Origin: Thermoplasmatales archaeon SW_10_69_26
GTDB lineage: Archaea > Thermoplasmatota > SW-10-69-26
Assembly (NCBI GenBank): GCA_003009755.1
Contig: PXUB01000025.1
Span: forward strand, 3,275-67,274
Reading direction: 5' to 3'
Length of the DNA stretch: 64,000 bases
The translations under genes and the position numbers were made by a program. Each line of letters begins with the position of its first letter. The first letter of the stretch is position 1. Below the pieces are notes generated by a model that was given only the letters and a program-made list of their open reading frames with translations, did no database searches and had not been told where the DNA came from. Shown piece after piece: positions 1 through 64,000 of the stretch.

Positions 1-663
1 GCGGCGGGCGACGTCGACGGCGAACTCGCGGCGGGCCTCCTCGCGGGCGGCCTGGCTCTCGGGCGTGCCGGGTTCGATGTCGGCCTCGTGGAGGTGCTGT
101 TGGAGGTAGTGCTCGTCGAAGCTCCAGTCCACGAGCGTGTAGGCGCCAGTGATCGGGACCTTGGCCGGGCGCCGAGCGTGGTCGTCGATCGTGGAGAACT
201 CGTCGGCGTGGAAGGGTTCGTTGATCGAGGGACGGTCGACGACGGCGGCCTTGTTCCAGTACTTGTTGTCGAAGCTGCGGCAGTAGCCGCGGAACTCGAA
301 GCCCTCGCTGTGTGTGACCGGGTATCGGTACATCTCCGAGCGGTGCTGTTCGCCGTCGTAGATCCAGTCGAGGCCGGCGTCCTCTTGCAGGCGGATGGCG
401 AACAGGCTGGCTTGGGAGGTGATGAGCTCGCGCTCCTCGTCGGTGAAGCCCTCGCGCTTGTCGGCGAAGAGGTCGAACAGCGGTTGGGTGTCGTCGCCGA
501 GACCGAGCCGGTCGGCCCACTGGCGGGCCTCGGTGACGTCCTCGTCGGTGACGCGTTCCTCGCGCTTGGGTTTGACACGCCACTCGGGCTTGGCCAGCGA
601 ACCGATCTCGTGGACGACGAGCTCGTCCTTGGCCAGGGGATCGTCGGGGTTGGGGGCACTCAT
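1..663 (-). CDS. metE: MetE-type methionine synthase, catalytic-core protein (partial, C-terminus off window)
   Basis: N-terminal 221 residues of a cobalamin-independent methionine synthase family protein (UROD/MetE-like), which methylates homocysteine from a methylated folate or pterin. The visible part resembles the second of the two separate MetE proteins of haloarchaea: after an acidic leader come a helical segment, a stretch with RYPVTHSEGFEF at about residues 114-125, and PAKVPITGAYTLVDWS at about 166-181, the typical start of the barrel core. The zinc ligands and homocysteine site lie beyond the left edge. The ATG overlaps the stop of the upstream gene by 4 nt (ATGA), so the two are translationally coupled. 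The N-terminus is about 100 residues longer before the PITGPYT-like motif than strictly needed, as in haloarchaeal relatives. The family call is firm; the exact methyl donor is not known. Confidence 0.85.
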   Translation of the reverse strand, partial: MSAPNPDDPLAKDELVVHEIGSLAKPEWRVKPKREERVTDEDVTEARQWADRLGLGDDTQPLFDLFADKREGFTDEERELITSQASLFAIRLQEDAGLDWIYDGEQHRSEMYRYPVTHSEGFEFRGYCRSFDNKYWNKAAVVDRPSINEPFHADEFSTIDDHARRPAKVPITGAYTLVDWSFDEHYLQQHLHEADIEPGTPESQAAREEARREFAVDVARR

Positions 664-1634
664 CGGGGGTCACCTCCGAGCTTGGCGGTGGCTTGGCGGG
701 CGGCCTCGCCCAGGACCCGGACCTTGCGGCGGGCGATCGTCTCCGGGACGTGCTGCAGGGAGCCGTTGGGGGCCAGGTAGACCTCCTCGGCGTCGCTGCG
801 TCGGGCGGCGTCGTCGATCGTGGAGACGAGCAGGTCCTCGCGTTCGACGAGGCTCGAGCGTGCGTCGACGAGGCCGAGGCCGGGGTCGGTGCCAGCGGGC
901 AGGGCCTCGAGCACGTCGCGATCCGAGCGGTGCAGGTCGACGATGGCGACGTCGACGGGGGCGCTCAGGCCGGCCTCGATGGCGGGAGCGGCGTCCTGGA
1001 AGGCCAGCTGCAGGTGGACGTCGACGTCGGCGGTCTCGGCCACCTCGGCCAGGCTGCCCTGCAGCGCCTGGGGGTTGGGGTGGCGGGCCAGCCAGGGGTC
1101 GGCCAGCGCGATCGCGCCGGCGGGCTCGGCCAGCGTGTCGAGGATGGGCGGGTAGATCTCCTCGGCGAAGGCCTGGGCGAGGTCGGCGTCGGGGTAGTTG
1201 CCGTCCTCGTCGCGGGCGGCGGTGACCCACGCGGTGGGGCTGGGCAGCGTGTACAGGCCCTCGGCGGTGCCCACGTCGGGCAGGGCCTGGTCCTCGAAGG
1301 TGGGCAAGCCCTGGCGGTCGAGAGTCGGCGAGCCGTCGACGTCGGGGCGCCGGTAGAAGGTGTTCGTGTCGATGAAGCGGGTGAGGGTGTCGGTCTCGAG
1401 GTTGTCGACGATGGCCTGGAAGGGGCGGAAGTGGTCCTGCCAGGTGATCTGGCCCGGGCTGGGCAGCCCGAACCCGGCGCGGGTCTGCACGCCGAGCAGG
1501 TTCTCGAGGTCGCGGATCTGGTCTTGGATCAGTTGCTCGTCGTCGACGCGGTCGCGGTCGTGGTCGCGCGTCGTCTGGACGAGGCGTTCGCTTCGCGCAT
1601 AGATGCCGGGGATGATCGGTTCGATGGCGGGCAT
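660..1634 (-). CDS. MetE-type methionine synthase, partner (N-terminal-like) protein
   Basis: 324-residue protein of the MetE/UROD barrel superfamily, matching the first of the two stand-alone MetE proteins known from haloarchaea. Seen: a conserved-looking IDTNTFYRRPDV stretch near residue 90, like the YYDNNNFYREP element of haloarchaeal homologs, and a C-terminal end rich in Arg with VRVLGEAAR typical of MetE-like proteins. The usual MetE zinc ligands are not obvious, so it may be the folate-binding or accessory half rather than an independent enzyme. It begins 4 nt after the methylenetetrahydrofolate reductase stop and overlaps the next MetE gene by 4 nt, giving a three-gene methionine operon. 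Start ATG chosen because it follows the MTHFR stop; longer frames upstream are only shadows of MTHFR. Confidence 0.8.
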   Translation of the reverse strand: MPAIEPIIPGIYARSERLVQTTRDHDRDRVDDEQLIQDQIRDLENLLGVQTRAGFGLPSPGQITWQDHFRPFQAIVDNLETDTLTRFIDTNTFYRRPDVDGSPTLDRQGLPTFEDQALPDVGTAEGLYTLPSPTAWVTAARDEDGNYPDADLAQAFAEEIYPPILDTLAEPAGAIALADPWLARHPNPQALQGSLAEVAETADVDVHLQLAFQDAAPAIEAGLSAPVDVAIVDLHRSDRDVLEALPAGTDPGLGLVDARSSLVEREDLLVSTIDDAARRSDAEEVYLAPNGSLQHVPETIARRKVRVLGEAARQATAKLGGDPR

Positions 1635-1638
1635 GGGG

Positions 1639-2607
1639 TCACGTCCGTTGGTTCTCGAGCTCGTGCCAGTCGAGCAGGCTGTCGAGGCGGTCGAGCAGGA
1701 CCTCGCTGGCGTCGAAGTTGTAGCGCATGATGTGCTCGACGTTGATGCCGATCGGTACGTCGAGATCGCGGCGGTCGGTGAAGGTGAGGATCTCGCGGAG
1801 CAGGTGCTCGGCGACGCGCACGCTGCGGTCCAGGGGGTTGGCGCGGGCTTGGAACACCCAGTTCTTGACCTCGTCGGGGATGCGGACGCCCAGCCACTCG
1901 AGGAAGCGGGCGTCCTTGCGGCCGGTGATCGGGGCGAAGGAGAGGAACACGGGCGCCGGGTCGACGCCGTGTTCGCGGCAGGCTCGGTCGTAGTCGACGA
2001 GCAGCTGGCGGGTGCTGTCGGCTTCGTAGATGACCTGGCTGGTGAAGAACTCGGCGCCGTCGTCGATCTTGGCGAGCATGCGCTCGGGTTCGTCGAGGTC
2101 TTCCCGGCGCCGGGTGGGGATGGTGATCGCGCCCAGGCAGGGGTCGAGGCCGACGTCCTGGCCGACCTCGCGGGCCAGCTGGGCGGCCGCGGGCACGCTG
2201 GGCCCGGGGTAGTCGACGTCGCTGGACTCGCCGCCGACGATGACGACGCTGTCGATGCCGAACTTCTCGTACGTGGCGCGGAACCATTCGCGCTGGGCAT
2301 CCGCTTCGTCGTAGACGACGGCGTGGTTGACGACGAGGTCGATGTCGCCGTCGAAGACGTCCTGGATCGTCATCCCGAAGTTGCGCGGGTCGTACTTCTC
2401 CATGAAGCCGGCCACGCGGTCGCCGTTGCGCTCCTCGTTGCGGATCTCCGGGATGTTGATCGCGTCGATGCCGTGGTCGACGAGGAGGTTGGCGATGTAG
2501 GCAGCCTGGTCGGCGATCGTCTCGCGAGGCGCCGAGCGGTCGGGCGGGATGACCTCGTACAGGGTCCACGGCTGCGAGCCCTCGCGCAGCTCGGTGGCGA
2601 AGCTCAC
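1639..2607 (-). CDS. metF: Methylenetetrahydrofolate reductase-like protein (MetF)
   Basis: 322-residue TIM-barrel protein of the methylenetetrahydrofolate reductase family, making 5-methyl-tetrahydrofolate (or the pterin equivalent) for the methionine synthases directly downstream. Seen: early YEVIPPDR (residues about 17-24, place of the EFFPP-like segment), NIPEIRNEER around 50-60, VVNHAVVYDEADA around 112-124, VVIVGGESS near 144-152 (the GGD/GGE-type loop), and SFAPITGRKDARFLEWLGV near 224-242, all in barrel order. It leads the operon with 4 nt to the next gene. Start is GTG at 2607; an ATATGAAC box lies about 55 nt upstream, so a short leader is likely. The divergence from bacterial MetF is large, so cofactor (FAD/ferredoxin versus NAD(P)H) cannot be told. 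Confidence 0.82.
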   Translation of the reverse strand: MSFATELREGSQPWTLYEVIPPDRSAPRETIADQAAYIANLLVDHGIDAINIPEIRNEERNGDRVAGFMEKYDPRNFGMTIQDVFDGDIDLVVNHAVVYDEADAQREWFRATYEKFGIDSVVIVGGESSDVDYPGPSVPAAAQLAREVGQDVGLDPCLGAITIPTRRREDLDEPERMLAKIDDGAEFFTSQVIYEADSTRQLLVDYDRACREHGVDPAPVFLSFAPITGRKDARFLEWLGVRIPDEVKNWVFQARANPLDRSVRVAEHLLREILTFTDRRDLDVPIGINVEHIMRYNFDASEVLLDRLDSLLDWHELENQRT

Positions 2608-2740
2608 GGGCTCGCCCCCCGGTCGATGCGCCGTGCCGGGACCACCTCATGCTCACCGTTCATATCTGGATTCTGCCGTATGCATCGACAGTCGGAGGGA
2701 CTACAAGAGCGTTGCGGTCGCCCTGCACCGTCAGCCGCCC

Positions 2741-3316
2741 CTACCGGGTATCGTGAACCTCGTCGAGGGTACCCAGCAGGTCGGCCTTCGTGATCACGCC
2801 GACGGCTTGGCCGGCCTCGACGACGAGCACGGCATCGCGGTGCTCGAGCATGCGCACGGCCTCGTCGACAGCCTCGTCGGGATCCAGGGCCGGGAACGGG
2901 GCCCTCATGACCTCGCGGACGGGACGTTGGGCGACCTCGGGGGCCTGGCTGTCAGCCAGCTCCTGCACGACGTCGCGCTCGCTGAGGGATCCCACGGGGA
3001 CGCCCTCGTCGACGACGGGCAGCTGGCTGTAGCCGCGTTCGCGCATCTGGTCGACCGCGTCCCGGATCGCGGCGCCGGGCTCCACGCTCACGACCGGCCG
3101 GCTCATCACGTCCTCGGTCCGGCGCTCGCGTCTCTGGGCCCGGTTCAGCGCGTCCACGATCGCCCGCAGCGACGAGTACCCGGGATCGACCTCGCCGAGC
3201 TCGACGCGAGCCACGAAGGACTGGCTGACGTCGGCGGCCTCGGCCAGCTCCTGCTGGGTCAGGCCCCGACGGACGCGTTCGGCTCGGAGGTCCTCGGGCG
3301 TGGGCAGCTCCAGCAT
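2741..3316 (-). CDS. XRE-type HTH protein with paired CBS domains
   Basis: 191 residues. Residues about 8-65 form a Cro/C1-type helix-turn-helix (RRGLTQQELAEAADVSQSFV, then VELGEVDPGYSSLRAIVDAL). Residues about 68-125 and 132-190 are two CBS motifs, with MSRPVVSVEPGAAIRDAV and MRAPFPALDPDEAVDEAV as the two halves and GVITKADLL at the end. Such proteins are common archaeal regulators in which a Bateman module binds adenosyl ligands and tunes DNA binding. Sited just upstream of and co-oriented with the methionine operon, so S-adenosylmethionine or an adenine nucleotide is a reasonable but untested ligand. TTATCA-complement TATA-like box at 3343-3348 lies 29 nt before the ATG, implying a leaderless mRNA. 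Confidence 0.88.
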   Translation of the reverse strand: MLELPTPEDLRAERVRRGLTQQELAEAADVSQSFVARVELGEVDPGYSSLRAIVDALNRAQRRERRTEDVMSRPVVSVEPGAAIRDAVDQMRERGYSQLPVVDEGVPVGSLSERDVVQELADSQAPEVAQRPVREVMRAPFPALDPDEAVDEAVRMLEHRDAVLVVEAGQAVGVITKADLLGTLDEVHDTR

Positions 3317-3460
3317 CCCACCGCCTTCACGCGGGGCAGGGGTTATCACCTTCGCGGTCCGCGGCTGGCCTGGCCAGCCTGGCCCACGTTGGTGCGGTCG
3401 TGAACGGGTGCGCGCGACAGCCGGACAACGCCCATGGGGCGGCCCGGGCCCGGGACGACC

Positions 3461-3829
3461 ATGCGCGATGGATGGCCCGCATGGGCGCAGGACGCGTGGC
3501 GGTCGATGAGCCTCGAGGAACGCGAGCGAGCGCGGACGGTGTGGTCGGTGCTGGCCGGCGCCTTCGAGGGCGCCTTGGTCGGACCGGGTCCGCTGGTCCG
3601 CCACCTGGTCGACGAGGGCCGCATGGGCCACCGCTCGACGATGGAGACGTTGGGTCTGCTCGTCGAGCACGGCTTGGTGCACACGCGACCGGCCACCGAG
3701 GGCACGATCGTGTGGATCCCTGAAGCGTTGATGCCGGCCGAGGACCAGGGCCGGGAACGGCCGCGTCCGCGGTTCGCGGCCACGCGGCGATCCAACGGCT
3801 CGGCCAGCCAGGCCAGGGCATCGGCGTGA
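3461..3829 (+). CDS. Small winged-helix-like protein
   Basis: About 122 residues from the ATG at 3461 (an in-frame ATG at 3434 would add nine Gly/Pro-rich residues and is less likely). The middle looks like a winged helix: SLEERERARTVWSVLAGAF, then VRHLVDEGRMGHRSTMETLG as the recognition helix region and LLVEHGLVHTRPATEGTIVWI as the wing. The Arg-rich tail after residue 90 is probably disordered. It lies between the HTH-CBS gene (divergent) and glmM (same strand, 54 nt on). Family not recognised; DNA binding is inferred from the fold pattern only. Confidence 0.5.
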   Translation: MRDGWPAWAQDAWRSMSLEERERARTVWSVLAGAFEGALVGPGPLVRHLVDEGRMGHRSTMETLGLLVEHGLVHTRPATEGTIVWIPEALMPAEDQGRERPRPRFAATRRSNGSASQARASA

Positions 3830-3883
3830 GGGCCCTGGCCTGTCGGCCCCAAAGCCCGTGTACCCGTTGCCTGTTCCCCGCCC

Positions 3884-5221
3884 GTGGACGATCGCTTCGA
3901 CGACGTGAGCTTCGGGTCCTCCGGGATCCGTGGCCCCTACGGCGAGCACGTCGATCCGACGTTGGCGCTGGCCCTCGGTCAGGCCACCGCCACCCTGGCC
4001 GACGACGTCATCGTGGGCCGGGACCCCCGGACGACGAGCTCGTCCCTCGAGCAAGCCTTCGTCGCCGGCGCGACGGCCGGCGGCGCCCGCGTGCGGTCCC
4101 TCGGCGTCGCTGCGACCCCGCTGGTCGGGTACGGGGCTCGCGAGGCCGACGTGGGCGTGATCGTGACCGCCAGCCACAACCCGGCGGCCGACAACGGCTT
4201 CAAGTTCTTCTCCGAGGACGGGTCGGCCATCGACGACAGCCGCCGCAAGCGCCTGCTATCGGCGCTGCGGGGGCTGCCCGAGCTCCCCAGCTGGGAGGAG
4301 GCCACCGAGGTCTCGCAGGCGCCCGGCGTGGTCGACGGCTACAAACGGGCGATCATCGACGAGGTCGGACCCCTGTCCGGGGACCCGCGCATCGTGGTCG
4401 ATCCCGGGCACGGCGCGGCCTCGCACCTGTCGCCTCAGCTGTTGCGGGACGCGGGCGCCCGCCCGCTAACCGTGAACGCGACCCCGGACGGGACGTTCCC
4501 GGGTCGGCCCAGCGAGCCGCGGCCCGAGCACCTCGAGCACCTCAGCGCCGTGACCGAGGCCACGGACGCGATCGCCGGCATCGCCCACGACGGCGACGCC
4601 GACCGGCTGGTGGCCGTCGACGAGAACGGCCGCATGCTTCAGGGCGATCACGTGATCGTGCTCCTGGCTCGCTCGCTGCGCGCTGACGCGATCGCGGTCC
4701 CGATCGATACCAGCCGCCTCGTCTGGGAAGCCCTCGAGGACGTGGACATCGAGGTCACGCCCGTCGGGGACACCTACATCAGCGAGCGCGTCGAACGGAC
4801 CCACGGGGACTTCGGCGGCGAGGCCAGCGGCGCCATGATCTTCCCCGGCGTCTCCCTGACGCCGGATGGCCCCCACGCGGCCGTCCGGTTGGCGCAGATC
4901 GCCGACCGCCACGACGGCCTGGCCGACCTCGTGGACGAGATGCCCTCCTATGCCACGGTGCGCGAGAGCCTGGACTGCCCCGAGACGGCCAAGCAGCCGG
5001 CGATGGCGCAGATCCAGGACGAGCTGGAGGCCGTGGGCGACACGACGAGCCTCGACGGCGTGCGCGTGGACACCGACGACGGCTGGGCCCTCGTCCGCCC
5101 CTCGGGCACCGAGCCCAAGCTGCGGATCACCGCCGAGGCCGACACCGACACCGAGGCCCGCGGCGTGTTCAACCTCGTCGAGGGCATCGCCCGCCAATCC
5201 GTGGCGGAGGTCGCTCGATGA
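3884..5221 (+). CDS. glmM: Phosphoglucosamine mutase / phosphohexomutase
   Basis: 445-residue alpha-D-phosphohexomutase. Seen: FGSSGIRG at residues 10-17, the phosphoserine loop TASHNP at 95-100, the metal loop GDADR near 243-247, a substrate loop GGEASG near 310, and the C-terminal phosphate-binding RPSGTEPKLRI near 410-420. These are the four domains of the family at usual length. Coupled by ATGA overlap to the GlmU-like enzyme downstream, it most likely converts glucosamine-6-phosphate to glucosamine-1-phosphate for UDP-GlcNAc; phosphomannomutase or phosphoglucomutase activity cannot be excluded. Start is GTG at 3884, preceded by a weak TATA-like GTGTAC. Confidence 0.9.
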   Translation: MDDRFDDVSFGSSGIRGPYGEHVDPTLALALGQATATLADDVIVGRDPRTTSSSLEQAFVAGATAGGARVRSLGVAATPLVGYGAREADVGVIVTASHNPAADNGFKFFSEDGSAIDDSRRKRLLSALRGLPELPSWEEATEVSQAPGVVDGYKRAIIDEVGPLSGDPRIVVDPGHGAASHLSPQLLRDAGARPLTVNATPDGTFPGRPSEPRPEHLEHLSAVTEATDAIAGIAHDGDADRLVAVDENGRMLQGDHVIVLLARSLRADAIAVPIDTSRLVWEALEDVDIEVTPVGDTYISERVERTHGDFGGEASGAMIFPGVSLTPDGPHAAVRLAQIADRHDGLADLVDEMPSYATVRESLDCPETAKQPAMAQIQDELEAVGDTTSLDGVRVDTDDGWALVRPSGTEPKLRITAEADTDTEARGVFNLVEGIARQSVAEVAR

Positions 5222-6438
5222 GCACGCCTCGACACGCCGTCGTGCTCGCGGCCGGCGCCGGGACGCGCGCCTGGCCGTTCACGGAGACCCGCGCCAAGCC
5301 GCTGTTGCCGGTCGGGCCCGAGACCCTCGTCTCGCGTCTTCTCCGCCAGCTCGGCGAGGCCGGCATCGAGGAGGCGACCGTCGTGGCGCCCGAGGCCAAG
5401 GGACCGGTGGCCGACCACGCGGCTGACGCCGGAGCCCACCACGGTCTCACGGTCGACGTCGCCGTGCAACAGGAAGCCCGCGGCACCGGGCACGCCCTCC
5501 AGCAGGCCGACCTGCCGGAGGAACCCGTGCTCGTCACCAACGGCGATCTGGTCCTGCCCGAGGGCGGCCTCCAGCGGTTCGTCGAGGCGGGGGAGACCGT
5601 GCTGGGCGCGGCCGAGGTCGACGACGTCTCCGGGTACGGCGCCCTCCAGACGGAGGGGGACCGGGTGGCGGGGATCGCCGAGAAGCCCGATCGGGCCGAG
5701 CCGGGCCTGGTCAACGCCGGCGTGTACCTGCTTCCGCCGCGCGTGCAGGCCTACCTGGGCTCGATCGAGGAGAGCCCACGCGGCGAGGTAGAGCTCACCG
5801 ACGCGCTCGAGGCTGCGATCGGTGCCCACGAGGAGGTGCGCGTGCACGCCTTCGAGGACTGGCTGGACGTCGCCTGGCCGTGGGAGCTGTTGGGCGCCAA
5901 CCGGCGCGCGCTCGACGACCTGACGCCGGGCTTGGCCGGGAAGGTCGAGTCCGGCGCCCGCGTCGACGGGCCGGTGCGCGTCGAGCGGGGGGCCGTCGTG
6001 CGCTCGGGCGCCGTGCTCGAGGGCCCGGTGCTCGTGCGATCGGGCGCCGAGGTCGGACCCAACGCCTACGTGCGCGGCGCGACCACGATCGGACCCGACG
6101 CGAAGGTCGGCCACGCCTGCGAGGTCAAGAACAGCGTCCTCATGGCCGGCGCCAAGGTCCCCCACGTCAGCTACGTCGGGGACAGCGTGCTCGGGGCCGA
6201 CGTCAACCTCGGCGCGGGCACCCAAGTGGCCAACCTCCGCCACGACGAGGCCGACATCCAGGCCCGAACCAAGCGCGGCACGATCGACACCGGGCGGCGC
6301 AAGCTCGGCGTCGTGCTCGGAGACGGAGCCAAGACGGGCATCAACGCGACGCTGAACGTCGGCGTCGTGCTCGGCCCGGGCGAGACGGTGAAGCCCGGCG
6401 AGACGGTGGACGAGAGCCGCGTCGACGGGGAGAGCTGA
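5218..6438 (+). CDS. glmU: Bifunctional sugar-1-phosphate nucleotidylyltransferase/acetyltransferase (GlmU-type)
   Basis: 406 residues. Residues 1-230 are a nucleotidyltransferase domain: VVLAAGAGTRAWPFT at 8-22 with KPLLPVG following, LVTNGDLVLPEG near 102 for the metal-binding Asp, and EKPD near 160. Residues about 240-400 are a left-handed beta-helix of hexapeptide repeats (VRVERGAVVRSGAVLEGPVLV), with the acetyltransferase signature NLRHDE near 340 and GINATLNVGVVLGPG near 377. This matches the archaeal enzymes that acetylate glucosamine-1-phosphate and then couple it to UTP. It is translationally coupled to glmM. A decayed copy of its last 45 codons lies about 1.9 kb downstream, on the far side of a toxin-antitoxin cluster. 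Confidence 0.9.
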   Translation: MSTPRHAVVLAAGAGTRAWPFTETRAKPLLPVGPETLVSRLLRQLGEAGIEEATVVAPEAKGPVADHAADAGAHHGLTVDVAVQQEARGTGHALQQADLPEEPVLVTNGDLVLPEGGLQRFVEAGETVLGAAEVDDVSGYGALQTEGDRVAGIAEKPDRAEPGLVNAGVYLLPPRVQAYLGSIEESPRGEVELTDALEAAIGAHEEVRVHAFEDWLDVAWPWELLGANRRALDDLTPGLAGKVESGARVDGPVRVERGAVVRSGAVLEGPVLVRSGAEVGPNAYVRGATTIGPDAKVGHACEVKNSVLMAGAKVPHVSYVGDSVLGADVNLGAGTQVANLRHDEADIQARTKRGTIDTGRRKLGVVLGDGAKTGINATLNVGVVLGPGETVKPGETVDESRVDGES

Positions 6439-6599
6439 GGCCGACCTCCACCCGGTGGCCCTCGTCCCCACGGCCCTGGGTCGCGATCGGTCCGCGACCG
6501 GCCGTTCCCTCGAGCGCTCGAGCTTCCCGGCCGTCGGGCGGCCGGTTCAAGGGGGCAGAGGGGAACGTTCAAGTTGTACCGGGCGCAACAATGTATACG

Positions 6600-6887
6600 A
6601 TGTCTACGACGGTGCGGATCCGGGAGGACGACAAGCAGGCCCTCGACCGGCTGCAGGCCAAGATCACCCTCGCGACCGACGAGCGGCCCTCGCTGGCGCA
6701 GGTCCTCCACCGCGTCGTCGCGTTGGCCGAGGCTCGCGAGGACGAGTTGATCGCCGACGACGAGCCGCCGGAGCTCAGCAAGGAGGAGAAGCAGCGGGTC
6801 CTCGAGGCGACGCACGATTTCGGCTTCACCACACGCGAGGAGGACATCGACGAGGTCCTCTACGGAGGAGCGGAGGACCGCGTGTGA
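6600..6887 (+). CDS. vapB: VapB-like antitoxin
   Basis: 95 residues. The N-terminal MSTTVRIREDDKQALDRL is a ribbon-helix-helix/AbrB-like antitoxin start, followed by helices and an acidic C-terminal tail that would fold into the toxin. It overlaps the PIN gene start by 4 nt (GTGA), the standard layout of VapBC pairs, in which the antitoxin represses the operon and neutralises the ribonuclease. ATG at 6600 chosen over ATG at 6591; the box AAGTTGTAC at 6571-6579 is at leaderless distance from 6600. Exact antitoxin family is not certain. Confidence 0.75.
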   Translation: MSTTVRIREDDKQALDRLQAKITLATDERPSLAQVLHRVVALAEAREDELIADDEPPELSKEEKQRVLEATHDFGFTTREEDIDEVLYGGAEDRV

Positions 6888-7324
6888 GCATCCTCATCGA
6901 CACCGGAGTCTGGTTCGGCAAGCTGCATGAGCGTGACGAGCATCACGAGGACGCCCAGGGCATCGTCGCGGCCTGCCTCGACGGGGAGCACGGCTCGGTC
7001 TTCACCACGACCGACATCGTGGACGAGGCCTTCGCGCTCGTCCTCCATCGCGCTCGCGGCAACGGTCGGGGGATGGTTCGCGATCTCGCAGGGTACACAG
7101 GCTTCACGGAGGATCGACCGACGATCGCGACCGTGGTCGACACCGACCGTCGTCGCCAGCAGGAGGCGTGGCCGGTCTTCGAGCGCCACTACGAGGACAA
7201 GGGCCTCAGCTTCACCGACTGCACGAGCCTCGTCGCGATCCGCCGGCGGGGCATCGACGCCATCGCCAGCTTCGACGACGGCTTCGACGGTCTCGTCGCG
7301 ACGGTGCCGGAGACCGCGCCGTGA
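6884..7324 (+). CDS. vapC: PIN-domain ribonuclease toxin (VapC-like)
   Basis: 146 residues, complete PIN domain. Seen: ILIDTGVWFGKLHERDEHH at the N-terminus with the first acidic ligand (Asp5), VFTTTDIVDEAFAL near 43 with the central Asp/Glu, and LSFTDCTSLVAIRRRGIDAI with SFDDGFD near 110-132 carrying the last acidic residues. Such toxins cleave RNA with Mg2+. GTG start overlaps the antitoxin stop. Stands between glmU and an HTH/nucleotidyltransferase pair; typical accessory cargo. Confidence 0.88.
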   Translation: MSILIDTGVWFGKLHERDEHHEDAQGIVAACLDGEHGSVFTTTDIVDEAFALVLHRARGNGRGMVRDLAGYTGFTEDRPTIATVVDTDRRRQQEAWPVFERHYEDKGLSFTDCTSLVAIRRRGIDAIASFDDGFDGLVATVPETAP

Positions 7325-7400
7325 GGGCCCACCGGCTTCGAGAGCAAGTCGAAGATGCAGTCCGAAAAGACTTAGTGTTACTACAACGAACTTGTTCGAA

Positions 7401-7736
7401 ATGGGGATCACGACGCGGACGCGAGAGAAGCTCGCCCGAGCGATCCAGCCTCACGCGCTGGGTCGGGGCCTGACCGTCGCCCAGGTGCGCAAGCTCTACC
7501 CGGCCGAGGCCGTGCGGCGCACCAGCGTGATGGAGGCCCTGCGCGACCTGGAGGCGATGGGCCGGATCGAGTGGGTCGGGGAGAGGGTCCGCTGGGTGGG
7601 GCCCCTCGAGGTCGAGCGGGTCTTCGGGGAACAGAGCAAGCGGGTCGAGCGCGACCGCCGCCTCGACCGGGCCCAGCGCCTGGCACGGGCCATCGAGGTC
7701 TCGGAGGAGCTGATCGCGGTCCGCGGGAGCGCATGA
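7401..7736 (+). CDS. Winged-helix regulator/antitoxin-like protein paired with a nucleotidyltransferase
   Basis: 111 residues. Pattern of a winged helix: TREKLARAIQPHALGRGLTVAQVRKLYP, then SVMEALRDLEAMGRIEWVG with the wing VRWVGPLEV, and a charged C-terminal helix. Its stop overlaps the ATG of the nucleotidyltransferase gene by 4 nt, and HTH plus minimal nucleotidyltransferase is a recurrent toxin-antitoxin-like architecture (AbiE-like). Box TTAGTGTTA at 7372-7380 lies about 25 nt before the ATG in an AT-richer stretch, so this is a new transcription unit after vapC. Confidence 0.65.
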   Translation: MGITTRTREKLARAIQPHALGRGLTVAQVRKLYPAEAVRRTSVMEALRDLEAMGRIEWVGERVRWVGPLEVERVFGEQSKRVERDRRLDRAQRLARAIEVSEELIAVRGSA

Positions 7737-8266
7737 GCCGCCTCCTCGGCGCCCTCCACGGTTCGCTGGAAGCCCTCGAGGCCGAGGGCATCCCGCATGC
7801 GATCTCGGGCAGCCTGGCGGCCGCCCACCACGGCTACGTCCGGGCGACCGAGGACGTGGACATCCAGGTAGCCATCGAGAGCCCGACGGAGTTGCAGGCG
7901 GCAGCGGGGCGCTTGGCCGACGGCGTGCACCGGATCGACGCGAGGACATGGTCCTTCGCCCGAGAGGTGACCGTCGAACTCTACGAGGTCCGCGATCGGC
8001 TCGACGAGGAGGCCATGGCCCACCGGGTCGAGGGCCCCCTCCCCGGAGACGAGGAGACCACCGCCTCCTTCGTCGGCCTGGAGGAGCTGATGGTCCTCAA
8101 GCTCCGAGAGCACGTCCGCCACGGCCACGGCCTCAAGCACGTCGCAGACGTGCAGCAGTTGCTCGCCCGCAACCACGACCGCCTCGACGGCGAGCGGCTC
8201 GACGAGCTGTTGGCCCTCGATCCCGAGTGGCGGGAAACCTGGGACGAGCTCGTCGAGACCTCCTGA
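7733..8266 (+). CDS. Nucleotidyltransferase-fold protein (AbiEii/MNT-like)
   Basis: 177 residues. The segment AISGSLAAAHHGYVRATEDV followed by DIQV at about 22-45 is the nucleotidyltransferase core: a GS motif, then the D-x-D pair (DVDI) for metal binding. Later residues MVLKLREHVRHGHGLKHVAD near 120-140 resemble the KLxxxxxRxxxKDxxD helix of AbiEii-type and DUF6036-like proteins. Such proteins transfer nucleotides to tRNA or protein targets in toxin-antitoxin or abortive infection modules. Coupled to the upstream winged-helix gene. Which target is modified cannot be read from the sequence. Confidence 0.7.
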   Translation: MSRLLGALHGSLEALEAEGIPHAISGSLAAAHHGYVRATEDVDIQVAIESPTELQAAAGRLADGVHRIDARTWSFAREVTVELYEVRDRLDEEAMAHRVEGPLPGDEETTASFVGLEELMVLKLREHVRHGHGLKHVADVQQLLARNHDRLDGERLDELLALDPEWRETWDELVETS

Positions 8267-8314
8267 GCCGATCGCCCCCCAGCCGGCGCTCTCCAGCCTG
8301 GCCGTCGTCGGGTT

Positions 8315-8495
8315 CCGCGTTCGAGCAGAGGACCGGATCGCTGGAGGGGTAGTCGGTGTCGGCGTCCCCAGCGAGCCCGCCAAGATGGGCCCCAACACCA
8401 CACTGAACGTCGACCTGCTCCTGGGACCCGACCACGAAGCTCGCGAGGGTTCCACAATGGAACGCTACGTCGTCGACGGCCGCGAGGCCGCCAGC
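8315..8495 (+). pseudogene. Decayed fragment of a glmU 3' end
   Basis: Reading forward gives GVPSEPAKMGPNTTLNVDLL then LGPDHEAREGSTMERYVVDG, which aligns with the C-terminus of the intact GlmU upstream (GDGAKTGINATLNVGVVLGP then GETVKPGETVDESRVDG). Nucleotide identity is clear too, for example CTGAACGTCG in both. There is no start codon or nucleotidyltransferase half. It seems to be a remnant of a second glmU-like copy, or of a duplication of the glmU end when the toxin-antitoxin cluster was inserted. The limits are approximate. Confidence 0.6.
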
Positions 8496-8612
8496 GGGAT
8501 GGACGGCACGGTCCGTGGAGGCCGGTCCGAACATCTGTGCCCCCGCGGACTCGACTTGAACCACTAGCCCGGTTTCCTTCCATACTCCGCGGTCTGCGTG
8601 GAGGTGGACGGT

Positions 8613-8676
8613 GGGAGAAGAGGAGGAAGAGAGGGGGGAGAGCCCGGCGCAGGGTCGCGGAGGGCCAGCGCCGGGC
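8613..8676 (-). terminator. Hairpin plus 29-nt pyrimidine tract after the pilin gene
   Basis: On the minus strand, a perfect 9-bp stem (GCCCGGCGC at 8668-8676 read on the minus strand, paired with 8642-8650) with a 17-nt loop is followed at 8641-8613 by 29 uninterrupted pyrimidines. It lies 18 nt past the pilin stop. Terminator function is inferred from position and from the same architecture at four other gene ends in the window. Confidence 0.6.
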
Positions 8677-8693
8677 GAGGGGATGGATCCAGC

Positions 8694-9278
8694 CTACGTC
8701 GTGTCCTTGGGCATCTCCTTGCAGTCGATCGAGACGTCGAGGATCGTGCTGTCGCGCACGGACATGGTGACGATGTGGTTGCCCTCCTTCTGGCAGGGGA
8801 GGTAGAGGTACTCGCCCACGTCCCAGTCGTTGCTGGCTAGGTCGGTGAAGAAGCGCTCCGTCTCGTCGGCAGTGTCCAGCGTTCCGTCACCGCCGTGGTC
8901 TCGCAGGCACTCGCCTTGCGCGGAGTCGGAGGCGCTGGCACCGCCGTTCTGCGCGGCCACGCACAGGTGGGCATCACCGAGGCTGTTCCCATCGGAATCG
9001 GTGGCCGAGTAGGTTACGTCGTCCTCCTTGTAAGCGGCGTTCTCACCTTGGGTCAACGTGACCTGAATCCACTCCTCGTCGCCGTTGTCGTTCAAGTCGA
9101 TGGCTTTGGCCGTGGCGCTGGCCTGCTCGGGTCCGTCCTGTTCGCTGGCGAACCCGCTCACCCACACGTACACCGTCGCCGCCAGGACCACCGTGATCGC
9201 CACCATCAGGATCACGGCGATCACCGGTGAAACGCCCTCGTCGGAACGGAGCTTCTCGATAGCTTTCTCGATGCTCAT
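8694..9278 (-). CDS. Type IV pilin (archaeal pilin N-terminal domain), copy 2
   Basis: 194 residues. A short charged leader ends in SDEG, then VSPVIAVILMVAITVVLAA forms the class III signal/hydrophobic helix, to be cut by the archaeal prepilin peptidase after the Gly. The rest is a secreted beta-rich head with four Cys (in LCV, ECL, PCQ and DCK contexts) that are at equivalent places in the neighbouring pilin, so two disulfides are likely. It follows the other pilin by 12 nt with a GGGGAGA ribosome binding site before its ATG. Adhesion pilus subunit is the likely role; archaellin is less likely as no motor genes are near. Confidence 0.85.
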   Translation of the reverse strand: MSIEKAIEKLRSDEGVSPVIAVILMVAITVVLAATVYVWVSGFASEQDGPEQASATAKAIDLNDNGDEEWIQVTLTQGENAAYKEDDVTYSATDSDGNSLGDAHLCVAAQNGGASASDSAQGECLRDHGGDGTLDTADETERFFTDLASNDWDVGEYLYLPCQKEGNHIVTMSVRDSTILDVSIDCKEMPKDTT

Positions 9279-9290
9279 CGTGGTCTCCCC

Positions 9291-9806
9291 TTACTGAGGA
9301 GCCGAGGACTTCTCGTCGCAGGTCACGGAGGTGTCCAAGATCGTGCTGTCCCGGACCGAAATCGTGACGAGGTGGGTGCCCTCCTCCTGGCAGGGTACCC
9401 ACAGGTTCTGGCCGACCTTCCAGTCGCTGGACGACGACTTGAAGTCGTTCGTACACTCGTCGCTACCACCCTGCTTGGCGTCGGTACAGAAGTGGGTGTC
9501 GATCGCCAGCGAGTTCCCGGACGGATCCGTGCCCGACGTGGTCACGTCGTCCGACCCGTAGGGTGCGTTCTCGCCGCTCGTCAGCGTCACTTTCACCCAC
9601 TCTACGTCACCGTTGTCGCCGAGGTCGACCCCGCTGGCGGTTGCGCTCGCTTGCTCGGGCCCCTCCTGCTCGCTGGCGAACCCACTCACCCAAACATACA
9701 CTGTCGCTGCGAGCACGACCGTGATCGCCACCATCAGGATCACCGCGATCACGGGGGAGACGCCCTCGTCAGCTTTCAGTGCGTTGATTCGTTCTCTGAG
9801 AGTCAT
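9291..9806 (-). CDS. Type IV pilin (archaeal pilin N-terminal domain), copy 1
   Basis: 171 residues, a tandem paralog of the next gene downstream: leader with KADEG, then VSPVIAVILMVAITVVLAA, identical to its neighbour over the hydrophobic helix and through YVWVSGFASEQ. Four Cys (FCT, ECT, PCQ, TCD) match the four in the partner, and both end their domain with VSIRDSTILD-like text (here ISVRDSTILDTSV). First gene of the two-gene unit. TATA candidates lie at about 9827-9835 and a stronger AT-rich one at 9874-9896, so the leader length is not settled. Confidence 0.85.
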   Translation of the reverse strand: MTLRERINALKADEGVSPVIAVILMVAITVVLAATVYVWVSGFASEQEGPEQASATASGVDLGDNGDVEWVKVTLTSGENAPYGSDDVTTSGTDPSGNSLAIDTHFCTDAKQGGSDECTNDFKSSSSDWKVGQNLWVPCQEEGTHLVTISVRDSTILDTSVTCDEKSSAPQ

Positions 9807-10401
9807 GCTATGTCCTCCGGAACCGACCCGTTACCACACGGCCAAGTTCCACACCGCCATGCTCGTCGGCTACCCCACTTAAATGTTCAATAAAGGGGAG
9901 ACCACCCAGTCGACCATGGAGCAGGGACGGGCACTCGACCTACCCGTAGCGGAAGATCGGGAGAGGGAAGAGGACTGGGAGACCCCGGCCCCTCCACACG
10001 GCTCCAGATGGCGTCGATGCATTCGTCGAGTGTGCATTCGTTGGTCCTCCAGCGTCGACGCCGACGAGGGCGCCAGCGCCGATCGGTCCCCCGTCCGCCT
10101 CGTTCCCCCTCATAAAGGTTCGAGGAGGGGCCCGCCGGGCTGTCTCGTTAAGCAGGGGCCGCGAAGGACACGAAGGATCGCCAAGGCCACGAAGGGCCTG
10201 TGACTCGCCGCCGGGCGGCGTTGTCACGGCAGCTGTCGCGTCCTTGGTGGTCCCCCCGTTTCTTATCCTTACAGCGCGGGGGCCCGCTGCCGCTTGCCCT
10301 GGGTGACGGGAGGAGGCTCTTCCGCCTGGGAGACCGGCACGTCCTCGGGGGTCACGTTGAAATACGAGGAGGGTTTTCCCCGGCCCCCCCACGGTGGCAG
10401 C
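9807..10401. other. Intergenic region between pilins and rps15
   Basis: About 595 bases with no convincing gene. It holds the pilin promoter (AT-rich CTTAAATGTTCAATAAAGG at 9879-9897) and the rps15 promoter (GAAATAC at 10359-10365, about 40 nt before the ATG). A stretch with repeated CACGAAGG-like words at 10157-10198 recalls the common short intergenic repeats of GC-rich genomes. Reading frames here are Arg/Pro-rich and look like noise. Confidence 0.5.
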
Positions 10402-10839
10402 ATGGCTCCCGACGACGACGCTCGCGCCCGCAAAGCAGCCCACGAGGACCCCGACTGGTCCCGCCTCACCGGTAAGGAGGTCGAGGAGCTCGTGGTCGAC
10501 CTGGCCGACGAAGGCAAGCAGTCCTCCGAGATCGGCACGATCCTCCGCGATCAGTACGCGGTGCCCGACGTGAAGGCCGCCACGGGGAAGAAGATCACCG
10601 CCATCATGGAGGAGAACGACGTCGATCCCCCGGTTCCGGAGGATCTGCGCAACCTCCTCGCTCGCGCGGTGAACCTGCGCGAGCACCTCAAGGAGAACCC
10701 CAACGACCTGCACAACCGACGCGGTCTGCAACAGATCGAGTCCAAGATCCGGAAGCTCGCCAAGTACTACAAGGAAGAGGGCGAGCTCGACCGGGAGTGG
10801 GCCTACAGCGAGCGGACCGCCAAGATGGTCGTCGAGTGA
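10402..10839 (+). CDS. rps15: 30S ribosomal protein S15 (uS15), archaeal type
   Basis: 145 residues, the archaeal/eukaryotic long form with an extra N-terminal helical domain. Seen: SRLTGKEVEELVVDLADEGK, IGTILRDQYAVPDVKAATGK (the archaeal N-terminal domain), then LHNRRGLQQIESKIRKLAKY as the conserved helix that binds the 16S three-way junction. First gene of the classical archaeal cluster rps15 - RecJ-like DHH - Pcc1, with 22 nt to the next gene. Confidence 0.96.
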   Translation: MAPDDDARARKAAHEDPDWSRLTGKEVEELVVDLADEGKQSSEIGTILRDQYAVPDVKAATGKKITAIMEENDVDPPVPEDLRNLLARAVNLREHLKENPNDLHNRRGLQQIESKIRKLAKYYKEEGELDREWAYSERTAKMVVE

Positions 10840-10861
10840 CCCGCGACGCTCGCGGGAGCCC

Positions 10862-12184
10862 ATGAGCCTCGAGGCTCGCTGCCGGGAAGCCGCCAAGCGC
10901 TTCGAGGACACCGATTTCCTTCGCATCGTCTCCGACGACGACGCCGACGGGATCGCAGCCGCCGGCATCCTGACCCGTGCGCTGGACCGGGCCGCGATCC
11001 CGTTCCACCTGACCCTGGACCGGTTGCACGTCGACGAGTACCGCGACCTGCAAAGCCACGACGCGGTGCTCTTGCTCGACCAGGGCTCCGGCGAGCTCGA
11101 CGAGCTGGCCAACCACCCCGGCACCGTGATCGTGCTCGACCACCACCAGATCGAGGGCCGAGCCCCGCACGCTCTCCACGTGAACGCTCACATGGAGGGC
11201 ATCGACGGGACCCACGACGCCTGCACGAGCGCGATCGCGCTCCTGACGGCGCTCGAGCTCTCGCCGGACAACGTCGACCTGGCGCCGATCGCGATGGCCG
11301 GCATCGTCGGCGACCGCCAACACGTCCCCGAGCTCGGCGAGATCAACAGCTCGATCGCGGACCGCGGCACCGACGAGGGTTCCCTGTCCATCGTCGAGGG
11401 CCTGGATCTGCCGCCGCGCGAGCCCTTGGCCGACGCGCTGGCGACGAGCACGGACCCCTACCTGCCGACGATCGGCGGGCGTGCCTCGCGAGCCGCCGGG
11501 TTCCTCGAGGAGCTGGGCTTCGAGGCCGACCACCGGCTGGTCGACCTCGACGAGGACGCTCGCGGACGGCTCACCTCCGCCATCGTGGCTCACCTGGTGA
11601 AGCACGGGGCCGAGCCGGACGCGGTCGAGCAAACCGCCGGCCAGCGCTACGAGGGCCAGGTCTGCGGTCGCCGGATGAGCGCCGGCCGGTTGGCGGCGAT
11701 CTTCAACGCCTGCGAGCGCGAGGACGAACCCTCGCTGGGTGTCGCGATCGCCCACGGCGACCGCGAGGCGCTGCGCGCCGGCGAACGCCACGTCGAACGC
11801 TACCGGGACAGCCTGCTCGAGGGCCTCGTCCAGCTCGAGAACGACCCGCCGGAGGCGCGCGCCGCGATCCAGGCCTTCGACGCGATCGATCCCGAGCTCG
11901 TGGGCGCCCACTGCGGGTTGGGGATGACCTACCTGTTCGACAAGGCCCGCCCGACGTTCGGGCTCAAGTCCAGCAACGGGAACCTGAAGATCAGCGGGCG
12001 CGCCACGCCCCAGCTCGTGGACGCCGGCGTCGATCTGGCCGAGGCGCTGGCCCAGGCCGCCGACGAGCACGACGGCAACGGCGGCGGGCATCCGATCGCG
12101 GCCGGCGCGATGATCCCCGCCGACCAGCGCGAGCCGTTCCTGGCTCGCCTCGACGAGCTCGTGGAGGCCCAGCTGCGTGGCTGA
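10862..12184 (+). CDS. RecJ-like DHH phosphoesterase (GAN-type exonuclease)
   Basis: 440 residues. Residues 20-40 carry RIVSDDDADGIAAAGIL, the DHH motif I; VLLLDQGSGELDEL and VIVLDHHQIEG near 62 and 85 supply motifs II and III (the DHH triad); VGDRQ near 148 is motif IV; and the C-terminal DHHA1 part ends with DGNGGGHPIAAGAMI (GGGH motif) near 402. Archaeal proteins at this locus include the GINS-associated single-strand exonuclease GAN acting at replication forks. Starts 22 nt after rps15 and overlaps the Pcc1 gene by 8 nt. Confidence 0.9.
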   Translation: MSLEARCREAAKRFEDTDFLRIVSDDDADGIAAAGILTRALDRAAIPFHLTLDRLHVDEYRDLQSHDAVLLLDQGSGELDELANHPGTVIVLDHHQIEGRAPHALHVNAHMEGIDGTHDACTSAIALLTALELSPDNVDLAPIAMAGIVGDRQHVPELGEINSSIADRGTDEGSLSIVEGLDLPPREPLADALATSTDPYLPTIGGRASRAAGFLEELGFEADHRLVDLDEDARGRLTSAIVAHLVKHGAEPDAVEQTAGQRYEGQVCGRRMSAGRLAAIFNACEREDEPSLGVAIAHGDREALRAGERHVERYRDSLLEGLVQLENDPPEARAAIQAFDAIDPELVGAHCGLGMTYLFDKARPTFGLKSSNGNLKISGRATPQLVDAGVDLAEALAQAADEHDGNGGGHPIAAGAMIPADQREPFLARLDELVEAQLRG

Positions 12185-12407
12185 GCGCCGCTTCGCCCTC
12201 GACTGGTCGCTGGAGATCGAGCACGAGCACGCCGAGCAGCTGGCCGAGGCCCTGGCGCCGGAGACCGACGACCACGCCCGGCTCCGTGCCGAGGGCGATC
12301 GCCTCGTCCTCGAGGGCGAGGGCTCGGCCGGCGAGAGCCTGCACACGCTCGACGACGCGCTCGCCTGCCTGACCGGCGCCGTCGAGGTGCTCGACGAGAC
12401 GGAGTGA
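12177..12407 (+). CDS. pcc1: KEOPS complex Pcc1-type subunit
   Basis: 76 residues, the size of archaeal Pcc1. Pattern beta-alpha-beta-beta-alpha: FALDWSLEIEHEHAEQLAEA, LAPETDD, ARLRAEGDRLVLEGEG, then SLHTLDDALACLTGAVEVLD. KEOPS makes the t6A modification of tRNAs reading ANN codons; Pcc1 dimerises and binds Kae1. The call leans on its position right after rps15 and the DHH gene, as in many euryarchaea. GTG start overlaps the DHH stop. The rps3ae gene often found next is absent here. Confidence 0.75.
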   Translation: MAERRFALDWSLEIEHEHAEQLAEALAPETDDHARLRAEGDRLVLEGEGSAGESLHTLDDALACLTGAVEVLDETE

Positions 12408-12635
12408 CCGCCGCTCCCGCAGAGGACGGGCGCTGCTCGTCCCCGCCGGCCTCGTCCAGGTTTCCGCCGGGCAGGGTGGCGGCCAAGCCGGACGCGGTTT
12501 TCTGTCCCCCTCCGCCCACGGCCGCGCTCACGAGTGGGGCAACTCCCAGTCAGGCAAAACGTCGACGCAGGAGTGTCGCTAGCGAGGGAGCCGGGACTGA
12601 GATCTCGCTGGTGGCTTCGTCGGGGAGCAGCGCCA

Positions 12636-13232
12636 TCACGATGATGCCGCAGCCCAGGTGCCGAGCCCGATCCGTCCGTAGGCGTCGAAGATCGTGGAGT
12701 CGACCGGCAGGTCTCCGAGCCTGTCGATCTCTCGTTGAACGCCCGACTGGAAGGTTCGCCAAAGCCAGGCGAGTAGGAGCAAAGCCGCGCCGATGAGTTT
12801 CAGCGATCGTTGGCGCTGGGCGGCGGTGTCGAAGATGCCGCCCAAGGGGATCAACCCGACCGCGGCGAACCCGCCGATCAGGTGCACGAAGAATGCCCAC
12901 GTGGCGACGAGCAACATGAGCGCGGCCGACGAGAACCGCTCTCGACCCTCCTCGGCCAAGGTGCTCGTGGCCGGCATCTAGGCCAGCGAGAACCCGATCG
13001 GTACGAAGAACGCCCGGCCCCAGAAACGGGCTGTGCTCGGTATCAGGCCGACGAACGCGGCCGCGGGAATCGCTGCCGGGTCCGGTCTCAACAAGGCGTA
13101 GACGCCGAACGAGATGAACGCCATCCACGCGGCGGGCAGGTACTCGAACATCGGCTGCCAGCCAACCCCCGTGAGCTCTTGTACTTCGGCGAAGAGCAGG
13201 TGGTAGCCGTGTTCGTGCACGGCGCCGCGCAA
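12636..13232 (-). pseudogene. Membrane protein gene interrupted by an in-frame TAG
   Basis: Two reading frames lie end to end in the same phase: 13232-12978 ends ...FFVPIGFSLA then TAG, and the very next codon starts MPATSTLAEEGRERFSSAAL, running to 12636. Together they give about 198 residues with four or five membrane segments (YLPAAWMAFISFGVYALL, FFVPIGFSLA, ALMLLVATWAFFVHLIGGFA, LIGAALLLLAWLW). The first part starts at a TTG and lacks a clear promoter. Family not recognised. It may be dead, or the TAG may be read through; no pyrrolysine genes are in the window, so decay is the simpler reading. Confidence 0.5.
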
Positions 13233-13317
13233 GGGGAAAGCCCTCCTGGTCCCTCGTGTCTCCCGTCACCCAGTTGACGAACACGGTGTCTGTACGCTGG
13301 ATGCCGGAGATGTATCC

Positions 13318-13614
13318 TCAGTGTACGTTTGCGTCGACGTGCATCATGTACTCGTCCCCGTCGCGCTCGCCGGTGACGAAGTAGTCGAACATCGCGCGGC
13401 CGAGGGTGACGAGCGCGGGGACCTCCTCGGGGATCCCGTTCTGATCGTTGAAGGTGTCCAGGTGGAGGACGAACCCGCTGGAGAACACGAACAGCAAGGC
13501 CAGGCCGAGGCCGAGCCCGGTGGCCAGTTTCTTGCAGGCGGCGCCGGACAGGCGCGAGGCATCCGGCTCGGGTAGGTTAGCCCTTCGGTTGGCTTCCTCG
13601 TCGCTGGCTTCCCA
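13318..13614 (-). pseudogene. Membrane-anchored protein fragment without a start
   Basis: An open frame on the minus strand reads DEEANRRANLPEPDASRLSG, then a membrane helix (LGLGLALLFVFSSGFVLHL) and an extracellular-looking stretch that ends GERDGDEYMMHVDANVH before TGA. The composition is that of real protein, but upstream the frame closes at a TGA with no ATG, so it is either a 5'-truncated gene or frameshifted. It precedes the TAG-interrupted membrane gene on the same strand by about 90 nt and may once have belonged with it. Function unknown. Confidence 0.4.
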
Positions 13615-13829
13615 TCATACGCTTCCCGGTCGACGGAGCGAGCCCCACCATAGAGCGATGCAACGGGGTCGATCGGATTTCGCGAGTCCACCATCAGCGA
13701 GTTTTTCCTTGCTTTCTTTGAGATCCAACGGGCGAACAGAGGGTGTGCGCGGCGCCTTGGCGCTGGCCGTTTGGTTTCAGGGACCTGCTCTCCGGTTTCT
13801 GTATGCTTGGTCGCGTACATCCGGACGGG

Positions 13830-14012
13830 ATGGTTGGCGCCAGAGAGGAATTAGCGGCCATCGTTCAGGATCTCGGCGAAGCCGACGCGGAGTTGGTCCT
13901 GAGCTCCGTTCACCTGCTCCGGACTGAGAACGGAAAAGCGGCTCGAGCTCTCCGTTCAGCACTCCTCGAGAGCCGTCGAGGAGGCCGCGACGGTGAACGC
14001 CCAGCACGTTGA
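13830..14012 (+). CDS. Small helical protein, doubtful
   Basis: 60 residues from ATG: VGAREELAAIVQDLGEADAE then LVLSSVHLLRTENGKAARAL. The first 33 residues look like true helical protein. Shortly after, the +1 frame becomes the better one (KRLELSVQHSSRAVEEAATV to a TAG near 14034), hinting at a frameshift near 13935. No family recognised and no partner nearby except the PIN pair on the other strand. May be a remnant. Confidence 0.3.
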   Translation: MVGAREELAAIVQDLGEADAELVLSSVHLLRTENGKAARALRSALLESRRGGRDGERPAR

Positions 14013-14110
14013 CGGTCTCGCGTTCGAGGTGTAGCCCGACCGCGAGGAGGTGCGGGCGCCGGGAGGGGACACGGCCGTCCGGCCGGGCGATTGACCATTG
14101 TCAGACCGCC

Positions 14111-14611
14111 TCAGTCCTCGGCGGCTTCCTTGAGCCTCTCGTAGAGCTTCGGTGACAGGTAATAGCCGAGTTCGAGGAGTCGGTCCAGTCGGCGCTCGAA
14201 GCCCCCGCTCGTGAGATCGCCGCGGCGGGCAGACCTCAGCAACAGGAAGGGCGTGCTGACGGGCGAGAGGTCCAACGTCTTCGCCGCTTGGATGGCGGTC
14301 TTGTCGTCGAGGATCACCTCGTCGATCTCCCGTTCGAGGGCCAAGGCGAGCACGGAGGATTCCCCCTCGTGGATGTTGGCGAGGTTGTGGGGGAGCCGGT
14401 CGGGGTCGGCCTGGATGGGTTGGATCCGGCCTTGGTCGACGACCGTATTGATGAGGTCGATCTCGGCGTGCTGCTCGGGGTTGCGAGCCCGGATCTTGTC
14501 CAGAACGATCAGAGTGGTTGCGACAGGTTCGGGCAACAGATCGAGCTCGCCCAGCTTTCCCAGGAAGATGAGCGGAGAGGCGTTGACGACACTCTCGACG
14601 TCGGATCTCAC
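14111..14611 (-). CDS. PIN-like nucleic-acid-cleaving toxin (DUF3368-type)
   Basis: 166 residues. VVNASPLIFLGKLGELDLLP at residues 8-27 is the start of the PIN-like family in which the first Asp is replaced by Asn-Ala-Ser-Pro; NIHEGESSVLALALE near 79 gives the conserved Glu pair, and VILDDKTAIQAAKTLDL near 98 the Asp pair; LLLRSARRGDLTSGGFERRL follows as usual. It is coupled to a CopG/UPF0175-like antitoxin whose gene ends inside its ATG. Likely ribonuclease toxin of a type II pair. Confidence 0.82.
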   Translation of the reverse strand: MRSDVESVVNASPLIFLGKLGELDLLPEPVATTLIVLDKIRARNPEQHAEIDLINTVVDQGRIQPIQADPDRLPHNLANIHEGESSVLALALEREIDEVILDDKTAIQAAKTLDLSPVSTPFLLLRSARRGDLTSGGFERRLDRLLELGYYLSPKLYERLKEAAED

Positions 14612-14904
14612 TCGAGTCCCTCGATCTGATCCTCGAGGAGCCCTTCGTCGGTTCGAAGCCCGCGCCCGCGCGCCTGTAACTCCTGGAGGAAGGTGACGAG
14701 GTCGATCCCGGCCGAGGAGGCAGCCTGCCAGGCCGTGGTCCCTCCTCGCTGGTATCGTTCCACGGCCTGGTCGAGCGACAGGTCCTCGATGCCGCGTTCG
14801 AGAGCGCGCCGGATGACGGTGGACCGGTCCACGTGCTCGTCATCGGCCATTTCGTCGAGGGCTTCGAGGAGGCCTTCTGGCAACCGAACGGTGGTCGTCG
14901 GCAT
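14608..14904 (-). CDS. Antitoxin: ribbon-helix-helix plus UPF0175-like tail
   Basis: 98 residues. MPTTTVRLPEGLLEALDEMA and VDRSTVIRRALERGIEDL form a CopG-type ribbon-helix-helix; YQRGGTTAWQAASSAGIDLV is the UPF0175-like second part, common in partners of DUF3368 PIN toxins. Four-nt overlap with the toxin gene. The region before the start (14905-14935) contains ATTCACGTAGAACATATCGT-like AT-rich sequence that fits a promoter at leaderless distance. Confidence 0.82.
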   Translation of the reverse strand: MPTTTVRLPEGLLEALDEMADDEHVDRSTVIRRALERGIEDLSLDQAVERYQRGGTTAWQAASSAGIDLVTFLQELQARGRGLRTDEGLLEDQIEGLE

Positions 14905-15490
14905 CGAATACGATATGTTCTACGTGAATGCATAAGGGTTGTGGCTGGCTCGATGCTTCGCAGTCGGGACCTGTGCTCGTTCTTAACGTCGAGTGGAGCA
15001 ACCGGCCTGTGCCATTCCAGATCGAGGACGACGGCCTGCGGACCTCCCTTGGACCCGGCTAGAGGGCCGCTGACAATGTCTTTCGGGTTTCAACGGTTCT
15101 TAGGCCTCGAGGGGACGACAGCAGGTCAGCGGAGCCTCCCGGCGCAACCTCGTGCAACTCCGACCCCGTCCAACTCGTCCTCGGCGGACTCATCCTCTGC
15201 GCCTCCGGCCTCACGTGGACGTGGGCGTTGGTCGAGGCACGGGTTGTACAGGGTCCGACACGGGCACAACGTCCAGCCTAACTCCTCGTGCTGGTCCTGC
15301 GAGAGGTACAGTCGGAGGTCCAGCGTGCGCGTGGGCATCAGGCGCCGAACCAATAGCTTCAACACCCACAAACCGTCGGGATTTTCCTGTCAAAGAGGGC
15401 GTCGAACCCACTCTCTTCCTCCGACCGGGCGGGCATACCCCCGGCCTAGAGGCCAGGGCCCTGCCCGCCCACAAAAGGTAGGAAAGATAC
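14905..15490. other. Intergenic region with a long hairpin
   Basis: About 585 bases without a convincing gene. A minus-strand frame at 15126-15371 has protein-like text (TRTLDLRLYLSQDQHEELGW) but no known family and is not called. At 15433-15475 there is a long imperfect inverted repeat, GGGCGGGCA pairing with TGCCCGCCC, with an inner GGCC/GGCC stem; it may be part of the transcript end of the large VWA gene. Confidence 0.4.
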
Positions 15491-15562
15491 GAGGAGGAGA
15501 GGGGAGGAGGGGGCAGACTCCTCCCCGCCTCCTTGCGGAGGCCGGCGGTTGGTTTCGCCGGC
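15491..15562 (-). terminator. Triple hairpin and pyrimidine tract after the VWA gene
   Basis: Minus strand, 10 nt past the stop: stem 1, GCCGGCG/CGCCGGC (15541-15562); stem 2, GCCTCC/GGAGGC closed by a GCAA tetraloop (15527-15542, sharing two bases with stem 1); stem 3, GGGGAGGA/TCCTCCCC (15501-15526); then TCTCCTCCTC. Three stems in a row is unusual. Terminator or 3' mRNA stabiliser is inferred. Confidence 0.55.
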
Positions 15563-15572
15563 TTGAGCTCGG

Positions 15573-18500
15573 CTAGTTCTCCTGCTCTTGCATGTAGAAC
15601 CAGCCGGCGGCGCCGATGACGGCGAGCACGATCACGATCCACACCCATCCGGGGATGCCGCCGGGCTCGGTTTCGTCGGGCTCCTGGGCCTGCGAGGTTT
15701 CGTAGGACCAGTCTCGGGGCGCGCTGTTCCCGGCGCTGTCCTCGATCACCAAGCGCACGTCCATCGTCTCCTCGCTCTGCAGGTCCGAGGGGATCGATGC
15801 CGTCACGGTTCCGTCCTCGATCGACGCGGAGACGTCCTGACCGTTGATGGTCAGCGTCGTGTCCGTGATCGGGCAGCTGCCCTCCTCGATCGAGACCTCG
15901 ATCGGCGTCGTCGGGTCGACGCCCGTTGCCCCGTCCAAGGGTTTCACCTGCAAGATCTGGGGTCCGTCGGGACAGGCCTCGGGTGAGACCGTGAACGTCC
16001 AGGTCTCTGTCGTGCTCTGCTTGGCGAAGTCCTGAACCGTGGCCTCGACGGTGTGCTCGCCCTCGGAGAGGTCGGTGGTGTGGATGTACTCGAACCCGTT
16101 CTCGTCGACCTGCAGATCGCCGGTCGTGCTATCGCGCTGCTCTCCGTCGATCGTGAGCTCAAGCGTGTCGGGGTCCACGCCCTGGTTGTCCGACCAGTTG
16201 GCGCTGATCGTCGGCTTGACTTTCTCGATCGTCCCGGTGGGCTCCGTCGAGCTGATCGTCGGAGGCTCCACGTCGAGCGCGACGGCGAACACGGAGAAGC
16301 TTCCCGTCTGTGCGCTACAGCTTCCGCCACTGCACTGCGTGGGCGTGGGTTGCCACTGGCCGGTGTCGTGCAGGAGCATCACCTGATCTTCGTTCGTGTT
16401 GGGCGGCTGATCGAACTCGATCGTCGCGTCGTCGACGTTCCCCTCGACGACGTTGCCGTCCGCGTCGACCATGTCGACCTGCATGTAGGAGAGCACGTCG
16501 GCTCCGCTGGGATCCGGCGGGGTGCCGGGCGGGGGCGACGAACTCGTCGTGATCTGTAGGCTGCAGCCCGTACAGACGTTGGCGAGGTTCACGGACACCG
16601 AGTTCACGCCCGGCGGGAGCCCTTGCGTGACCGTCACCTGGGCGCCCTGCTGCCCGTTGAACGGCTGGTTGTTGCCCACCTGGACCTGTTGACCGGTCGG
16701 CGGCGCTGCACCGCCGCCTCCGCCACCGCCGCCACCTGCTTGGGTGACGGTGAACTGGATCCACGGCGTCGAGAACGCGGCGGATTGCTGTTTGAACGTG
16801 AGGATCGTCTCGAAGACCGAGTCGAATGCAGCTGTTAGGTTGTCCTCCTCGGCGATCAGGAAGTGGTCGTCCTGGATCTTGTCGTTTTGCCAGGCGGCTC
16901 GGACCTCGCTACCGAAGGAGCCGGCCGAAACATCGCCCAGGCGCCGATCGGCCGAGTTCGCGGTGAGGCTCTGGTCGGCGTCGGCGTAAACCGTGTCGCT
17001 CGAGGAGTACGTCGCGTTCCCGTCTTCATCCAAGAAGTCCCATTGGTCGACCGCGAGGCCGGACGGCGGGGACGTGCTGAGCGTGTTGCCGACGGCACTG
17101 TCGCCGGACTGGACCGAGGTGCCCGCGTTCGAGCCGCTCAGATAGATGTCGCCCGCCGCGACGGAACCGGTTCCGCCGATGTCGACGAACACGTTATCGC
17201 CGACCGAGTACCCGTACTCGCTGTCTTCATCGTGGTAGTCGACGAGCGTTCCGCTCGGCATTGCCGTGTACGGGTCGCCGAGGTCGCTGTCGCCTGTTTC
17301 GACTTGCGTGCCGGGATCCTCTCCACCTGCGGCAGTGAGGCGGAGGTCCGCCGTCGTGACGGCGCCGGAGTTGCACCCGCCAGCCGTCGCTGCGTACAAC
17401 GGCTCACCGGAGTCGACTGCGGCGTCGTTATCGTTGTCGACGAAACAGAGTGCGAAGCCGGGCGGGGAGCCGGCGAGCGCGGACCCGCGGTCGGCGTCGT
17501 GGTCGCGCTTGGGCTCGCTGGCCAGGTCCCACATCAGCTCGCTGTCGGCCCCGCTGCTAAACGCGACGGAGAAGACGTCGATGTCGTTGTCCTTGGCGGC
17601 TTGCGCCTCCTTGCGGGGCTCGGATCCCTCGTTCTCTCCGCCGTCGGCCATGACGACCATGAAATCCTTGGCGTCGTCGCGGCCACTGTTGTTGAAGTCC
17701 TCGTGCGAGAGGCTGATCCCGGCACCGATCGCGGTGGAGCCGCCGGCCGAAATGTTGTCGATGGCCGTTTTCGTTTTACTGTGGTCCCCGGTCAGCGACT
17801 GCCGGAGCATCTCGTCACCGTCCGATTCGAAGGAGACGAGGCCCGACTGGTCGGCGGATCCGAGCTTGTCGACGAGGTCCTTGCCGGCCGTCCGGGCCTC
17901 GTCGATCGGGTCGCCGCTCATGCTGCCGGATTCGTCGAGCACCAGCCCGACATCCGTCTCGCCTCCACCGCTGGTTTGAGCTTGACCCACGATCTCTGAG
18001 CTGGTCTCGGCCAACGCGGTCAGGTAGTAATTTTCGCCCACGTCGAGCCGCGAGGCGGCGACATCGATCTCGTAGATCAAGTGGAGTGTGCCGTTCGTGT
18101 ACCCGTAGCCGTAGCCGTAACCGAAATCGACCTGGCTGCGGTCGCCGGTCTCATACCCGTATCCGTAACCGTAACCCTGCTTTTCGGAGACGGGAGAGCT
18201 TGTGTCGTACCCGTACCCGGTCTGGGTAGCCTTGCGCTCACCCTTCGTGAAGTATCCGGAGCTCAGCTCGTACCCGGCGGGCGCCTGATATCCGCTGGAG
18301 GTCTCCTGGAGGCCCTTAGTGAACGCGCCCACGTTTTCGATGCGTGTGATGACGTCGGCTTTGCTCTGGTTATTGACGAGCGACAGCTCGGCACCTGAAC
18401 ACCCGGACTTGACCTCCATCTCGCAACGGACCCCGGACACGAAGTCGGGATTGACCTTGTCCGTTCGGTTCGGATTTTGCTTCTCGAGGACAGCCTCGAT

Positions 18501-18728
18501 CGAGTTGATCGGGATCCGCTCGCCCTCCTCGATCTCGAACTCCACGAAGTAGGTCTCCACCCCTGAAGCCTCGGAGGGTCCGGAAATCTCCCCCTCGATT
18601 CCCTGTGCTCCCTGGAAGAGCCCCACGAGCAGGCTCCCCACGAGAGCGGTAGCGCCGATGAACGTGAGTACTTTGAGCGTCCGTTTGGAGTAAGCCAAGC
18701 TCAATCCCAACTCTGGGAATCGTTGCAC
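15573..18728 (-). CDS. Cell-surface VWA-domain protein with Gly-Tyr tracts and a repeat insertion
   Basis: 1051 residues. A membrane segment at about 17-38 (TLKVLTFIGATALVGSLLVG) anchors or exports it; 144-210 is Gly-Tyr rich; the VWA domain begins at 258 with the MIDAS motif DESGSMS (265-271) and continues to WDLASEPKRDHD (410), is broken by an acidic repeat insertion (411-620), then resumes with HFLIAEEDNLTAAFDSVFET. A Gly9 linker (664-672) leads to a PGF-pre-PGF-like domain ending FSVFAVALD, then two Ig-like domains, and a C-terminal helix (GWVWIVIVLAVIGAAGWFYM) with a short charged tail. Metal-dependent adhesion at the cell surface is the likely role. The GTG at 18728 may be too early: the TATA-like AAAAATAG lies just before it, so TTG at 18710 or 18704 fits a leaderless mRNA better. 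Confidence 0.8.
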   Translation of the reverse strand: MQRFPELGLSLAYSKRTLKVLTFIGATALVGSLLVGLFQGAQGIEGEISGPSEASGVETYFVEFEIEEGERIPINSIEAVLEKQNPNRTDKVNPDFVSGVRCEMEVKSGCSGAELSLVNNQSKADVITRIENVGAFTKGLQETSSGYQAPAGYELSSGYFTKGERKATQTGYGYDTSSPVSEKQGYGYGYGYETGDRSQVDFGYGYGYGYTNGTLHLIYEIDVAASRLDVGENYYLTALAETSSEIVGQAQTSGGGETDVGLVLDESGSMSGDPIDEARTAGKDLVDKLGSADQSGLVSFESDGDEMLRQSLTGDHSKTKTAIDNISAGGSTAIGAGISLSHEDFNNSGRDDAKDFMVVMADGGENEGSEPRKEAQAAKDNDIDVFSVAFSSGADSELMWDLASEPKRDHDADRGSALAGSPPGFALCFVDNDNDAAVDSGEPLYAATAGGCNSGAVTTADLRLTAAGGEDPGTQVETGDSDLGDPYTAMPSGTLVDYHDEDSEYGYSVGDNVFVDIGGTGSVAAGDIYLSGSNAGTSVQSGDSAVGNTLSTSPPSGLAVDQWDFLDEDGNATYSSSDTVYADADQSLTANSADRRLGDVSAGSFGSEVRAAWQNDKIQDDHFLIAEEDNLTAAFDSVFETILTFKQQSAAFSTPWIQFTVTQAGGGGGGGGGAAPPTGQQVQVGNNQPFNGQQGAQVTVTQGLPPGVNSVSVNLANVCTGCSLQITTSSSPPPGTPPDPSGADVLSYMQVDMVDADGNVVEGNVDDATIEFDQPPNTNEDQVMLLHDTGQWQPTPTQCSGGSCSAQTGSFSVFAVALDVEPPTISSTEPTGTIEKVKPTISANWSDNQGVDPDTLELTIDGEQRDSTTGDLQVDENGFEYIHTTDLSEGEHTVEATVQDFAKQSTTETWTFTVSPEACPDGPQILQVKPLDGATGVDPTTPIEVSIEEGSCPITDTTLTINGQDVSASIEDGTVTASIPSDLQSEETMDVRLVIEDSAGNSAPRDWSYETSQAQEPDETEPGGIPGWVWIVIVLAVIGAAGWFYMQEQEN
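16869..17498 (-). repeat. Three degenerate ~65-residue acidic repeats inside the VWA domain
   Basis: Residues about 427-610 hold three related units. Each has an acidic start (FVDNDNDAAVDSGEPLY; HDEDSEYGYSVGDNVFVD; FLDEDGNATYSSSDTVYADA), a middle like TTADLRLT, AAGDIYLS or NSADRRLG, and an end like GTQVETGDSDLG or GTSVQSGDSAVG. The D-x-D/N-x-D starts look like calcium-binding loops. Repeat limits are by eye. Confidence 0.6.
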
Positions 18729-18806
18729 CCTATTTTTACCTTTTCAAGACCCCGCAAACCGGCCTCGGTCCAGATCGGCGTCAGCGAAGGGGGGAGTCAA
18801 CCCTAC

Positions 18807-19842
18807 GGAAGTGCTTCTCAGGGTGTCTCATTAACCCCCTCTACGCCGCTGCCCCCAACTACCCCCGAGCGCTCGAGCTGATCGTTCGGTCCAGGCGGGT
18901 CTCAACGATGCCTCCAAGCGCCTTGTCGAGGACCTTGCCCGAAACGGGCGGTGGTTGAAGCGAAATGTGAATGCGTCCAGATAGGTTGCACGGTCCCGTC
19001 TTCCACGTGGCGTGCACCTCCTACAGCACGCGCTTGAGGCTGCTGAACGCCGTGTGGCTCCACGGCAAAACGTCGTGCATCTCTTCATCGCCGTCGGGCT
19101 GGCGGACCTCGCGATCGCAAGCCGCAAGCCCGTTGTAGCCGTCCCCGTCGTCTGTCTACAGCGTGGAGGACTCGTAGACGCGGGCTCGCACGGTAGGGTC
19201 CAGGTTGTCCCCCGCAGCGCCGGGCGCGCTTGGCAGGTGCAGTTACTGGCCTGATCGTGCTTGTTCTCGACGAGGGCGACCACGCACTGCCTGGTGGTTC
19301 CACGGCCCGAGGGATCGTCGGGGCGCTTGCCGCCCACGTAGGTTTCATCGGCTTCCACCACGCCGTCTAACGACCGCTGCTGGGCGCGTCTCAGGATGCG
19401 GTAGATTTTCTGGCGGACGTTGTGCGCGGTCTCCGCGTGCACGTCGAGCGTGCGGGCCAGCTCGGGCTCCGTGGTGCCCTTTGTCGTCTTGACGATGTGG
19501 TCGATCGCCAAGAACCAGGTCTACAGGTCGAGCTTGGTGTCCTGCCGGATCGTACCGGCGGTGACACTGGTTTGCTTGCGGCATTCGTAGCACTCGGACA
19601 AGTTGCGGGTCTGGGTGAAGCCCCGGTGCTCGTCCTCGCCGCACGCCGGGCACGTGAACCCGTCCTCGCCTCAGCGGTGCTCGCGGAGGAACTGCCAGCA
19701 GTCCTCGTCGCTGGGGTGCTCGTTCACGAGTTCGGTCGGGCTGGGCAACGCATCGGCCATGCTCCCGAAGACGGTCGGTGGAGGGGTGTGGGTTCAGTCC
19801 GGGGTGGCTCGGTACCACTGACACAAGCCGAGAAGCACTTCC
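18807..19842 (-). mobile_element. IS1595-family insertion sequence, inactive
   Basis: A 1036-bp element bounded by 24-bp imperfect inverted repeats: GGAAGTGCTTCTCAGGGTGT at 18807-18826 and, at 19819-19842 read on the minus strand, GGAAGTGCTTCTCGGCTTGT. The outer 13 bases are identical. Inside is one transposase gene with in-frame stops and frameshifts. The flanking octamers (AACCCTAC left, TTACTAAG right) do not match, so the target duplication has decayed or the ends are slightly off. Confidence 0.75.
18850..19760 (-). pseudogene. IS1595/ISXO2-type transposase, broken
   Basis: From ATG at 19760 the frame reads MADALPSPTELVNEHPSDED, a zinc ribbon (CPACGEDEHRGFTQ and SECYECRKQTS), then AIDHIVKTTKGTTEPELART and GVVEADETYVGGKRPDDPSG, the ISXO2-like DDE-type core with its first Asp. 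There is an in-frame TGA after FLREHR (near 19675) and a TAG after RQDTKLDL (near 19517), then frameshifts after ENKHDQASN; the end motif YLDAFTFRFNHR survives near 18960. It cannot make an active enzyme. Confidence 0.8.
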
Positions 19843-20060
19843 TTACTAAGGGGTCGTCTTAGTGAAGGGTGCTAAACGCAGGCCACCACTGGCCACTTCT
19901 GAGTGAAGGTCCAAGTCGCCTTCTTCACTCAGACGAGCCTTCGTCTCGCTGACTCTAGGACCGTTGTCTCACCTCGTCGGGCGGCGAGCTTGAGGTGGAC
20001 GACCGGGACGGGCTTGCCGCTCCGTGGGGGCTTCTCTGCCTGGGCGATGCCCCCGCCGGA

Positions 20061-21046
20061 TCAAGGGATAAGCTCATCCACCGGCAACGGGAGCGCCCGA
20101 CACACCAGCGTGGGGTCGTGGGAGAGGCGGCCGGCGACGATGCCCGTGAGCCCCACGAGGTACCGGTAGGGGGCCGGGGATCCGCCCCCAGCCAGGTCGA
20201 TGGTGCTCTCGCGGATGGCCACGTCCCCTGGGTCGTCGGGGATCGGTTCGACGTGCTCCAGGTTGTCGATGAACCCTTTCCCGTGGTAGAGGCGGATGAG
20301 AGCCTCTTTTCGCTGCTCGGACGGTCGCTGTTGGCTAAGGAACAGGCCCACCCAGAGATGGTTGGGGCAGTCGTAGAGCTGATCGTCGACCGGCAGGCAG
20401 TCGAGGGAGTGGTTTGCGGATAAGGGGGTCGAGAGAGCTGGCCGCGGGCTTGCATCGATTGGACGCCGTCGTCGCTGCGGCGAGCCATCGCGAGACCGGC
20501 CGGGTCCAGGACCGGGCGGTCGCGGATCCACAGCTGGGCGAGGTGGACCGTCGTCGGGTCCGTTGCGAGGGACGTTCGCTCCTCGTCGCGGACCGGCCCG
20601 GAGCGAGTGTCTTGGCCGACCGGGTTGGCGTGCGTGTAGGCCCGGATGTCGTTGTCGTTGGTTTCGCGGACGGGCAGGTGGTGGACCTCGAGGTGCTCGC
20701 CACGACGGCTGAAGAGGTGATCCGCGTGGATGCCTTGGAAGACGAAGACGTCTCCGGGTCGGTGGGTGGGATCCTGGCTCGTGGTGGGCCGGAGGGCGGT
20801 CCCCAGCAGGACGCGGGGCCAGGAATCGCCGGGCAGGTGGAGGATGTGGTACGGGACAGCCCCGACAACCGGCTTGCCGGTCTGGGTCACGGTTTCGTAG
20901 GGGCGGGGGAGGGCATGGTCAACCCCCTGGCACCCGATCTCCCGCAGGACGTAACTACCGTTCTCATCGTCGCTCGACTGGCGCGGCCCCGTACAGGCAA
21001 CGAGACGGTCCGGACCTGAGCCCCCGCGATTCCCCCTGGTACGCAC
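20061..21046 (-). pseudogene. Unknown protein gene with a frameshift in a C5 run
   Basis: Two consecutive minus-strand frames read as one protein of about 328 residues. The first part (from 21046) contains LPRPYETVTQTGKPVVGAVP, then DSWPRVLLGTALRPTTSQDP, then RPGDVFVFQGIHADHLF. Near 20428, in CGACCCCCTTATC, the frame must shift, after which LSANHSLDCLPVDDQLYDCP and GKGFIDNLEHVEPIPDDPGD lead to VDELIP and stop at 20061. No family recognised; no signal peptide is clear. Either a decayed accessory gene next to the IS or a consensus error in the C run. The stretch 19843-20060 between it and the IS holds nothing I can name. Confidence 0.45.
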
Positions 21047-21133
21047 GCAGCCAAGATTTAGGCAGACATCCTATGACGGGAGCTTGCGGGGCGGAACACG
21101 CGAATTGCATCGCTCGCGGCGAAAATATCCTTT

Positions 21134-21161
21134 CCGGACGATGTTGGGTCTACTCGTCCGG
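21134..21161 (-). terminator. Hairpin terminator
   Basis: Perfect 8-bp inverted repeat CCGGACGA/TCGTCCGG with a 12-nt loop, just past the stop of the 107-residue gene on the minus strand and followed there by AAAGGATATTTTC. Inferred transcript end. Confidence 0.55.
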
Positions 21162-21164
21162 TGG

Positions 21165-21488
21165 TTAGATCCCGCCCGGCAGCTCCGGCAGCGACTTGCT
21201 CTTCTTGACGTACTCCTTGCACTGGTCGAGGTGCTGGAGGAGCGCTTTGCGCTGGAAGCCCTCCTCGACCTCGTCCTGCAGCACGGCCTCGGCCTCGTTG
21301 GCGGAGGTGATCGCGCCGGCCGTGTTGCCCAGCGCCGCGTCGCGGTGGACCTCGGCGACGAGCAACAGCGAGCGCGCCAGCGCGTCGTTCTCCTCCTCCC
21401 AGGCCTCCCGCAGCTCGTCGTCCTGCGTCGCCCGCTGGTAGTTGCCGGACTCCATGTTCTCCAGGTAGTCGACAGATGGGACGGACAC
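21165..21488 (-). CDS. Small acidic helical protein, unknown
   Basis: 107 residues, nearly all helix by pattern: NYQRATQDDELREAWEEEND, ARSLLLVAEVHRDAALGNTA, ANEAEAVLQDEVEEGFQRKA and a final LDQCKEYVKKSKSLPELPGG. Looks like a helical hairpin or coiled-coil protein. No family recognised. It has its own hairpin terminator and lies alone between the frameshifted unknown gene and the beta-helix operon, with about 250 nt upstream that hold no other gene. Confidence 0.6.
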   Translation of the reverse strand: MSVPSVDYLENMESGNYQRATQDDELREAWEEENDALARSLLLVAEVHRDAALGNTAGAITSANEAEAVLQDEVEEGFQRKALLQHLDQCKEYVKKSKSLPELPGGI

Positions 21489-21741
21489 GGCGTCGGCGAA
21501 GGCAACACGAGGGGGATGAGGGTTTCGGGCGCCCCCGCTGGCCGGCGGGTTCGTTCAAGCGCTCGTGGCAAAGCTTAAGACGACTTGCGTGCAAGGATGG
21601 TGTGTCGAGGGAGTCGCCGTCTGTACCTCCCTGCCTCCCAACAGCCTCCCAAGCCTCCCAGCCTGTTGGCGGCTCCCTCACCCTCCTTCCTTCTTCGACG
21701 GCTACCTTCGGTGTAGCACCGATGGCCGAGATCGGTGAGCC

Positions 21742-24700
21742 TCAGCTCGCGCCAGCTTGCTCGTGCGGTTCGGTCGACCAGGGGTCGTAGCGGGCCTCGC
21801 CCTCGATGTCGTCGCAGTCGGCGTGATCGGGGCCCTCCGAGCAGCCCCACCAGTTGTGGCGGGCGTCCGGCGTGGGTCCATCCTGGGTGTCGTCGACGAG
21901 CCCCACGTCGTTGCCGACGATGTCGTTGCGGTGCACCTCCTCGCCGGCGCCGGTCTCGGCGAGCACGATCGCTTCCTCGTTGCCGGTCAGGCGGTTGTGG
22001 ACGAGGCGGTTGGCCTGCTGGTCACCATCCAGCCAGATCCCCTGCTCGGCGCCATCGATCGTGTTGTTGTGGATCCGGCTCGCGGCCGCATCCTCGGCCA
22101 CGAGCGCTCGCTGGCCCTCCTCCAGCCGTGAGCCCTGGATCGTCGAGGCGGTCAGGGCGTCGGCGTGGATCCCGATCGCGTTGCCTTCGGCGTGAAGCCC
22201 GGCGAGGTGGGCGTCGACGGCGTCGGACAGCTCGATCCCGACCGTCGCGTTGCGCACGGTGACGTTCTCGATGCGCAGTCCCTCGCTGGCGAGCACCTGC
22301 ACCGGAGCGGCCACCTCCTCGAAGACCGCGCCGGTCAGCGTGACGTTGGTCGCGTCCGCGAGGAGAAGCTGGCCCACGGGGCCCTCGATCTCGCGGCCCT
22401 CGACCCCGGATCGGAGGATCAGCGGCTCGCCGGCGACCGTGTCGCCGGTGGCCTGATCGGTCCCCCTCAGCGTGGCTTCGTCCAGGTCGACGCCCGTGGA
22501 GAAGGCGTTGCCGCTCAGGGCCAACCCGTCCGTCGAACGTGCCTGGAGCCCCGAGAGCTGGCTGTCCACCTCGTTGTCGATCAACGTCGGTGCAGAGGCA
22601 CCGGCCAGCCGGATGCCGACGTCACCGCCGGTGATCCGGTTGGCTTCGAGGTGGGGCTGCTCGACGCCGCGCAGGCGGGCGCCGGTGGCCGCCTCGAGCT
22701 GGCTGTCCTCGAGGGTCAGACCGCGGCCATCCTCGACGGTCAGGCCGCGGTCCGCCTGCTCGACGGCCACCGCCTGCAGGCGGGCCGCGTCGACGTCGTT
22801 CAGGGCGATCCCGTCGAGGGCACCCTCGACCGTCACGCGCGTCAGCTCGGGGGCTCGGCTCCGCTCGAAGAGGAGGCCGGCCGCGTCGGCGGACAGGTTG
22901 GTGTCGGTGACGGTAGCGGCGTCGGTCGAGCGGGCCAGCACGCCGACCGAGGCGTTCTCCACCTGGAAGCCCTCGACGGTCGTGTTGCCGGTGTCCGCGA
23001 GGACGAGTCCAGCCATCGCCTCGCTCACGCGGCCGTCGTGGATCCGCGTGCGCTGGCTGCCGTCGGCGACCAAGGCCACACCAGTGTCCGTCAGCGTCGG
23101 GGCCTGGACGGTCACGTCCTCGCTGGCGAGAACCTGGATCGGCTCCGTCACGTTCCCGATCGTCGGGCGTTGCACGGTCACGTTGGTCGCGTCGGCAAGG
23201 ATCACCTGGCCGGCCGGCCGCTCGACGGTGGTGTCGGCTACGTCGAGGAGGTAGCGGACCGGTTCGCCGTTCACGGTGTTGTCGGCGATCGCGTGGCGGT
23301 GGTCGTCCTCGTCGTCGACGACGACGCTGAGGCCGGATCGCATCGCGTTGCCCGTGACGGTGGACGCCGTGGAGGTCCCCAGGGTCACGTCGCGGCGGTT
23401 GTCGGTGAGCGCGTTGTCGGTGACGGTCGTGCCGTTCGACCGCAACACGTAGATGCCGACGAAGGCGCTGCCGGACACGTCGTTGGCGTGGATCGTGGTC
23501 GAGGCCTCGGGGCCCTCGTCCCAGACGGTGAGTCCGTGCCAGTAGCTGTCCTCGATCGTGTTGGCCTCGATCGTGACCTCCTGGGCGTTCCCGTTCACGC
23601 CGATCCCGCCCCGGAACACGGATCGGGTGTGAGCGCCCCAGCCGTTGTGGCGGACGAGGTTGTCCTCGACGAGGACCGCCTCGCTGCGAGCGACGATCAC
23701 ACCGCTTCGGTCGTTGTCGAGGATGCGGTTGCTGCGGATCACGACTTCGTCGGCGCCGTTGGCCCAGACGCCGCTTCGCCCGTTGTTCGTCACCGTGTTG
23801 TTGCGGACGAGGATGTCGCGGCCGTGCTCGAGCTCGATGCCGCGGTTGTGGTTGCCGGTGAGCGTGTTGTTCTCGATGCGGACGCCCTCGGTCACGGTCT
23901 CGCCCTCGTAGGCTTCGATCGCGTCGTTGGAGCGGGTTACCACGTTGTCGCGGATCGCGATCGAGGACCCGGCCTCGAAAGAGACGCCGAACAGCGAGTT
24001 CTCGTCGATGTCGTTCCCGGTCACGAGCGTTCCCTGGGTCCCCTCGAGGCGCAGGCCGGACCGGAAGTCGTACAGGACGTTGTCGCGAACCTCGGTGTCC
24101 TCGGTCCCGAGGAGGTGGATGGCTCGCGAGGCGAACGAGGGGCCCTCGAGCAGCTCGTTGCCTTCGACCTCGGCGGCGGCCGTGTCGGCGACCCGGACCG
24201 CTGTGCCGTCGTAGTTGTGGAGGACGTTGGCGACGATCGCGGCCCCGTCGCTGTCGGTCACCTTGATCCCGTCATCCTTGGCCGCGGCGTTGGCCCGATC
24301 GTTCGGGGCTGACAGCTCGTTCCCACGCACGGTCAGCCCGTAGGCCCCGCTGGCTTCGATCCCCTCGTTGGTCCACTTGATCGCGTTCGTCTCGACCGTG
24401 AGGTTGCGCGCCTGGTCGACGTCGACGCCGTGCTGGACGTCGTGGATGTGGTTGGCCCGAACGGTGACGTTGTCGGCGTCCTCGAGGTGGATCCCACGCT
24501 CCAGCTGGGTGAGGTCGTTTCCGCGGATGATGACGTGGGCGCTGGTGTCGGCGAGGTGGATACCGGTGGTCCCCGTCCGGGCGCCGACCCAGAAGAAGGA
24601 GACGCTGGCTCGCCGGCCCTCGATGCACCAACCCTCGATCACGTAGGGATCGTCCTCGGTGCCCTCACCGTCGACGACGCCGCTGCCGGGCCGGGGGACG

Positions 24701-25098
24701 TCGTCGCCCGCCGCGTTCTCGATGGCGAAGCCCGTGGGACCCTGGTCCCCGACGACGACGATCGGCGGATGCGATCGGCAGTCGGTCGCCGCCGATGGCG
24801 CCTGCAGACCCTCCTCATCTCGTTCCCCGATCGGGTCCGCGTGGATCGAGGGAGCTTGCTCCCGAGGGGCCGAGCACGAGGAGGCGCAGCCGGGAGTGGG
24901 CGAGGCCGACGGAGGCTCGCAGGCGAGCGGTGCTCGCAGGCCAAGCACGCTGGGGGCGGGCGTCTGCGGGCAGCGTGAGCTCTCGCCCTCGGTCGGGGCC
25001 AGCCGGTCGGCGGTCCCCGGCGTTTCGCCGGCGGCCGGGGTCGCGGCGAACAGGAGAGCGAGCGCGAGCACGAGAGCGATCAGGAGCTTGCGAGTCAT
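21742..25098 (-). CDS. Secreted right-handed parallel beta-helix protein (NosD-like repeats)
   Basis: 1118 residues from ATG at 25098 (preceded by GGAGGTGG, a good ribosome binding site, and overlapping the upstream stop by ATGA). A Sec signal (MTRKLLIALVLALALLFAAT) is followed by a low-complexity Pro/Ser region, the entry motif DDPYVIEGWCIEG near 150-165, and then some 30 turns of PbH1 repeats such as GIHLEDADNVTVRANHIHDV and LVTGNDIDENSLFGVSFEAG, ending DARHNWWGCSEGPDHADCDD, a typical NosD-type last turn. A sugar-binding, adhesive or structural surface role is expected. It is cotranscribed with the FG-GAP propeller gene, so the two may act together outside the cell. Confidence 0.82.
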   Translation of the reverse strand: MTRKLLIALVLALALLFAATPAAGETPGTADRLAPTEGESSRCPQTPAPSVLGLRAPLACEPPSASPTPGCASSCSAPREQAPSIHADPIGERDEEGLQAPSAATDCRSHPPIVVVGDQGPTGFAIENAAGDDVPRPGSGVVDGEGTEDDPYVIEGWCIEGRRASVSFFWVGARTGTTGIHLADTSAHVIIRGNDLTQLERGIHLEDADNVTVRANHIHDVQHGVDVDQARNLTVETNAIKWTNEGIEASGAYGLTVRGNELSAPNDRANAAAKDDGIKVTDSDGAAIVANVLHNYDGTAVRVADTAAAEVEGNELLEGPSFASRAIHLLGTEDTEVRDNVLYDFRSGLRLEGTQGTLVTGNDIDENSLFGVSFEAGSSIAIRDNVVTRSNDAIEAYEGETVTEGVRIENNTLTGNHNRGIELEHGRDILVRNNTVTNNGRSGVWANGADEVVIRSNRILDNDRSGVIVARSEAVLVEDNLVRHNGWGAHTRSVFRGGIGVNGNAQEVTIEANTIEDSYWHGLTVWDEGPEASTTIHANDVSGSAFVGIYVLRSNGTTVTDNALTDNRRDVTLGTSTASTVTGNAMRSGLSVVVDDEDDHRHAIADNTVNGEPVRYLLDVADTTVERPAGQVILADATNVTVQRPTIGNVTEPIQVLASEDVTVQAPTLTDTGVALVADGSQRTRIHDGRVSEAMAGLVLADTGNTTVEGFQVENASVGVLARSTDAATVTDTNLSADAAGLLFERSRAPELTRVTVEGALDGIALNDVDAARLQAVAVEQADRGLTVEDGRGLTLEDSQLEAATGARLRGVEQPHLEANRITGGDVGIRLAGASAPTLIDNEVDSQLSGLQARSTDGLALSGNAFSTGVDLDEATLRGTDQATGDTVAGEPLILRSGVEGREIEGPVGQLLLADATNVTLTGAVFEEVAAPVQVLASEGLRIENVTVRNATVGIELSDAVDAHLAGLHAEGNAIGIHADALTASTIQGSRLEEGQRALVAEDAAASRIHNNTIDGAEQGIWLDGDQQANRLVHNRLTGNEEAIVLAETGAGEEVHRNDIVGNDVGLVDDTQDGPTPDARHNWWGCSEGPDHADCDDIEGEARYDPWSTEPHEQAGAS

Positions 25099-26420
25099 GG
25101 GGAACCACCTCCAAGACCGGCACAAGCGACCGCCTTCGCAGGCGCGAACACGTAGGCGCTGCCGGCCTCGAACCCGTTGGCGTTGTTCTTCCCGGGTTCG
25201 CCGACGAGGACGCGCTCGTCGTCGATCGCGGCCTGCCAGGAGGTCGAGGCCCCGTCGGCGGCGCGCAGCTTGGATCTCTGCTCCCAGCCGTCCTCGCCGT
25301 CGGCGAAGACGTAGCCGGCGCCGGCGCGGGGACCGAGGGCCCGATCCGCGAGGCGCGTGTGGGGGTTACCGGCGCCGACGACGGCGCGATCCCCATCGAG
25401 GGCCACCGAGGTGCCCAGGGCCTCGTCTTCGTTCCCGTCCTCGGCCAGGAGTTTGGCCTGCGCTGCCCACCCAGCGGTCTCCCGGGTGAAGACGTGAGCG
25501 GCGCCGGCTTCCGGGGCCTTCTCGCCGTCTCCGGCTTCGCCGACGAGAGCTGTGTCGCCGTGGAGCGCAACGGCCGATCCGAAGAAGGTGCCTCCGTCCG
25601 TGTCGGGGGAGACCAGCTCGGTCGCACGCTGCCAGCCGTCCGCGGTGCGCTCGTAGACGAAGGCCTTGCCGGCGTACGTTTGACCGTCGACGTCGGCGGA
25701 CGAGTCCCCGACGAGCGCGGTGTCCCCGTCGATGGAGAAGCTGGTTCCGAAGCTATCGGCACCGTTGTCCAGGTGGGCCGCCTCGAGCCAGACGCCGGAG
25801 GCGTGTTGCTCGAGCACGTGAACCGACGAAGACGAGTAGGCATCGCGGGAACCGACCAGGATCGTATCCCCGTCGACGTCGACGTCCTGTCCGATGCGAG
25901 CGGAGCCGTCCGTAGCCACGGACACGCGAGCCTGTTGCGTCCAGTCGCCGGACGCTTGGCGCTCGAACACGAACACGGCCCCTCGACGGTCGTCTCCGAC
26001 ATGGCCGGGCGCTCCGACCACGAGGCGATCGCCGTCGAGGGCGAGGTCCTGGCCGAAATGCGAGCCGCTGTGGCTCCAGGCCGGTTGGATCTTCGCCGCT
26101 TCGACCCAGCCTCTCCTGTCCGTGTGTTCGTACATGTACACGGCCCCGGCGTCCTCACCGTCGGCGTCGTCAGCGTAGGGGGCTCCCACGAGGGCTCGGT
26201 CGTCCTGGATGGCCAGCCCCGTCCCGAAGCGGTCGCCCTCGTCGTGGAAGGCGAGCGGGGACTGGCCCTCGCCGTCGCTGGCCATGAGGGTCCCCTCTTG
26301 GACGTAGTCGTCCTGGACGGAGGCCTGCACGAGGGGGACGGTGGCGACGGTGGCCAGCAGCCCCGCGATCACTGCAGCAAGGAGAGCGTACCTCTGGCTG
26401 GCATCACGGCTTCCCACCAC
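25095..26420 (-). CDS. Secreted FG-GAP repeat beta-propeller protein
   Basis: 441 residues with an N-terminal membrane/signal segment (YALLAAVIAGLLATVATVPL) and about seven blades, each with an FGT/IAVxGDxALVGAP pattern: FGTGLAIQDDRALVGAPYAD, FGQDLALDGDRLVVGAPGHV, FGTSFSIDGDTALVGDSSAD, FGSAVALHGDTALVGEAGDG. Acidic loops suit calcium, as in integrin-like propellers. Coupled (ATGA) to the beta-helix gene. GTG start; GTG at 26417 is equally possible. The TATA-like ACGTTTAGG lies near 26477-26485, giving a short leader. Confidence 0.85.
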   Translation of the reverse strand: MVGSRDASQRYALLAAVIAGLLATVATVPLVQASVQDDYVQEGTLMASDGEGQSPLAFHDEGDRFGTGLAIQDDRALVGAPYADDADGEDAGAVYMYEHTDRRGWVEAAKIQPAWSHSGSHFGQDLALDGDRLVVGAPGHVGDDRRGAVFVFERQASGDWTQQARVSVATDGSARIGQDVDVDGDTILVGSRDAYSSSSVHVLEQHASGVWLEAAHLDNGADSFGTSFSIDGDTALVGDSSADVDGQTYAGKAFVYERTADGWQRATELVSPDTDGGTFFGSAVALHGDTALVGEAGDGEKAPEAGAAHVFTRETAGWAAQAKLLAEDGNEDEALGTSVALDGDRAVVGAGNPHTRLADRALGPRAGAGYVFADGEDGWEQRSKLRAADGASTSWQAAIDDERVLVGEPGKNNANGFEAGSAYVFAPAKAVACAGLGGGSP

Positions 26421-26536
26421 GCGACTGGCTTCTCGCCGATGCAGGCCTCCCGACCTCTCCCCGGAATGGTCTCACCCGATCCTAAACGTTTGGGTCGAGG
26501 TGCCAACGCGGAGGGCGGCGAGACGCCAGGTCAGGC

Positions 26537-27835
26537 TCACTTCGGCTGCTCGGTGCCCCACGTCTCGATGGCCTTGGCCGCCTCCTTGCTGTCCTGCGTG
26601 ATGGCGTCCAGGCTGTCGCCGCGCATCGTTCCGTCGATTACGTCGCGCAGGGCTTTGGCGCCGGCGGTGGAGCCGTCGGGGTGGCCGTGGATGCCGCCGC
26701 CGAGCTGGATGACGACGTCGGGCCCGTAGAGGTCGATCATGTCCGGCACGATTCCGGGGTGCAGGCCGCCGCTGGCGACCGGGAACGCCGGCTTGATCGA
26801 GCCCCAGTCCTGGCCGAGCAGGTTGTCGCGGGGATCGGTGTGGGCCTCGCGGAGCTGGTCCATGTTGGCGACGACCTCGTTCTCGGGGCTGACGAGCTTG
26901 CCGATGACGGTGCCGGTGTGGAGCTGGTCGACGCCGACGAGGCGGAGCAGCTTCGCCAGGCAGTACATCGCCATGCCGTGGTCCTCGATCTTGGTGAACA
27001 TCGCGTGCATGGCGCGGTGGGCGTGGATCGCCAGGTCGAGGTCGCCGGTGGCTTCGCGGATGGTTTGCAGGCCGGCGAACCCGGTCGTGACGACGTCCAC
27101 CATCGCGTACTCGAACCCGTGCTCGGCCACGAGGCGGGCTCGCTCGATCGCCTCGTTCGTCTCGGCGGTCACGTTGATCAACGCGGATTTGGTCTCGCCG
27201 GTCTCGGCCTCGGCGCGTTCGCGTTGGCGAGCCAGGTGCTCGACGCGTTTCGCGAAGTTGTTGAACGACTGGCTGGTGAGGTTCTCGTCGTCCTTGATCA
27301 GATCGACCCCGCCGACCCAGGCCTCGTAGCCGCGCTCGGCGTGCTGTTCGGGGGTCCAGCCGAGCTTGGGTTTGGGGACGGTCGCCGTCGGCGGGCGCTC
27401 GGGGATCCCCAGCTCGTCCCGGATGCCCTCGATGCCGAGGTGGGGGCCGGGGTGAGCCTCGCGGATCTCCTGGGGGATGCGAAGATCCAGCAGGCGCAGG
27501 CGGGCGACGGCCTTCATGCCGAAGATGTTGCCGGCGACGCCGCTGAGGATCTGGGGGACGTTGGCGGCTTCCCACAGCTCGACGGGGTAGCGGACCTTGC
27601 AGGTGCCGGCCTCCTCGTCCCAGTCGTAGCACATCGCCTTCAGGTCGGGCACGCGATCCGGCATCTGGGCCAGCGTCGTCCACGTGCCCACGCTGGATTC
27701 GCTGGCGATGCGGCCGAGCGCCTCGAGCGTGCTGGTGTCCTCGTCCGGTGTGAACGAGAACAGGGCCAACAGGTCCCCATCACGCGGCTCCGCGTCCCGG
27801 TCCACGAACTCGTCGTACCACTCGGTCCCGGCCAT
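26537..27835 (-). CDS. rbcL: Form III ribulose-bisphosphate carboxylase
   Basis: 432 residues. Seen: VGTWTT at 49-54, PKPKLG at 154-159 with the catalytic Lys, the carbamylated-Lys loop GGVDLIKDDE at 175-184, HAHRAMHAMF near 280, GKLV near 320 and SGGLHPG near 352. Archaeal form III enzymes do not run the Calvin cycle; they carboxylate the ribulose bisphosphate made from AMP and other nucleotides, giving two 3-phosphoglycerates. The AMP phosphorylase that starts that route is the divergent neighbour, which fits. The ribose-1,5-bisphosphate isomerase is not in the window. CAAAAGG on the minus strand (27858-27864) is 26 nt before the ATG. Confidence 0.95.
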   Translation of the reverse strand: MAGTEWYDEFVDRDAEPRDGDLLALFSFTPDEDTSTLEALGRIASESSVGTWTTLAQMPDRVPDLKAMCYDWDEEAGTCKVRYPVELWEAANVPQILSGVAGNIFGMKAVARLRLLDLRIPQEIREAHPGPHLGIEGIRDELGIPERPPTATVPKPKLGWTPEQHAERGYEAWVGGVDLIKDDENLTSQSFNNFAKRVEHLARQRERAEAETGETKSALINVTAETNEAIERARLVAEHGFEYAMVDVVTTGFAGLQTIREATGDLDLAIHAHRAMHAMFTKIEDHGMAMYCLAKLLRLVGVDQLHTGTVIGKLVSPENEVVANMDQLREAHTDPRDNLLGQDWGSIKPAFPVASGGLHPGIVPDMIDLYGPDVVIQLGGGIHGHPDGSTAGAKALRDVIDGTMRGDSLDAITQDSKEAAKAIETWGTEQPK

Positions 27836-28017
27836 GCGTCCATCTACGGGGTTCGCGCCTTTTGCGAGTGTCGGTGGCGGAACGGGCCCCGACCCGGCCC
27901 GAGCCCTCGAAAGGAGCTCTCCAAGCCATCCCTCGGAGGGACAGAGCCCAGCTGCGCGAGAGCGCCAGGACCCTCGGGGACAGGTTTATCCGCTGGGGTA
28001 TCCCAAAAGGGGAGCGT
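27836..28017. promoter_or_regulatory. Divergent promoter region of rbcL and AMP phosphorylase
   Basis: 182 bp between two start codons. The rbcL side has CCTTTTG (27858-27864, read as CAAAAGG), the AMP phosphorylase side GTTTATCC with TTTATC at 27985-27990, both about 26-30 nt from the start codons, as for leaderless mRNAs. A GGGG before the AMP phosphorylase ATG may still help ribosomes. Co-regulation is a fair guess from the layout. Confidence 0.6.
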
Positions 28018-29679
28018 ATGGATTCTGGCGGTCTCACTCTTTCTTGTCAGTTCATCGACCTCGATCTCGGGGGGAACCAGGTCGTCCTCCACGCCGACGA
28101 CGCCGAGGAGATCGGGGTTCACCCTCAGCACCGCGTGCACGTCCGGTTCGGCGACGAGAGCTTGGTCGCCGTCGTCGACACGACCTCCTCGGTCGTGGAG
28201 CCCGGTCGGATCGGGGTCTTCCCCGGCGTGGCCGACGACCTGGGCCTGGAAGCGGATGCCCAGCTCGAGGTGCAGCCGGCCGAGAAGCCCGAAAGCGTCG
28301 AGTTCATCCGGAAGAAGATGAACGGGCGCGAGCTCGACACCGACGAGATCGCGCGCCTCGTCGAGGACATGGTGCAGGGCTCGTTGACCGACATCGAGCT
28401 GTCGGCCTACGTGACCAGCGTCGAGATCCACGACATGAACATCCGGGAGACGACGGACCTGACCCGGTCGATGGTGGAGACCGGCGAGGTCATCGACTTC
28501 CACGACCCGATGATCTTCGACAAGCACAGCATCGGGGGCGTGCCCGGGAACAAGATCACGCTGCTCGTCGTGCCGATCGCCGCCGCGGCCGGTCTGCCGA
28601 TCCCGAAGACCAGCTCGCGCGCGATCACCGGCGCGGCTGGCACCAGCGACGTGATGGAGGTCTTCTGCGACGTCAAGCTCACCGCCGAGCGGATCCGTTC
28701 GATCACGAACGACGTCGGCGGCGTCATGGCCTGGGGCGGCGCGGTCAACCTCGCCCCGGCCGACGACATCATCATCCGCGTCGAGCACCCCCTCTCGCTG
28801 GATCCGCGCTCGCTTCTACTGGCCAGCGTGATGGCGAAGAAGCGGGCGGTCGGCGCCAAGCACGTCGTCATCGACATCCCGATGGGCCCCGGCTCGAAGA
28901 TCGCGACGATGGAGGAGGCCAAGAGCCTGGCGCGGGACTTCATCGCGCTCGGCGACCGGCTCGGCATGCAGGTCGAGTGCGCGATCACCTACGGTGGCCA
29001 GCCCGTCGGCAAAACCGTCGGCCCCGCCCTCGAGGCCAACGAGGCGCTGCGCGCGCTGCGCGGCGACCCCGACGTGCCCGAGAGCTTCACGAAGAAGGCC
29101 ACCGCGATCGCGGGCATCCTGCTCGAGATGGGCGGCCTGGCCCGCCGCGGGCGGGGCCAACAGGAGGCCCAGCGCCTGCTCGAGGACGGCTCGGCGCTCG
29201 AGACGTTCTCCGAGATCGTGCAGGCTCAAGGCGGCCCCGAGCCCGAGCTGCAACCGGTGGGCGACCACACGTGGGAGCTCGTCGCCGACAAGGACGGCTA
29301 CGTCGCCGGCGTCGGGAACCGCGACATCGTGGCGATCACGCGCAGCCTGGGGGCGCCCAAGGTCAAGGGCGCCGGCGTCGAGCTGCCGAAGAAGGAGGGC
29401 GACAGCGTCGAGGAGGGCGAGACGCTGCTCAAGCTGTACGCCGAGTCCGAGTACAAGCTCGAGGCCGCCCGCAAGCTCGCGACGTCGAAGGACCCGGTCA
29501 CCGTCGAGGGTATGCTGTTGGAGCGCGTCCCCGAGTTCCGTGAGATCGGTGACGAGCCCAGCGGACCCGGGCCCGACCCGTCCGCGGACGGCAACGGCGG
29601 GATCCGTCAGGTAGCGCCGGAGGCCGACGACGACAACGAAGCGGACACCGAGGCCGAGACGGCCGCCGACGGCAGCTGA
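28018..29679 (+). CDS. deoA: AMP phosphorylase (thymidine phosphorylase family)
   Basis: 553 residues. Phosphorolyses AMP (also CMP/UMP in the family) to the base and ribose-1,5-bisphosphate, feeding RuBisCO. Residues 1-85 form the archaeal N-terminal extension (double-psi barrel, LSCQFIDLDLGGNQVVLHAD); then the pyrimidine phosphorylase fold: KHSIGGVPGNKITLLVVPI near 163-181, KTSSRAITGAAGTSDVMEV near 196-214, and the C-terminal lobe GYVAGVGNRDIVAITRSLGA near 428. The last 50 residues are an acidic, disordered tail not usual for the family. Divergent from rbcL. Confidence 0.92.
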   Translation: MDSGGLTLSCQFIDLDLGGNQVVLHADDAEEIGVHPQHRVHVRFGDESLVAVVDTTSSVVEPGRIGVFPGVADDLGLEADAQLEVQPAEKPESVEFIRKKMNGRELDTDEIARLVEDMVQGSLTDIELSAYVTSVEIHDMNIRETTDLTRSMVETGEVIDFHDPMIFDKHSIGGVPGNKITLLVVPIAAAAGLPIPKTSSRAITGAAGTSDVMEVFCDVKLTAERIRSITNDVGGVMAWGGAVNLAPADDIIIRVEHPLSLDPRSLLLASVMAKKRAVGAKHVVIDIPMGPGSKIATMEEAKSLARDFIALGDRLGMQVECAITYGGQPVGKTVGPALEANEALRALRGDPDVPESFTKKATAIAGILLEMGGLARRGRGQQEAQRLLEDGSALETFSEIVQAQGGPEPELQPVGDHTWELVADKDGYVAGVGNRDIVAITRSLGAPKVKGAGVELPKKEGDSVEEGETLLKLYAESEYKLEAARKLATSKDPVTVEGMLLERVPEFREIGDEPSGPGPDPSADGNGGIRQVAPEADDDNEADTEAETAADGS

Positions 29680-29726
29680 CCGCGCCGGACGTTCAGCTTC
29701 ATGTAGGGGACGCTTGCTCGGCCCCC

Positions 29727-30041
29727 GTGGTCCTGTGCTGGGTCCTGTGGGGGTTCATCGCCGCCGCCAACGTCGGCGGCTACGTCGCCACGAGCTACGA
29801 CAAGCGCGCCGCCCGCCTCTCCAGCCGGGCGAACCCGCCCGACCGGATCCCAGAGAAGCTGTTGTGGGCGCTGGCTGCCTTCGGCGGGTTCCCGGCGATG
29901 ATCTACGCCATGCACCGTGTGCGGCACAAGACCCGCAAGAAGCGGTTCCTCCTCGTCTTCTTCACGGCCGCCTTCGTGTCCACGATCGTGTGGGCTGGCT
30001 GGCTGTCGGTCACCGGGTGCCTGCCCTACGAGCTGTTCTAG
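29727..30041 (+). CDS. DUF1294 family small membrane protein
   Basis: 104 residues, GTG start with a TTCATGTAGG box about 28 nt upstream. Pattern typical of DUF1294: a first helix (LCWVLWGFIAAANVGGYVA), the motif YDKRAARLSSRANPPDRIPE, a second helix with AAFGGFPAMIYAMHRVRHKT, RKKRF, and a last helix (FFTAAFVSTIVWAGWLSV). Role unknown; found widely in bacteria and archaea. It is likely independent of the AMP phosphorylase gene ending 48 nt before. Confidence 0.8.
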   Translation: MVLCWVLWGFIAAANVGGYVATSYDKRAARLSSRANPPDRIPEKLLWALAAFGGFPAMIYAMHRVRHKTRKKRFLLVFFTAAFVSTIVWAGWLSVTGCLPYELF

Positions 30042-30141
30042 GCTGCCGGTCTTAGTCAGCTTGAGCTCTCGCGCCGGTCTGAGCGTTTCCACCGCCTGAG
30101 GCCGATCGAGAGCTGAACCCAAGCACAGCCGGCAGTCTGGG

Positions 30142-30456
30142 TCAAAGCTGCGGCAGCTGGCCCTCGATCGCCAGCCAGTGCAGACCGGAGAGGACGAGGA
30201 CGCCGATCGCCAGCAGCCAGTGCACGATCCGCCACCGCATGCGACCCCAACGATCCTCGAAGTAGGGCCGCCACCACCCGGTGACGAAGAGCGCGAGCAG
30301 GTAGACGGTGGCAATCGCGCCCGACAACCAGCCCACGAACTCCGCCAACAGCACGAGCTCGACCGTGTGGAGCAAAGCAAGGCCCAGGGCCACCGTCGAC
30401 GTCCAGATGTGGATGTCGATACGCCACCGTCGTAGGAGCCGGATCGGTCGGGTCAA
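30142..30456 (-). CDS. Membrane protein with four helix-borne His, possible b-type heme protein
   Basis: 104 residues, TTG start. Four membrane helices: the first two carry IHIWTSTVALGLALLHTVEL, the third is AIATVYLLALFVTGWW, the last holds RIVHWLLAIGVLVLSGLHWL. Two pairs of His spaced about 13-14 residues apart within helices is the bis-His heme pattern of cytochrome b561 and ferric reductase-like four-helix proteins. Electron transfer across the membrane is inferred. It overlaps the stop of the upstream two-helix protein (TTGA), so the two are probably partners. Confidence 0.55.
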   Translation of the reverse strand: MTRPIRLLRRWRIDIHIWTSTVALGLALLHTVELVLLAEFVGWLSGAIATVYLLALFVTGWWRPYFEDRWGRMRWRIVHWLLAIGVLVLSGLHWLAIEGQLPQL

Positions 30457-30743
30457 GGCGACCCGGTCCGGGCCCAGCCGAGGAAGAAGGTCCCGGCGAT
30501 CAAGCCCAGCGAGCCCCAGCCGGCCCAGCCCCCGCCGATCTCCTCCAACAGATCCTCCTCTTCGCCGCCAGCGGCCTCCTCCTCGCCGTCTGCGACCATG
30601 CCGAGCCCCGCGCCGATCAGGCTGGCGGCGACGACCACGATCGCCGCGATGGCGAGGGACCGGTCCGTCTGACGGCCAGCGTGGTCACGATCCTCGGAGC
30701 TCGCGGCGGCCATCGGCGGCATCGAGAGGTCACCGACCGGCAA
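30453..30743 (-). CDS. Small two-helix membrane protein
   Basis: Up to 96 residues; ATG codons at 30743, 30722 and 30713 are all possible starts. Two helices, SLAIAAIVVVAASLIGAGLG and GWAGWGSLGLIAGTFFLGWA, are joined by an acidic loop (ADGEEEAAGGEEEDLLEEIG). No family recognised. Its end overlaps the start of the four-His membrane protein by 4 nt, so the genes form one unit divergent from nfeD, whose ATG is only 10 nt away. Confidence 0.6.
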   Translation of the reverse strand: MPVGDLSMPPMAAASSEDRDHAGRQTDRSLAIAAIVVVAASLIGAGLGMVADGEEEAAGGEEEDLLEEIGGGWAGWGSLGLIAGTFFLGWARTGSP

Positions 30744-30753
30744 GAACGTTGCG

Positions 30754-32169
30754 ATGGTGGCGGACGGCGTCGCTGCTGCGAGGGGCGGGGACGATGGACA
30801 GATTCAACTCCGACGCTCGTCTTGGGCCCTCGTGGCGTCTCGGCAGATCGGACTGCTCGTCCTCGTCGGCCTCCTGCTCGTTCCCGCCGTCACCGCCCAG
30901 GCCACCGGTTCGCCGGTGTACGTCGCGGACGTCGAGGGGACCGTCACACGGGGGACGGCGCTGCAGATCGAGGACGCGCTCGAGCAGGCCGAGGAAGCCG
31001 ACGCGCCGCTGGTGATCCGGCTGGATACGCCCGGCGGGCTCGTCGAGTCCACGCTGGAGATCGACCGCGCGATCGCCCGCAGCGATGTCCCGGTGCTCAC
31101 CTACGTCCGCGAGGGCGGCTGGGCGCAATCGGCGGGCACGTTCATCTTCCTGATGGGCCACCCCAACGGGATGGGGCAGGGGACCCAGATCGGGAGCGCC
31201 CAACCGATCGTGCAATCGCAAAGCGGCGGCACGCAGAACGCCTCCGAGAAGGTCACCAACGCGCTGGTCGAACGCATTCGCACGATCGCCGACCGCCACG
31301 ATCGCGACCCCGACGTCGCCCAGCAGTTCATCACCCGCAACCTGAACCTCAACGCCAGCGAGGCGCAGCGCCGGGGCATGAGCAACCACACCGTCGGCGA
31401 CCTCCGCGGGTTCCTCGAGGCGGTCGACGGCCGGCAGGCCAACGTCGGCGAGGCCACCGTCGAGCTCGACACGGCCGACGCCGAGATCCGTTACGTCGAG
31501 GAGGGGCTTTTGGTCCAGGTCGTGGAGATCGTCGGCAACCCGCAGGTCGCCTTCGTGTTGTTCCTGATCGGTCTCTACGGCGTCATCTTCGGCTTGGCCG
31601 CCCCCGGAACCCTGGTCCCGGAGACGATCGGGGCCCTGGCCCTGGTGATGGGCCTGATCGGGCTGGGGTTGTTCGACGCCGGCACCAGCGGGTTGCTGTT
31701 GATCCTGCTGGCCTCGGCCTTCTTCGTCGCCGAGGTCCTCACGCCCACGCATGGCGTGTTAGCGACAGCTGGGGCGATCGCGCTCGTGCTGGGAGCGATC
31801 TTCCTGCTGGACGAGCCCCTGCTGTCGCGGGACTACCTGCAACGCTTCCAGATCGTGGCCGTGATCTCGGCGATCGTCTCCGGCGGCGTCGCCTTGGGCG
31901 GTGTGGCCTTGGCGGTGCGGACCCGCGGCCAACCGACGCGCGACGAGGTGGAGGGCCGGGAGGCCGAGACGCTGACCCGGCTGGACCCGGAGGGTCAGGT
32001 TGCCTTCCGCGGCGAACGCTGGGGTGCCGTGACCGAGCACGGGCCGATCCCGCAGGATCGAACGGTCGTCATCGAGGCTCGCGAGGGCCTCACGCTGACA
32101 GTACGGGAACCGGACCCGCCCGCCGAGCAGACCGGGCGCGGCGACGACCTCGCCGCCGAGGACGACTAG
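30754..32169 (+). CDS. nfeD: NfeD-type membrane serine protease (ClpP-class, long form)
   Basis: 471 residues. A signal/anchor (QIGLLVLVGLLLVPAVTAQA) precedes a ClpP/SppA-like protease domain: TPGG near 91, the nucleophile in GGWAQSAGTFIFLMGHP near 115-131, oxyanion-type GTQIGSAQPI, and a Lys in ASEKVTNALVERI as general base. Then come four or five membrane helices (PQVAFVLFLIGLYGVIFGLA, SGLLLILLASAFFVAEVLTP) and the C-terminal OB-fold NfeD domain (GQVAFRGERWGAVTEHGPIP). In many archaea it is paired with a stomatin whose C-terminus it cuts; the stomatin gene is here, 470 nt downstream. Confidence 0.9.
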   Translation: MVADGVAAARGGDDGQIQLRRSSWALVASRQIGLLVLVGLLLVPAVTAQATGSPVYVADVEGTVTRGTALQIEDALEQAEEADAPLVIRLDTPGGLVESTLEIDRAIARSDVPVLTYVREGGWAQSAGTFIFLMGHPNGMGQGTQIGSAQPIVQSQSGGTQNASEKVTNALVERIRTIADRHDRDPDVAQQFITRNLNLNASEAQRRGMSNHTVGDLRGFLEAVDGRQANVGEATVELDTADAEIRYVEEGLLVQVVEIVGNPQVAFVLFLIGLYGVIFGLAAPGTLVPETIGALALVMGLIGLGLFDAGTSGLLLILLASAFFVAEVLTPTHGVLATAGAIALVLGAIFLLDEPLLSRDYLQRFQIVAVISAIVSGGVALGGVALAVRTRGQPTRDEVEGREAETLTRLDPEGQVAFRGERWGAVTEHGPIPQDRTVVIEAREGLTLTVREPDPPAEQTGRGDDLAAEDD

Positions 32170-32171
32170 CC

Positions 32172-32519
32172 TCACTTCACGTACGTGAAGCAGGTCCAGC
32201 CGTCCGAGGACTCGACATCGAGAAGGCGGTTCTCCATCAACACGTCGTCGTTGGCTTGCCGCCAGGCGTCGGCCTCGTCCGAGGGCACGCAGTCTTGCAC
32301 CTCGTCACCCGGGTCCTTGTCGTCGTGGTCGTCCTCCGCGTAGGCGGCTTGGGAACCGGCGTCGGTGCCACCTCCGCCGGCCCACGTCACGGCGCCCGCC
32401 ACCGCCACGGTCAGCACACCCAAGCCCACGAGCGCGATCCCGAACTTCGTCGTGATCTCCTTGACGTTCGGATCGTTCAGGAGGACGTAGCGTTGCATGA
32501 TCTCCTCGATGTCGACCAA
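32172..32519 (-). CDS. Small single-pass membrane protein, unknown
   Basis: 115 residues from TTG at 32519 or 108 from ATG at 32498. One helix (FGIALVGLGVLTVAVAGAVT) then a Gly-rich, very acidic outer part (AEDDHDDKDPGDEVQDC) and two Cys in DCVPSD and GWTCFTY that could pair. It lies on the opposite strand between nfeD and the stomatin gene, and a TTTAACC box (about 32554-32560) can drive it. No family recognised; a role with NfeD/stomatin is only suggested by place. Confidence 0.55.
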   Translation of the reverse strand: MVDIEEIMQRYVLLNDPNVKEITTKFGIALVGLGVLTVAVAGAVTWAGGGGTDAGSQAAYAEDDHDDKDPGDEVQDCVPSDEADAWRQANDDVLMENRLLDVESSDGWTCFTYVK

Positions 32520-32640
32520 ACCGATCCCTCACCCCCGCCTCGCCAGGTCCCGCGGTTAAACGTGGGGGCCAGGACACCCGACCGAGGCCGCGAGACCGCG
32601 GGGCGCCAAGCCTTTTCAGCGGGACCCGTGATAGGGGACC

Positions 32641-33561
32641 ATGGGGTTGAGCGCGCTTCTCATCTCGCAAGGGACGTGGACCTTCGCCGCCATCGTCATC
32701 GGGTTCGTCGCCCTGCTCTTCGTCGCCTCGGCGATCAAGATCGTCAAGGAGTACGAGCGGGGCGTGATCTTCCGGCTGGGTCGGCTGATCGGAGCCAAGG
32801 GTCCCGGCCTGTTCTTCATCATCCCGATCTTGGACAAGATGGTCAAGGTCGACCTCCGCGTGATCACGCACGACGTGCCGATCCAGGAGGTCATGACCGT
32901 CGACAACGTCCCGGTCTCGGTGAACGCGGTCGTCTACTACCGCGTCATGGAGCCCGAGGACGCCACCGTCGAGGTCGAGGACTACCGGATGGCGACGAGC
33001 CAGATCGCGCAGACCACGCTGCGCAGCGTCGTCGGCAAATCCCAGCTCGACGAGTTGCTCGCCGAGCGCGAGAAGATCAACGAGGAGCTGCAGGAGGTCA
33101 TCGACGACGCCACCGACCCGTGGGGCATCAAGGTCTCCGCCGTCGAGATCAAGGACGTCGAGCTCCCGCAGGACATGCGTCGCGCCATGGCCGCCCAAGC
33201 CGAGGCCGAGCGCGAGCGCCGCGCCCGCGTGATCTCCGCCGAGGGCGAACAGCAGGCCGCCGAGCGGCTCAAGGAGGCCTCGCAGACGATGGCCGAGGGC
33301 AAGGGTTCGCTGTACCTGCGCACGCTGCAGACGATCCAGGAGACCGCCAGCGAGCAGGGCACCAACACGGTGATCCCGCTCCCGATCGAGTTCCTGAAGG
33401 CGCTGAACCCCAACGACGGCGGCAGCCTGCCGCTGATGGGGTCCGGTGGGGGCGACGACGACGGGGAAGACGATGACGGGGGAACCGAGCCCCTCGAGGA
33501 CATCGTTGACGACGACACCGGCGCCGAGGAGCTCGTCGAAGAGGAGAACGCGGGGACCTGA
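32641..33561 (+). CDS. Stomatin-like SPFH protein
   Basis: 306 residues. One N-terminal membrane helix (WTFAAIVIGFVALLFVASAI) then the SPFH/band-7 domain: IVKEYERGVIFRLGRLIGAK, PGLFFIIPILDKMVKVDLRV, VSVNAVVYYRVMEPEDATVE, TTLRSVVGKSQLDELLAERE; then a coiled coil (AAQAEAERERRARVISAEGE) and the conserved IPLPIEFLKAL. The last 40 residues are acidic. Such proteins form oligomers on membranes and are substrates of NfeD proteases. CTTTTC at 32612-32617 lies 27 nt before the ATG. Confidence 0.92.
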   Translation: MGLSALLISQGTWTFAAIVIGFVALLFVASAIKIVKEYERGVIFRLGRLIGAKGPGLFFIIPILDKMVKVDLRVITHDVPIQEVMTVDNVPVSVNAVVYYRVMEPEDATVEVEDYRMATSQIAQTTLRSVVGKSQLDELLAEREKINEELQEVIDDATDPWGIKVSAVEIKDVELPQDMRRAMAAQAEAERERRARVISAEGEQQAAERLKEASQTMAEGKGSLYLRTLQTIQETASEQGTNTVIPLPIEFLKALNPNDGGSLPLMGSGGGDDDGEDDDGGTEPLEDIVDDDTGAEELVEEENAGT

Positions 33562-33635
33562 CCCCGCTCACGATAGCATCGGCCGAGGACGCGTGGGCGC
33601 CCCCGGCCTCGGGCGGCCACCGTCCCGGTCGACGG

Positions 33636-33874
33636 TCAGGGACCGAAGGGTCCGGGGGCATTGGGCCCCTGGTCCTCCGTCGGGGCGATCAGATCCAGCT
33701 GGTCGGGGTTGAAGGCGCGGTCGCCTCCCTCCCCCACAGCTCGACCAGCACGCGGTTGTCCCGGTCGAAGTCGAGCACGAGACCCTGCTCGTCCCACAGG
33801 GTCTCGTCGACCTCCGGGTTCGGGCGCACGCGGACGGCATCTCCGACGCTGAGACGCACGTGTATCTCACCCAC
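33636..33874 (-). pseudogene. Small SH3-like protein with a possible frameshift
   Basis: From ATG at 33874 the frame reads GEIHVRLSVGDAVRVRPNPE, WDEQGLVLDFDRDNRVLVEL, an SH3/KOW-like small barrel, then loses sense (61 residues in all). In the next frame the text continues well as EGGDRAFNPDQLDLIAPTED to a stop at 33636. The switch falls in GTGGGGGAGGGAGG near 33738. Either a one-base consensus error in the G run or a real break. No family recognised. Confidence 0.4.
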
Positions 33875-33961
33875 AGATGTCTTGCATGGCCAACCCTGAT
33901 GAAGGCTCGCTGGCCCGTCACATCGACGACGTTCAGATGCGGGTCCGTTTGTGGGCCGTTC

Positions 33962-35161
33962 TCAGGCGCTTTCGCCGCCCATGCGGGCGTCCGCGTGGGC
34001 GAGCGCGACGTCCGCGGCCTGATACAGCAGGTGCAGATCGGGCTCGGGTCGGGCGCGGGCGTAGTCGGCGAACTCGCCGCGCAGCGCCAACAGGTCCGCG
34101 TGGCCCTCCTCGACCGTGTCGGGATCGGCCCCAGGGCCCAGGTGGCGAGCGATCGTGGCCCGCAGGCGTTCGATCTTGACGGCGGCGAAGCCAGGCGGCA
34201 TCGGGTTGTCGACGAGCGGCACGAGCTCGGGCTCGCCGCCCTCGCCGGGGGGGCCCTGGAAGCCGCCGGCTTCGAGGCCGCGGATCGCGTTCTCGAGGTG
34301 GGCGAGCTCGGGCGCCTCGTGGAGGGGCGTGGCCAGCGGTTCGCCGCAGGCGGCCACACCTTCGACGTCGAAGAGGCCGCGGCCGTCGCCGCGGAGGCCG
34401 TCGAGGAACCGGCGGGGCAGCGCCTCGCCCTCCTCGGTCTCCGCTTCGCGCCAGGCCAGCCGGGAGAGGTCGCCGACGGGCAGCTCGGCACGCAGAGCCA
34501 ACGCCAGACCGGAGGGCGGCGGCGGATCGGGATCGTCGCCGGTGGGCCACAGGTAGCCGGCACCGCCACCGGCGAGCACGGTCGTCTCGGCGCGGTGCGT
34601 GGTGCACTCCTCGCCGTCGACGAGCACGGCCCCGGAGACGCCCTCCTCGGCGTCGCCGATCAAGCGCACGGCGACGGTCGTCTGGTCCACGGCGGCGCCC
34701 TCGCGCTGCAAGCGATCGAGGATCGCCTCGCGCAGGTTGCGGGCCCAGGCTTCGTCGTTGGGGACGTCCAGCTCCTCGAGCCACCGTCGGACGCGACGGG
34801 CGCGGAAGCCGAACACCTGGGCCTCCTCGGGGGCGGGAACCTCGCTGCGCTTGATGAGCTCGCGGGCCTGGGGCACCGGGTCCTCGGGGATCGGCGGGAC
34901 GTCGGGGACGTCCTGGGCGCCCTGGACGAGCAGGCGGGTGCGGGCGCCCGATCGCACGGCGGCGAGGGCGGCGGCTGCGCCGGCCAGGTCGCCACCGACG
35001 ACGAGCACGGACCGGTCGCGGGGACGGTCGGCGTCGGTCTCCTCGTCCGAGCCGAGGGTCATGCCGCCCAGCATGCCGCCGGGGCCTTCGCGGTCGCCGA
35101 CGATGGCGCCGACGGCGTCCCCAGACGAGGACGGCGACGGGTGTTGATCGGGGTCCGCCAT
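33962..35161 (-). CDS. Degenerate NadB-like flavoprotein (L-aspartate oxidase relative)
   Basis: 399 residues, against about 530 for NadB. The dinucleotide site reads VLVVGGDLAGAAAALAA (usual GxGxAG altered), TTVLAGGGAGYLWPTGDDPD near 203-222 matches the second FAD motif, GLALALRAELPV and DVEGVAACGEP follow, and a helical C-terminal domain ends ARMGGESA where NadB goes on to RxESRG-H. The capping domain with the catalytic His/Arg is mostly missing and the HPT motif is absent. It sits directly after nadA (4 nt), so a role in making iminoaspartate for quinolinate is expected, but the enzyme may be impaired or work in another way. Confidence 0.65.
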   Translation of the reverse strand: MADPDQHPSPSSSGDAVGAIVGDREGPGGMLGGMTLGSDEETDADRPRDRSVLVVGGDLAGAAAALAAVRSGARTRLLVQGAQDVPDVPPIPEDPVPQARELIKRSEVPAPEEAQVFGFRARRVRRWLEELDVPNDEAWARNLREAILDRLQREGAAVDQTTVAVRLIGDAEEGVSGAVLVDGEECTTHRAETTVLAGGGAGYLWPTGDDPDPPPPSGLALALRAELPVGDLSRLAWREAETEEGEALPRRFLDGLRGDGRGLFDVEGVAACGEPLATPLHEAPELAHLENAIRGLEAGGFQGPPGEGGEPELVPLVDNPMPPGFAAVKIERLRATIARHLGPGADPDTVEEGHADLLALRGEFADYARARPEPDLHLLYQAADVALAHADARMGGESA

Positions 35162-35165
35162 GCGA

Positions 35166-36293
35166 TCACGACCCGATCTCGAGCATGCGGTCCAGCGCGA
35201 CGCGGGACCACTCGCGGTCCTCCTCGTCGACGCGGACGCGGTTGATCACGTTGCCCTTGACCAGCTCCTCGAGCACCCAGGTCACGTAGTTGGGGTCGAT
35301 CTGGCGCATCGCGTTGCAATCCAGGCAGGCGTCGCCGCACAGCTGGATGACCTGCTTGGCCTCGGGCGTGTTGCGCTGCAGGTGCTCGATGAGGTGCTTC
35401 TCGGTGCCGATCGCGATCGTGGTGTCATCCTCGGCCTCGTGCACGAAGTCGATGATCTGGCCCGTCGAACCGGCGAAGTCGGCGGCGTCGACGACCTCGC
35501 GCGGGCACTCGGGGTGGACGATGATCTCGCCGTCCGGGTAGCGCTCGCGCATGCCGGCCACGTGCTCGAGGGAGAACCGGTCGTGGACCTGGCACATGCC
35601 ATCCCACAGGATGAAGCGGGCGTCCTCGACGGCCTCCCGAGAGGTGCCGCCGAACTCGGGGTGCCAGGGGTTCCACTTCACCCAGTCCTCGTCGCGGAAG
35701 CCCAGGTCGTAGGCGGTGTTGTGGCCGAGGTGCTTGTCCGGCATGAACAGGATCTTGCGCCCGGAGTCCAGCGCCCACTCGAAGATCTCGTCGGCGCTCG
35801 AGCTCGTGCAGATCGCCCCGTCCATCCGGCCGGTGAAGGCCTTGAGGTCGGCGTAGCTGTTCATGTAGGTGACGGGCACGATCTCGTCGGGGTCGAGCAC
35901 CTGGGTGAGGTCGTCCCAGGCTTGGCGAACCTGCACCATCTCGGCCATGCCGGCCATCGGGCAGGCGGCCTCGCGGCTCGGGATGATGACGTTGCGTTCG
36001 CCGCCGGTAAGGATGTCGGCCGTCTCGGCCATGAACGTGACGCCGCAGAAGACGATGTTCTCGACCTCGGCGTCACGGGCGCGCTTGGAGAGGGAGAAGG
36101 AATCACCCGTGAAGTCCGCCAGCTCGTAGATCTCCTCGTGCTGGTAGTTGTGCCCCAAGATGAGGGTCGAGTCGCCCAGGCAATCGCGGGCGCGCTCGAT
36201 GCGCTCGGCTCGTTCCCCCGGGCCCAGATCCCGGTAGGGTTCCGGTAGCTGGGCGAAGTGGGCGTACCGGAACAGGTTCAGCGTCTCGGCCAT
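35166..36293 (-). CDS. nadA: Quinolinate synthase A
   Basis: 375 residues. Condenses iminoaspartate and dihydroxyacetone phosphate to quinolinate, the first NAD ring precursor, using a [4Fe-4S] cluster. Seen: LILGHNYQHEEI near 44-55, FCGVTFMAETADIL near 82-95, VTYMNSYADLKA near 140, CTSSSADEIFEWAL near 156, MPDKHLGHNTA near 178, VHPECPREV near 258, and CLDCNAMRQIDP near 329 bearing cluster Cys. Three candidate cluster Cys are present (C83, one in the ECP motif, one in the final CLDC). CCTTTAGG at 36317-36324 lies 27 nt before the ATG. Operon with the NadB-like gene. Confidence 0.95.
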   Translation of the reverse strand: MAETLNLFRYAHFAQLPEPYRDLGPGERAERIERARDCLGDSTLILGHNYQHEEIYELADFTGDSFSLSKRARDAEVENIVFCGVTFMAETADILTGGERNVIIPSREAACPMAGMAEMVQVRQAWDDLTQVLDPDEIVPVTYMNSYADLKAFTGRMDGAICTSSSADEIFEWALDSGRKILFMPDKHLGHNTAYDLGFRDEDWVKWNPWHPEFGGTSREAVEDARFILWDGMCQVHDRFSLEHVAGMRERYPDGEIIVHPECPREVVDAADFAGSTGQIIDFVHEAEDDTTIAIGTEKHLIEHLQRNTPEAKQVIQLCGDACLDCNAMRQIDPNYVTWVLEELVKGNVINRVRVDEEDREWSRVALDRMLEIGS

Positions 36294-36441
36294 CGCATGG
36301 AGCCAGCCGACCGGAGCCTAAAGGCGTTGGGTTGGGGGAAATCCGTTCGCCCTCGGGAGCGCTGGCTCGAAGAATTTTCGCTCGCGCCCGCGACCACGAA
36401 GCTGCCTGCGGTGGCAAGCTTCCCCACCCCGAGCGAACATC

Positions 36442-36447
36442 TATAAC
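36442..36447 (+). promoter_or_regulatory. TATA box of the superoxide dismutase gene
   Basis: TATAAC in the context ACATCTATAACG, 34-39 nt before the ATG, the most canonical TATA element in the window. It predicts a leader of about 10 nt. Confidence 0.6.
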
Positions 36448-36480
36448 GTCTGTTGCCTTGCCCTATACGAGGCGGTCGAC

Positions 36481-37083
36481 ATGACTGACTACACGCTGGA
36501 CGAGCTTCCCTACGACTACGACGCGCTGGAGCCCCACATCAGCGAGCAGGTGCTCAAGTGGCACCACGACCGACACCACCAGGGCTACGTTGACGGGTGG
36601 AACAGCGCCGAGGAGACGCTCGAGGAGAACCGCGAGTCCGGCGACTTCTCTTCGAGCGGGTCCGCCCTCCGCAACGTGACCCACAACGGGTGCGGTCACA
36701 TCCTGCACGCGCTGTTCTGGCACAACATGAGCCCCACCGGCGGCGACGAGCCCACCGGCGCGATCGCCGACCGCATCGAGGCGGACTTCGGCAGCTACGA
36801 GGCCTGGGAAGGTGAGTTCCGCGCCGCAGCCAGCGAGGCCTCCGGCTGGGCGCTCCTCGTCTACGACAGCTTCTCCAACCAGCTCCGCAACGTGGTCGTC
36901 GACAAGCACGACCAAGGCGCGCTCTGGGGCTCGCACCCGATCCTCGCCTTGGACGTGTGGGAGCACTCCTACTACCACGACTACGGCCCCGACCGCGGCG
37001 ACTTCGTCGACGCGTTCTTCAACGTCGTCGACTGGGAGGAGCCCCGCTCGCGGTACAAGCAGGCCGTCTCCCTGTTCGAGTAA
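36481..37083 (+). CDS. sod: Superoxide dismutase, Fe/Mn family
   Basis: 200 residues, full length. Metal ligands visible: His in LKWHHDRHHQGYVDG near 26-40, His in GCGHILHALFWHNMSP near 72-87, and the Asp and His in ALDVWEHSYYHDYG near 157-170. YDYDALEPHISEQV at the start is typical. Removes superoxide in the cytoplasm, so the organism meets oxygen. Transcribed alone, with its own TATA box and a hairpin/pyrimidine terminator. Confidence 0.96.
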   Translation: MTDYTLDELPYDYDALEPHISEQVLKWHHDRHHQGYVDGWNSAEETLEENRESGDFSSSGSALRNVTHNGCGHILHALFWHNMSPTGGDEPTGAIADRIEADFGSYEAWEGEFRAAASEASGWALLVYDSFSNQLRNVVVDKHDQGALWGSHPILALDVWEHSYYHDYGPDRGDFVDAFFNVVDWEEPRSRYKQAVSLFE

Positions 37084-37100
37084 GCGCATCCCGCGCTCTT

Positions 37101-37144
37101 GGCCTCCCCGCGAGGAGAGGCCCGCTTTCCTCTTCTTCTCTTCC
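37101..37144 (+). terminator. Hairpin plus 20-nt pyrimidine tract after sod
   Basis: Stem GGCCTC (37101-37106) / GAGGCC (37117-37122), then CTTTCCTCTTCTTCTCTTCC (37125-37144), all pyrimidine. Starts 17 nt after the stop codon. Same design as at the pilin and E1 beta gene ends. Confidence 0.6.
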
Positions 37145-37170
37145 GCCCGCCAGCGACGCCGCCACCCAGC

Positions 37171-38193
37171 TTAGCCGCGCTCGCCGGCGTTGAGCCCGGC
37201 GCGCTCGGCGACGTCGTACACCTCGGTGCGGGCATCGCGCAGCGAGGCGCGCTTGACGACGTAGCCCAGCTCGGTCAGCTTGCCGAGGCTCGATCGCACG
37301 GTGCGGGACGTGAGCCCGGACTGGCGAGCGATCTCGGAGGGCGTCATCGGGCCCTCGTACTCCAACAGCTTGTAGATGAACCGGGCCGAGGGCGGGGCAT
37401 CGGCCAGCTCGCTGCCGATCTCGCGTTTCAGCCGGACGCGGCCGAGCAGGTGGCCGTGCTCGCGCTCGGACAACCGCACCAGCGTCAGCCGGCGGCCGGT
37501 GCCCTTGATCGTGACGTCCTCGTCGATCGAGACCCGGCGGTGACCGTCGACGACGAGCTCGACGCCGGAGCCGCTCTCGGGGTTGGCCAGCGTGATCATG
37601 GAGGCGCTGGGCGACACGATCGGGGGATGGTCCTCCTCGCTGCAGACGGGCACGACGGTCAACACGTCGGCGGCGGACAGGACCGCGGGTCCGCCGGCAG
37701 ACAACGCGTAGGCGGTCGACCCGGTCGGGGTGCACACGATCGTGCCGTCGCCGCGGTCGTGCCACAGCAGCTCGCCGTCGACCTTGACGTCGACGTCGAG
37801 GAACGTGCCGTTCTGCTGGGGCAACACGGCGGCCTCGTTGAGCGCCAGCCAGCGCTCGTCGCCGACCTCGCACTCCATGCGCAGCGTCTGCGTGCGCCCC
37901 GATCGACCCTCGGCCAGGGCTCGGGCGACCTCCTCGGCCTCGCCGGCCTGGGCCTCGGCGAGCACGCCCAGGCCCTCGTTGGACAAGAGCAGGACCGGCG
38001 GCGGGTCGGGCAGCTCGGCCAACCGCGACAGGAAGAATCGGGTCTCGCCGACGAGCGTCAGCACGTCGGTCTCGGCGTCGACGGCATCGGTGACGGTCAG
38101 CTCGTGCTCGGCGAACGCCTCCCGCACCTGGCCGCCGTCCTCGCGGGCTCGCTCGTGGGCCTCGACCGCGACGCGCACGTTCCCCGGGCACAT
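37171..38193 (-). CDS. NAD-kinase-like domain fused to a C-terminal winged helix
   Basis: 340 residues from ATG at 38193. Residues about 1-255 follow the NAD kinase fold: LALNEAAVLP near 120, the RGDGTIVCTPTGSTAYALSA stretch near 146-165, GGP, and a beta-sandwich tail. But where NAD kinases have the catalytic GGDGT, this protein reads TLVGETRFFLSRL (about 46-58), so the key Asp is gone, and the following NxGxLGFL loop is NEGLGVLA. Residues about 270-335 are a winged helix: RFIYKLLEYEGPMTPSEIAR and QSGLTSRTVRSSLGKLTELG. I infer an NAD(P)-sensing transcription regulator rather than a working kinase. It is divergent from an alpha/beta hydrolase gene with 66 bp between, and close to nadA. Confidence 0.78.
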   Translation of the reverse strand: MCPGNVRVAVEAHERAREDGGQVREAFAEHELTVTDAVDAETDVLTLVGETRFFLSRLAELPDPPPVLLLSNEGLGVLAEAQAGEAEEVARALAEGRSGRTQTLRMECEVGDERWLALNEAAVLPQQNGTFLDVDVKVDGELLWHDRGDGTIVCTPTGSTAYALSAGGPAVLSAADVLTVVPVCSEEDHPPIVSPSASMITLANPESGSGVELVVDGHRRVSIDEDVTIKGTGRRLTLVRLSEREHGHLLGRVRLKREIGSELADAPPSARFIYKLLEYEGPMTPSEIARQSGLTSRTVRSSLGKLTELGYVVKRASLRDARTEVYDVAERAGLNAGERG

Positions 38194-38259
38194 CGTCGGC
38201 CCCCTTGAGGCCTGCGCCCGCGGGCGAACGGTCAAGCCGCCGAAGCCGCGTGAGCCCAC

Positions 38260-39114
38260 ATGGTCGGACGTTGGAAGCTGCTCGGCTGGGCCGGAGCCGG
38301 CCTGCTGACGTTGGTCGTGCTAGCGCCCGCCGGGATGCTGTGGATGCTGTTGCATCCGCCCCAGGCCGGCGGCACGACGACGCCGGTCGAGCTGGGGCTG
38401 GCGGCCGAGCATCGGCGGTTGACGACCGAGGACGGTGTCGAGCTGGATGCCTGGGTCGTCGAGGCCGCCAACGAGACCGACTCGGCGATCGTGGTCGCCC
38501 ACGGCTACCCGGCCAGCAAGGCCGACGTGCTGCCGGCGGTGGCCTTCCTTGCAGGAGACCATCACCTCGTGCTGGTCGACCACCGCGGGTTGGGTGACAG
38601 CGAGGGCTCGACGACGCTGGGCATCGAGGAACCGTTGGACGTGCAGGCCGGCATCGAGGCGGCGCGCGCGATCGCGGGCGTCGACCGCGTCGGGTTGCTC
38701 GGGTTCTCGATGGGTGGCGCCGCGGCGATCCAGGCGGCCGACGACGCCGACGTGGACGCGCTCGTGGCGCAAGCCGCCTACGCGGACCTGGGCGATCTTG
38801 CGGCCGGTAGCTTCGAGGGCCTGGGCCCGCTGGCCCACCCGATGGGTGCCCTGATGCTGTTCTACGGCGAGCTGGCCGGCCTCGACCCCGACCGCGCCCG
38901 CCCCGTGGAGGACATCGGGGACGTCGAGGCGCCGATCTTGTTGATCCACGGCAGCGAGGACGAGACGATCGACGCCGACCACGGCCGTCGGCTGGCCGAG
39001 GCCGCCCCCGAGGCCGAGCTGTGGATCGTCGACGGCGGCACGCACGGCGCCGCCGCGTTGAACCCCGGGTGGGGGGACCGCGTGGGCGCGTTCTTCGACG
39101 ACGCGCTCGAGTGA
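38260..39114 (+). CDS. Membrane-anchored alpha/beta hydrolase
   Basis: 284 residues. N-terminal helix (LLGWAGAGLLTLVVLAPAGM) then an alpha/beta hydrolase: VVAHGYPASKADV near 79-91 (oxyanion), DHRGLGDSEGS near 108, nucleophile elbow GFSMGG near 148-153, LLIHGSEDETI near 229 with the acid, and GGTHG near 264 with the His. Resembles the dienelactone hydrolase/prolyl oligopeptidase group of esterases and peptidases. Substrate unknown. Its promoter faces that of the NAD-kinase-like regulator, a possible controller. Confidence 0.85.
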   Translation: MVGRWKLLGWAGAGLLTLVVLAPAGMLWMLLHPPQAGGTTTPVELGLAAEHRRLTTEDGVELDAWVVEAANETDSAIVVAHGYPASKADVLPAVAFLAGDHHLVLVDHRGLGDSEGSTTLGIEEPLDVQAGIEAARAIAGVDRVGLLGFSMGGAAAIQAADDADVDALVAQAAYADLGDLAAGSFEGLGPLAHPMGALMLFYGELAGLDPDRARPVEDIGDVEAPILLIHGSEDETIDADHGRRLAEAAPEAELWIVDGGTHGAAALNPGWGDRVGAFFDDALE

Positions 39115-39377
39115 GAGGGGCAAGCAGGGGACGGCAGAGGCAGCGGGACACAGCAGAGGCTCTGTCCCCCCGTTCCTCGTCGTTCTCCGCCTCGTGCGTT
39201 TCGGCCTCCGATCCCCTGCATGCTTCCCGCCGTCCAACCTTCCCGCGATGGCGTTGCCTCCCCCTCTCCGTTCCTCGAGCCTCCGTCCCGCTGTGGTCGA
39301 GGTCGCCGCTTGGCTGTCCTCCCCCCCGGCCCTCCCCTCGTCCTCTCCTTCTTGTATGAGGAGCGGATGCCCGGGTG
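39115..39377 (+). terminator. Hairpin and pyrimidine-rich stretch between hydrolase and tgtA
   Basis: After the hydrolase stop, GGGACA (39145-39150) can pair with TGTCCC (39163-39168), extended by GGGGAC/GTCCCC, then C/T-rich sequence (CCGTTCCTCGTCGTTCTCC). The rest of the gap is C/T-rich and ends with TTGTATGA at 39352-39359, the likely tgtA TATA box, 23 nt or so before its ATG. No gene seen. Confidence 0.45.
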
Positions 39378-41327
39378 ATGCCCGTCAGCTTCGAGGCCCG
39401 CGCACGAGAGGGCCTGTCCCGTCGGGGGACGATGGAGACCCCGCACGGGCCCGTGGACACGCCGGCGATGATGCCGGTGATCAACCCCAACCGCACGCTG
39501 ATCGAGCCCCAGCGGATGGCCGAGGACTTCGGCGCTCAGATCCTCATCACGAACGCCTACATCATCCGCAAGGACGAGGACCTGCGCGAGCAAGCCCGCG
39601 AGGAGGGCGTGCACGCCCTGATCGATTGGGACCGGCCCCTGGTGACGGATTCGGGCACCTTCCAGGACTACGTTTACGGCGAGATCGACCTCGAGCCCGA
39701 CGAGATCCTCGCCTTCCAGCGCGAGATGGGCTCGGACGTCGGCACGATCCTCGACGTCTTCAGCCCGCCGGACCGCACGCACGAGGAGGCCGACCAGGAG
39801 GCCGACGACACGCTGTTGCGCGCCGTGGACGCGGTCGACCACGCCGGCGACATGGCGCTCAACCTGCCCGTGCAGGGCGGCACCTACCCCGACCTGCGCG
39901 AGGCGGCCGCCCGCGACGTCTCCCGCCTCGAACCGCCCGGTGGTGCCCTGCACCCGATCGGTGGCGTCGTCCCCCTCATGGAGGACCAGCGCTACGTCAC
40001 GCTCACGAAGGCGATCTTGGGCGCCCAGCGCGGCCTGCACGCCGGCCGCCCGGTGCACCTGTTCGGCGCCGGCCACCCGCACATGCTGGCCCTGGCGGTC
40101 TACCTCGGGTGCGATCTGTTCGACTCGGCCGCCTACGCCAAGTACGCCGACGACGACCGGCTCGTGTTCCCCTGGGGCACCGTCGGGCTCGACGAGCTCG
40201 ACGAGCTGCCCTGCACGTGCCCCACCTGCCGCGAGCGCACCGCCGGGGACCTCGAGGCCTTGCCCGACGACGAGCGCGTGCAGGCGCTGGGCGAGCACAA
40301 CCTGCACGTCACGATGGCCGAGATGCGCCGCATCCGGCACGCCCAGGACAGCGGCCGCCTGCTCGAGCTGGTGCTCGAGCGCATCAGCGCGCATCCGGCC
40401 TTGGACGCCTGCCGGCACGTGCTGGCCGACCACGTCGACCAGCTGGAGGCTCGCGAGCCGGTCTCCCACCACCGCGCGGTGACCCTCGTCGACCACGGCC
40501 TCGACTGGCATCCCCAGCCCGAGCGGGCGATGGACCGGGTCGACCGCCGGCTGGACCCCCGCGGCCCCCTCACGCTGCTGGATGCGGTCGACCGTCCGTT
40601 CACGGCGAACGCCACCGACGAGGTGCAGGCGATGCGCGCCCGCGGCGTGCACCCGTTCTTCCCGTCCCGGCTGGGCCCGGTGCCCTTCGACCTCGACGAA
40701 GCCTACCCGTTCTCCCAGTGCCGGGAGGGACCGATCACGGAGCCGGTCGTCGAGGCCAGCCGCGAGCAGCTCGACCAACTGGCCGAGGCGTGGGACGTCG
40801 ACGTCCTCGCACCTGAGACGGCCCGCCAGCGGCCGGCGGAGGACGAGGTGGATCTGACGGCCGAGCGCGTGGCCGCGACCGCCAGCTACCAGTTCGGGCC
40901 CCAGGCCGGCCGACGCCTGCTGGCGGGCGAGGTCGCGATCGAGACCTCCCCGCGCACGGGGCGTGTGCGGACCGTGGAGACCGACGGCGAGCACGTGCTC
41001 TCGCGCCGCGCCTACGACGGCCTGTTCACGCTCAAGCTCGCCGGCGCTCGCCGCATCCACGAGTGGTTGCCGCGCCCGTTCATGCGCGTCCGCGTCGACG
41101 AGGAGTCGGCCCCGTTCAACGCGGCCGGCAAATCGGTGTTCGCCAAGTTCGTGCTCGGCGTTCAAAAGGGCCTGCGCCCCGGCGAGGAGTGCCTGGTGGT
41201 GGACCCCGACGACGAGCTCGTGGGCTGCGGGCAGCTGCGGGTCAGCCCGGCCGAGATGAAGGACATGGGCAGCGGGCCGGCCGTCGACGTGCGGGAGGGC
41301 ATCGGCAAGGACACCTACCGGGGCTGA
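39378..41327 (+). CDS. tgtA: tRNA-guanine(15) transglycosylase (archaeosine synthesis)
   Basis: 649 residues, the archaeal length. Swaps G15 of tRNA for preQ0 in archaeosine synthesis. Seen: VDTPAMMPVINPNRTLI near 25-42, the catalytic Asp in VTDSGTFQDYVYG near 94, second Asp region DMALNLPVQGGTYPDL near 158, HLFGAGHPHMLALAVYLGCD near 226, zinc ligands in PCTCPTCRERT near 275, and a C-terminal PUA domain (RPFMRVRVDEESAPFNAAGK, FVLGVQKGLRPGEECLVVDP, then GCGQLRVSPAEM). ATG at 39378; GTG directly before it is also in frame. Confidence 0.95.
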   Translation: MPVSFEARAREGLSRRGTMETPHGPVDTPAMMPVINPNRTLIEPQRMAEDFGAQILITNAYIIRKDEDLREQAREEGVHALIDWDRPLVTDSGTFQDYVYGEIDLEPDEILAFQREMGSDVGTILDVFSPPDRTHEEADQEADDTLLRAVDAVDHAGDMALNLPVQGGTYPDLREAAARDVSRLEPPGGALHPIGGVVPLMEDQRYVTLTKAILGAQRGLHAGRPVHLFGAGHPHMLALAVYLGCDLFDSAAYAKYADDDRLVFPWGTVGLDELDELPCTCPTCRERTAGDLEALPDDERVQALGEHNLHVTMAEMRRIRHAQDSGRLLELVLERISAHPALDACRHVLADHVDQLEAREPVSHHRAVTLVDHGLDWHPQPERAMDRVDRRLDPRGPLTLLDAVDRPFTANATDEVQAMRARGVHPFFPSRLGPVPFDLDEAYPFSQCREGPITEPVVEASREQLDQLAEAWDVDVLAPETARQRPAEDEVDLTAERVAATASYQFGPQAGRRLLAGEVAIETSPRTGRVRTVETDGEHVLSRRAYDGLFTLKLAGARRIHEWLPRPFMRVRVDEESAPFNAAGKSVFAKFVLGVQKGLRPGEECLVVDPDDELVGCGQLRVSPAEMKDMGSGPAVDVREGIGKDTYRG

Positions 41328-41408
41328 GGGGCACATCTCAGCCTGGCTCAGGGACGATCGCGTGGGCTGGGCAAGGGTTCACAAGCAGGCGTCCGGCAAG
41401 CGGGAGGC

Positions 41409-41960
41409 ATGCAGCCCGAGGATGAACTGCGAGCCGACCACATGGCGATCCGGCGAGGCGCAAAGGTGCTCGAACACCTGGCCCACCACCTCCGCGAGGG
41501 CCACGGCGTCCGCAACACGGACATGTTCACGCTCGTCGACCTGCTCGACCGCGCCGCCGGCGAGGACCACCACGGCAAGGAGGAGCAGATCCTGTTCGCG
41601 TTCCTGCGCGAGAGGCGCACGCGGTTCGGGTTCGACGGGCTGCGCAGCTTCCACGAGGACCACGACGAGCTGGGGGATCTGCTGGCCGACCTCCGCGAGC
41701 TCGTCGGCCCAGCCTGCGAGGGGGACCAGCGGGCCCGGCAACGGTTGGACAAGATGGCCACCCGCTACCGTGAGGCGACCCGCGATCACTTGCGCCGGGA
41801 GGAGCAGACGTTCCTCGACCGGCTGCACGAGAACCTGAGCACCGACGAGATCCAGGATCTCGCCGACCGGTTGGCCGCCTTCGACGGGGCGCCGAAGGCG
41901 CGGGACCGCCTCGAGGATCGATCGGATCGGCTCGCGAACGGCTACGAGGACGCCTTCTGA
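41409..41960 (+). CDS. Hemerythrin-like HHE protein
   Basis: 183 residues with two HHE halves. Ligand-type residues: ELRADHMAIRRGAKVLEHLA near 6-25, AGEDHHGKEEQILFAFL near 51-67, LRSFHEDHDELGDLLADL near 78-95, and ATRDHLRREEQTFLDRL near 123-139. Such proteins bind di-iron and carry or sense O2, NO or iron. It ends next to the FHA-HTH gene on the other strand (convergent, 1 nt apart). The Arg-rich C-terminus is unusual. Confidence 0.85.
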   Translation: MQPEDELRADHMAIRRGAKVLEHLAHHLREGHGVRNTDMFTLVDLLDRAAGEDHHGKEEQILFAFLRERRTRFGFDGLRSFHEDHDELGDLLADLRELVGPACEGDQRARQRLDKMATRYREATRDHLRREEQTFLDRLHENLSTDEIQDLADRLAAFDGAPKARDRLEDRSDRLANGYEDAF

Positions 41961-41961
41961 G

Positions 41962-42675
41962 TCACTCCCGGAACAGCAGTTGCGTGTGCCCGACGCCGAT
42001 CACGTCCCCGTGCGACAGCCCTCGGCGCTCGCCCAGGCCCAGCCGGTCGCCGTTCAGGGAGACCCGAGCCCGCGCCGAGCGGAGATCCAGCAGCGTGTAG
42101 GTGTCGTCCTGGATCTCGATCTCGGCCGCCTGGTCGTCGACGAACCGGCTCTCGGGGAGGGGGACGTCGGCCTTGGGCTGGCTGCCGAGGATCCAGCCGC
42201 GGCGGCGGTCGGCCTCGAGCGTGCCCAGGCGGAACCGGCGGCCGACCTCGAGGCCGTGGACGACGACGAGGTGGGGTCCGGGCCCGGTCGGTTCCGGCTC
42301 CCACTCGATCGGCGAGGGATCGGGATCCTCGGGGTGGACGGACGGGTTGCCGTGGGCGGACAGCTCGCGCAAGGCCTCGGCCAGCGCCCACAGGGGTGCC
42401 TGGTCGATCCGGTAGGCGTTCTTCACGCGGCCGCCCTCGCGGACGCGCTGGGCGCGCACGATGCCGGCCTCCTGCAGCTGGTTGAGGTGGTAGCGCACCC
42501 CCTGACGGGTGAGACAGCGGGTGCGGTTCCCGTTGCGGCCGTCGTGGTCGACCGGCGTGAGCTCGATCTCGTCCAGCGTGCAGGCGTCCTGGAGCTGGGA
42601 CAGAAGGCTCAGACGGTTCGCGAACGCGAGCGCTTCGAGGCTCTCCAGGATCCAGTCGGTGGCTTCCTCCCCCAT
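41962..42675 (-). CDS. Winged-helix regulator with a C-terminal FHA domain
   Basis: 237 residues from ATG at 42675. Residues about 8-95 are an ArsR-like winged helix (ESLEALAFANRLSLLSQLQD, LTRQGVRYHLNQLQEAGIVR, VKNAYRIDQAPLWALAEAL). Residues about 135-237 form an FHA phosphothreonine-binding domain: GRRFRLGTLEADRRRGWILG (glycine-arginine core; IxLGS-type), VDDQAAEIEIQDDTYTLLDL, RARVSLNGDRL and GDVIGVGHTQLLF. A DNA-binding protein read by Ser/Thr kinases is inferred. No kinase gene is in the window. Confidence 0.8.
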   Translation of the reverse strand: MGEEATDWILESLEALAFANRLSLLSQLQDACTLDEIELTPVDHDGRNGNRTRCLTRQGVRYHLNQLQEAGIVRAQRVREGGRVKNAYRIDQAPLWALAEALRELSAHGNPSVHPEDPDPSPIEWEPEPTGPGPHLVVVHGLEVGRRFRLGTLEADRRRGWILGSQPKADVPLPESRFVDDQAAEIEIQDDTYTLLDLRSARARVSLNGDRLGLGERRGLSHGDVIGVGHTQLLFRE

Positions 42676-43052
42676 GGCGCAGGACGAGGCCCGTGACGAG
42701 GTTTGAACGCTCGCGCGAAGATCTTCGATCACCGATGGATGTCCTACCGCAGGAGGAACCGGGGGCTGCAGCCGGTCCCCAGCTCCGTCGGGATCAGAGG
42801 CCTGGTAGTGCAACGGTTGGCTTGACACGTGGACGTTTGCCGGTGACAAACGAGGGCCAGCGAACCCAACCGCCCCACCGGGCGCGGGCAAGGTCGGCTG
42901 AGTGGTGTCGGCTGGGCGCCGTGCAGGGGAACGAGCACCTGCTCGAAGGAAGCAACGATTTGGACTGAAACGCCCATTCTTGGCCGCTTGCGCGGCTCTT
43001 TCCCCAAATGTTCATCCCTCTCGAAGGCCCTGGTTGCGGTGGTTGCGTTCCG
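42676..43052. other. Intergenic region between two divergent regulators
   Basis: 377 bases with no convincing gene; it should hold the promoters of the FHA-HTH gene (minus) and the HTH-10 gene (plus). GAAGATCTTC at 42717-42726 is a 10-bp perfect palindrome about 45 nt from the FHA-HTH start and could be an operator. The plus-strand frame from 43008 may in part be the true N-terminus of the next gene. Confidence 0.4.
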
Positions 43053-43751
43053 ATGGCTCCATTGGCTCCCGATACCGAGGTCGAACAGCAGGTCGAGATG
43101 AGCGTCGAACTGTCGTGCCACCAGATCGGCTTCTCGCCGCCGCCGTACGATTGCCACCTCCGGTTGCTGGATCTGGAGGACAGCTGGGTGGGGTACGCGT
43201 GGAGCCACGGAGCAGCGATCGATGCGTTCCATCGGTGGTTGGCCCGCAACCTCGATCTCGAGCGCACGCGGCTGCAGGAGACCTCGCGCCGCGTGCTGAT
43301 CGCGCACTTCGAGACCCCGCCTCGCTCCTTCCAGCACTTGCTCGACCGGGCCGACATGCGGCTGGCGCTGCTGCGGGCCGACGGCTCGGCGGCGTTGAGC
43401 GTCGCCGGTGCGCGCTCGGACGTCCGCGAGCTGTTGGACGCGCTGGAGAACAGCTCGTCGAACGTCGAGGTGACCGACGTCCGCATGCCCTCCGAGTCCC
43501 GCCCGGACACGTTGCTCACCACCGAGCAGCACCGGGCGATCGGGACCGCCTTCGAGGAGGGCTACTTCGACGTACCTCGCCGCGTGCGGTTGGCCGATCT
43601 GGCCGAGCGGTTGGGCACGAGCACGAGCGCGCTGTCCGAGACGCTTCGCCGGGGATTGTACCGGCTCGTGGAAGCCCACCTGACGGTGCCGGTGGAGGGC
43701 GCCCACGAGAACCTGCAGGCCGCCAAGGCCCAAGCCGACGTCCACGCCTGA
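43053..43751 (+). CDS. HTH-10 (bacterioopsin activator-type) regulator
   Basis: 232 residues from ATG at 43053; ATG at 43008 would add 15. The C-terminal 55 residues are the HTH-10 domain: LLTTEQHRAIGTAFEEGYFD, VPRRVRLADLAERLGTSTSA, LSETLRRGLYRLVEAHL. The N-terminal part (VELSCHQIGFSPPPYDCHLR, SSSNVEVTDVRM) is the usual sensor-like region of archaeal Bat-type proteins that respond to unknown small signals. Stands upstream of two lipoprotein genes, on the same strand. Confidence 0.85.
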   Translation: MAPLAPDTEVEQQVEMSVELSCHQIGFSPPPYDCHLRLLDLEDSWVGYAWSHGAAIDAFHRWLARNLDLERTRLQETSRRVLIAHFETPPRSFQHLLDRADMRLALLRADGSAALSVAGARSDVRELLDALENSSSNVEVTDVRMPSESRPDTLLTTEQHRAIGTAFEEGYFDVPRRVRLADLAERLGTSTSALSETLRRGLYRLVEAHLTVPVEGAHENLQAAKAQADVHA

Positions 43752-43808
43752 GCGAGGGCCCGCTGAGCCCGAGCCTCGCGCCGTCCTCAGTCGGCTTCCC
43801 CCTCGGCG

Positions 43809-44136
43809 GTGAAGCGGACCGCGCTCGTGCTCGCGCCGATCCTGGCCATCTCGACCGCGTTGGCCGGCTGCATCGGTGACCCCGATGCGCCGGTCGACGC
43901 GGCCGGCGACGAGACCGCCACCGACACCTCCGATCCCCGGACCCCGGAGACGAACGGGAGCGGGTCCCAGGCTCACCTGGCCGGAGTCGCAGGGCAACGC
44001 CTCGCTGCCCACGGACATGACCGACGTCGAGCACTGCGAGGTGTTCGGGCAGGCCCGCGAGCGCGCCCAGCAGACGCTGGCCGAGCACGGAATCCACGAG
44101 CCGGCCGACCTGTCGGCGGTGACGCCGGCTCGCTGA
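43809..44136 (+). pseudogene. Small lipoprotein gene with a frameshift
   Basis: GTG start, signal with lipobox: KRTALVLAPILAISTALAGC (Cys21 as lipid site), then IGDPDAPVDAAGDETATDTS. Near 43967, in GGGAGCGGGTCCCAGG, coding sense passes to another frame: LTWPESQGNASLPTDMTDVE and HCEVFGQARERAQQTLAEHG to TGA at 44136. Joined, this would be a ~108-residue lipoprotein. One-base indel, either real or a consensus error. No family recognised. Confidence 0.5.
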
Positions 44137-44206
44137 GCCGGTCGTGTTGGGCCCGGGCCGAACGGTTACCGATGGCATATCCAAGGGGAGAGCTCATCGG
44201 GCCACG

Positions 44207-44674
44207 ATGCGAACGACGCCGATCCTGGCCGCGGCCCTCCTGTTGGCCGCAGCGCTCGTGGGATGCCTGGAGCCGTCCCCATCCTCGCCCCCGACGGGTC
44301 CGATCGCCTTCGAGACGGTCGAGAAGGGGCAAGGCTCCGGCGTCGAGGACCGAAAGGCGCTGGAGATCCGCAACGACACTGCCGTCTTCAACCTCTGGGT
44401 CCGCCACGATCCCGCCACGAACGACCACCCCGACCCCCCGGCGGTCGACTTCTCGCAGAAGACCGTGCTCGCCGTTTTCGAGGGCCTTGACGCCTCCACG
44501 TGCCGATCGGCCGAGGTGACGAACGTCACCGGCCTCGACAACGGCACGATCCAGGCCGAGTGGAACCTCACGCCCGTCGCGGAGGAGGCGTGCGAGGGGG
44601 GCAACGGCTCGGCGTTCCACATGGTCGCGATCGACCGATACGACGCCGAGATCGCCTTCGTGCTCGAGGACTGA
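44207..44674 (+). CDS. Small lipoprotein, unknown
   Basis: 155 residues. Signal with lipobox RTTPILAAALLLAAALVGC (Cys20), then a beta-rich domain: IAFETVEKGQGSGVEDRKAL, VDFSQKTVLAVFEGLDAST, VTNVTGLDNGTIQAEWNLTP, AFHMVAIDRYDAEIAFVLED. The layout, with QKTVLAVFEG and a final strand pair, recalls protease-inhibitor-like lipoproteins (PrcB-like), but this is weak. GCATAT at 44175-44180 lies about 29 nt before the ATG. Confidence 0.65.
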   Translation: MRTTPILAAALLLAAALVGCLEPSPSSPPTGPIAFETVEKGQGSGVEDRKALEIRNDTAVFNLWVRHDPATNDHPDPPAVDFSQKTVLAVFEGLDASTCRSAEVTNVTGLDNGTIQAEWNLTPVAEEACEGGNGSAFHMVAIDRYDAEIAFVLED

Positions 44675-44747
44675 GACACCCGGCCGACCCCGGCTCCACC
44701 GGAAACGGCCCCGACCAGCTATACCCGGGCCCTCCCTTGGCGGCCCC

Positions 44748-45317
44748 ATGGCCTCCTACCAGACGAAGCTCAAGATCGGGCGCAAGCTCGAGGGGGTCGA
44801 CACCGACACCGCCTCGGACAACCAGATCTCCCTGCTCCTCCGCTACGACGAGGAGACGGGTGCCGAGGACCACGTCAGCGTGTCGATCGAGTCCGACGCG
44901 ATGACCGTCGACGACGTCTTCGGGCTGCTCGCGTTCCTGGACGAGCGCGGCGTCCTCACCTCCAGCGAGTGCAAGACCTGGCTCCACCAGTCCAAGGCCA
45001 GCCGCGAGGAGCACGGCGGCACGACGGAGTGGGCCGGCGAGGACCTCGAACGCAAGGTCTCGATGGCGAAGAAGGGCCTGCGGACCCGGTCCGGGGGCGA
45101 GGAGGGCAGCGAGCGCGCTCGCAAGCAGGCGCTGGTCAAGGTCAACGAGCTCGAGCGCGAGCTCGGCGAGCTCAAGGCCACGCTGCGCGGCTCCGACGAG
45201 GACGATGACGCCGGCGAGCCCGAGACCGGCGCGACGAGCGTCGGCGAGAGGGACGAGCCCGATGCCGACGGGTCCGAGACCGACGACAGCGGTCCGACCC
45301 CGCCGAACGCGTTGTGA
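44748..45317 (+). CDS. Conserved-looking cytoplasmic protein with coiled coil, unknown
   Basis: 189 residues. A beta-rich first part (YQTKLKIGRKLEGVDTDTAS, QISLLLRYDEETGAEDHVSV), a helical middle (VDDVFGLLAFLDERGVLTSS), a likely coiled coil (ARKQALVKVNELERELGELK) and an acidic disordered tail of some 45 residues. No family recognised. CTATAC at 44719-44724 stands 26 nt before the ATG, so it is well expressed as its own leaderless unit. Confidence 0.65.
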   Translation: MASYQTKLKIGRKLEGVDTDTASDNQISLLLRYDEETGAEDHVSVSIESDAMTVDDVFGLLAFLDERGVLTSSECKTWLHQSKASREEHGGTTEWAGEDLERKVSMAKKGLRTRSGGEEGSERARKQALVKVNELERELGELKATLRGSDEDDDAGEPETGATSVGERDEPDADGSETDDSGPTPPNAL

Positions 45318-45344
45318 GGAGCGGCCGCGGCGACGTCGGCGGGG

Positions 45345-45740
45345 TCACCCGTCGACGTCGAGGTCGGCGTCGACCTCGATGCCTTGCTCTTGGAAGAGCT
45401 GCTCGGCGACCTCCCAGGCGGTCCGCATGTGGGGGATGAAGATCGAGCCGCCGACGACGAGCGCGACGTTGAGCGCGTCCATCACCTCGTCCGGCTGGGC
45501 CTCGTGCTCGGTGATCAACACGTCGAGGTGGTAGGCGATGCAGTCGTTGCATCGCAGCACGCAGCTGGCGACCAGCCCCATCCACTCCTTCGTGGTCGCG
45601 TCCAGCGCGCCGTCCTCGTAGGCGCGCGAGTCGAGGTTGAAGAACCGCTTGACGCCGAGGTGATCTTGGCCGAGGATCTTGTCGTTGGCTCGCTCGCGGG
45701 CCTCGCGGAACTCGTCCACGTCCATGTGCTCGTGGCTCAT
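45345..45740 (-). CDS. Carboxymuconolactone decarboxylase/AhpD-like protein
   Basis: 131 residues. AhpD-like helical fold with the redox motif in VASCVLRCNDCIAYHLDVLI near 58-77 (C-x2-C, then His two residues on) and DALNVALVVGGSIFIPH near 88. Such proteins are alkylhydroperoxidase-type thiol reductants or decarboxylases; with the CNDC-x2-H motif the peroxidase type is likelier. Divergent from the DUF2299 gene with 79 bp between. Confidence 0.88.
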   Translation of the reverse strand: MSHEHMDVDEFREARERANDKILGQDHLGVKRFFNLDSRAYEDGALDATTKEWMGLVASCVLRCNDCIAYHLDVLITEHEAQPDEVMDALNVALVVGGSIFIPHMRTAWEVAEQLFQEQGIEVDADLDVDG

Positions 45741-45819
45741 CACCGGGGCAGGCCGGTCGTGGACGAAAGCCTTGGCCTCGACCCGCCCGCTTTTCAACCC
45801 CGGGTCGTCTGTCGCGGCG

Positions 45820-46317
45820 ATGCGCTCGGAAAAGATCGAGGCGAACCTCGACACGATCGAGGAGTGGCTGACCCACGACCGGTTCCAGGTGACGGAGGTC
45901 GAGGACCCGCAAAGCCACGTGACCCTGGAGGCCGAGCGCGCCGAGGACTTCACCTACTCGATCGTGCACCCCGACCCCGACGCCGATCACGTCTTCGTGG
46001 GCCTGGCGCTCCCGGGCGAGGCCATCGACGAGGCTCTGGCGGACGCCACCGAGGAGGAGACCGAGGTCTTCCTGGCCGACCTGCGGTTCGGGCTGCTCGG
46101 CATGGACGTCGAGTTCGAGGGGCTGGAGGTCGGCACCCCGCGCGTCACGCTGTTCATCCCGGCCTACTTCGACGGGCTCTCCAAAGACCGGTTCATGGAG
46201 AAGCTGCGCAAGGTGAAGAACGCCGGCCTGTTCCTCGAGTGGTCGCTGGCCCCCGTCGAGGAGGAGCTCGATCGCTCGCCCGACCCGGCCGCGGGCGGGG
46301 ACCGGTACATCCGGTGA
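45820..46317 (+). CDS. DUF2299 family protein
   Basis: 165 residues of an archaeal family of unknown role, resembling type III secretion chaperone-like folds. Seen: IEEWLTHDRFQVTEVEDPQS, VTLEAERAEDFTYSIVHPDP, VTLFIPAYFDGLSKDRFMEK and LRKVKNAGLFLEWSL in family order. TTTTCAA at 45791-45797 is 26 nt before the ATG. A GC hairpin follows the stop. Confidence 0.8.
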   Translation: MRSEKIEANLDTIEEWLTHDRFQVTEVEDPQSHVTLEAERAEDFTYSIVHPDPDADHVFVGLALPGEAIDEALADATEEETEVFLADLRFGLLGMDVEFEGLEVGTPRVTLFIPAYFDGLSKDRFMEKLRKVKNAGLFLEWSLAPVEEELDRSPDPAAGGDRYIR

Positions 46318-46327
46318 CCCGTCGGAC

Positions 46328-46354
46328 CCGCCCGCGAGGATCGCGTGGGCGGGG
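46328..46354 (+). terminator. Hairpin after the DUF2299 gene
   Basis: Inverted repeat CCCGCCCGCGA / TCGCGTGGGCGGG starting 11 nt after the stop codon. No T or pyrimidine tract follows, so the role is less certain than for the others. The gap up to serS (46355-46441) shows nothing else. Confidence 0.4.
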
Positions 46355-46441
46355 CTAGACTGTCGCTGCTCGTCCTGCCCGTGCTCGGCAAGCTGATCGG
46401 GGATCGGGTCCGAGCCGACCTCCGCCTGAGGGATCGATCGA

Positions 46442-47747
46442 TCAGTCCTGCTCGCCCTCGTCCTCGTCGTCGCCAGCGTCGAGCCCTTCGCCGAGGACGT
46501 CGGCGTCCATGTAGGGCGCGAGCGCGTCGGGCACGTCGACGGTGCCGTCGGCGTTCTGGTTGTTCTCGAGGATGGCGACCATCGCGCGACTGGTGGCGAT
46601 CGCGGTCGCGTTGAGGGTGTGGGCGGTCTCCTTGTCGCCACCGTGCTTGCCGGCGCGCCTGGTAGTCGGTGCAGTTGCTGCAGGAGACGACCTCGCGGTA
46701 GGACGCGGTGCGGGGACTGTAAACCTCGATGTCGTACTTCTTGGCGGCGACGGTGCCGATGTCGCCGGTGCAGACGTTCACGACGCGGTAGGGTAGATCC
46801 AGCGCGTCGAAGAGGTGCTCGGCGTTGGCCAAAAGCTCCTCGTGGATCTCCCAGGAGTCCTCGGGTTCGCAGAAGACGAACTGCTCGACCTTCTGGAACT
46901 GGTGCATGCGGAACAGGCCCTTCGTGTCGATGCCGTGGGAGCCGATCTCGCGACGGAAGCAGTTCGAGAGCCCGGCCATGCGGATCGGGAGATCGTCCTC
47001 GTCGACGATCTCGTCCATGTACATCGCGCCCAGCGGGTGCTCGCTGGTGGCGATCAGGTACTCGTCGTGGTCCTCGACCTTGTACATCACGTCCTCGAAG
47101 TCGGCGAGGTCGGTGACGCCCTCGTAGGGCTGGCGTCGCATCATCAACGGCGTGGTGACCTGCTCGTAGCCTTGCTCGACGAGGTGGTCGAGCGCGAACC
47201 GCTGCAGGGCGCGATCGAGCTCGACGAGGTCGCCTTTCAGGTAGGCGAACCCGGCGCCGGAGACCTTGGCGGCGCGCTCGAAGTCGGCCAGGTCCTGGCG
47301 CTCGATCAGCTCGCCGTGGGGCAGCAGGTCGTGGTCGGGGACCGTGGGGTCGCCCACGCGGCGAACCTCCTGGTTGTCGTCCTCGTCCTCGCCCTTGGGG
47401 ACGCTGTCGTGGAGGAGGTTGGGCAACCGGAGGAGGCCTTCGTCGCGGGTGTCCTTGGCCCGCTCGACGTCCTGCTCGACCTCGGTGATCTCCTGGCTGA
47501 GCGCCTCGGCGCGCCGTTGGACCTGTTCGGCTTCCTCGTCCTCGCCCTCGCGCTTGAGCTCGCCGATGCGTTCGCCGAGCTGGTTGCGCTCGTGGCGGAG
47601 CTCGTCCAGCCGGTTGCGGCCCTCGCGCCAGGTGTCGTCGGCCGCGATCACGGAATCCAGGCGCTCGAGGAGCTCGGGGTCCTCGCGGCGGCGGAGGTTC
47701 TCGCGGACGCGGTCGGTCTCCTCCCGGATCACCGAGATGTCGAGCAT
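46442..47747 (-). CDS. serS: Seryl-tRNA synthetase, frameshifted in this assembly
   Basis: Common-type class II SerRS. From ATG at 47747: N-terminal coiled-coil tRNA arm ([20 protein letters not shown]), motif 1 region [26 protein letters not shown], motif 2 [20 protein letters not shown] and QKVEQF, then [18 protein letters not shown] and [11 protein letters not shown]. At 46651-46660 (GGCGCGCC) the frame breaks; in the next frame the protein goes on [33 protein letters not shown] (motif 3) to GEQD and stop at 46442. A 2- or 5-base deletion in the CGCCG run explains it. As the enzyme is essential and no other copy is seen, a consensus error is likely. Leaderless-type box CCAAAGGG at 47771-47778. 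Confidence 0.88.
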
Positions 47748-47880
47748 CGTTCCCGCCAGGCCCGCGAGAGCCAAAGGGTTTGCCGTTCCTGTCGCCCGGT
47801 TTGTCGCCCGCGTGCAAACCGAACGATGAAGTGGTTTCCCGCTCACTTTGAAACCTGTCGAGAGGCCTGGAGGGTCCACG

Positions 47881-49140
47881 ATGCGAATCCACACCGTACT
47901 GGTAGCCGCGCTCATGCTCACCGCCGGTTGTGTCGGAACAGCCCAGGACGACACCGAGACCGAACCGGCGTCCACGCCGACCTCGGACGCCAACGAGACG
48001 ACCAGGCGCGAGGAGACGCGCACGTTCACCTACGAGCAGAACGTGGGCCTCACGGTCACCGACGCCGAGGCGCAGGTCGGAACGATGGGGACCCCCAGCC
48101 TGGCTCCCGCGATCGGCGACATGGAGCTGACGCTCTCCTGGAACGAGCCCGCGAACGGGTTCGCGCTCGACGTAGAGCTGGCCGACGGATCCACCACCCG
48201 GGTCGAGGCCCCCGACGATCCCAGCGCCACGAGCACCGGCGCCGAGATCTCGGTCGACGGCCAACCTGCCGGCACGTACCAGTTCGACCTCGTGGCCCCC
48301 GACGGCACCACCGTCTCCGACACGGTCACGCTTGAGGGCACGGTCACGATCGTGCTCGGCGAGACCGCCTCCGACGAGGTGTCCACGAACGACGTCGAGA
48401 CCGAACGCACCGACGACGGGTGGCTCGCGACCCAGACCTTCGAAGACACCGGTCAACCCGGGTCCCAAGCAGACCTCGACGCCGACACCGTGAACGGTGC
48501 GATCGAGCTGGCCGGAAGCGCCGACGAGGCCCGCGCCGTCGTCACCGCGTACGCGGAGGCCGACAGCGAAGACGAGGCGATCGACCGCGTCCAGGACATC
48601 CAGGTCACCGTCCGTGTCCAAGACGGCGAGGTCACCGCCAGGGCGGAGGTGCCCGACGACGACTGGGAGGACCGCGGCGCGAACGTCGACGCCGACGTCA
48701 CCGACGAGACCACGCTGGGCGGCGAAGCGGATACGACGAACGGCGCGATCACGCTCGACGAGAGCCGCGTGACCGGGATCAGGCTCGACACGACGAACGG
48801 ACCGATCCAGGGTTCGGTCAGTCCCAGCGACCGGATCGAGGCCGGCACGACGAACGGCGCGATCGAACTCGACGTCGAGCCCACGGAATCGGCGGAACTC
48901 GAGATGGGGACCACGAACGGCGCGATCGAGCTGGGCCTCACCGAAAACGAGGACATCGCGTACGAGGTCGACGCCAGCACCACGAACGACCGCATCAGCG
49001 AGGCTATGGACGAAGCCGAACTCGAGCGCCAAGGCGAGGGCCAGGCCACGCTCGTCACCGAGAACGGCGAGGCCCGCCCCATCCAGGTCACCGGCGAGAC
49101 CGACACCACGAACGGCGCGATCGCGTTCCAGGGACGCTGA
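47881..49140 (+). CDS. DUF4097-type adhesin-like lipoprotein
   Basis: 419 residues. Signal with lipobox RIHTVLVAALMLTAGCV (Cys17), a Thr/Glu-rich linker, a small Ig-like domain (ELTLSWNEPANGFALDVELA, SVDGQPAGTYQFDLVAPDGT), then a DUF4097 beta-solenoid in which the phrase TTNGAI or close variants returns seven times (DTVNGAIEL, DTTNGAITL, DTTNGPIQG, GTTNGAIEL twice, STTNDRI, DTTNGAIAF). Found on many archaeal and bacterial surfaces, role unknown. A decayed second copy lies at 49701-49915 beyond the nuclease gene. Confidence 0.8.
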   Translation: MRIHTVLVAALMLTAGCVGTAQDDTETEPASTPTSDANETTRREETRTFTYEQNVGLTVTDAEAQVGTMGTPSLAPAIGDMELTLSWNEPANGFALDVELADGSTTRVEAPDDPSATSTGAEISVDGQPAGTYQFDLVAPDGTTVSDTVTLEGTVTIVLGETASDEVSTNDVETERTDDGWLATQTFEDTGQPGSQADLDADTVNGAIELAGSADEARAVVTAYAEADSEDEAIDRVQDIQVTVRVQDGEVTARAEVPDDDWEDRGANVDADVTDETTLGGEADTTNGAITLDESRVTGIRLDTTNGPIQGSVSPSDRIEAGTTNGAIELDVEPTESAELEMGTTNGAIELGLTENEDIAYEVDASTTNDRISEAMDEAELERQGEGQATLVTENGEARPIQVTGETDTTNGAIAFQGR

Positions 49141-49158
49141 CGCGACCGGTCCCGCGAG

Positions 49159-49599
49159 TCACGGGCCGTCGATCTCCCGCTCGGTCAGCTCGCGCTCGAG
49201 CACGTCCCCCATCTCGTCGACGTGCACGGGGAACAGGCCGATCACGTCGTAGCCGTGCTCCTCGTAGATCTCCATCTTCTCCGCCATGCGGTCCTCGTAG
49301 CTGGCCTGGCCAGCCATGCCCCAGTACTCGATCAGGACGTCCGTGCCCTCGAGGCGGAAGTCCGGCGTGAGGCCGCCGGCCACGGTCGGCTCGTAGACGT
49401 AGGCGATGCCCTCGCGGGTCAGCCAGTTGGCGATCCGTTGTTCGCCCTTGCTGGCCACCCAGGGACCCTCGCGGGTGGGCAGCGGGCGCCCAGGGGGGTG
49501 GTCCTCGCCGTCGGGCTCCTCGACGTGGGCCAACAGCCAGAGGCCGGCGACGAGCGCGAGCCCGACGCCGATCGCCGCGAGGAGCGCGAGGGCGACCAC
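49159..49599 (-). CDS. Membrane-anchored PD-(D/E)XK-type nuclease
   Basis: 146 residues. N-terminal membrane helix (VALALLAAIGVGLALVAGLW) then a restriction-endonuclease-like fold: WVASKGEQRIANWLTREGIA near 48-67 with the first Glu, VYEPTVAGGLTPDFRLEGTD near 69-88 with the PDF Asp, and VLIEYWGMAGQASYEDRMAE with the ExW/E motif; a last strand GYDVIGLFP. A nuclease tied to the membrane is unusual; DNA uptake processing or defence are possible. Convergent with the DUF4097 gene (18 nt apart). Confidence 0.75.
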   Translation of the reverse strand: MVALALLAAIGVGLALVAGLWLLAHVEEPDGEDHPPGRPLPTREGPWVASKGEQRIANWLTREGIAYVYEPTVAGGLTPDFRLEGTDVLIEYWGMAGQASYEDRMAEKMEIYEEHGYDVIGLFPVHVDEMGDVLERELTEREIDGP

Positions 49600-49700
49600 G
49601 GTCGACCAGGCCCGGGGCCGACGAAACCGTTTGGGCCGGGCAGAGAGTTGGACGCTTGCGCCGAAACGATGCAGACGCGGCCAGCCGGCTGCCTGTCACG

Positions 49701-49915
49701 ATGGAGCTGCGGATCGTAGTTCTCGTCGCCGCGTCGCTCGTCGGCCCCGAGCTGGCGCTGGGTTGGGAGGCGTCGGCCAACGGGTTCCCGCGCGCTCACG
49801 GTCCCGAGGGTCCAGCGACGCATCGACGTCTCCAGCGGCGGCCCTGGGGCCGACCGGCGGCGTCGACCTGCTCGCCGCGTCGACGAACGGCGACGGGGCC
49901 GTCCGGGGACGCTGA
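49701..49915 (+). pseudogene. Remnant of a DUF4097-type lipoprotein gene
   Basis: The first part reads GPELALGWEASANGFPRAHG, matching GDMELTLSWNEPANGF of the intact gene, with close nucleotide identity around AACGGGTTC. The end, in another frame, reads LLAASTNGDGAVRGR before TGA, matching DTTNGAIAFQGR-stop. The middle 300 residues are missing. It is a deleted and frameshifted copy. Confidence 0.6.
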
Positions 49916-49924
49916 CGCCCAGCC

Positions 49925-51469
49925 TCACTCGGACGCCGTGGGCGGGTGCCCGTCGGGGTCCTCGGCATCGTCGAGCTCCTCGCGGGGGAGATCCTCGGCC
50001 AGCGGGTCCTCGCCTTCGCCCTCCCAGATCGTGCGTTGGGGGAACGGGATCGTGATGTCGCGTTGGCGGAACCCCTCGTCGATGCGGTTGCGGATCTCGC
50101 TGGCGATGCGGAACCGCTCGGGCACCTCATTGATGTAGAAGGCCAGCCGGAAGCGCAGCCCGTTGTCGCCGAACGCCTCGAAGAACAGGCGCGGCTCGGA
50201 GCCCGAGCCGGAGAGGACGTCGGGGTGCTCGTTGACCTCGTCGAGGATGACCTCGCGGACCTCGGCCAGCGGCGAGCCGTAGGCGACGGAGAGGTCGAGG
50301 TGGATCCGGTAGCGGCGGTCGGGGTAGGCCAGGTTCGTGACGCGGGAGTTCTCGAGTTCGTTGTTGGGGGCCACGATCATCTCGTGGTTGCGGTAGTAGT
50401 ACAGGCGGGTGCTGCGCAGCCCGATGCGGTCGACCCGGCAGACCTCGCCCGTGTCGAGCCGGATCTCGTCGCCCTCGCGGAAGGGCTGATCCATCAGGAT
50501 GAACAGGCCGCTGAACAGGTTGGCCAGCGTCGGGCCCAGCGAGTTCGACAACACCAACCCGATCACGACACCGCCGGCCACCAGCCAGCCGAGATCGATG
50601 CCGACGCTTTGCAAGACGTAGAACAGCGCGAAGGCGCCGATCCCGGCGAGCAGCACCTTGCGCAGCACAGGGATGGCGACCTCCTCCCACCTCGTGCCGG
50701 TGCGAGGTTGCCCGCGACTTCCGTAATACAGCAACAAGCTGTCGGCCACGCGGTAGCCGAGGAACGCCAAGGAGACCGCGAAGGCGGCCGTGAGCACGCT
50801 TCCGAACGTGCCCGGGATCCCCTCGGGCGGGGCCAGCCGCCAGGTGTACTTGATGCCGGCGACGACGAGCGTGATGAACAGCGGGCCGTCGATCCGGTCG
50901 AGGACCTTGCTGCGCAGGCCTTTCGGGATGAACGTCATCCCGCGGTCGACCGCGACGTCGTTCATCCGCATCACGGCGAACGCCAGCGTGAGCCAGGTCA
51001 CCATCTCGAGCGCGAACACGCCGGTCGGGCCGTCGACCGGGGACGGCAGCGGGTTCTCCCAGCGGTCGAACACCAGCGCCGGCGCCTCGACGGCCGCGAT
51101 CAGGTTCACGGTATGGCGTTCGGTGGTGGCGTCGGCCTGGTCGACGAGCGTGATCTGGATCTGACCTTCGTGGCGGCCGGCGCCCAGCGCTTGTCCGTCG
51201 GCGAGGACGGTGAGGTTCCTGGTCTCGTTCGCGGCCAACGTGAACTCGGACGGGGCCACCGACAGGCCCTCCTGGACGCCCTCGCCGAGCTGGGCCTGAC
51301 CGAACAGGTCACGGTCGACGGGGTTCCGCAGCTCGATCTCCTGCTCGGCGGCCTCGCCGGTCAACACCTCGAACCGGAGCTCGGTCGGGCTGACGAACGT
51401 CTGACCGAGGGCTGGCGCTGTGACGACGAGGAGGATGCCCAGCGCCAGCAAGCACCGCCTGAGCCGCAC
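49925..51469 (-). CDS. MscS-family mechanosensitive channel with extracytoplasmic N-terminal domain
   Basis: 514 residues from GTG at 51469, giving a clean Sec signal (MRLRRCLLALGILLVVTAPA). Then an Ig/CARDB-like outer domain (FTLAANETRNLTVLADGQAL), several membrane helices, the pore helix region IDLGWLVAGGVVIGLVLSNS and LGPTLANLFSGLFILMDQPF, the beta domain (REGDEIRLDTGEVCRVDRIG, NHEMIVAPNNELENSRVTNL) and the C-terminal alpha/beta domain. An upstream ATG at 51502 is in frame, but the box TTCATAAGC (51489-51497) covers it and points to 51469. Releases solutes on osmotic downshock. Its promoter faces that of the LVIVD gene. Confidence 0.88.
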   Translation of the reverse strand: MRLRRCLLALGILLVVTAPALGQTFVSPTELRFEVLTGEAAEQEIELRNPVDRDLFGQAQLGEGVQEGLSVAPSEFTLAANETRNLTVLADGQALGAGRHEGQIQITLVDQADATTERHTVNLIAAVEAPALVFDRWENPLPSPVDGPTGVFALEMVTWLTLAFAVMRMNDVAVDRGMTFIPKGLRSKVLDRIDGPLFITLVVAGIKYTWRLAPPEGIPGTFGSVLTAAFAVSLAFLGYRVADSLLLYYGSRGQPRTGTRWEEVAIPVLRKVLLAGIGAFALFYVLQSVGIDLGWLVAGGVVIGLVLSNSLGPTLANLFSGLFILMDQPFREGDEIRLDTGEVCRVDRIGLRSTRLYYYRNHEMIVAPNNELENSRVTNLAYPDRRYRIHLDLSVAYGSPLAEVREVILDEVNEHPDVLSGSGSEPRLFFEAFGDNGLRFRLAFYINEVPERFRIASEIRNRIDEGFRQRDITIPFPQRTIWEGEGEDPLAEDLPREELDDAEDPDGHPPTASE

Positions 51470-51580
51470 GACCGGTCCCACAGGGTCGGCGCTTATGAAC
51501 ATGCGGGGTCCGGCGAGCGCCGGGCTCGATGGTCCAGCGGGCAGGAACGCTTATGTGCCGCCAGCGGGGCTGGTGACCTC

Positions 51581-52921
51581 ATGCGAGTTGCCGTCGGTCT
51601 CGCTTTGGTCCTGCTCGCGCCCGGGTTCGCCGGTTGCGTCGGGACGACGAGCGAGGAGGGGATCGATGCCGCCAGCCAGGACGCCGTGAACGCCTCCGAC
51701 GAGCTCGAGGACGTCCAGGAGGCGCTGGACGCCGGCGAGCCCTCGGCCAACGTCGACGTGCTCGGCGCGTGGAAGAACGGCGTGAGCGAGGAGGCCGACC
51801 CCCACCAGGACAAGATCTTCGTGGACCGGGGCGACAAGGTCGCGATCCTCGACGTCTCCAAGAAGGACGACCCCGAGAAGGTCGGCGAGATCGCCGACCT
51901 GCCGACGGCGCTCGACGTCAAGGTCAGCGACGACGGCAACTACGCCTTCATCGGAGACGACACGTCCGGCAGCACGGAGGCGACCGGCGGCACCGGGCCC
52001 TTCACCGGTGGCGTCTACGTGTTCGACGTCTCCGATCCGCGCTCGCCCGAACGCGTCGCCTACGCCCCCGTCGGCGCCGACCGCGGCCCCCACATGGTGT
52101 ACTACCAGCAGACCGGGGACGGGCGAGAGCTGGTGTTCTCCGCCAGCGGCAACGACGTGACGATCCACGAGTTCGACCGGGACGCCGACGAGCTCGAGGA
52201 GCTGGCCAGCTACGAGCCCGGTCAGCTCGCCCAGGACCGCGACCCCAACCGCGTGGGGGCGCTGTACAACCCGCAGGCCTGGCTGCACGACATGTTCGTC
52301 ATGGAGGAAGAGGACGGCACGCTCATGATGTACGTGGCCGCCTGGGACGCCGGCTTGCACATCGTCGACGTGACCGACCCCGGCTCGCCCGAGCAGCTGG
52401 GCACCTGGAGCGACTTCGGCGACGACGAGGCCGGCAACCTGCACACAGTCGCCACCGACTGGATCGGCGACCGCCGGATCACCGTCGGATCGGTCGAGGT
52501 CGGCTTCGCCGTCGTGGGCGGCACGCTTTACGCCACCGGCGACGAGAAGTCCGTCACGTACGTCTGGGACACGACCGATCCCGACCAGCCCGAGCTGCTC
52601 GGCACGTGGACCAACCCGGTCGATCCGACGAGCGGGCGCGACTACGCGCCCGACGAGGAGATCTCGAGCACGCACAACCTCCAGCTCGAGAACGGGCGCA
52701 TCTACCAGGCTCACTACGACCTGGGGGTTTGGGTGATCGACGTCTCCACGCCCGCCCACCAGTCCGACCCGGCCACGGTCGGCTACCATTACACGGACGA
52801 GATGGGCACCTGGGACGTCGTGCTCAACGACGGCGTGATGTACACGAGCGGCGACGTGGGCGTGAAGGCGCTGACGTTCGCCCTCGACGAGCCCGGCAAC
52901 GGTCTGTTCAGCCGGGCCTGA
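51581..52921 (+). CDS. LVIVD-repeat lipoprotein (beta-propeller)
   Basis: 446 residues. Signal with lipobox RVAVGLALVLLAPGFAGCV (Cys19), a short acidic helix, then a propeller of LVIVD-type blades: GDKVAILDVSKKDDPEKVGE, GGVYVFDVSDPRSPERVAYA, AGLHIVDVTDPGSPEQLGTW, YVWDTTDPDQPELLGTWTNP, LGVWVIDVSTPAHQSDPATV. The C-terminal blade carries HYTDEMGTWDVVLNDGVMYT. Surface protein common in archaea; role unknown. TTATG at 51551-51555 lies 28 nt before the ATG. It runs tail to tail with the next gene (3 nt). Confidence 0.88.
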   Translation: MRVAVGLALVLLAPGFAGCVGTTSEEGIDAASQDAVNASDELEDVQEALDAGEPSANVDVLGAWKNGVSEEADPHQDKIFVDRGDKVAILDVSKKDDPEKVGEIADLPTALDVKVSDDGNYAFIGDDTSGSTEATGGTGPFTGGVYVFDVSDPRSPERVAYAPVGADRGPHMVYYQQTGDGRELVFSASGNDVTIHEFDRDADELEELASYEPGQLAQDRDPNRVGALYNPQAWLHDMFVMEEEDGTLMMYVAAWDAGLHIVDVTDPGSPEQLGTWSDFGDDEAGNLHTVATDWIGDRRITVGSVEVGFAVVGGTLYATGDEKSVTYVWDTTDPDQPELLGTWTNPVDPTSGRDYAPDEEISSTHNLQLENGRIYQAHYDLGVWVIDVSTPAHQSDPATVGYHYTDEMGTWDVVLNDGVMYTSGDVGVKALTFALDEPGNGLFSRA

Positions 52922-52924
52922 TGC

Positions 52925-54967
52925 TCACGTGGGCCGGCGGAGGACCGCGGCCCCCGCGAGCGCAGCGGCGAGCACCGCCAGGCCAGCCGCGGGGGTGTCC
53001 TGCGTGTCGTCCCCGTCGGTCGTGTTGGCCGTCGTGTTGTCCGAGGGTTCGGGGTCCCCGTCCGTCTGCGGCGTCGGATCGTCGGCGTCCCGCGGGTCCG
53101 AGCCTTGCTCGCACTCGATCCCGTTCGGGATGCCGTCCCCGTCGTCGTCCGTGGTCGGGGTCGAGCTCGCCTCGTAGGGGTCCGAGCACTGCTCGAGCTC
53201 GACGTCGGTGGCGAGGCCGTCGCCGTCGGGGTCGCCCCACTCGTTGGGCGTGTGGGGTTGGGGATCGCGGGCGTCGGGCACGCCGTCGTCGTCGCTGTCG
53301 AGCACGACCTCGACCGAGACGGGTTCGCTCCAGTTGCCGGTGGCGTGGCTGTTCGAGGCGCGGACACGGAAGAAGTACGTGCCGTCTCCGTCGACGCGCA
53401 CCGTCTCGTTCGCGTCGCTGCCGGCCTCGATGATCTGGGTCGCGTTCGTGGACTCGCCGCGCCGCTGTTGCTCGATCTGGTAGACGATCGGACCCTCGAC
53501 AGGGGCCCAGTTGATCGTGAACAGGCCGTCGCTGTCGCGGTTGGTGCCCTCGAGGCCGGTGGGGGCTTGGATCTCGGGCGTGTCGGGTTGGAAGGCGTCG
53601 GTGTTCACGAGGAACGGGAACCGGGTGCTGGCCTCGCCGGCGGGCCCGGAGGCGTTGACGACGAGGTGGTGGCGGCCGTCCTCGACGTCGCTGGTGTTGA
53701 CGGTGAGCTTCCACCAGGGCCCGCTGGGAGCGGCCTGCTGGACGGAGCCGTTGGCTTCCACGTGGCCGGTGACGTCGCTGGCGGGGTCCGCGCTGCGGTC
53801 GAGCACGCCGACGAGGAACCGTTGGTCGGTGCCCGGCTGAGCCAGCCGTCCCGGCTTGGGATCGAGCACGCGCACCAGCGGACCCTCTCCCGGTGTGACC
53901 TCGACGACCGTGCCGTTGTGGCCGACGGCCAGCGCACGGGAGCCGTCGTGGGCGAACGCGCACCCCAGCAGGTCGGGTCCCTGGTGGACGAGCGGGGCCC
54001 ACATGCGGTCGTCGGCGTACCCGAGCACGTCCTGCTCGAGCCCGGTCACGAGCGCGTACTCGCCCTCGGGGTGCCAGTCGATGCAGGTCGCTGGGCCGGC
54101 GGGTTTGCCCGCGCCCATGTACCGGTAGCTGTGGTCGTGGCACTCCGAGCGGTTCTCGTGGTCGTGGCAGTCCAGCCGGTCGGCCGACCACGTCATGAAG
54201 CTGGCGCCGGGACCGTCGCGGCCGGCGAACGTGGCGAAGGTGCCGTTGGGGGCGAACGAGATCGCGTTGAGGAGGGCGTCGCCGCGCTGGAAGCGCCCGT
54301 AGATGGCGACGTTGTCCTCTCGCGTCATCTCGGCGTAGCCGTTCGTGCGCCAGACGGTGCCCAGCACGGCGTCGTCCTCGCGCTGGACGGCGGCCTCGAC
54401 GAGCGCGTAGTCGGAGGCGGGGTTGAAGTCGATCGAGCGGAAGAAGGCGCCCTCGCCGCTGTGCACGACCTCGAGCGAGCCGTTGGCGTCGACGCGCAGC
54501 AGGCTGGATCCGCTGACGAGCGCGAAGCTGTCGTCGGAGCTGAACGAGGTGCCGAGGCCGTAGAAGGTCAGGTTGCGGTCGTCGTCGGCGAAGCGGCTTT
54601 CCTCCCACACGTCGCGGTAGTCGCCGGGTTGGCCGTACAGGATCGTGTCGCGCAGCCCGACGACGACCTGGGTGCCATCCGAACGGACGTCGACGTCGAC
54701 CAGAGCCGGCCCGGACCGGTTGTAGACCTCCTCGAGACCGGTCCCGGGCGTCCACTCGGCGATCAGGCTGTGCGTGGTGTCACCGTCCTCCCAGGCGCCG
54801 ACGAGCGTGGCCTGCGTCTGGTTGGGATGGAAGGCGACCGATCGCCAGGTGACCGAGTCGCCGGTGTCGCTTCGTTGCACCTCGTCGTCGGGCGAGGGCG
54901 CCTGATGGAAGGCGGCCGCCGTCGGGACGAGCAGGAGGAACAGCACGAACAGCGCGAACGCCCGCAC
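52925..54967 (-). CDS. Secreted propeller-FN3-TSP3 surface protein with PGF-CTERM-like anchor
   Basis: 680 residues from GTG at 54967 (signal MRAFALFVLFLLLVPTAAAF; TTAAGG box about 27 nt upstream). Domains in order: a WD40-like propeller (WRSVAFHPNQTQATLVGAWE, RSIDFNPASDYALVEAAVQR, TCIDWHPEGEYALVTGLEQD, LLGCAFAHDGSRALAVGHNG), a DHxxxxDH-like stretch CHDHENRSECHDHSY with several His and Cys, a fibronectin III domain (INWAPVEGPIVYQIEQQRRG), acidic TSP3-like calcium repeats (DSDDDGVPDARDPQ, DPDGDGLATDVELEQ, DDDGDGIPNGIECEQ), and a C-terminal tripartite end (DTPAAGLAVLAAALAGAAVL then RRPT) like archaeosortase PGF-CTERM signals. Confidence 0.85.
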   Translation of the reverse strand: MRAFALFVLFLLLVPTAAAFHQAPSPDDEVQRSDTGDSVTWRSVAFHPNQTQATLVGAWEDGDTTHSLIAEWTPGTGLEEVYNRSGPALVDVDVRSDGTQVVVGLRDTILYGQPGDYRDVWEESRFADDDRNLTFYGLGTSFSSDDSFALVSGSSLLRVDANGSLEVVHSGEGAFFRSIDFNPASDYALVEAAVQREDDAVLGTVWRTNGYAEMTREDNVAIYGRFQRGDALLNAISFAPNGTFATFAGRDGPGASFMTWSADRLDCHDHENRSECHDHSYRYMGAGKPAGPATCIDWHPEGEYALVTGLEQDVLGYADDRMWAPLVHQGPDLLGCAFAHDGSRALAVGHNGTVVEVTPGEGPLVRVLDPKPGRLAQPGTDQRFLVGVLDRSADPASDVTGHVEANGSVQQAAPSGPWWKLTVNTSDVEDGRHHLVVNASGPAGEASTRFPFLVNTDAFQPDTPEIQAPTGLEGTNRDSDGLFTINWAPVEGPIVYQIEQQRRGESTNATQIIEAGSDANETVRVDGDGTYFFRVRASNSHATGNWSEPVSVEVVLDSDDDGVPDARDPQPHTPNEWGDPDGDGLATDVELEQCSDPYEASSTPTTDDDGDGIPNGIECEQGSDPRDADDPTPQTDGDPEPSDNTTANTTDGDDTQDTPAAGLAVLAAALAGAAVLRRPT

Positions 54968-55374
54968 GAGCCCGTCAGGGCGACCGCCGGGAGTTAAGGC
55001 TTGCGGAGAGGGCGCACAGCCGGTCGAGAAGGGAACAGCGGGGAAGAGGGCCAGAGCCCTCACACAGAGACCCAAAGGCACGGAGGAGAGGGAAGGCCAG
55101 GATGGGACGAAGGAGGCGGTCGGCGGTGCGCGTGGGCGGGTCGGCTGGCGAGTTCCTTCGGGAAGGTGTCGAGGGAGGTGGGCAGCGATCGCAGAGGTGG
55201 GCCGCTGGGCCGAGCAACCCCGTGCTTGTTCGTCCGCGACCGACCCGCCTCCGGTGGCCGACCAGATTCGGTCGCTCGGCTTCCTTTGCCCTTCCCTGCC
55301 TTGCGGCGCTCACGCTGACCCCCTGCCGTCTCCTCTGTGAACGTTTATGAACGGGAAGGGGGCTCGCCGCGTCG
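54968..55374. other. Intergenic region upstream of valS
   Basis: About 407 bases without a convincing gene. It holds the promoter of the surface protein (TTAAGG near 54991) on the left and that of valS (TTTATGA at 55344-55350, 28 nt before the ATG) on the right. Words like CACAGAGACCCAAAGGCACGG (first 20 shown in part, 55061-55080) recall common intergenic repeats. Frames are Arg-rich noise. Confidence 0.45.
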
Positions 55375-57780
55375 ATGCCCCAGCGCTCGCCGCAGATCGA
55401 GGAGAAAGCTTGGGACGTCGACCTGGAGGAGGACGTCCTGGCGGATCTTCGCGACGAGCCCGTCGACCACGTCGACCCCACGCAAGCCCCGGCCGAGTCG
55501 GTGTTCGTCATCGACACGCCCCCGCCGTACCCGAGCGGGACCTGGCACATCGGCGCGGTCGCCCAGTACAGCCTGATCGACGTGATCGCTCGCAGCAAGC
55601 GGATGAGCGGCGAGCGCGTCCTGTTCCCCTGGGGACTGGACCGCAACGGGATCAACATCGAGCAGGTCGTCGAGGAGGAGTCCGGCAAGCCCCTGCAGGA
55701 GTGGGACCGGGCCGAGTTCGTCGACGAGTGCCGCGATGCGATCCAGGAGAACAGCGAGAGCCTCGAGCGGACGGCGAAGCGCATCGCGATGAGCTGCAAC
55801 TTCGAGGACACCTACCGCACCGACGACCCCGAGTACCGCGCCCTGACGCAGAAGGGCTTCATCCAGCTGTGGAAGGACGGCGCGATCACCGAGGACCTGC
55901 GCCCGAACAACTACGATCCCGAGCTGGGGACCACGATCGCCGACGCCGAGGTGTTCTACGAGGAGCGCGAGACCGATCTCGTCCACGTCAAGTGGACCGT
56001 GAAGGAGTCCCAGGAGGAGATCGTGATCGCGACGACGCGGCCCGAGCTCATCTGCGCCTGCCAGGCCGTGATCGTCAACCCCGACGACGAGCGCTACCAG
56101 CACCTCGTCGGCAAGCACGCCGAGCTGCCGCTGTACGACCGCACGGTCGAGATCCGCGAGCACCCCCACGTCGACCCCGAGTTCGGGACCGGCACGATGA
56201 TGGTGTGCTCCTACGGGGACCAGGCCGACGTGCGCCTGTTCCGCGAGCTGGATCTGGATCCGATCAAGGCGATCGACCAGACCGGCGAGATGACGGAGGC
56301 CGCCGGACCCTACGCCGGGCTCGCCGTCGAGGACGCCCGCGAGAAGATCAAGGAGGATCTCACCTCCAAGGACCTCGTCGCGGAGACCGAGCGCGTCGAG
56401 CAGCAGTTCCCGATCAGCGAGCGCTCCGACGCCGCCGTCGAGATCGTGCCGATCGAGGAGTGGTACGTCTCGCAGACCGACGTCAAGGACGAGATGCGGC
56501 GCATCGCCGAGGAGATGGACTTCCATCCCGACAAGCACCGCCAGCTGCTGCTGGACTGGATCGACACCGTGTCCATCGACTGGCCGGTGTCCCGGCGCCG
56601 CTACTACCACACCGAGATCCCGATCTGGTACCTCGAGGACGAGGACGGCGAGGCCGACTACGTCGTCGTCCCGCCCGAGGGCCCCTACTACAAGCCCTGG
56701 CAGGAGGACCCGCCCGAGGACAGCATGGTGTACGACCGGGAGACGCGCGAGAAGCGCGGTCGCCTGGACGCCTTCCTCGAGGAGTACGACGGGTTGACGG
56801 TGCGCGGCGAGGAGAAGGTGTTCGACACCTGGATGGACTCCAGCCAGTCGAACCTCTTCATCACCGGCTGGCACGAGGACGAGGCGGCCGGCTTCTTCAA
56901 GGAGAACTTCCCCGTGGCCCTGCGCCCGCAGGGTCGCGACATCGTCCGCACCTGGCTGTACTACACGGCGCTCAAGTCCCACCTTCTCGAGGACGACCAG
57001 CCGTTCGAGAACGTCTGGATCACCGGCCTCGGCATGGACGAGCACGGGCGCAAGATGAGCAAGTCGCTGGGGAACGTGATCGAGCCCAGCGAGGTGCTCG
57101 ACGAGTACGGCGCCGACGCCTTCCGGTTCTGGATCGCCAGCGAGTGCACGATCGGTGACGACTACCGTGTCCGAGAGGAGAAGATCGAGGGCGCGCGCAA
57201 GTTCATCACCAAGCTGTACAACGTCGCCCGGTTCCTGTCGATGTTCGAGCCGCCCGAGGAGCCGGCCGATCCGGCCACGCACGACGTCAACGCCTGGATC
57301 CGTGCCGAGTTCAACGAGACGCGCGACACTTGCCTGGAGGGCTACGAGGAGTTCGACCCCTTCGAGCCGGCGAACGCGATCCGCGACTTCGTCTGGAACC
57401 TCTTCGCGCCCCACTACATGGAGATGGTCAAGTCCCGCGCCTACGACGACGACTGGGACACGATCCGCACCCTCCAATCCGTCGTCAAGGGTACGATCGA
57501 GCTGCTGGCTCCCATCGCCCCGATCGTCACCTACCAGCTGTACCGCGAGCTCTACGGCGAGAACGTGCACGAGCAGTCCTTCCCCGACCCGCTCGAAACG
57601 GCCGACCCCGGGCTGGCGGATCTGACCGAGACGGTCACCGAGTTCAACAGCGACGTGTGGAGCGAGAAGAAGGAGATGGGCATCTCGCTGGGCTCCTCGA
57701 TCGAGGGCGTGACCGTGCCGGACGAGCTGGCTCCCTTCGAGCCCGATCTCGTCGACATGCACGGCCTCGAGGACGCCTGA
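55375..57780 (+). CDS. valS: Valyl-tRNA synthetase
   Basis: 801 residues, archaeal-type class I synthetase. Seen: the HIGH-type motif in PPPYPSGTWHIGA at about 49-61, editing domain (IATTRPELICACQAVIVNPD, GTGTMMVCSYGDQADV), catalytic core VSRRRYYHTEIPIWYLED, FDTWMDSSQSN, GRDIVRTWLYYTAL, the KMSKS motif in GRKMSKSLGNVIEPSE near 558, and the anticodon-binding domain. It lacks the bacterial C-terminal tRNA-binding coiled coil, as usual in archaea. Leaderless-type promoter; followed at 12 nt by a membrane protein gene, probably one operon with the aminopeptidase. Confidence 0.96.
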   Translation: MPQRSPQIEEKAWDVDLEEDVLADLRDEPVDHVDPTQAPAESVFVIDTPPPYPSGTWHIGAVAQYSLIDVIARSKRMSGERVLFPWGLDRNGINIEQVVEEESGKPLQEWDRAEFVDECRDAIQENSESLERTAKRIAMSCNFEDTYRTDDPEYRALTQKGFIQLWKDGAITEDLRPNNYDPELGTTIADAEVFYEERETDLVHVKWTVKESQEEIVIATTRPELICACQAVIVNPDDERYQHLVGKHAELPLYDRTVEIREHPHVDPEFGTGTMMVCSYGDQADVRLFRELDLDPIKAIDQTGEMTEAAGPYAGLAVEDAREKIKEDLTSKDLVAETERVEQQFPISERSDAAVEIVPIEEWYVSQTDVKDEMRRIAEEMDFHPDKHRQLLLDWIDTVSIDWPVSRRRYYHTEIPIWYLEDEDGEADYVVVPPEGPYYKPWQEDPPEDSMVYDRETREKRGRLDAFLEEYDGLTVRGEEKVFDTWMDSSQSNLFITGWHEDEAAGFFKENFPVALRPQGRDIVRTWLYYTALKSHLLEDDQPFENVWITGLGMDEHGRKMSKSLGNVIEPSEVLDEYGADAFRFWIASECTIGDDYRVREEKIEGARKFITKLYNVARFLSMFEPPEEPADPATHDVNAWIRAEFNETRDTCLEGYEEFDPFEPANAIRDFVWNLFAPHYMEMVKSRAYDDDWDTIRTLQSVVKGTIELLAPIAPIVTYQLYRELYGENVHEQSFPDPLETADPGLADLTETVTEFNSDVWSEKKEMGISLGSSIEGVTVPDELAPFEPDLVDMHGLEDA

Positions 57781-57792
57781 GGGGGACCCACG

Positions 57793-58410
57793 ATGACGGA
57801 AGCGCTGCGATCGGCGACACGCTGGATGGCCGCGGCCACCGCCATCGCCGCCGTCGCCTTCGGCTTGCTCACCGCCGGCCAGCTCGACCTCGCGACGTAC
57901 GCGGGCCTGGCGGGCGCCCTCCTGTACGCGCTCGCCGGTCTCCGCATCGATCGCGCACTGGCGGACCGGGACGCCGGGGACCGCATCGACTACCCGTTCC
58001 CCCTCGGCCAGCGCGGCCGTCGGCTCGCTTGGACGGCGCTCGTGGCGGCCATCGGCATCGCCGGCTTCACGTTCGCTGCCCCCGTGTCGGTCGCTCTCCT
58101 CGGGGATCTGGGCCTGATCCTGGCCGGCGCCGGGGCCCTGCTGGCGCCGCCGATGGTGGTCATGGTCGCGATCTGGACCGCCGACGGGCTCTCCCTGCGC
58201 AGCGGTCACGAGGCCCCAGGCGACCCACTGATCGGGGCGGCCGGCGCGCTCGCGCTGGCGCTCGTGTTGGCCGTGGTCACCGCCACCACCCAGTTCCAGG
58301 CCAGCTTCGTGCTGCTGGCGGCTTTCGGCGGTCTCGTGCCGGCCCTGTTCACGCTGTGGAGCCTGATCCGGCTCGACCAGGCGCTGGCCACCCTTGTCCC
58401 CTCAGCTTAA
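57793..58410 (+). CDS. Membrane protein with six helices, unknown
   Basis: 205 residues. Helices include WMAAATAIAAVAFGLLTAGQ, YAGLAGALLYALAGLRI, RLAWTALVAAIGIAGFTFAA, LGLILAGAGALLAPPMVVMV, IGAAGALALALVLAVVTATT and FVLLAAFGGLVPALFTLWSL. No conserved polar motif I recognise. Follows valS by 12 nt with GAGGGGGA as ribosome binding site and ends next to the aminopeptidase gene. Confidence 0.7.
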   Translation: MTEALRSATRWMAAATAIAAVAFGLLTAGQLDLATYAGLAGALLYALAGLRIDRALADRDAGDRIDYPFPLGQRGRRLAWTALVAAIGIAGFTFAAPVSVALLGDLGLILAGAGALLAPPMVVMVAIWTADGLSLRSGHEAPGDPLIGAAGALALALVLAVVTATTQFQASFVLLAAFGGLVPALFTLWSLIRLDQALATLVPSA

Positions 58411-58438
58411 CCAGGCGCGAGGCGTTGGGCCCGCGACC

Positions 58439-61006
58439 GTGCCCGCCGACCACCGCCTACCCACGACCGTGCGGCCCACCCGCTACGAGCCCCACCTGGA
58501 GGTCGGGCTCGCGGCCGACACCTTCGAGGGCCGCGTCACGATCGACGTGGTGATCGAGGACCGTTGCTCGAGGATCGAGCTGCACGCCGACGGTCTCGAG
58601 GCCCAGGCGATCGAGCTCGCCACCGACGAGGCTACGATCGAGCCCGAGCTGCGCGAGCAGCCCGATGATCGCTGGATCCTCGACCTCCCGCGCACCCTCG
58701 AACCCGGCGAGGCGACGCTGTCGATCACCTACGAGGGCGAGATCGGCGACGACATGACCGGCCTGTACCGGTCGGAGGCCGGCGAGGAACGCTGCCTGGT
58801 CACCCAGTGCGAACCCTCGGACGCGCGCTCGGTGTTCCCCTGCTTCGACGAACCCACGTTCAAGGCCGAGATCGCCTGGCGGATCCGCGCCGACGAGGAT
58901 CAACAGGTGCTGGCCAACGGCTCCCTGGCCGAGACGCGCGAGCACGAGGATGGCACCGCCACGCGCGTGTTCGATGCCACGCCGCCGATCGCCAGCTACC
59001 TGGCGGCGATGGCCGTGGGCGACTTCGAGGCGAGTGACCCCGTCGACCACCACGGCGTCCCGTTCCGCGTGTGGGCGCTGACCGACGCCGAGGAGCTCGG
59101 CCAGCGAGCCCGCGACCAGGCCGCGCGGTTGACGAGCTGGTTCGAGGCGTACTTCGAGCAGCCCTACCCCTACGCGACGTACGACCAGTTGGCCGTGCCG
59201 AGCTTCAGCTTCGGCGCGATGGAGAACGTCGGCCTCGTCGTCTTCCGCAAGCCCCTGCTGTTGCTCGATCGCGAGATGTCGACCTGGGACGAGGAGAAGG
59301 CGCTGGACCGCGTCGTCGCGCACGAGCTGGCGCACATGTGGTTCGGCAACCTCGTCACGATGGCCTGGTGGGACGACTTGTGGCTCAACGAGGCCTTCGC
59401 CGAGTGGATCGCCCACGAGGCCCTCGACCAGCTCGAACCCGGTCACGAGATCTGGCACGCCTTCCGCCAGCGGACCGACCAGGCCCTGGCCACGGACGCG
59501 CTGGACAGCACGCACGCCATCTACCACCCCGTGCAGACGCCGGCCGAGGCCATGGAGATGTTCGACGCCATCACGTACGGCAAGGGATCGGCCGTGATGC
59601 GCATGCTCGAGGCCTACCTCGGGCCCGAGACCTTCCGCCAGGGCCTGGCCAGCTACATCGAGACCTTCGCCGAGGACAACGCCCGCGGCAGCCAGCTGTG
59701 GGACCACCTGGCCCAGGCCAGCGACGAACCCGTCACCGAGATCATGCGGGCCTGGGTCACCCAGCCCGGCCACCCCTGCGTGGCGATGCGGTTGGTGGAC
59801 GAGGGCGTCGTCGAGCTGACCCAACGCCACCACCGGGCGCGGCGGACGACGACGCTGCAGGCGGCCACGTGGCCGGTGCCGGTCGTGCTCCGGTGGGCCG
59901 ACCGGGCCGGCGTCCACGAGACGAGCGTGCTCCTCGAGGGCGAAAGCACCGAGATCGAGCTCGACCCCGCGGGGGAGATCGCCTGGCTGGTGGGCAACGC
60001 CGACCAGGGCGGTTTCTACCGCGTCGACCACGGCCCCGAGCTGGGTCAGCGCCTGCGCGCCAACGTCCGCGAGCTCTCGCCCGCCGAGCGGTGGGGCCTG
60101 ATCCGGGACAGCTTCTCCCTGGTCAAGGCCGGCCGCCGGTCGATGGACGACCACCTGAGGCTCGTCGACGAGACCGCCACGGGCCAGGCGCACTTCGCGT
60201 TCGTGGACGATCTCGTCGGCCACGTCCGCGAGCTCGAGCGCATGCTCGAGACCCACGGCGACGCCGAGGCGCTGGCCGGGTTCCGCTCCTGGGTGATGGC
60301 CGCCTTCGGGTCCGCGCTCGAGGAGCTGGGCACCCACGCCAAGCCCGGCGAGAAGCCGGCCCGCCGCCACCGGCGAGGCACCGTCCTGATGGCCCTCGCC
60401 GGCATCGGGGGCGACGAGGCGACCCTCGACCCCGTGCTCGAGCAAGCCGAGACCGAACGCAGCGACCCCGAGGAGATCGATCCCGAGCAGGCCCAGGTGG
60501 CCGTGCGCGTGGCCGCCCGCCACGGCGACCACGGGACCTTCGAGACGTTCCGCGAGACCTATCTGGCCCGCCGAGATACAGGGGACCCGCCCCAGCAGGT
60601 CGAAGGCTACCTCCACAGCCTTCCGCTGTTCCGCGAGGACGAGAGCCTCGAGGCCCTGCTGGGCATGGTGGCCGACGGCGAGATCCCCCAACAGTCGATC
60701 GGGCCGCTGCTGGAGACGATGCTCACGCAACCCCACGCCCAGGGGGCCGCGCTCGACCACGTCGAGGCCCACGCCCAGGACCTGCTGGAGACGACCGGGC
60801 CGGCCTGGATCGCCCGCATCGTCGAGGCGATCGGCCACGTCGGCGGCGACCGACGTCAGCAGGCCCGCGCGTTCCTCGAGGGCGAGATCGGCGAGATCGC
60901 GCCCGAGAGCACCGAGCGCGCGCTGGAACGCCTCGATCAGAGCGAGGAGCTGGCCGAGGCCGGCGTGGCCGAGGAGCTGGCCGCCTGGGCGCGCGAGCAC
61001 GCGTGA
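58439..61006 (+). CDS. M1-family aminopeptidase (tricorn-interacting factor/APN type)
   Basis: About 855 residues from GTG at 58439; an in-frame TTG at 58394 would overlap the previous gene by 17 nt and add residues not typical of the family. Seen: LPTTVRPTRYEPHLEV at the start, CEPSDARSVFPCFDEPTFKA near 120, the exopeptidase motif GAMEN near 258, the zinc site HELAHMWFGN near 294 with the third ligand in LWLNEAFAEW, Tyr in YGKGSAVMRML near 379, then ERAP1-like C-terminal helices. Trims peptides, probably downstream of the proteasome. Confidence 0.94.
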   Translation: MPADHRLPTTVRPTRYEPHLEVGLAADTFEGRVTIDVVIEDRCSRIELHADGLEAQAIELATDEATIEPELREQPDDRWILDLPRTLEPGEATLSITYEGEIGDDMTGLYRSEAGEERCLVTQCEPSDARSVFPCFDEPTFKAEIAWRIRADEDQQVLANGSLAETREHEDGTATRVFDATPPIASYLAAMAVGDFEASDPVDHHGVPFRVWALTDAEELGQRARDQAARLTSWFEAYFEQPYPYATYDQLAVPSFSFGAMENVGLVVFRKPLLLLDREMSTWDEEKALDRVVAHELAHMWFGNLVTMAWWDDLWLNEAFAEWIAHEALDQLEPGHEIWHAFRQRTDQALATDALDSTHAIYHPVQTPAEAMEMFDAITYGKGSAVMRMLEAYLGPETFRQGLASYIETFAEDNARGSQLWDHLAQASDEPVTEIMRAWVTQPGHPCVAMRLVDEGVVELTQRHHRARRTTTLQAATWPVPVVLRWADRAGVHETSVLLEGESTEIELDPAGEIAWLVGNADQGGFYRVDHGPELGQRLRANVRELSPAERWGLIRDSFSLVKAGRRSMDDHLRLVDETATGQAHFAFVDDLVGHVRELERMLETHGDAEALAGFRSWVMAAFGSALEELGTHAKPGEKPARRHRRGTVLMALAGIGGDEATLDPVLEQAETERSDPEEIDPEQAQVAVRVAARHGDHGTFETFRETYLARRDTGDPPQQVEGYLHSLPLFREDESLEALLGMVADGEIPQQSIGPLLETMLTQPHAQGAALDHVEAHAQDLLETTGPAWIARIVEAIGHVGGDRRQQARAFLEGEIGEIAPESTERALERLDQSEELAEAGVAEELAAWAREHA

Positions 61007-61071
61007 GCCGGTAGGATCGCCGGCCCCTCCCGGCGAAGGGCTTTCACGGGGTCGGCCCCTGGTCGCGGCGG

Positions 61072-61893
61072 ATGAGGGAGGCCGCCCAGACCCAGGACGA
61101 GCCCACCCAGCCGACCAGCTGGCAGCGGGTGCCGCCTGCCGACGCCGACGCGCTCGTCGTCGGCGCCCCCTTCGACGGCACCAGCGGCGGCCGCCCCCGC
61201 CAGGCGCGAGCGCCCGACCTGTTGCGCTCGGCGCTGGAGCTCGCCGAGACCGACGACGGAGCGCCGGTGTGGGACGCGGGCGACGTGCTCGTGGACCCCA
61301 TCGAGCCGGAGCCGACCTTGGCCCGGTTGGAGGCCACGATCGAGCGAGCCTGCGCGCAGGCGCCATCGGCGCTGCCGGTCGTGCTCGGTGGCGAGCACAC
61401 GGTCTCGCTGGCAGCGGTCCGGGCCCTGCAGCCGGCCTCGATCGTGTCCCTGGACGCCCACCCCGACCTGTGGGACGACCAGCACGGCCGCTCGATCGCG
61501 CAGGGCACCTGGCTGCGGCGGGCTTGCGAGCGCTCGGACGCCGAGGTCGTGGTGCTTGGCGCGCGAGCCGCCCGCGGCGCCGAGACCGAGGCGATGGAGG
61601 AGCTGGGCGTGCGGACCGAGCTGCCGGCCAAGCTGCCCGAGCCCGTGTACCTGACGGTCGACATCGACGTCCTCGACCCCCAGCAGGCACCCGGCGTGGT
61701 CTGGCCCGAGCCGGACGGGCCGGGCCTGGACGAGGTCGCCGAGCTCGTCGGGGCGGTGGCTGGTGACCACGAGTTGGCCGGCGTCGACCTGGTGGAGGTG
61801 AACGCGGCCGGTCCCGGGCCGACGGTCGACGCGGCGGCCCACCTCCTGCAGCAGGCCTTGGCGGCCGCTGGCGGCGACGCTGGGACGCGGTGA
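61072..61893 (+). CDS. Ureohydrolase (agmatinase/arginase family)
   Basis: 273 residues. Binuclear Mn site motifs: GGEHTVSL near 104-111 (His ligand), SLDAHPDLWDD near 126-136 (D-x-H-x-D type), and TVDIDVLDP near 200-208 (D-x-D). VVGAPFDGTSGGRPRQARAP near 29-48 is the usual N-terminal loop. Family members split agmatine, arginine, guanidinobutyrate or formiminoglutamate; in archaea agmatinase for polyamine synthesis is the likely one. CTTTCACG at 61041-61048 lies 28 nt before the ATG. Confidence 0.9.
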   Translation: MREAAQTQDEPTQPTSWQRVPPADADALVVGAPFDGTSGGRPRQARAPDLLRSALELAETDDGAPVWDAGDVLVDPIEPEPTLARLEATIERACAQAPSALPVVLGGEHTVSLAAVRALQPASIVSLDAHPDLWDDQHGRSIAQGTWLRRACERSDAEVVVLGARAARGAETEAMEELGVRTELPAKLPEPVYLTVDIDVLDPQQAPGVVWPEPDGPGLDEVAELVGAVAGDHELAGVDLVEVNAAGPGPTVDAAAHLLQQALAAAGGDAGTR

Positions 61894-61928
61894 GAGGAAG
61901 AGGAGAGGAAGGCGGGGCCCGGCCCCGC
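61892..61928 (-). terminator. Hairpin plus pyrimidine tract after the E1 beta gene
   Basis: Minus strand: stem GCGGGGC/GCCCCGC with a 3-nt loop (61912-61928), then about 20 uninterrupted pyrimidines (61912-61892) running into the end of the convergent agmatinase-family gene. Starts about 18 nt after the E1 beta stop. Confidence 0.6.
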
Positions 61929-61946
61929 TAGCGAGGGAGGCCCGGG

Positions 61947-62975
61947 TCAGAAGTCCACGGTCTCGACGATGCCTTCCTTGATGCGGGGCACGTCGGGCAT
62001 GTAGGCTTGCTCGCGAGCGAGCAGCGGGGTCTGCACGTCGGGCGCGGTGACGCGCTTGACGGGCGCCTCGAGGTGCAGCACGGCCTCGTCCATGATGCGG
62101 GCGCTGATCTCGGAGGCGATGCCGAGCGTGCGGTGGGCCTCCTGCACGACCACGCAGCGGCCGGTGTCTTCGACGCTGTCGACGATCGTCTCGCTGTCGA
62201 GCGGGGACACGGTCGGCAGGTCGATCACGGTCGCCGAGATGTCGTGCTCCTCCTCGAGTTCGGCGACGGCCTGGCGCGTGCGGTAGAGCATGTGGCCGAA
62301 GGCGACGACGGTGACGTCCTCGCCCTCCTCGAGCACCTGCGCAGGCCCGATGTCGGGCAGCTGGTCGGTGTCGACGTCCTCCTCGGGCACGGGCTCGCGG
62401 AACTTGCGGTACAGGGCCTTCGGCTCGAGGAAGACGACCGGATCCTCCGAGCGGATGCTGGCCTTGAGGTAGGCCCAGGTCTGCTGCGGGCTGCGGGGGA
62501 TGACGACCGTGAGCCCGGGCGTGTGGATCCAGTACGTCTCGCGGGACTCGCTGTGGTGCTCCAGCGCGCGCACGCCGGCGCCGTAGGGCATCCGAATCGT
62601 GACGGGCACGTTCATGCCGCCCTGGGTGCGCTTGCGGAAGCGCGCCAGGTGGGATTCGATCTGGTGGAAGGCCTGGTAGCTGAACCCGCTGAACTGGAGC
62701 TCGGGCACGGGCCGCATGCCGTTGATCGCGAGGCCGACCGCGGTGCCGATGATGCCGGTCTCGGCCAGCGGCGTGTCGACGACGCGGTCCTCGCCGTACG
62801 TCTCGACGAGGCCGTCGGTGGCGCGGAAGATGCCGCCGTCCCAGCCGACGTCCTCGCCCATGATCATGACGCGGTCGTCGCGCGCCAGCTCCTGGTCGTG
62901 GGCCTCACAGATGGCCTCGACCATCGTCATCTCGCTCGTCTCGACGTCCTGGGTCAGCTGGGTGGCCTTAGCCAT
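61947..62975 (-). CDS. pdhB: 2-oxoacid dehydrogenase E1 component, beta subunit
   Basis: 342 residues. Seen: MGEDVGWDGGIFRATDGL near 39-56, DTPLAETGIIGTAVGLAING near 67-86 (the thiamine diphosphate-binding Glu in AETG), PYGAGVRALEHHSE near 129, GLTVVIPRSPQQTWAYLKAS near 152, and the C-terminal transketolase domain (ATVIDLPTVSPLDSETIVDS, VVVQEAHRTLGIASEISARI). Forms an alpha2beta2 thiamine enzyme with the gene before it. Starts inside the last codons of the alpha gene (8-nt overlap). E2 and E3 genes are not in the window, so pyruvate versus branched-chain substrate is open. Confidence 0.93.
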   Translation of the reverse strand: MAKATQLTQDVETSEMTMVEAICEAHDQELARDDRVMIMGEDVGWDGGIFRATDGLVETYGEDRVVDTPLAETGIIGTAVGLAINGMRPVPELQFSGFSYQAFHQIESHLARFRKRTQGGMNVPVTIRMPYGAGVRALEHHSESRETYWIHTPGLTVVIPRSPQQTWAYLKASIRSEDPVVFLEPKALYRKFREPVPEEDVDTDQLPDIGPAQVLEEGEDVTVVAFGHMLYRTRQAVAELEEEHDISATVIDLPTVSPLDSETIVDSVEDTGRCVVVQEAHRTLGIASEISARIMDEAVLHLEAPVKRVTAPDVQTPLLAREQAYMPDVPRIKEGIVETVDF

Positions 62976-64000
62976 GGTGATCACCCCACACATCGTGGCG
63001 GTCCCAGTAGTCGGTGAACTCCTCGCGCTGCTGGGCGAGGTAGGGCGGCTCGTCGGAGTAGGCGAAGTCGAACATGTCCTCGGGGTCGCCCAGCTCCTCG
63101 GCCTTGTCCTCGAAGGTCTCGACGGCTTCGGCGATCTCTTCGGTGACCTCCTCCTCGATCGTGTCGTGGTCGCCCTCGTCGAGGACGTCCTTCTCGAGCA
63201 GGTAGGTGCGGAAGCGGTCGATGGGGTCGCGTTCGCGCCACGGCTCGACGTCCTCCTCGTCACGGTACTTGGTCGGGTCGTCGGCCGTGGTGTGAACGTT
63301 CATGCGGTAGGTGATCGCCTCGATCATCGTCGGGCCGTCGCCGGCGCGGGCGCGATCGACGGCGCGCTTGGTGGCGTGGTAGACGCCGAGGATGTCGTTG
63401 CCGTCGACCTGGATGCCCGGCATACCGTAGGCGTGGGCCTTCTGGGCCAGCGTGTCGGAGGCCGTCTGGCGCTCGCGGGGGACGCTGATCGCCCACTGGT
63501 TGTTCTGGCAGAGGAACACCGTCGGCGTCTCGAAGACGCCGGCGAAGTTCATCGCCTCGTGGAAGTCGCCCTCGCTGGTGGACCCGTCGCCGAAGTACGT
63601 GATCGTGACGCGGTCGTTGCCCTTCAGCTTGGACGCCCAGGCGATCCCGGTGGCGTGGCAGGTCTGGCTGGCGATCGGGATCGCGATCGGGGTCTGGTTC
63701 TCCTCGCCGGTGAGCTCCATGCCGTGCTCGTACCCGGCGGCGTACAGCAGATCGTCTTCGACCTCGAGACCGCGCCAGAGGTTCGCCGTGAGCTCGCGGT
63801 AGCTTTGCACGAACCAGTCGTCGTCCCGCGTGGCGTAGATGCTGCCCAGTTGGGCGGCCTCCTGGCCGTGGGAGGGCGCGAACGTGCCGATGCGCCCCTG
63901 GCGCTGGAGCTTCATCCGACGTTCGTCGAACTTGCGGGACTTGACCATGGTCCGGTAGAGGTCGACGAGATCGCTGCTCGGGATCTGGGGTTCGAGCTCC
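62968..64000 (-). CDS. pdhA: 2-oxoacid dehydrogenase E1 component, alpha subunit (partial, N-terminus off window)
   Basis: At least 343 residues; the frame is open to the right edge (ELEPQIPSSDLVDLYRTMVK before the internal Met), so the start lies outside. Seen: RQGRIGTFAPSHGQEAAQLG, SYRELTANLWRG, GEENQTPIAIPIASQTCHAT, the thiamine diphosphate motif GDGSTSEGDFHEAMNFAGVF, NNQWAISVPRERQT, and YRMNVHTTADDPTKYRDEED with the regulatory/substrate loop. First gene of the E1 operon as far as can be seen. Confidence 0.93.
   Translation of the reverse strand, partial: ELEPQIPSSDLVDLYRTMVKSRKFDERRMKLQRQGRIGTFAPSHGQEAAQLGSIYATRDDDWFVQSYRELTANLWRGLEVEDDLLYAAGYEHGMELTGEENQTPIAIPIASQTCHATGIAWASKLKGNDRVTITYFGDGSTSEGDFHEAMNFAGVFETPTVFLCQNNQWAISVPRERQTASDTLAQKAHAYGMPGIQVDGNDILGVYHATKRAVDRARAGDGPTMIEAITYRMNVHTTADDPTKYRDEEDVEPWRERDPIDRFRTYLLEKDVLDEGDHDTIEEEVTEEIAEAVETFEDKAEELGDPEDMFDFAYSDEPPYLAQQREEFTDYWDRHDVWGDHHG

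Follow-up and report, generated by a model that had tools for sequence, protein, structure and literature searches.

A winged-helix protein derived from NAD kinase as a probable regulator of NAD biosynthesis in archaea

An NAD-kinase-like protein with a degenerate catalytic loop

The window, that is the whole stretch of 64,000 nt analysed here, carries at 37171..38193 (minus strand) a gene for a 340-aa protein that joins an NAD-kinase-like domain to a winged helix. Downstream of it and on the same strand lie nadA, encoding quinolinate synthase (35166..36293, minus strand; Pfam NadA, E 4.5e-94), and, starting 5 bp after nadA, a nadB-like gene (33962..35161, minus strand) for a flavoprotein with weak matches to L-aspartate oxidase; we propose the first as target and the second as co-target of the regulator. 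The nadB-like flavoprotein is very divergent and falls below all NCBIfam cut-offs; its gene is kept beside nadA in G001, the window's family mate. Between regulator and nadA, a gene for an Fe/Mn superoxide dismutase (36481..37083, plus strand) shares the nadA promoter region, probably incidentally. A membrane hydrolase gene diverges from the regulator on its other side. Elsewhere in the window, a 309-aa ORF (41962-42891) shows an unusual pairing of an HTH-like segment with a C-terminal FHA domain.

Residues 118-229 of the regulator matched the Pfam model NAD_kinase_C above its cut-off (E 6e-22), and the winged-helix models HTH_24 and MarR_2 matched above their cut-offs at residues 273-322, in a C-terminal domain (approximately residues 266-330; 37204..37398, minus strand) that is kept across relatives. 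NAD kinases were also its strong PDB sequence matches. An AF2 model built from 4 sequences reached modest confidence (mean pLDDT 64.7), and NAD kinases were among the matches listed when it was searched with Foldseek (E about 1e-17 to 1e-19). Against the NCBIfam NAD kinase equivalog the protein scored at best 88.8 bits, the cut-off being 326, and neither the window protein nor the tested fusion relatives reached the cut-off of any NCBIfam family. Searches with Pfam and NCBIfam detected no NMNAT+RNK, Nudix or niacin-binding sensor domain in the window protein.

Two motifs of the dinucleotide site are retained, NE (N119-E120; 37834..37839, minus strand) and TPTGSTAY (T155-Y162; 37708..37731, minus strand), and the DG motif is intact. 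In all 37 fusion relatives compared, the Asn of NE is invariant and followed by E or D, and the DG residues and the T, P, G, S and T of TPTGST are invariant as well, which implies that selection keeps the dinucleotide pocket. At the position of the catalytic GGDGT, sequence alignment placed the degenerate loop VGETR (context LVGETRFFL; 38038..38052, minus strand). Motifs and Pfam matches thus bear out the initial annotation as far as it described a protein of NAD-kinase fold in which NE and TPTGSTAY are intact, the loop reads VGETR and a winged helix follows at the C-terminus. Ungapped alignment put Thr of the window protein in the column of the catalytic Asp, with an acidic residue one position before it, and Ser or Asn of the two closest orthologs. 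Orthologs of 42-44% identity from two other genera read VGDSA and VGDNA at the loop position instead of GGDGT; since they share the same kind of change, we exclude that a sequencing error or a pseudogene accounts for the altered loop.

Of the 36 fusions in which the loop can be read, 35 have a broken GGDGT, G393 being the single exception; all 52 single-domain kinases retain GGDG with T, C or S as the next residue. What is lost in most fusions is the flanking Gly and Thr, the loop Asp being kept in 30/36 relatives. Loss of the catalytic Asp, which the initial annotation had put forward, therefore applies to the window's class and a few other fusions but not to the majority, in which the retained Asp makes residual kinase activity possible. 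Judged from these motifs, proteins of the fusion family would no longer, or barely, function as kinases.

A second, intact NAD kinase was sought and found in the window genome: a separate gene encodes GGDGT within PVGGDGTILWTL at C3:37929, which rules out that the fusion is the only NAD kinase of this genome. An AcoX-like paralog (L003) is present there as well. Separate GGDGT kinases were read in 24 further fusion genomes, and in G390 and G560 the fusion is the only NAD-kinase family match. In the fusion of G393 (L090/L123/L181) GGDGT is intact, and a further canonical NAD kinase was not found in this genome; its nadA, located on another contig, carries at -52 a one-mismatch copy of the palindrome described below. 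The G393 protein may represent a bifunctional intermediate between kinase and regulator.

Distribution of the fusion and linkage to NAD genes

The distribution of the fusion was sampled in three phyla, in draft genomes that are nearly all MAGs. Full-length relatives occur in 3/7 genomes of the window's class; besides the window protein these are the orthologs in G003 and G006, and a sample of 389 genomes of the phylum gave no others above the threshold set for reporting. A peptide-pattern scan of the contigs of named genomes yielded three relatives only and added one MAG deposited as 'Asgard group' and one as 'Nanohaloarchaea', titles that are unreliable as taxonomy. The fusion was present in 52/227 genomes of the second archaeal phylum, that of the 'Asgard group' MAG, and in at least 4/34 genomes of the third, that of the 'Nanohaloarchaea' MAG, which additionally contained one broken copy. 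The fusion gene at G641:C11:13170-13715 (L122) is interrupted by two stops and apparently decayed or misassembled. A search of plasmids returned partial kinase-domain matches only. In G001, which is 75% complete and has nadA, neither the fusion nor the palindrome was found. When 37 fusions were placed in a tree together with 52 single-domain kinases, a single branch (support 100/98) separated the two sets; the fusion proteins form one clade, apart from all sampled single-domain kinases.

The vicinity of the regulator to nadA, noted in the initial annotation, holds in the window and is conserved: among 45 fusion-gene neighbourhoods that were read, 30 have nadA immediately upstream of and divergent from the fusion. 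As a control, nadA lies within ~1.5 kb of 23/32 fusion genes versus 3/76 single-domain kinase genes. A nadA gene within ~1.5 kb was also noted for three single-domain NAD kinases, L024, L026 and L029, which belong to other families of the phylum. Three related genomes of one clade carry instead a divergent nadC-AspDH-nadE-nadM operon (AspDH, aspartate dehydrogenase), and a gene for nicotinate phosphoribosyltransferase (NAPRT) is adjacent in five neighbourhoods, in three of them on the same strand directly downstream of the fusion. For four genomes with NAPRT beside the fusion (G390, G559, G560 and G568) no nadA match was found, which suggests that the fusion gene follows the NAD pathway available to the cell. 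Within the window's class, G003 shares the layout of the window except that the gene intervening between regulator and nadA encodes an unrelated membrane protein, and in G006 nadA is located 15 kb from the fusion on the same contig.

A palindrome at promoters of NAD genes

In the divergent intergenic regions a palindrome, GGCAA-N3-TTGCC, was visible by eye. An unbiased scan covering all 4-5-nt inverted repeats with spacers of 0-9 nt, with expectations derived from dinucleotide shuffles, ranked GCAA-N3-TTGC first (34/52 regions, 0.55 expected) and detected GGCAA-N3-TTGCC in 25 of the 52 scanned regions versus 0.0 expected, counts that do not represent independent events because the regions include close relatives. 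With at most one mismatch, the palindrome occurs upstream of 25/31 linked nadA genes and at 0/20 nadA genes from fusion-lacking genomes of the same phylum. The third phylum has it as well, ahead of a different operon. In about eleven promoters a weaker additional copy lies 29-30 bp from the first. Palindromes paired at this distance would suit binding by a dimer of dimers; cytosolic NAD kinase, for comparison, assembles as a tetramer from two dimers (PMC11233901).

Away from the fusion, exact palindromes are few and mostly located inside genes; the clear exceptions include those at a second nadA in G609 and at the NAPRT gene of G389, 8 kb from the fusion. Exact copies at other places in 19 fusion genomes were considered as signs of a wider regulon, which was rejected because most of them are intragenic and look like chance occurrences; the few remaining ones are intergenic or at gene edges. 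One such intergenic site is the second exact palindrome of L241 (G622:C184), located at the end of a contig.

In the window's class the palindrome was followed at nadA. G006 carries an exact copy, GGCAAATCTTGCC, at -133 (p 0.001 for the 200-bp region), and G003 a copy with 1 mismatch, GGAAAATCTTGCC, at -128 (p 0.0065). The candidate operator of the window, GGGGAAGCTTGCC on the nadA strand (36413..36425), lies at -132 from the nadA start and has 2 mismatches to GGCAA-N3-TTGCC; its p value within 200 bp (0.15) is not significant by itself, and this weak site is supported mainly by its position, which matches those of the G006 and G003 sites. Within 200 bp upstream of nadA, the three members of the class that lack the fusion showed no convincing palindrome. 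Long G+C-rich inverted repeats lie beside the exact palindrome at the nadA promoter of G006 (L270; G006:C30 near 31687).

Proposed function and relation to known systems

Altogether, the domain architecture, the decay of the loop next to retained pocket motifs, the single clade, the linkage to genes of NAD synthesis and a palindrome that co-occurs with the fusion, all of them computed directly, argue strongly for a kinase-derived sensor coupled to a DNA-binding domain and tied to NAD metabolism. To this extent the conclusion of the initial annotation stands; its further elements, NAD(P) binding and repression, we still infer. We favour, with a probability of roughly three in four, a transcription regulator of NAD biosynthesis made from an NAD kinase and a winged helix that would act as a dinucleotide-sensing repressor through the palindromes. 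An NAD kinase would have been duplicated and fused to a winged helix, and its kinase domain, with little or no phosphate transfer but with the NAD/NADP pocket motifs kept, would have become the sensor. At high levels of pyridine dinucleotide, the oligomer would occupy GGCAA-N3-TTGCC sites, which often come in pairs, beside the nadA promoter, and NAD synthesis would be shut down as in end-product repression. Comparative genomics alone designates the palindrome as a putative operator, to which the regulator is predicted to bind, with NAD(H) or NADP(H) as the presumable ligand and repression rather than activation as the presumed sign of control.

The sign of control could also be the opposite. 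The palindromes are located a short way upstream of likely TATA elements of both divergent genes and not on start sites, which makes an activator a real alternative: its apo form, prevailing at low NAD, would recruit TBP/TFB from a position upstream of BRE/TATA, and the dinucleotide would release it. Divergent linkage with the target gene, however, is typical of local repressors. The known bacterial NAD regulators have moreover been described for the most part as repressors, as is the case for NadR and NrtR (PMC6800001) and for NiaR (PMC7713382), and we therefore regard activation as unlikely. Similarly unlikely in our judgement is a ligand other than NAD(P), namely an NAD precursor or another nucleotide such as ATP, AMP or NaAD; the alteration of the phosphate-donor loop would be compatible with it, but NE/D, DG and TPTGSTAY of the pocket are kept in all 37 relatives.

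A functional though divergent NAD kinase with DNA binding as a second activity, i.e. a trigger enzyme like NadR, appears rather improbable. The loop Asp present in most relatives, the full GGDGT of G393 and the lack of another NAD-kinase family match in G390 and G560 are in its favour, but in the window's class T, S or N occupies the Asp column and the surrounding Gly and Thr are gone, and the window's genome and 24 others encode a separate GGDGT kinase. Regulation of the membrane hydrolase, which the initial annotation had proposed from the 66-bp promoter between the two divergent genes, is very improbable and this promoter can be discarded as the target, since no palindrome is found in the interval (38194-38259; best score -10.9) and the hydrolase neighbour is conserved in neither G003 nor G006; the target proposed here is nadA(B).

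The protein is thus probably an NAD(P)-responsive repressor of NAD biosynthesis, to go by motifs, linkage and palindrome. A broader reading, which we advance tentatively and at somewhat less than even odds, is that of an archaeal NAD(P) homeostat of ancient origin: a single regulator family built from NAD kinase, together with a single operator, would be conserved in three or more archaeal phyla, Asgard archaea among them, and G393 would be a surviving intermediate in which a single protein is both the NAD kinase of the cell and its NAD repressor. If the regulator acts as proposed, a concrete operator and an NAD regulon can be assigned to archaea, Asgard lineages included, and the family clearly exemplifies how an essential enzyme becomes a sensor while retaining its pocket motifs. 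Such fusions should then cease to be annotated as NAD kinases without qualification, a change that would also affect metabolic models.

A survey of open-access literature, subscription papers and preprints being outside its scope, revealed neither a dedicated archaeal regulator of NAD synthesis nor an NAD-kinase-winged-helix regulator, and the family very probably constitutes a hitherto undescribed switch, one that controls the synthesis of the NAD-type cofactors it senses. The fold and the NE/D, TPTGSTAY and DG motifs are common to the regulator and NAD kinase (PpnK/NADK), from which it differs by the degenerate GGDGT, the additional winged helix, its separate clade and the presence of a second, canonical kinase in the genome. 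AcoX-like NAD-kinase paralogs, whose function is unsettled, belong to the same superfamily, but L003 of the window genome has no winged helix and keeps the GGDGT loop (VGGDGTAVDIA). Three types of bacterial NAD regulators have been described, NadR, NiaR and NrtR (PMC6800001). NadR, the enterobacterial NAD repressor, likewise combines a DNA-binding domain with domains derived from NAD enzymes and controls NAD biosynthesis, but it is bacterial and its sensor stems from NMN adenylyltransferase/ribosylnicotinamide kinase rather than from NAD kinase. NiaR also controls nad genes, through a niacin-responsive domain and not an NAD-kinase fold. NrtR, the Nudix-related regulator, again joins an enzyme-derived sensor to a DNA-binding domain and can sit opposite a nadA/B/C operon (PMC6800001), its Nudix sensor being not homologous to the kinase domain of the archaeal regulator.
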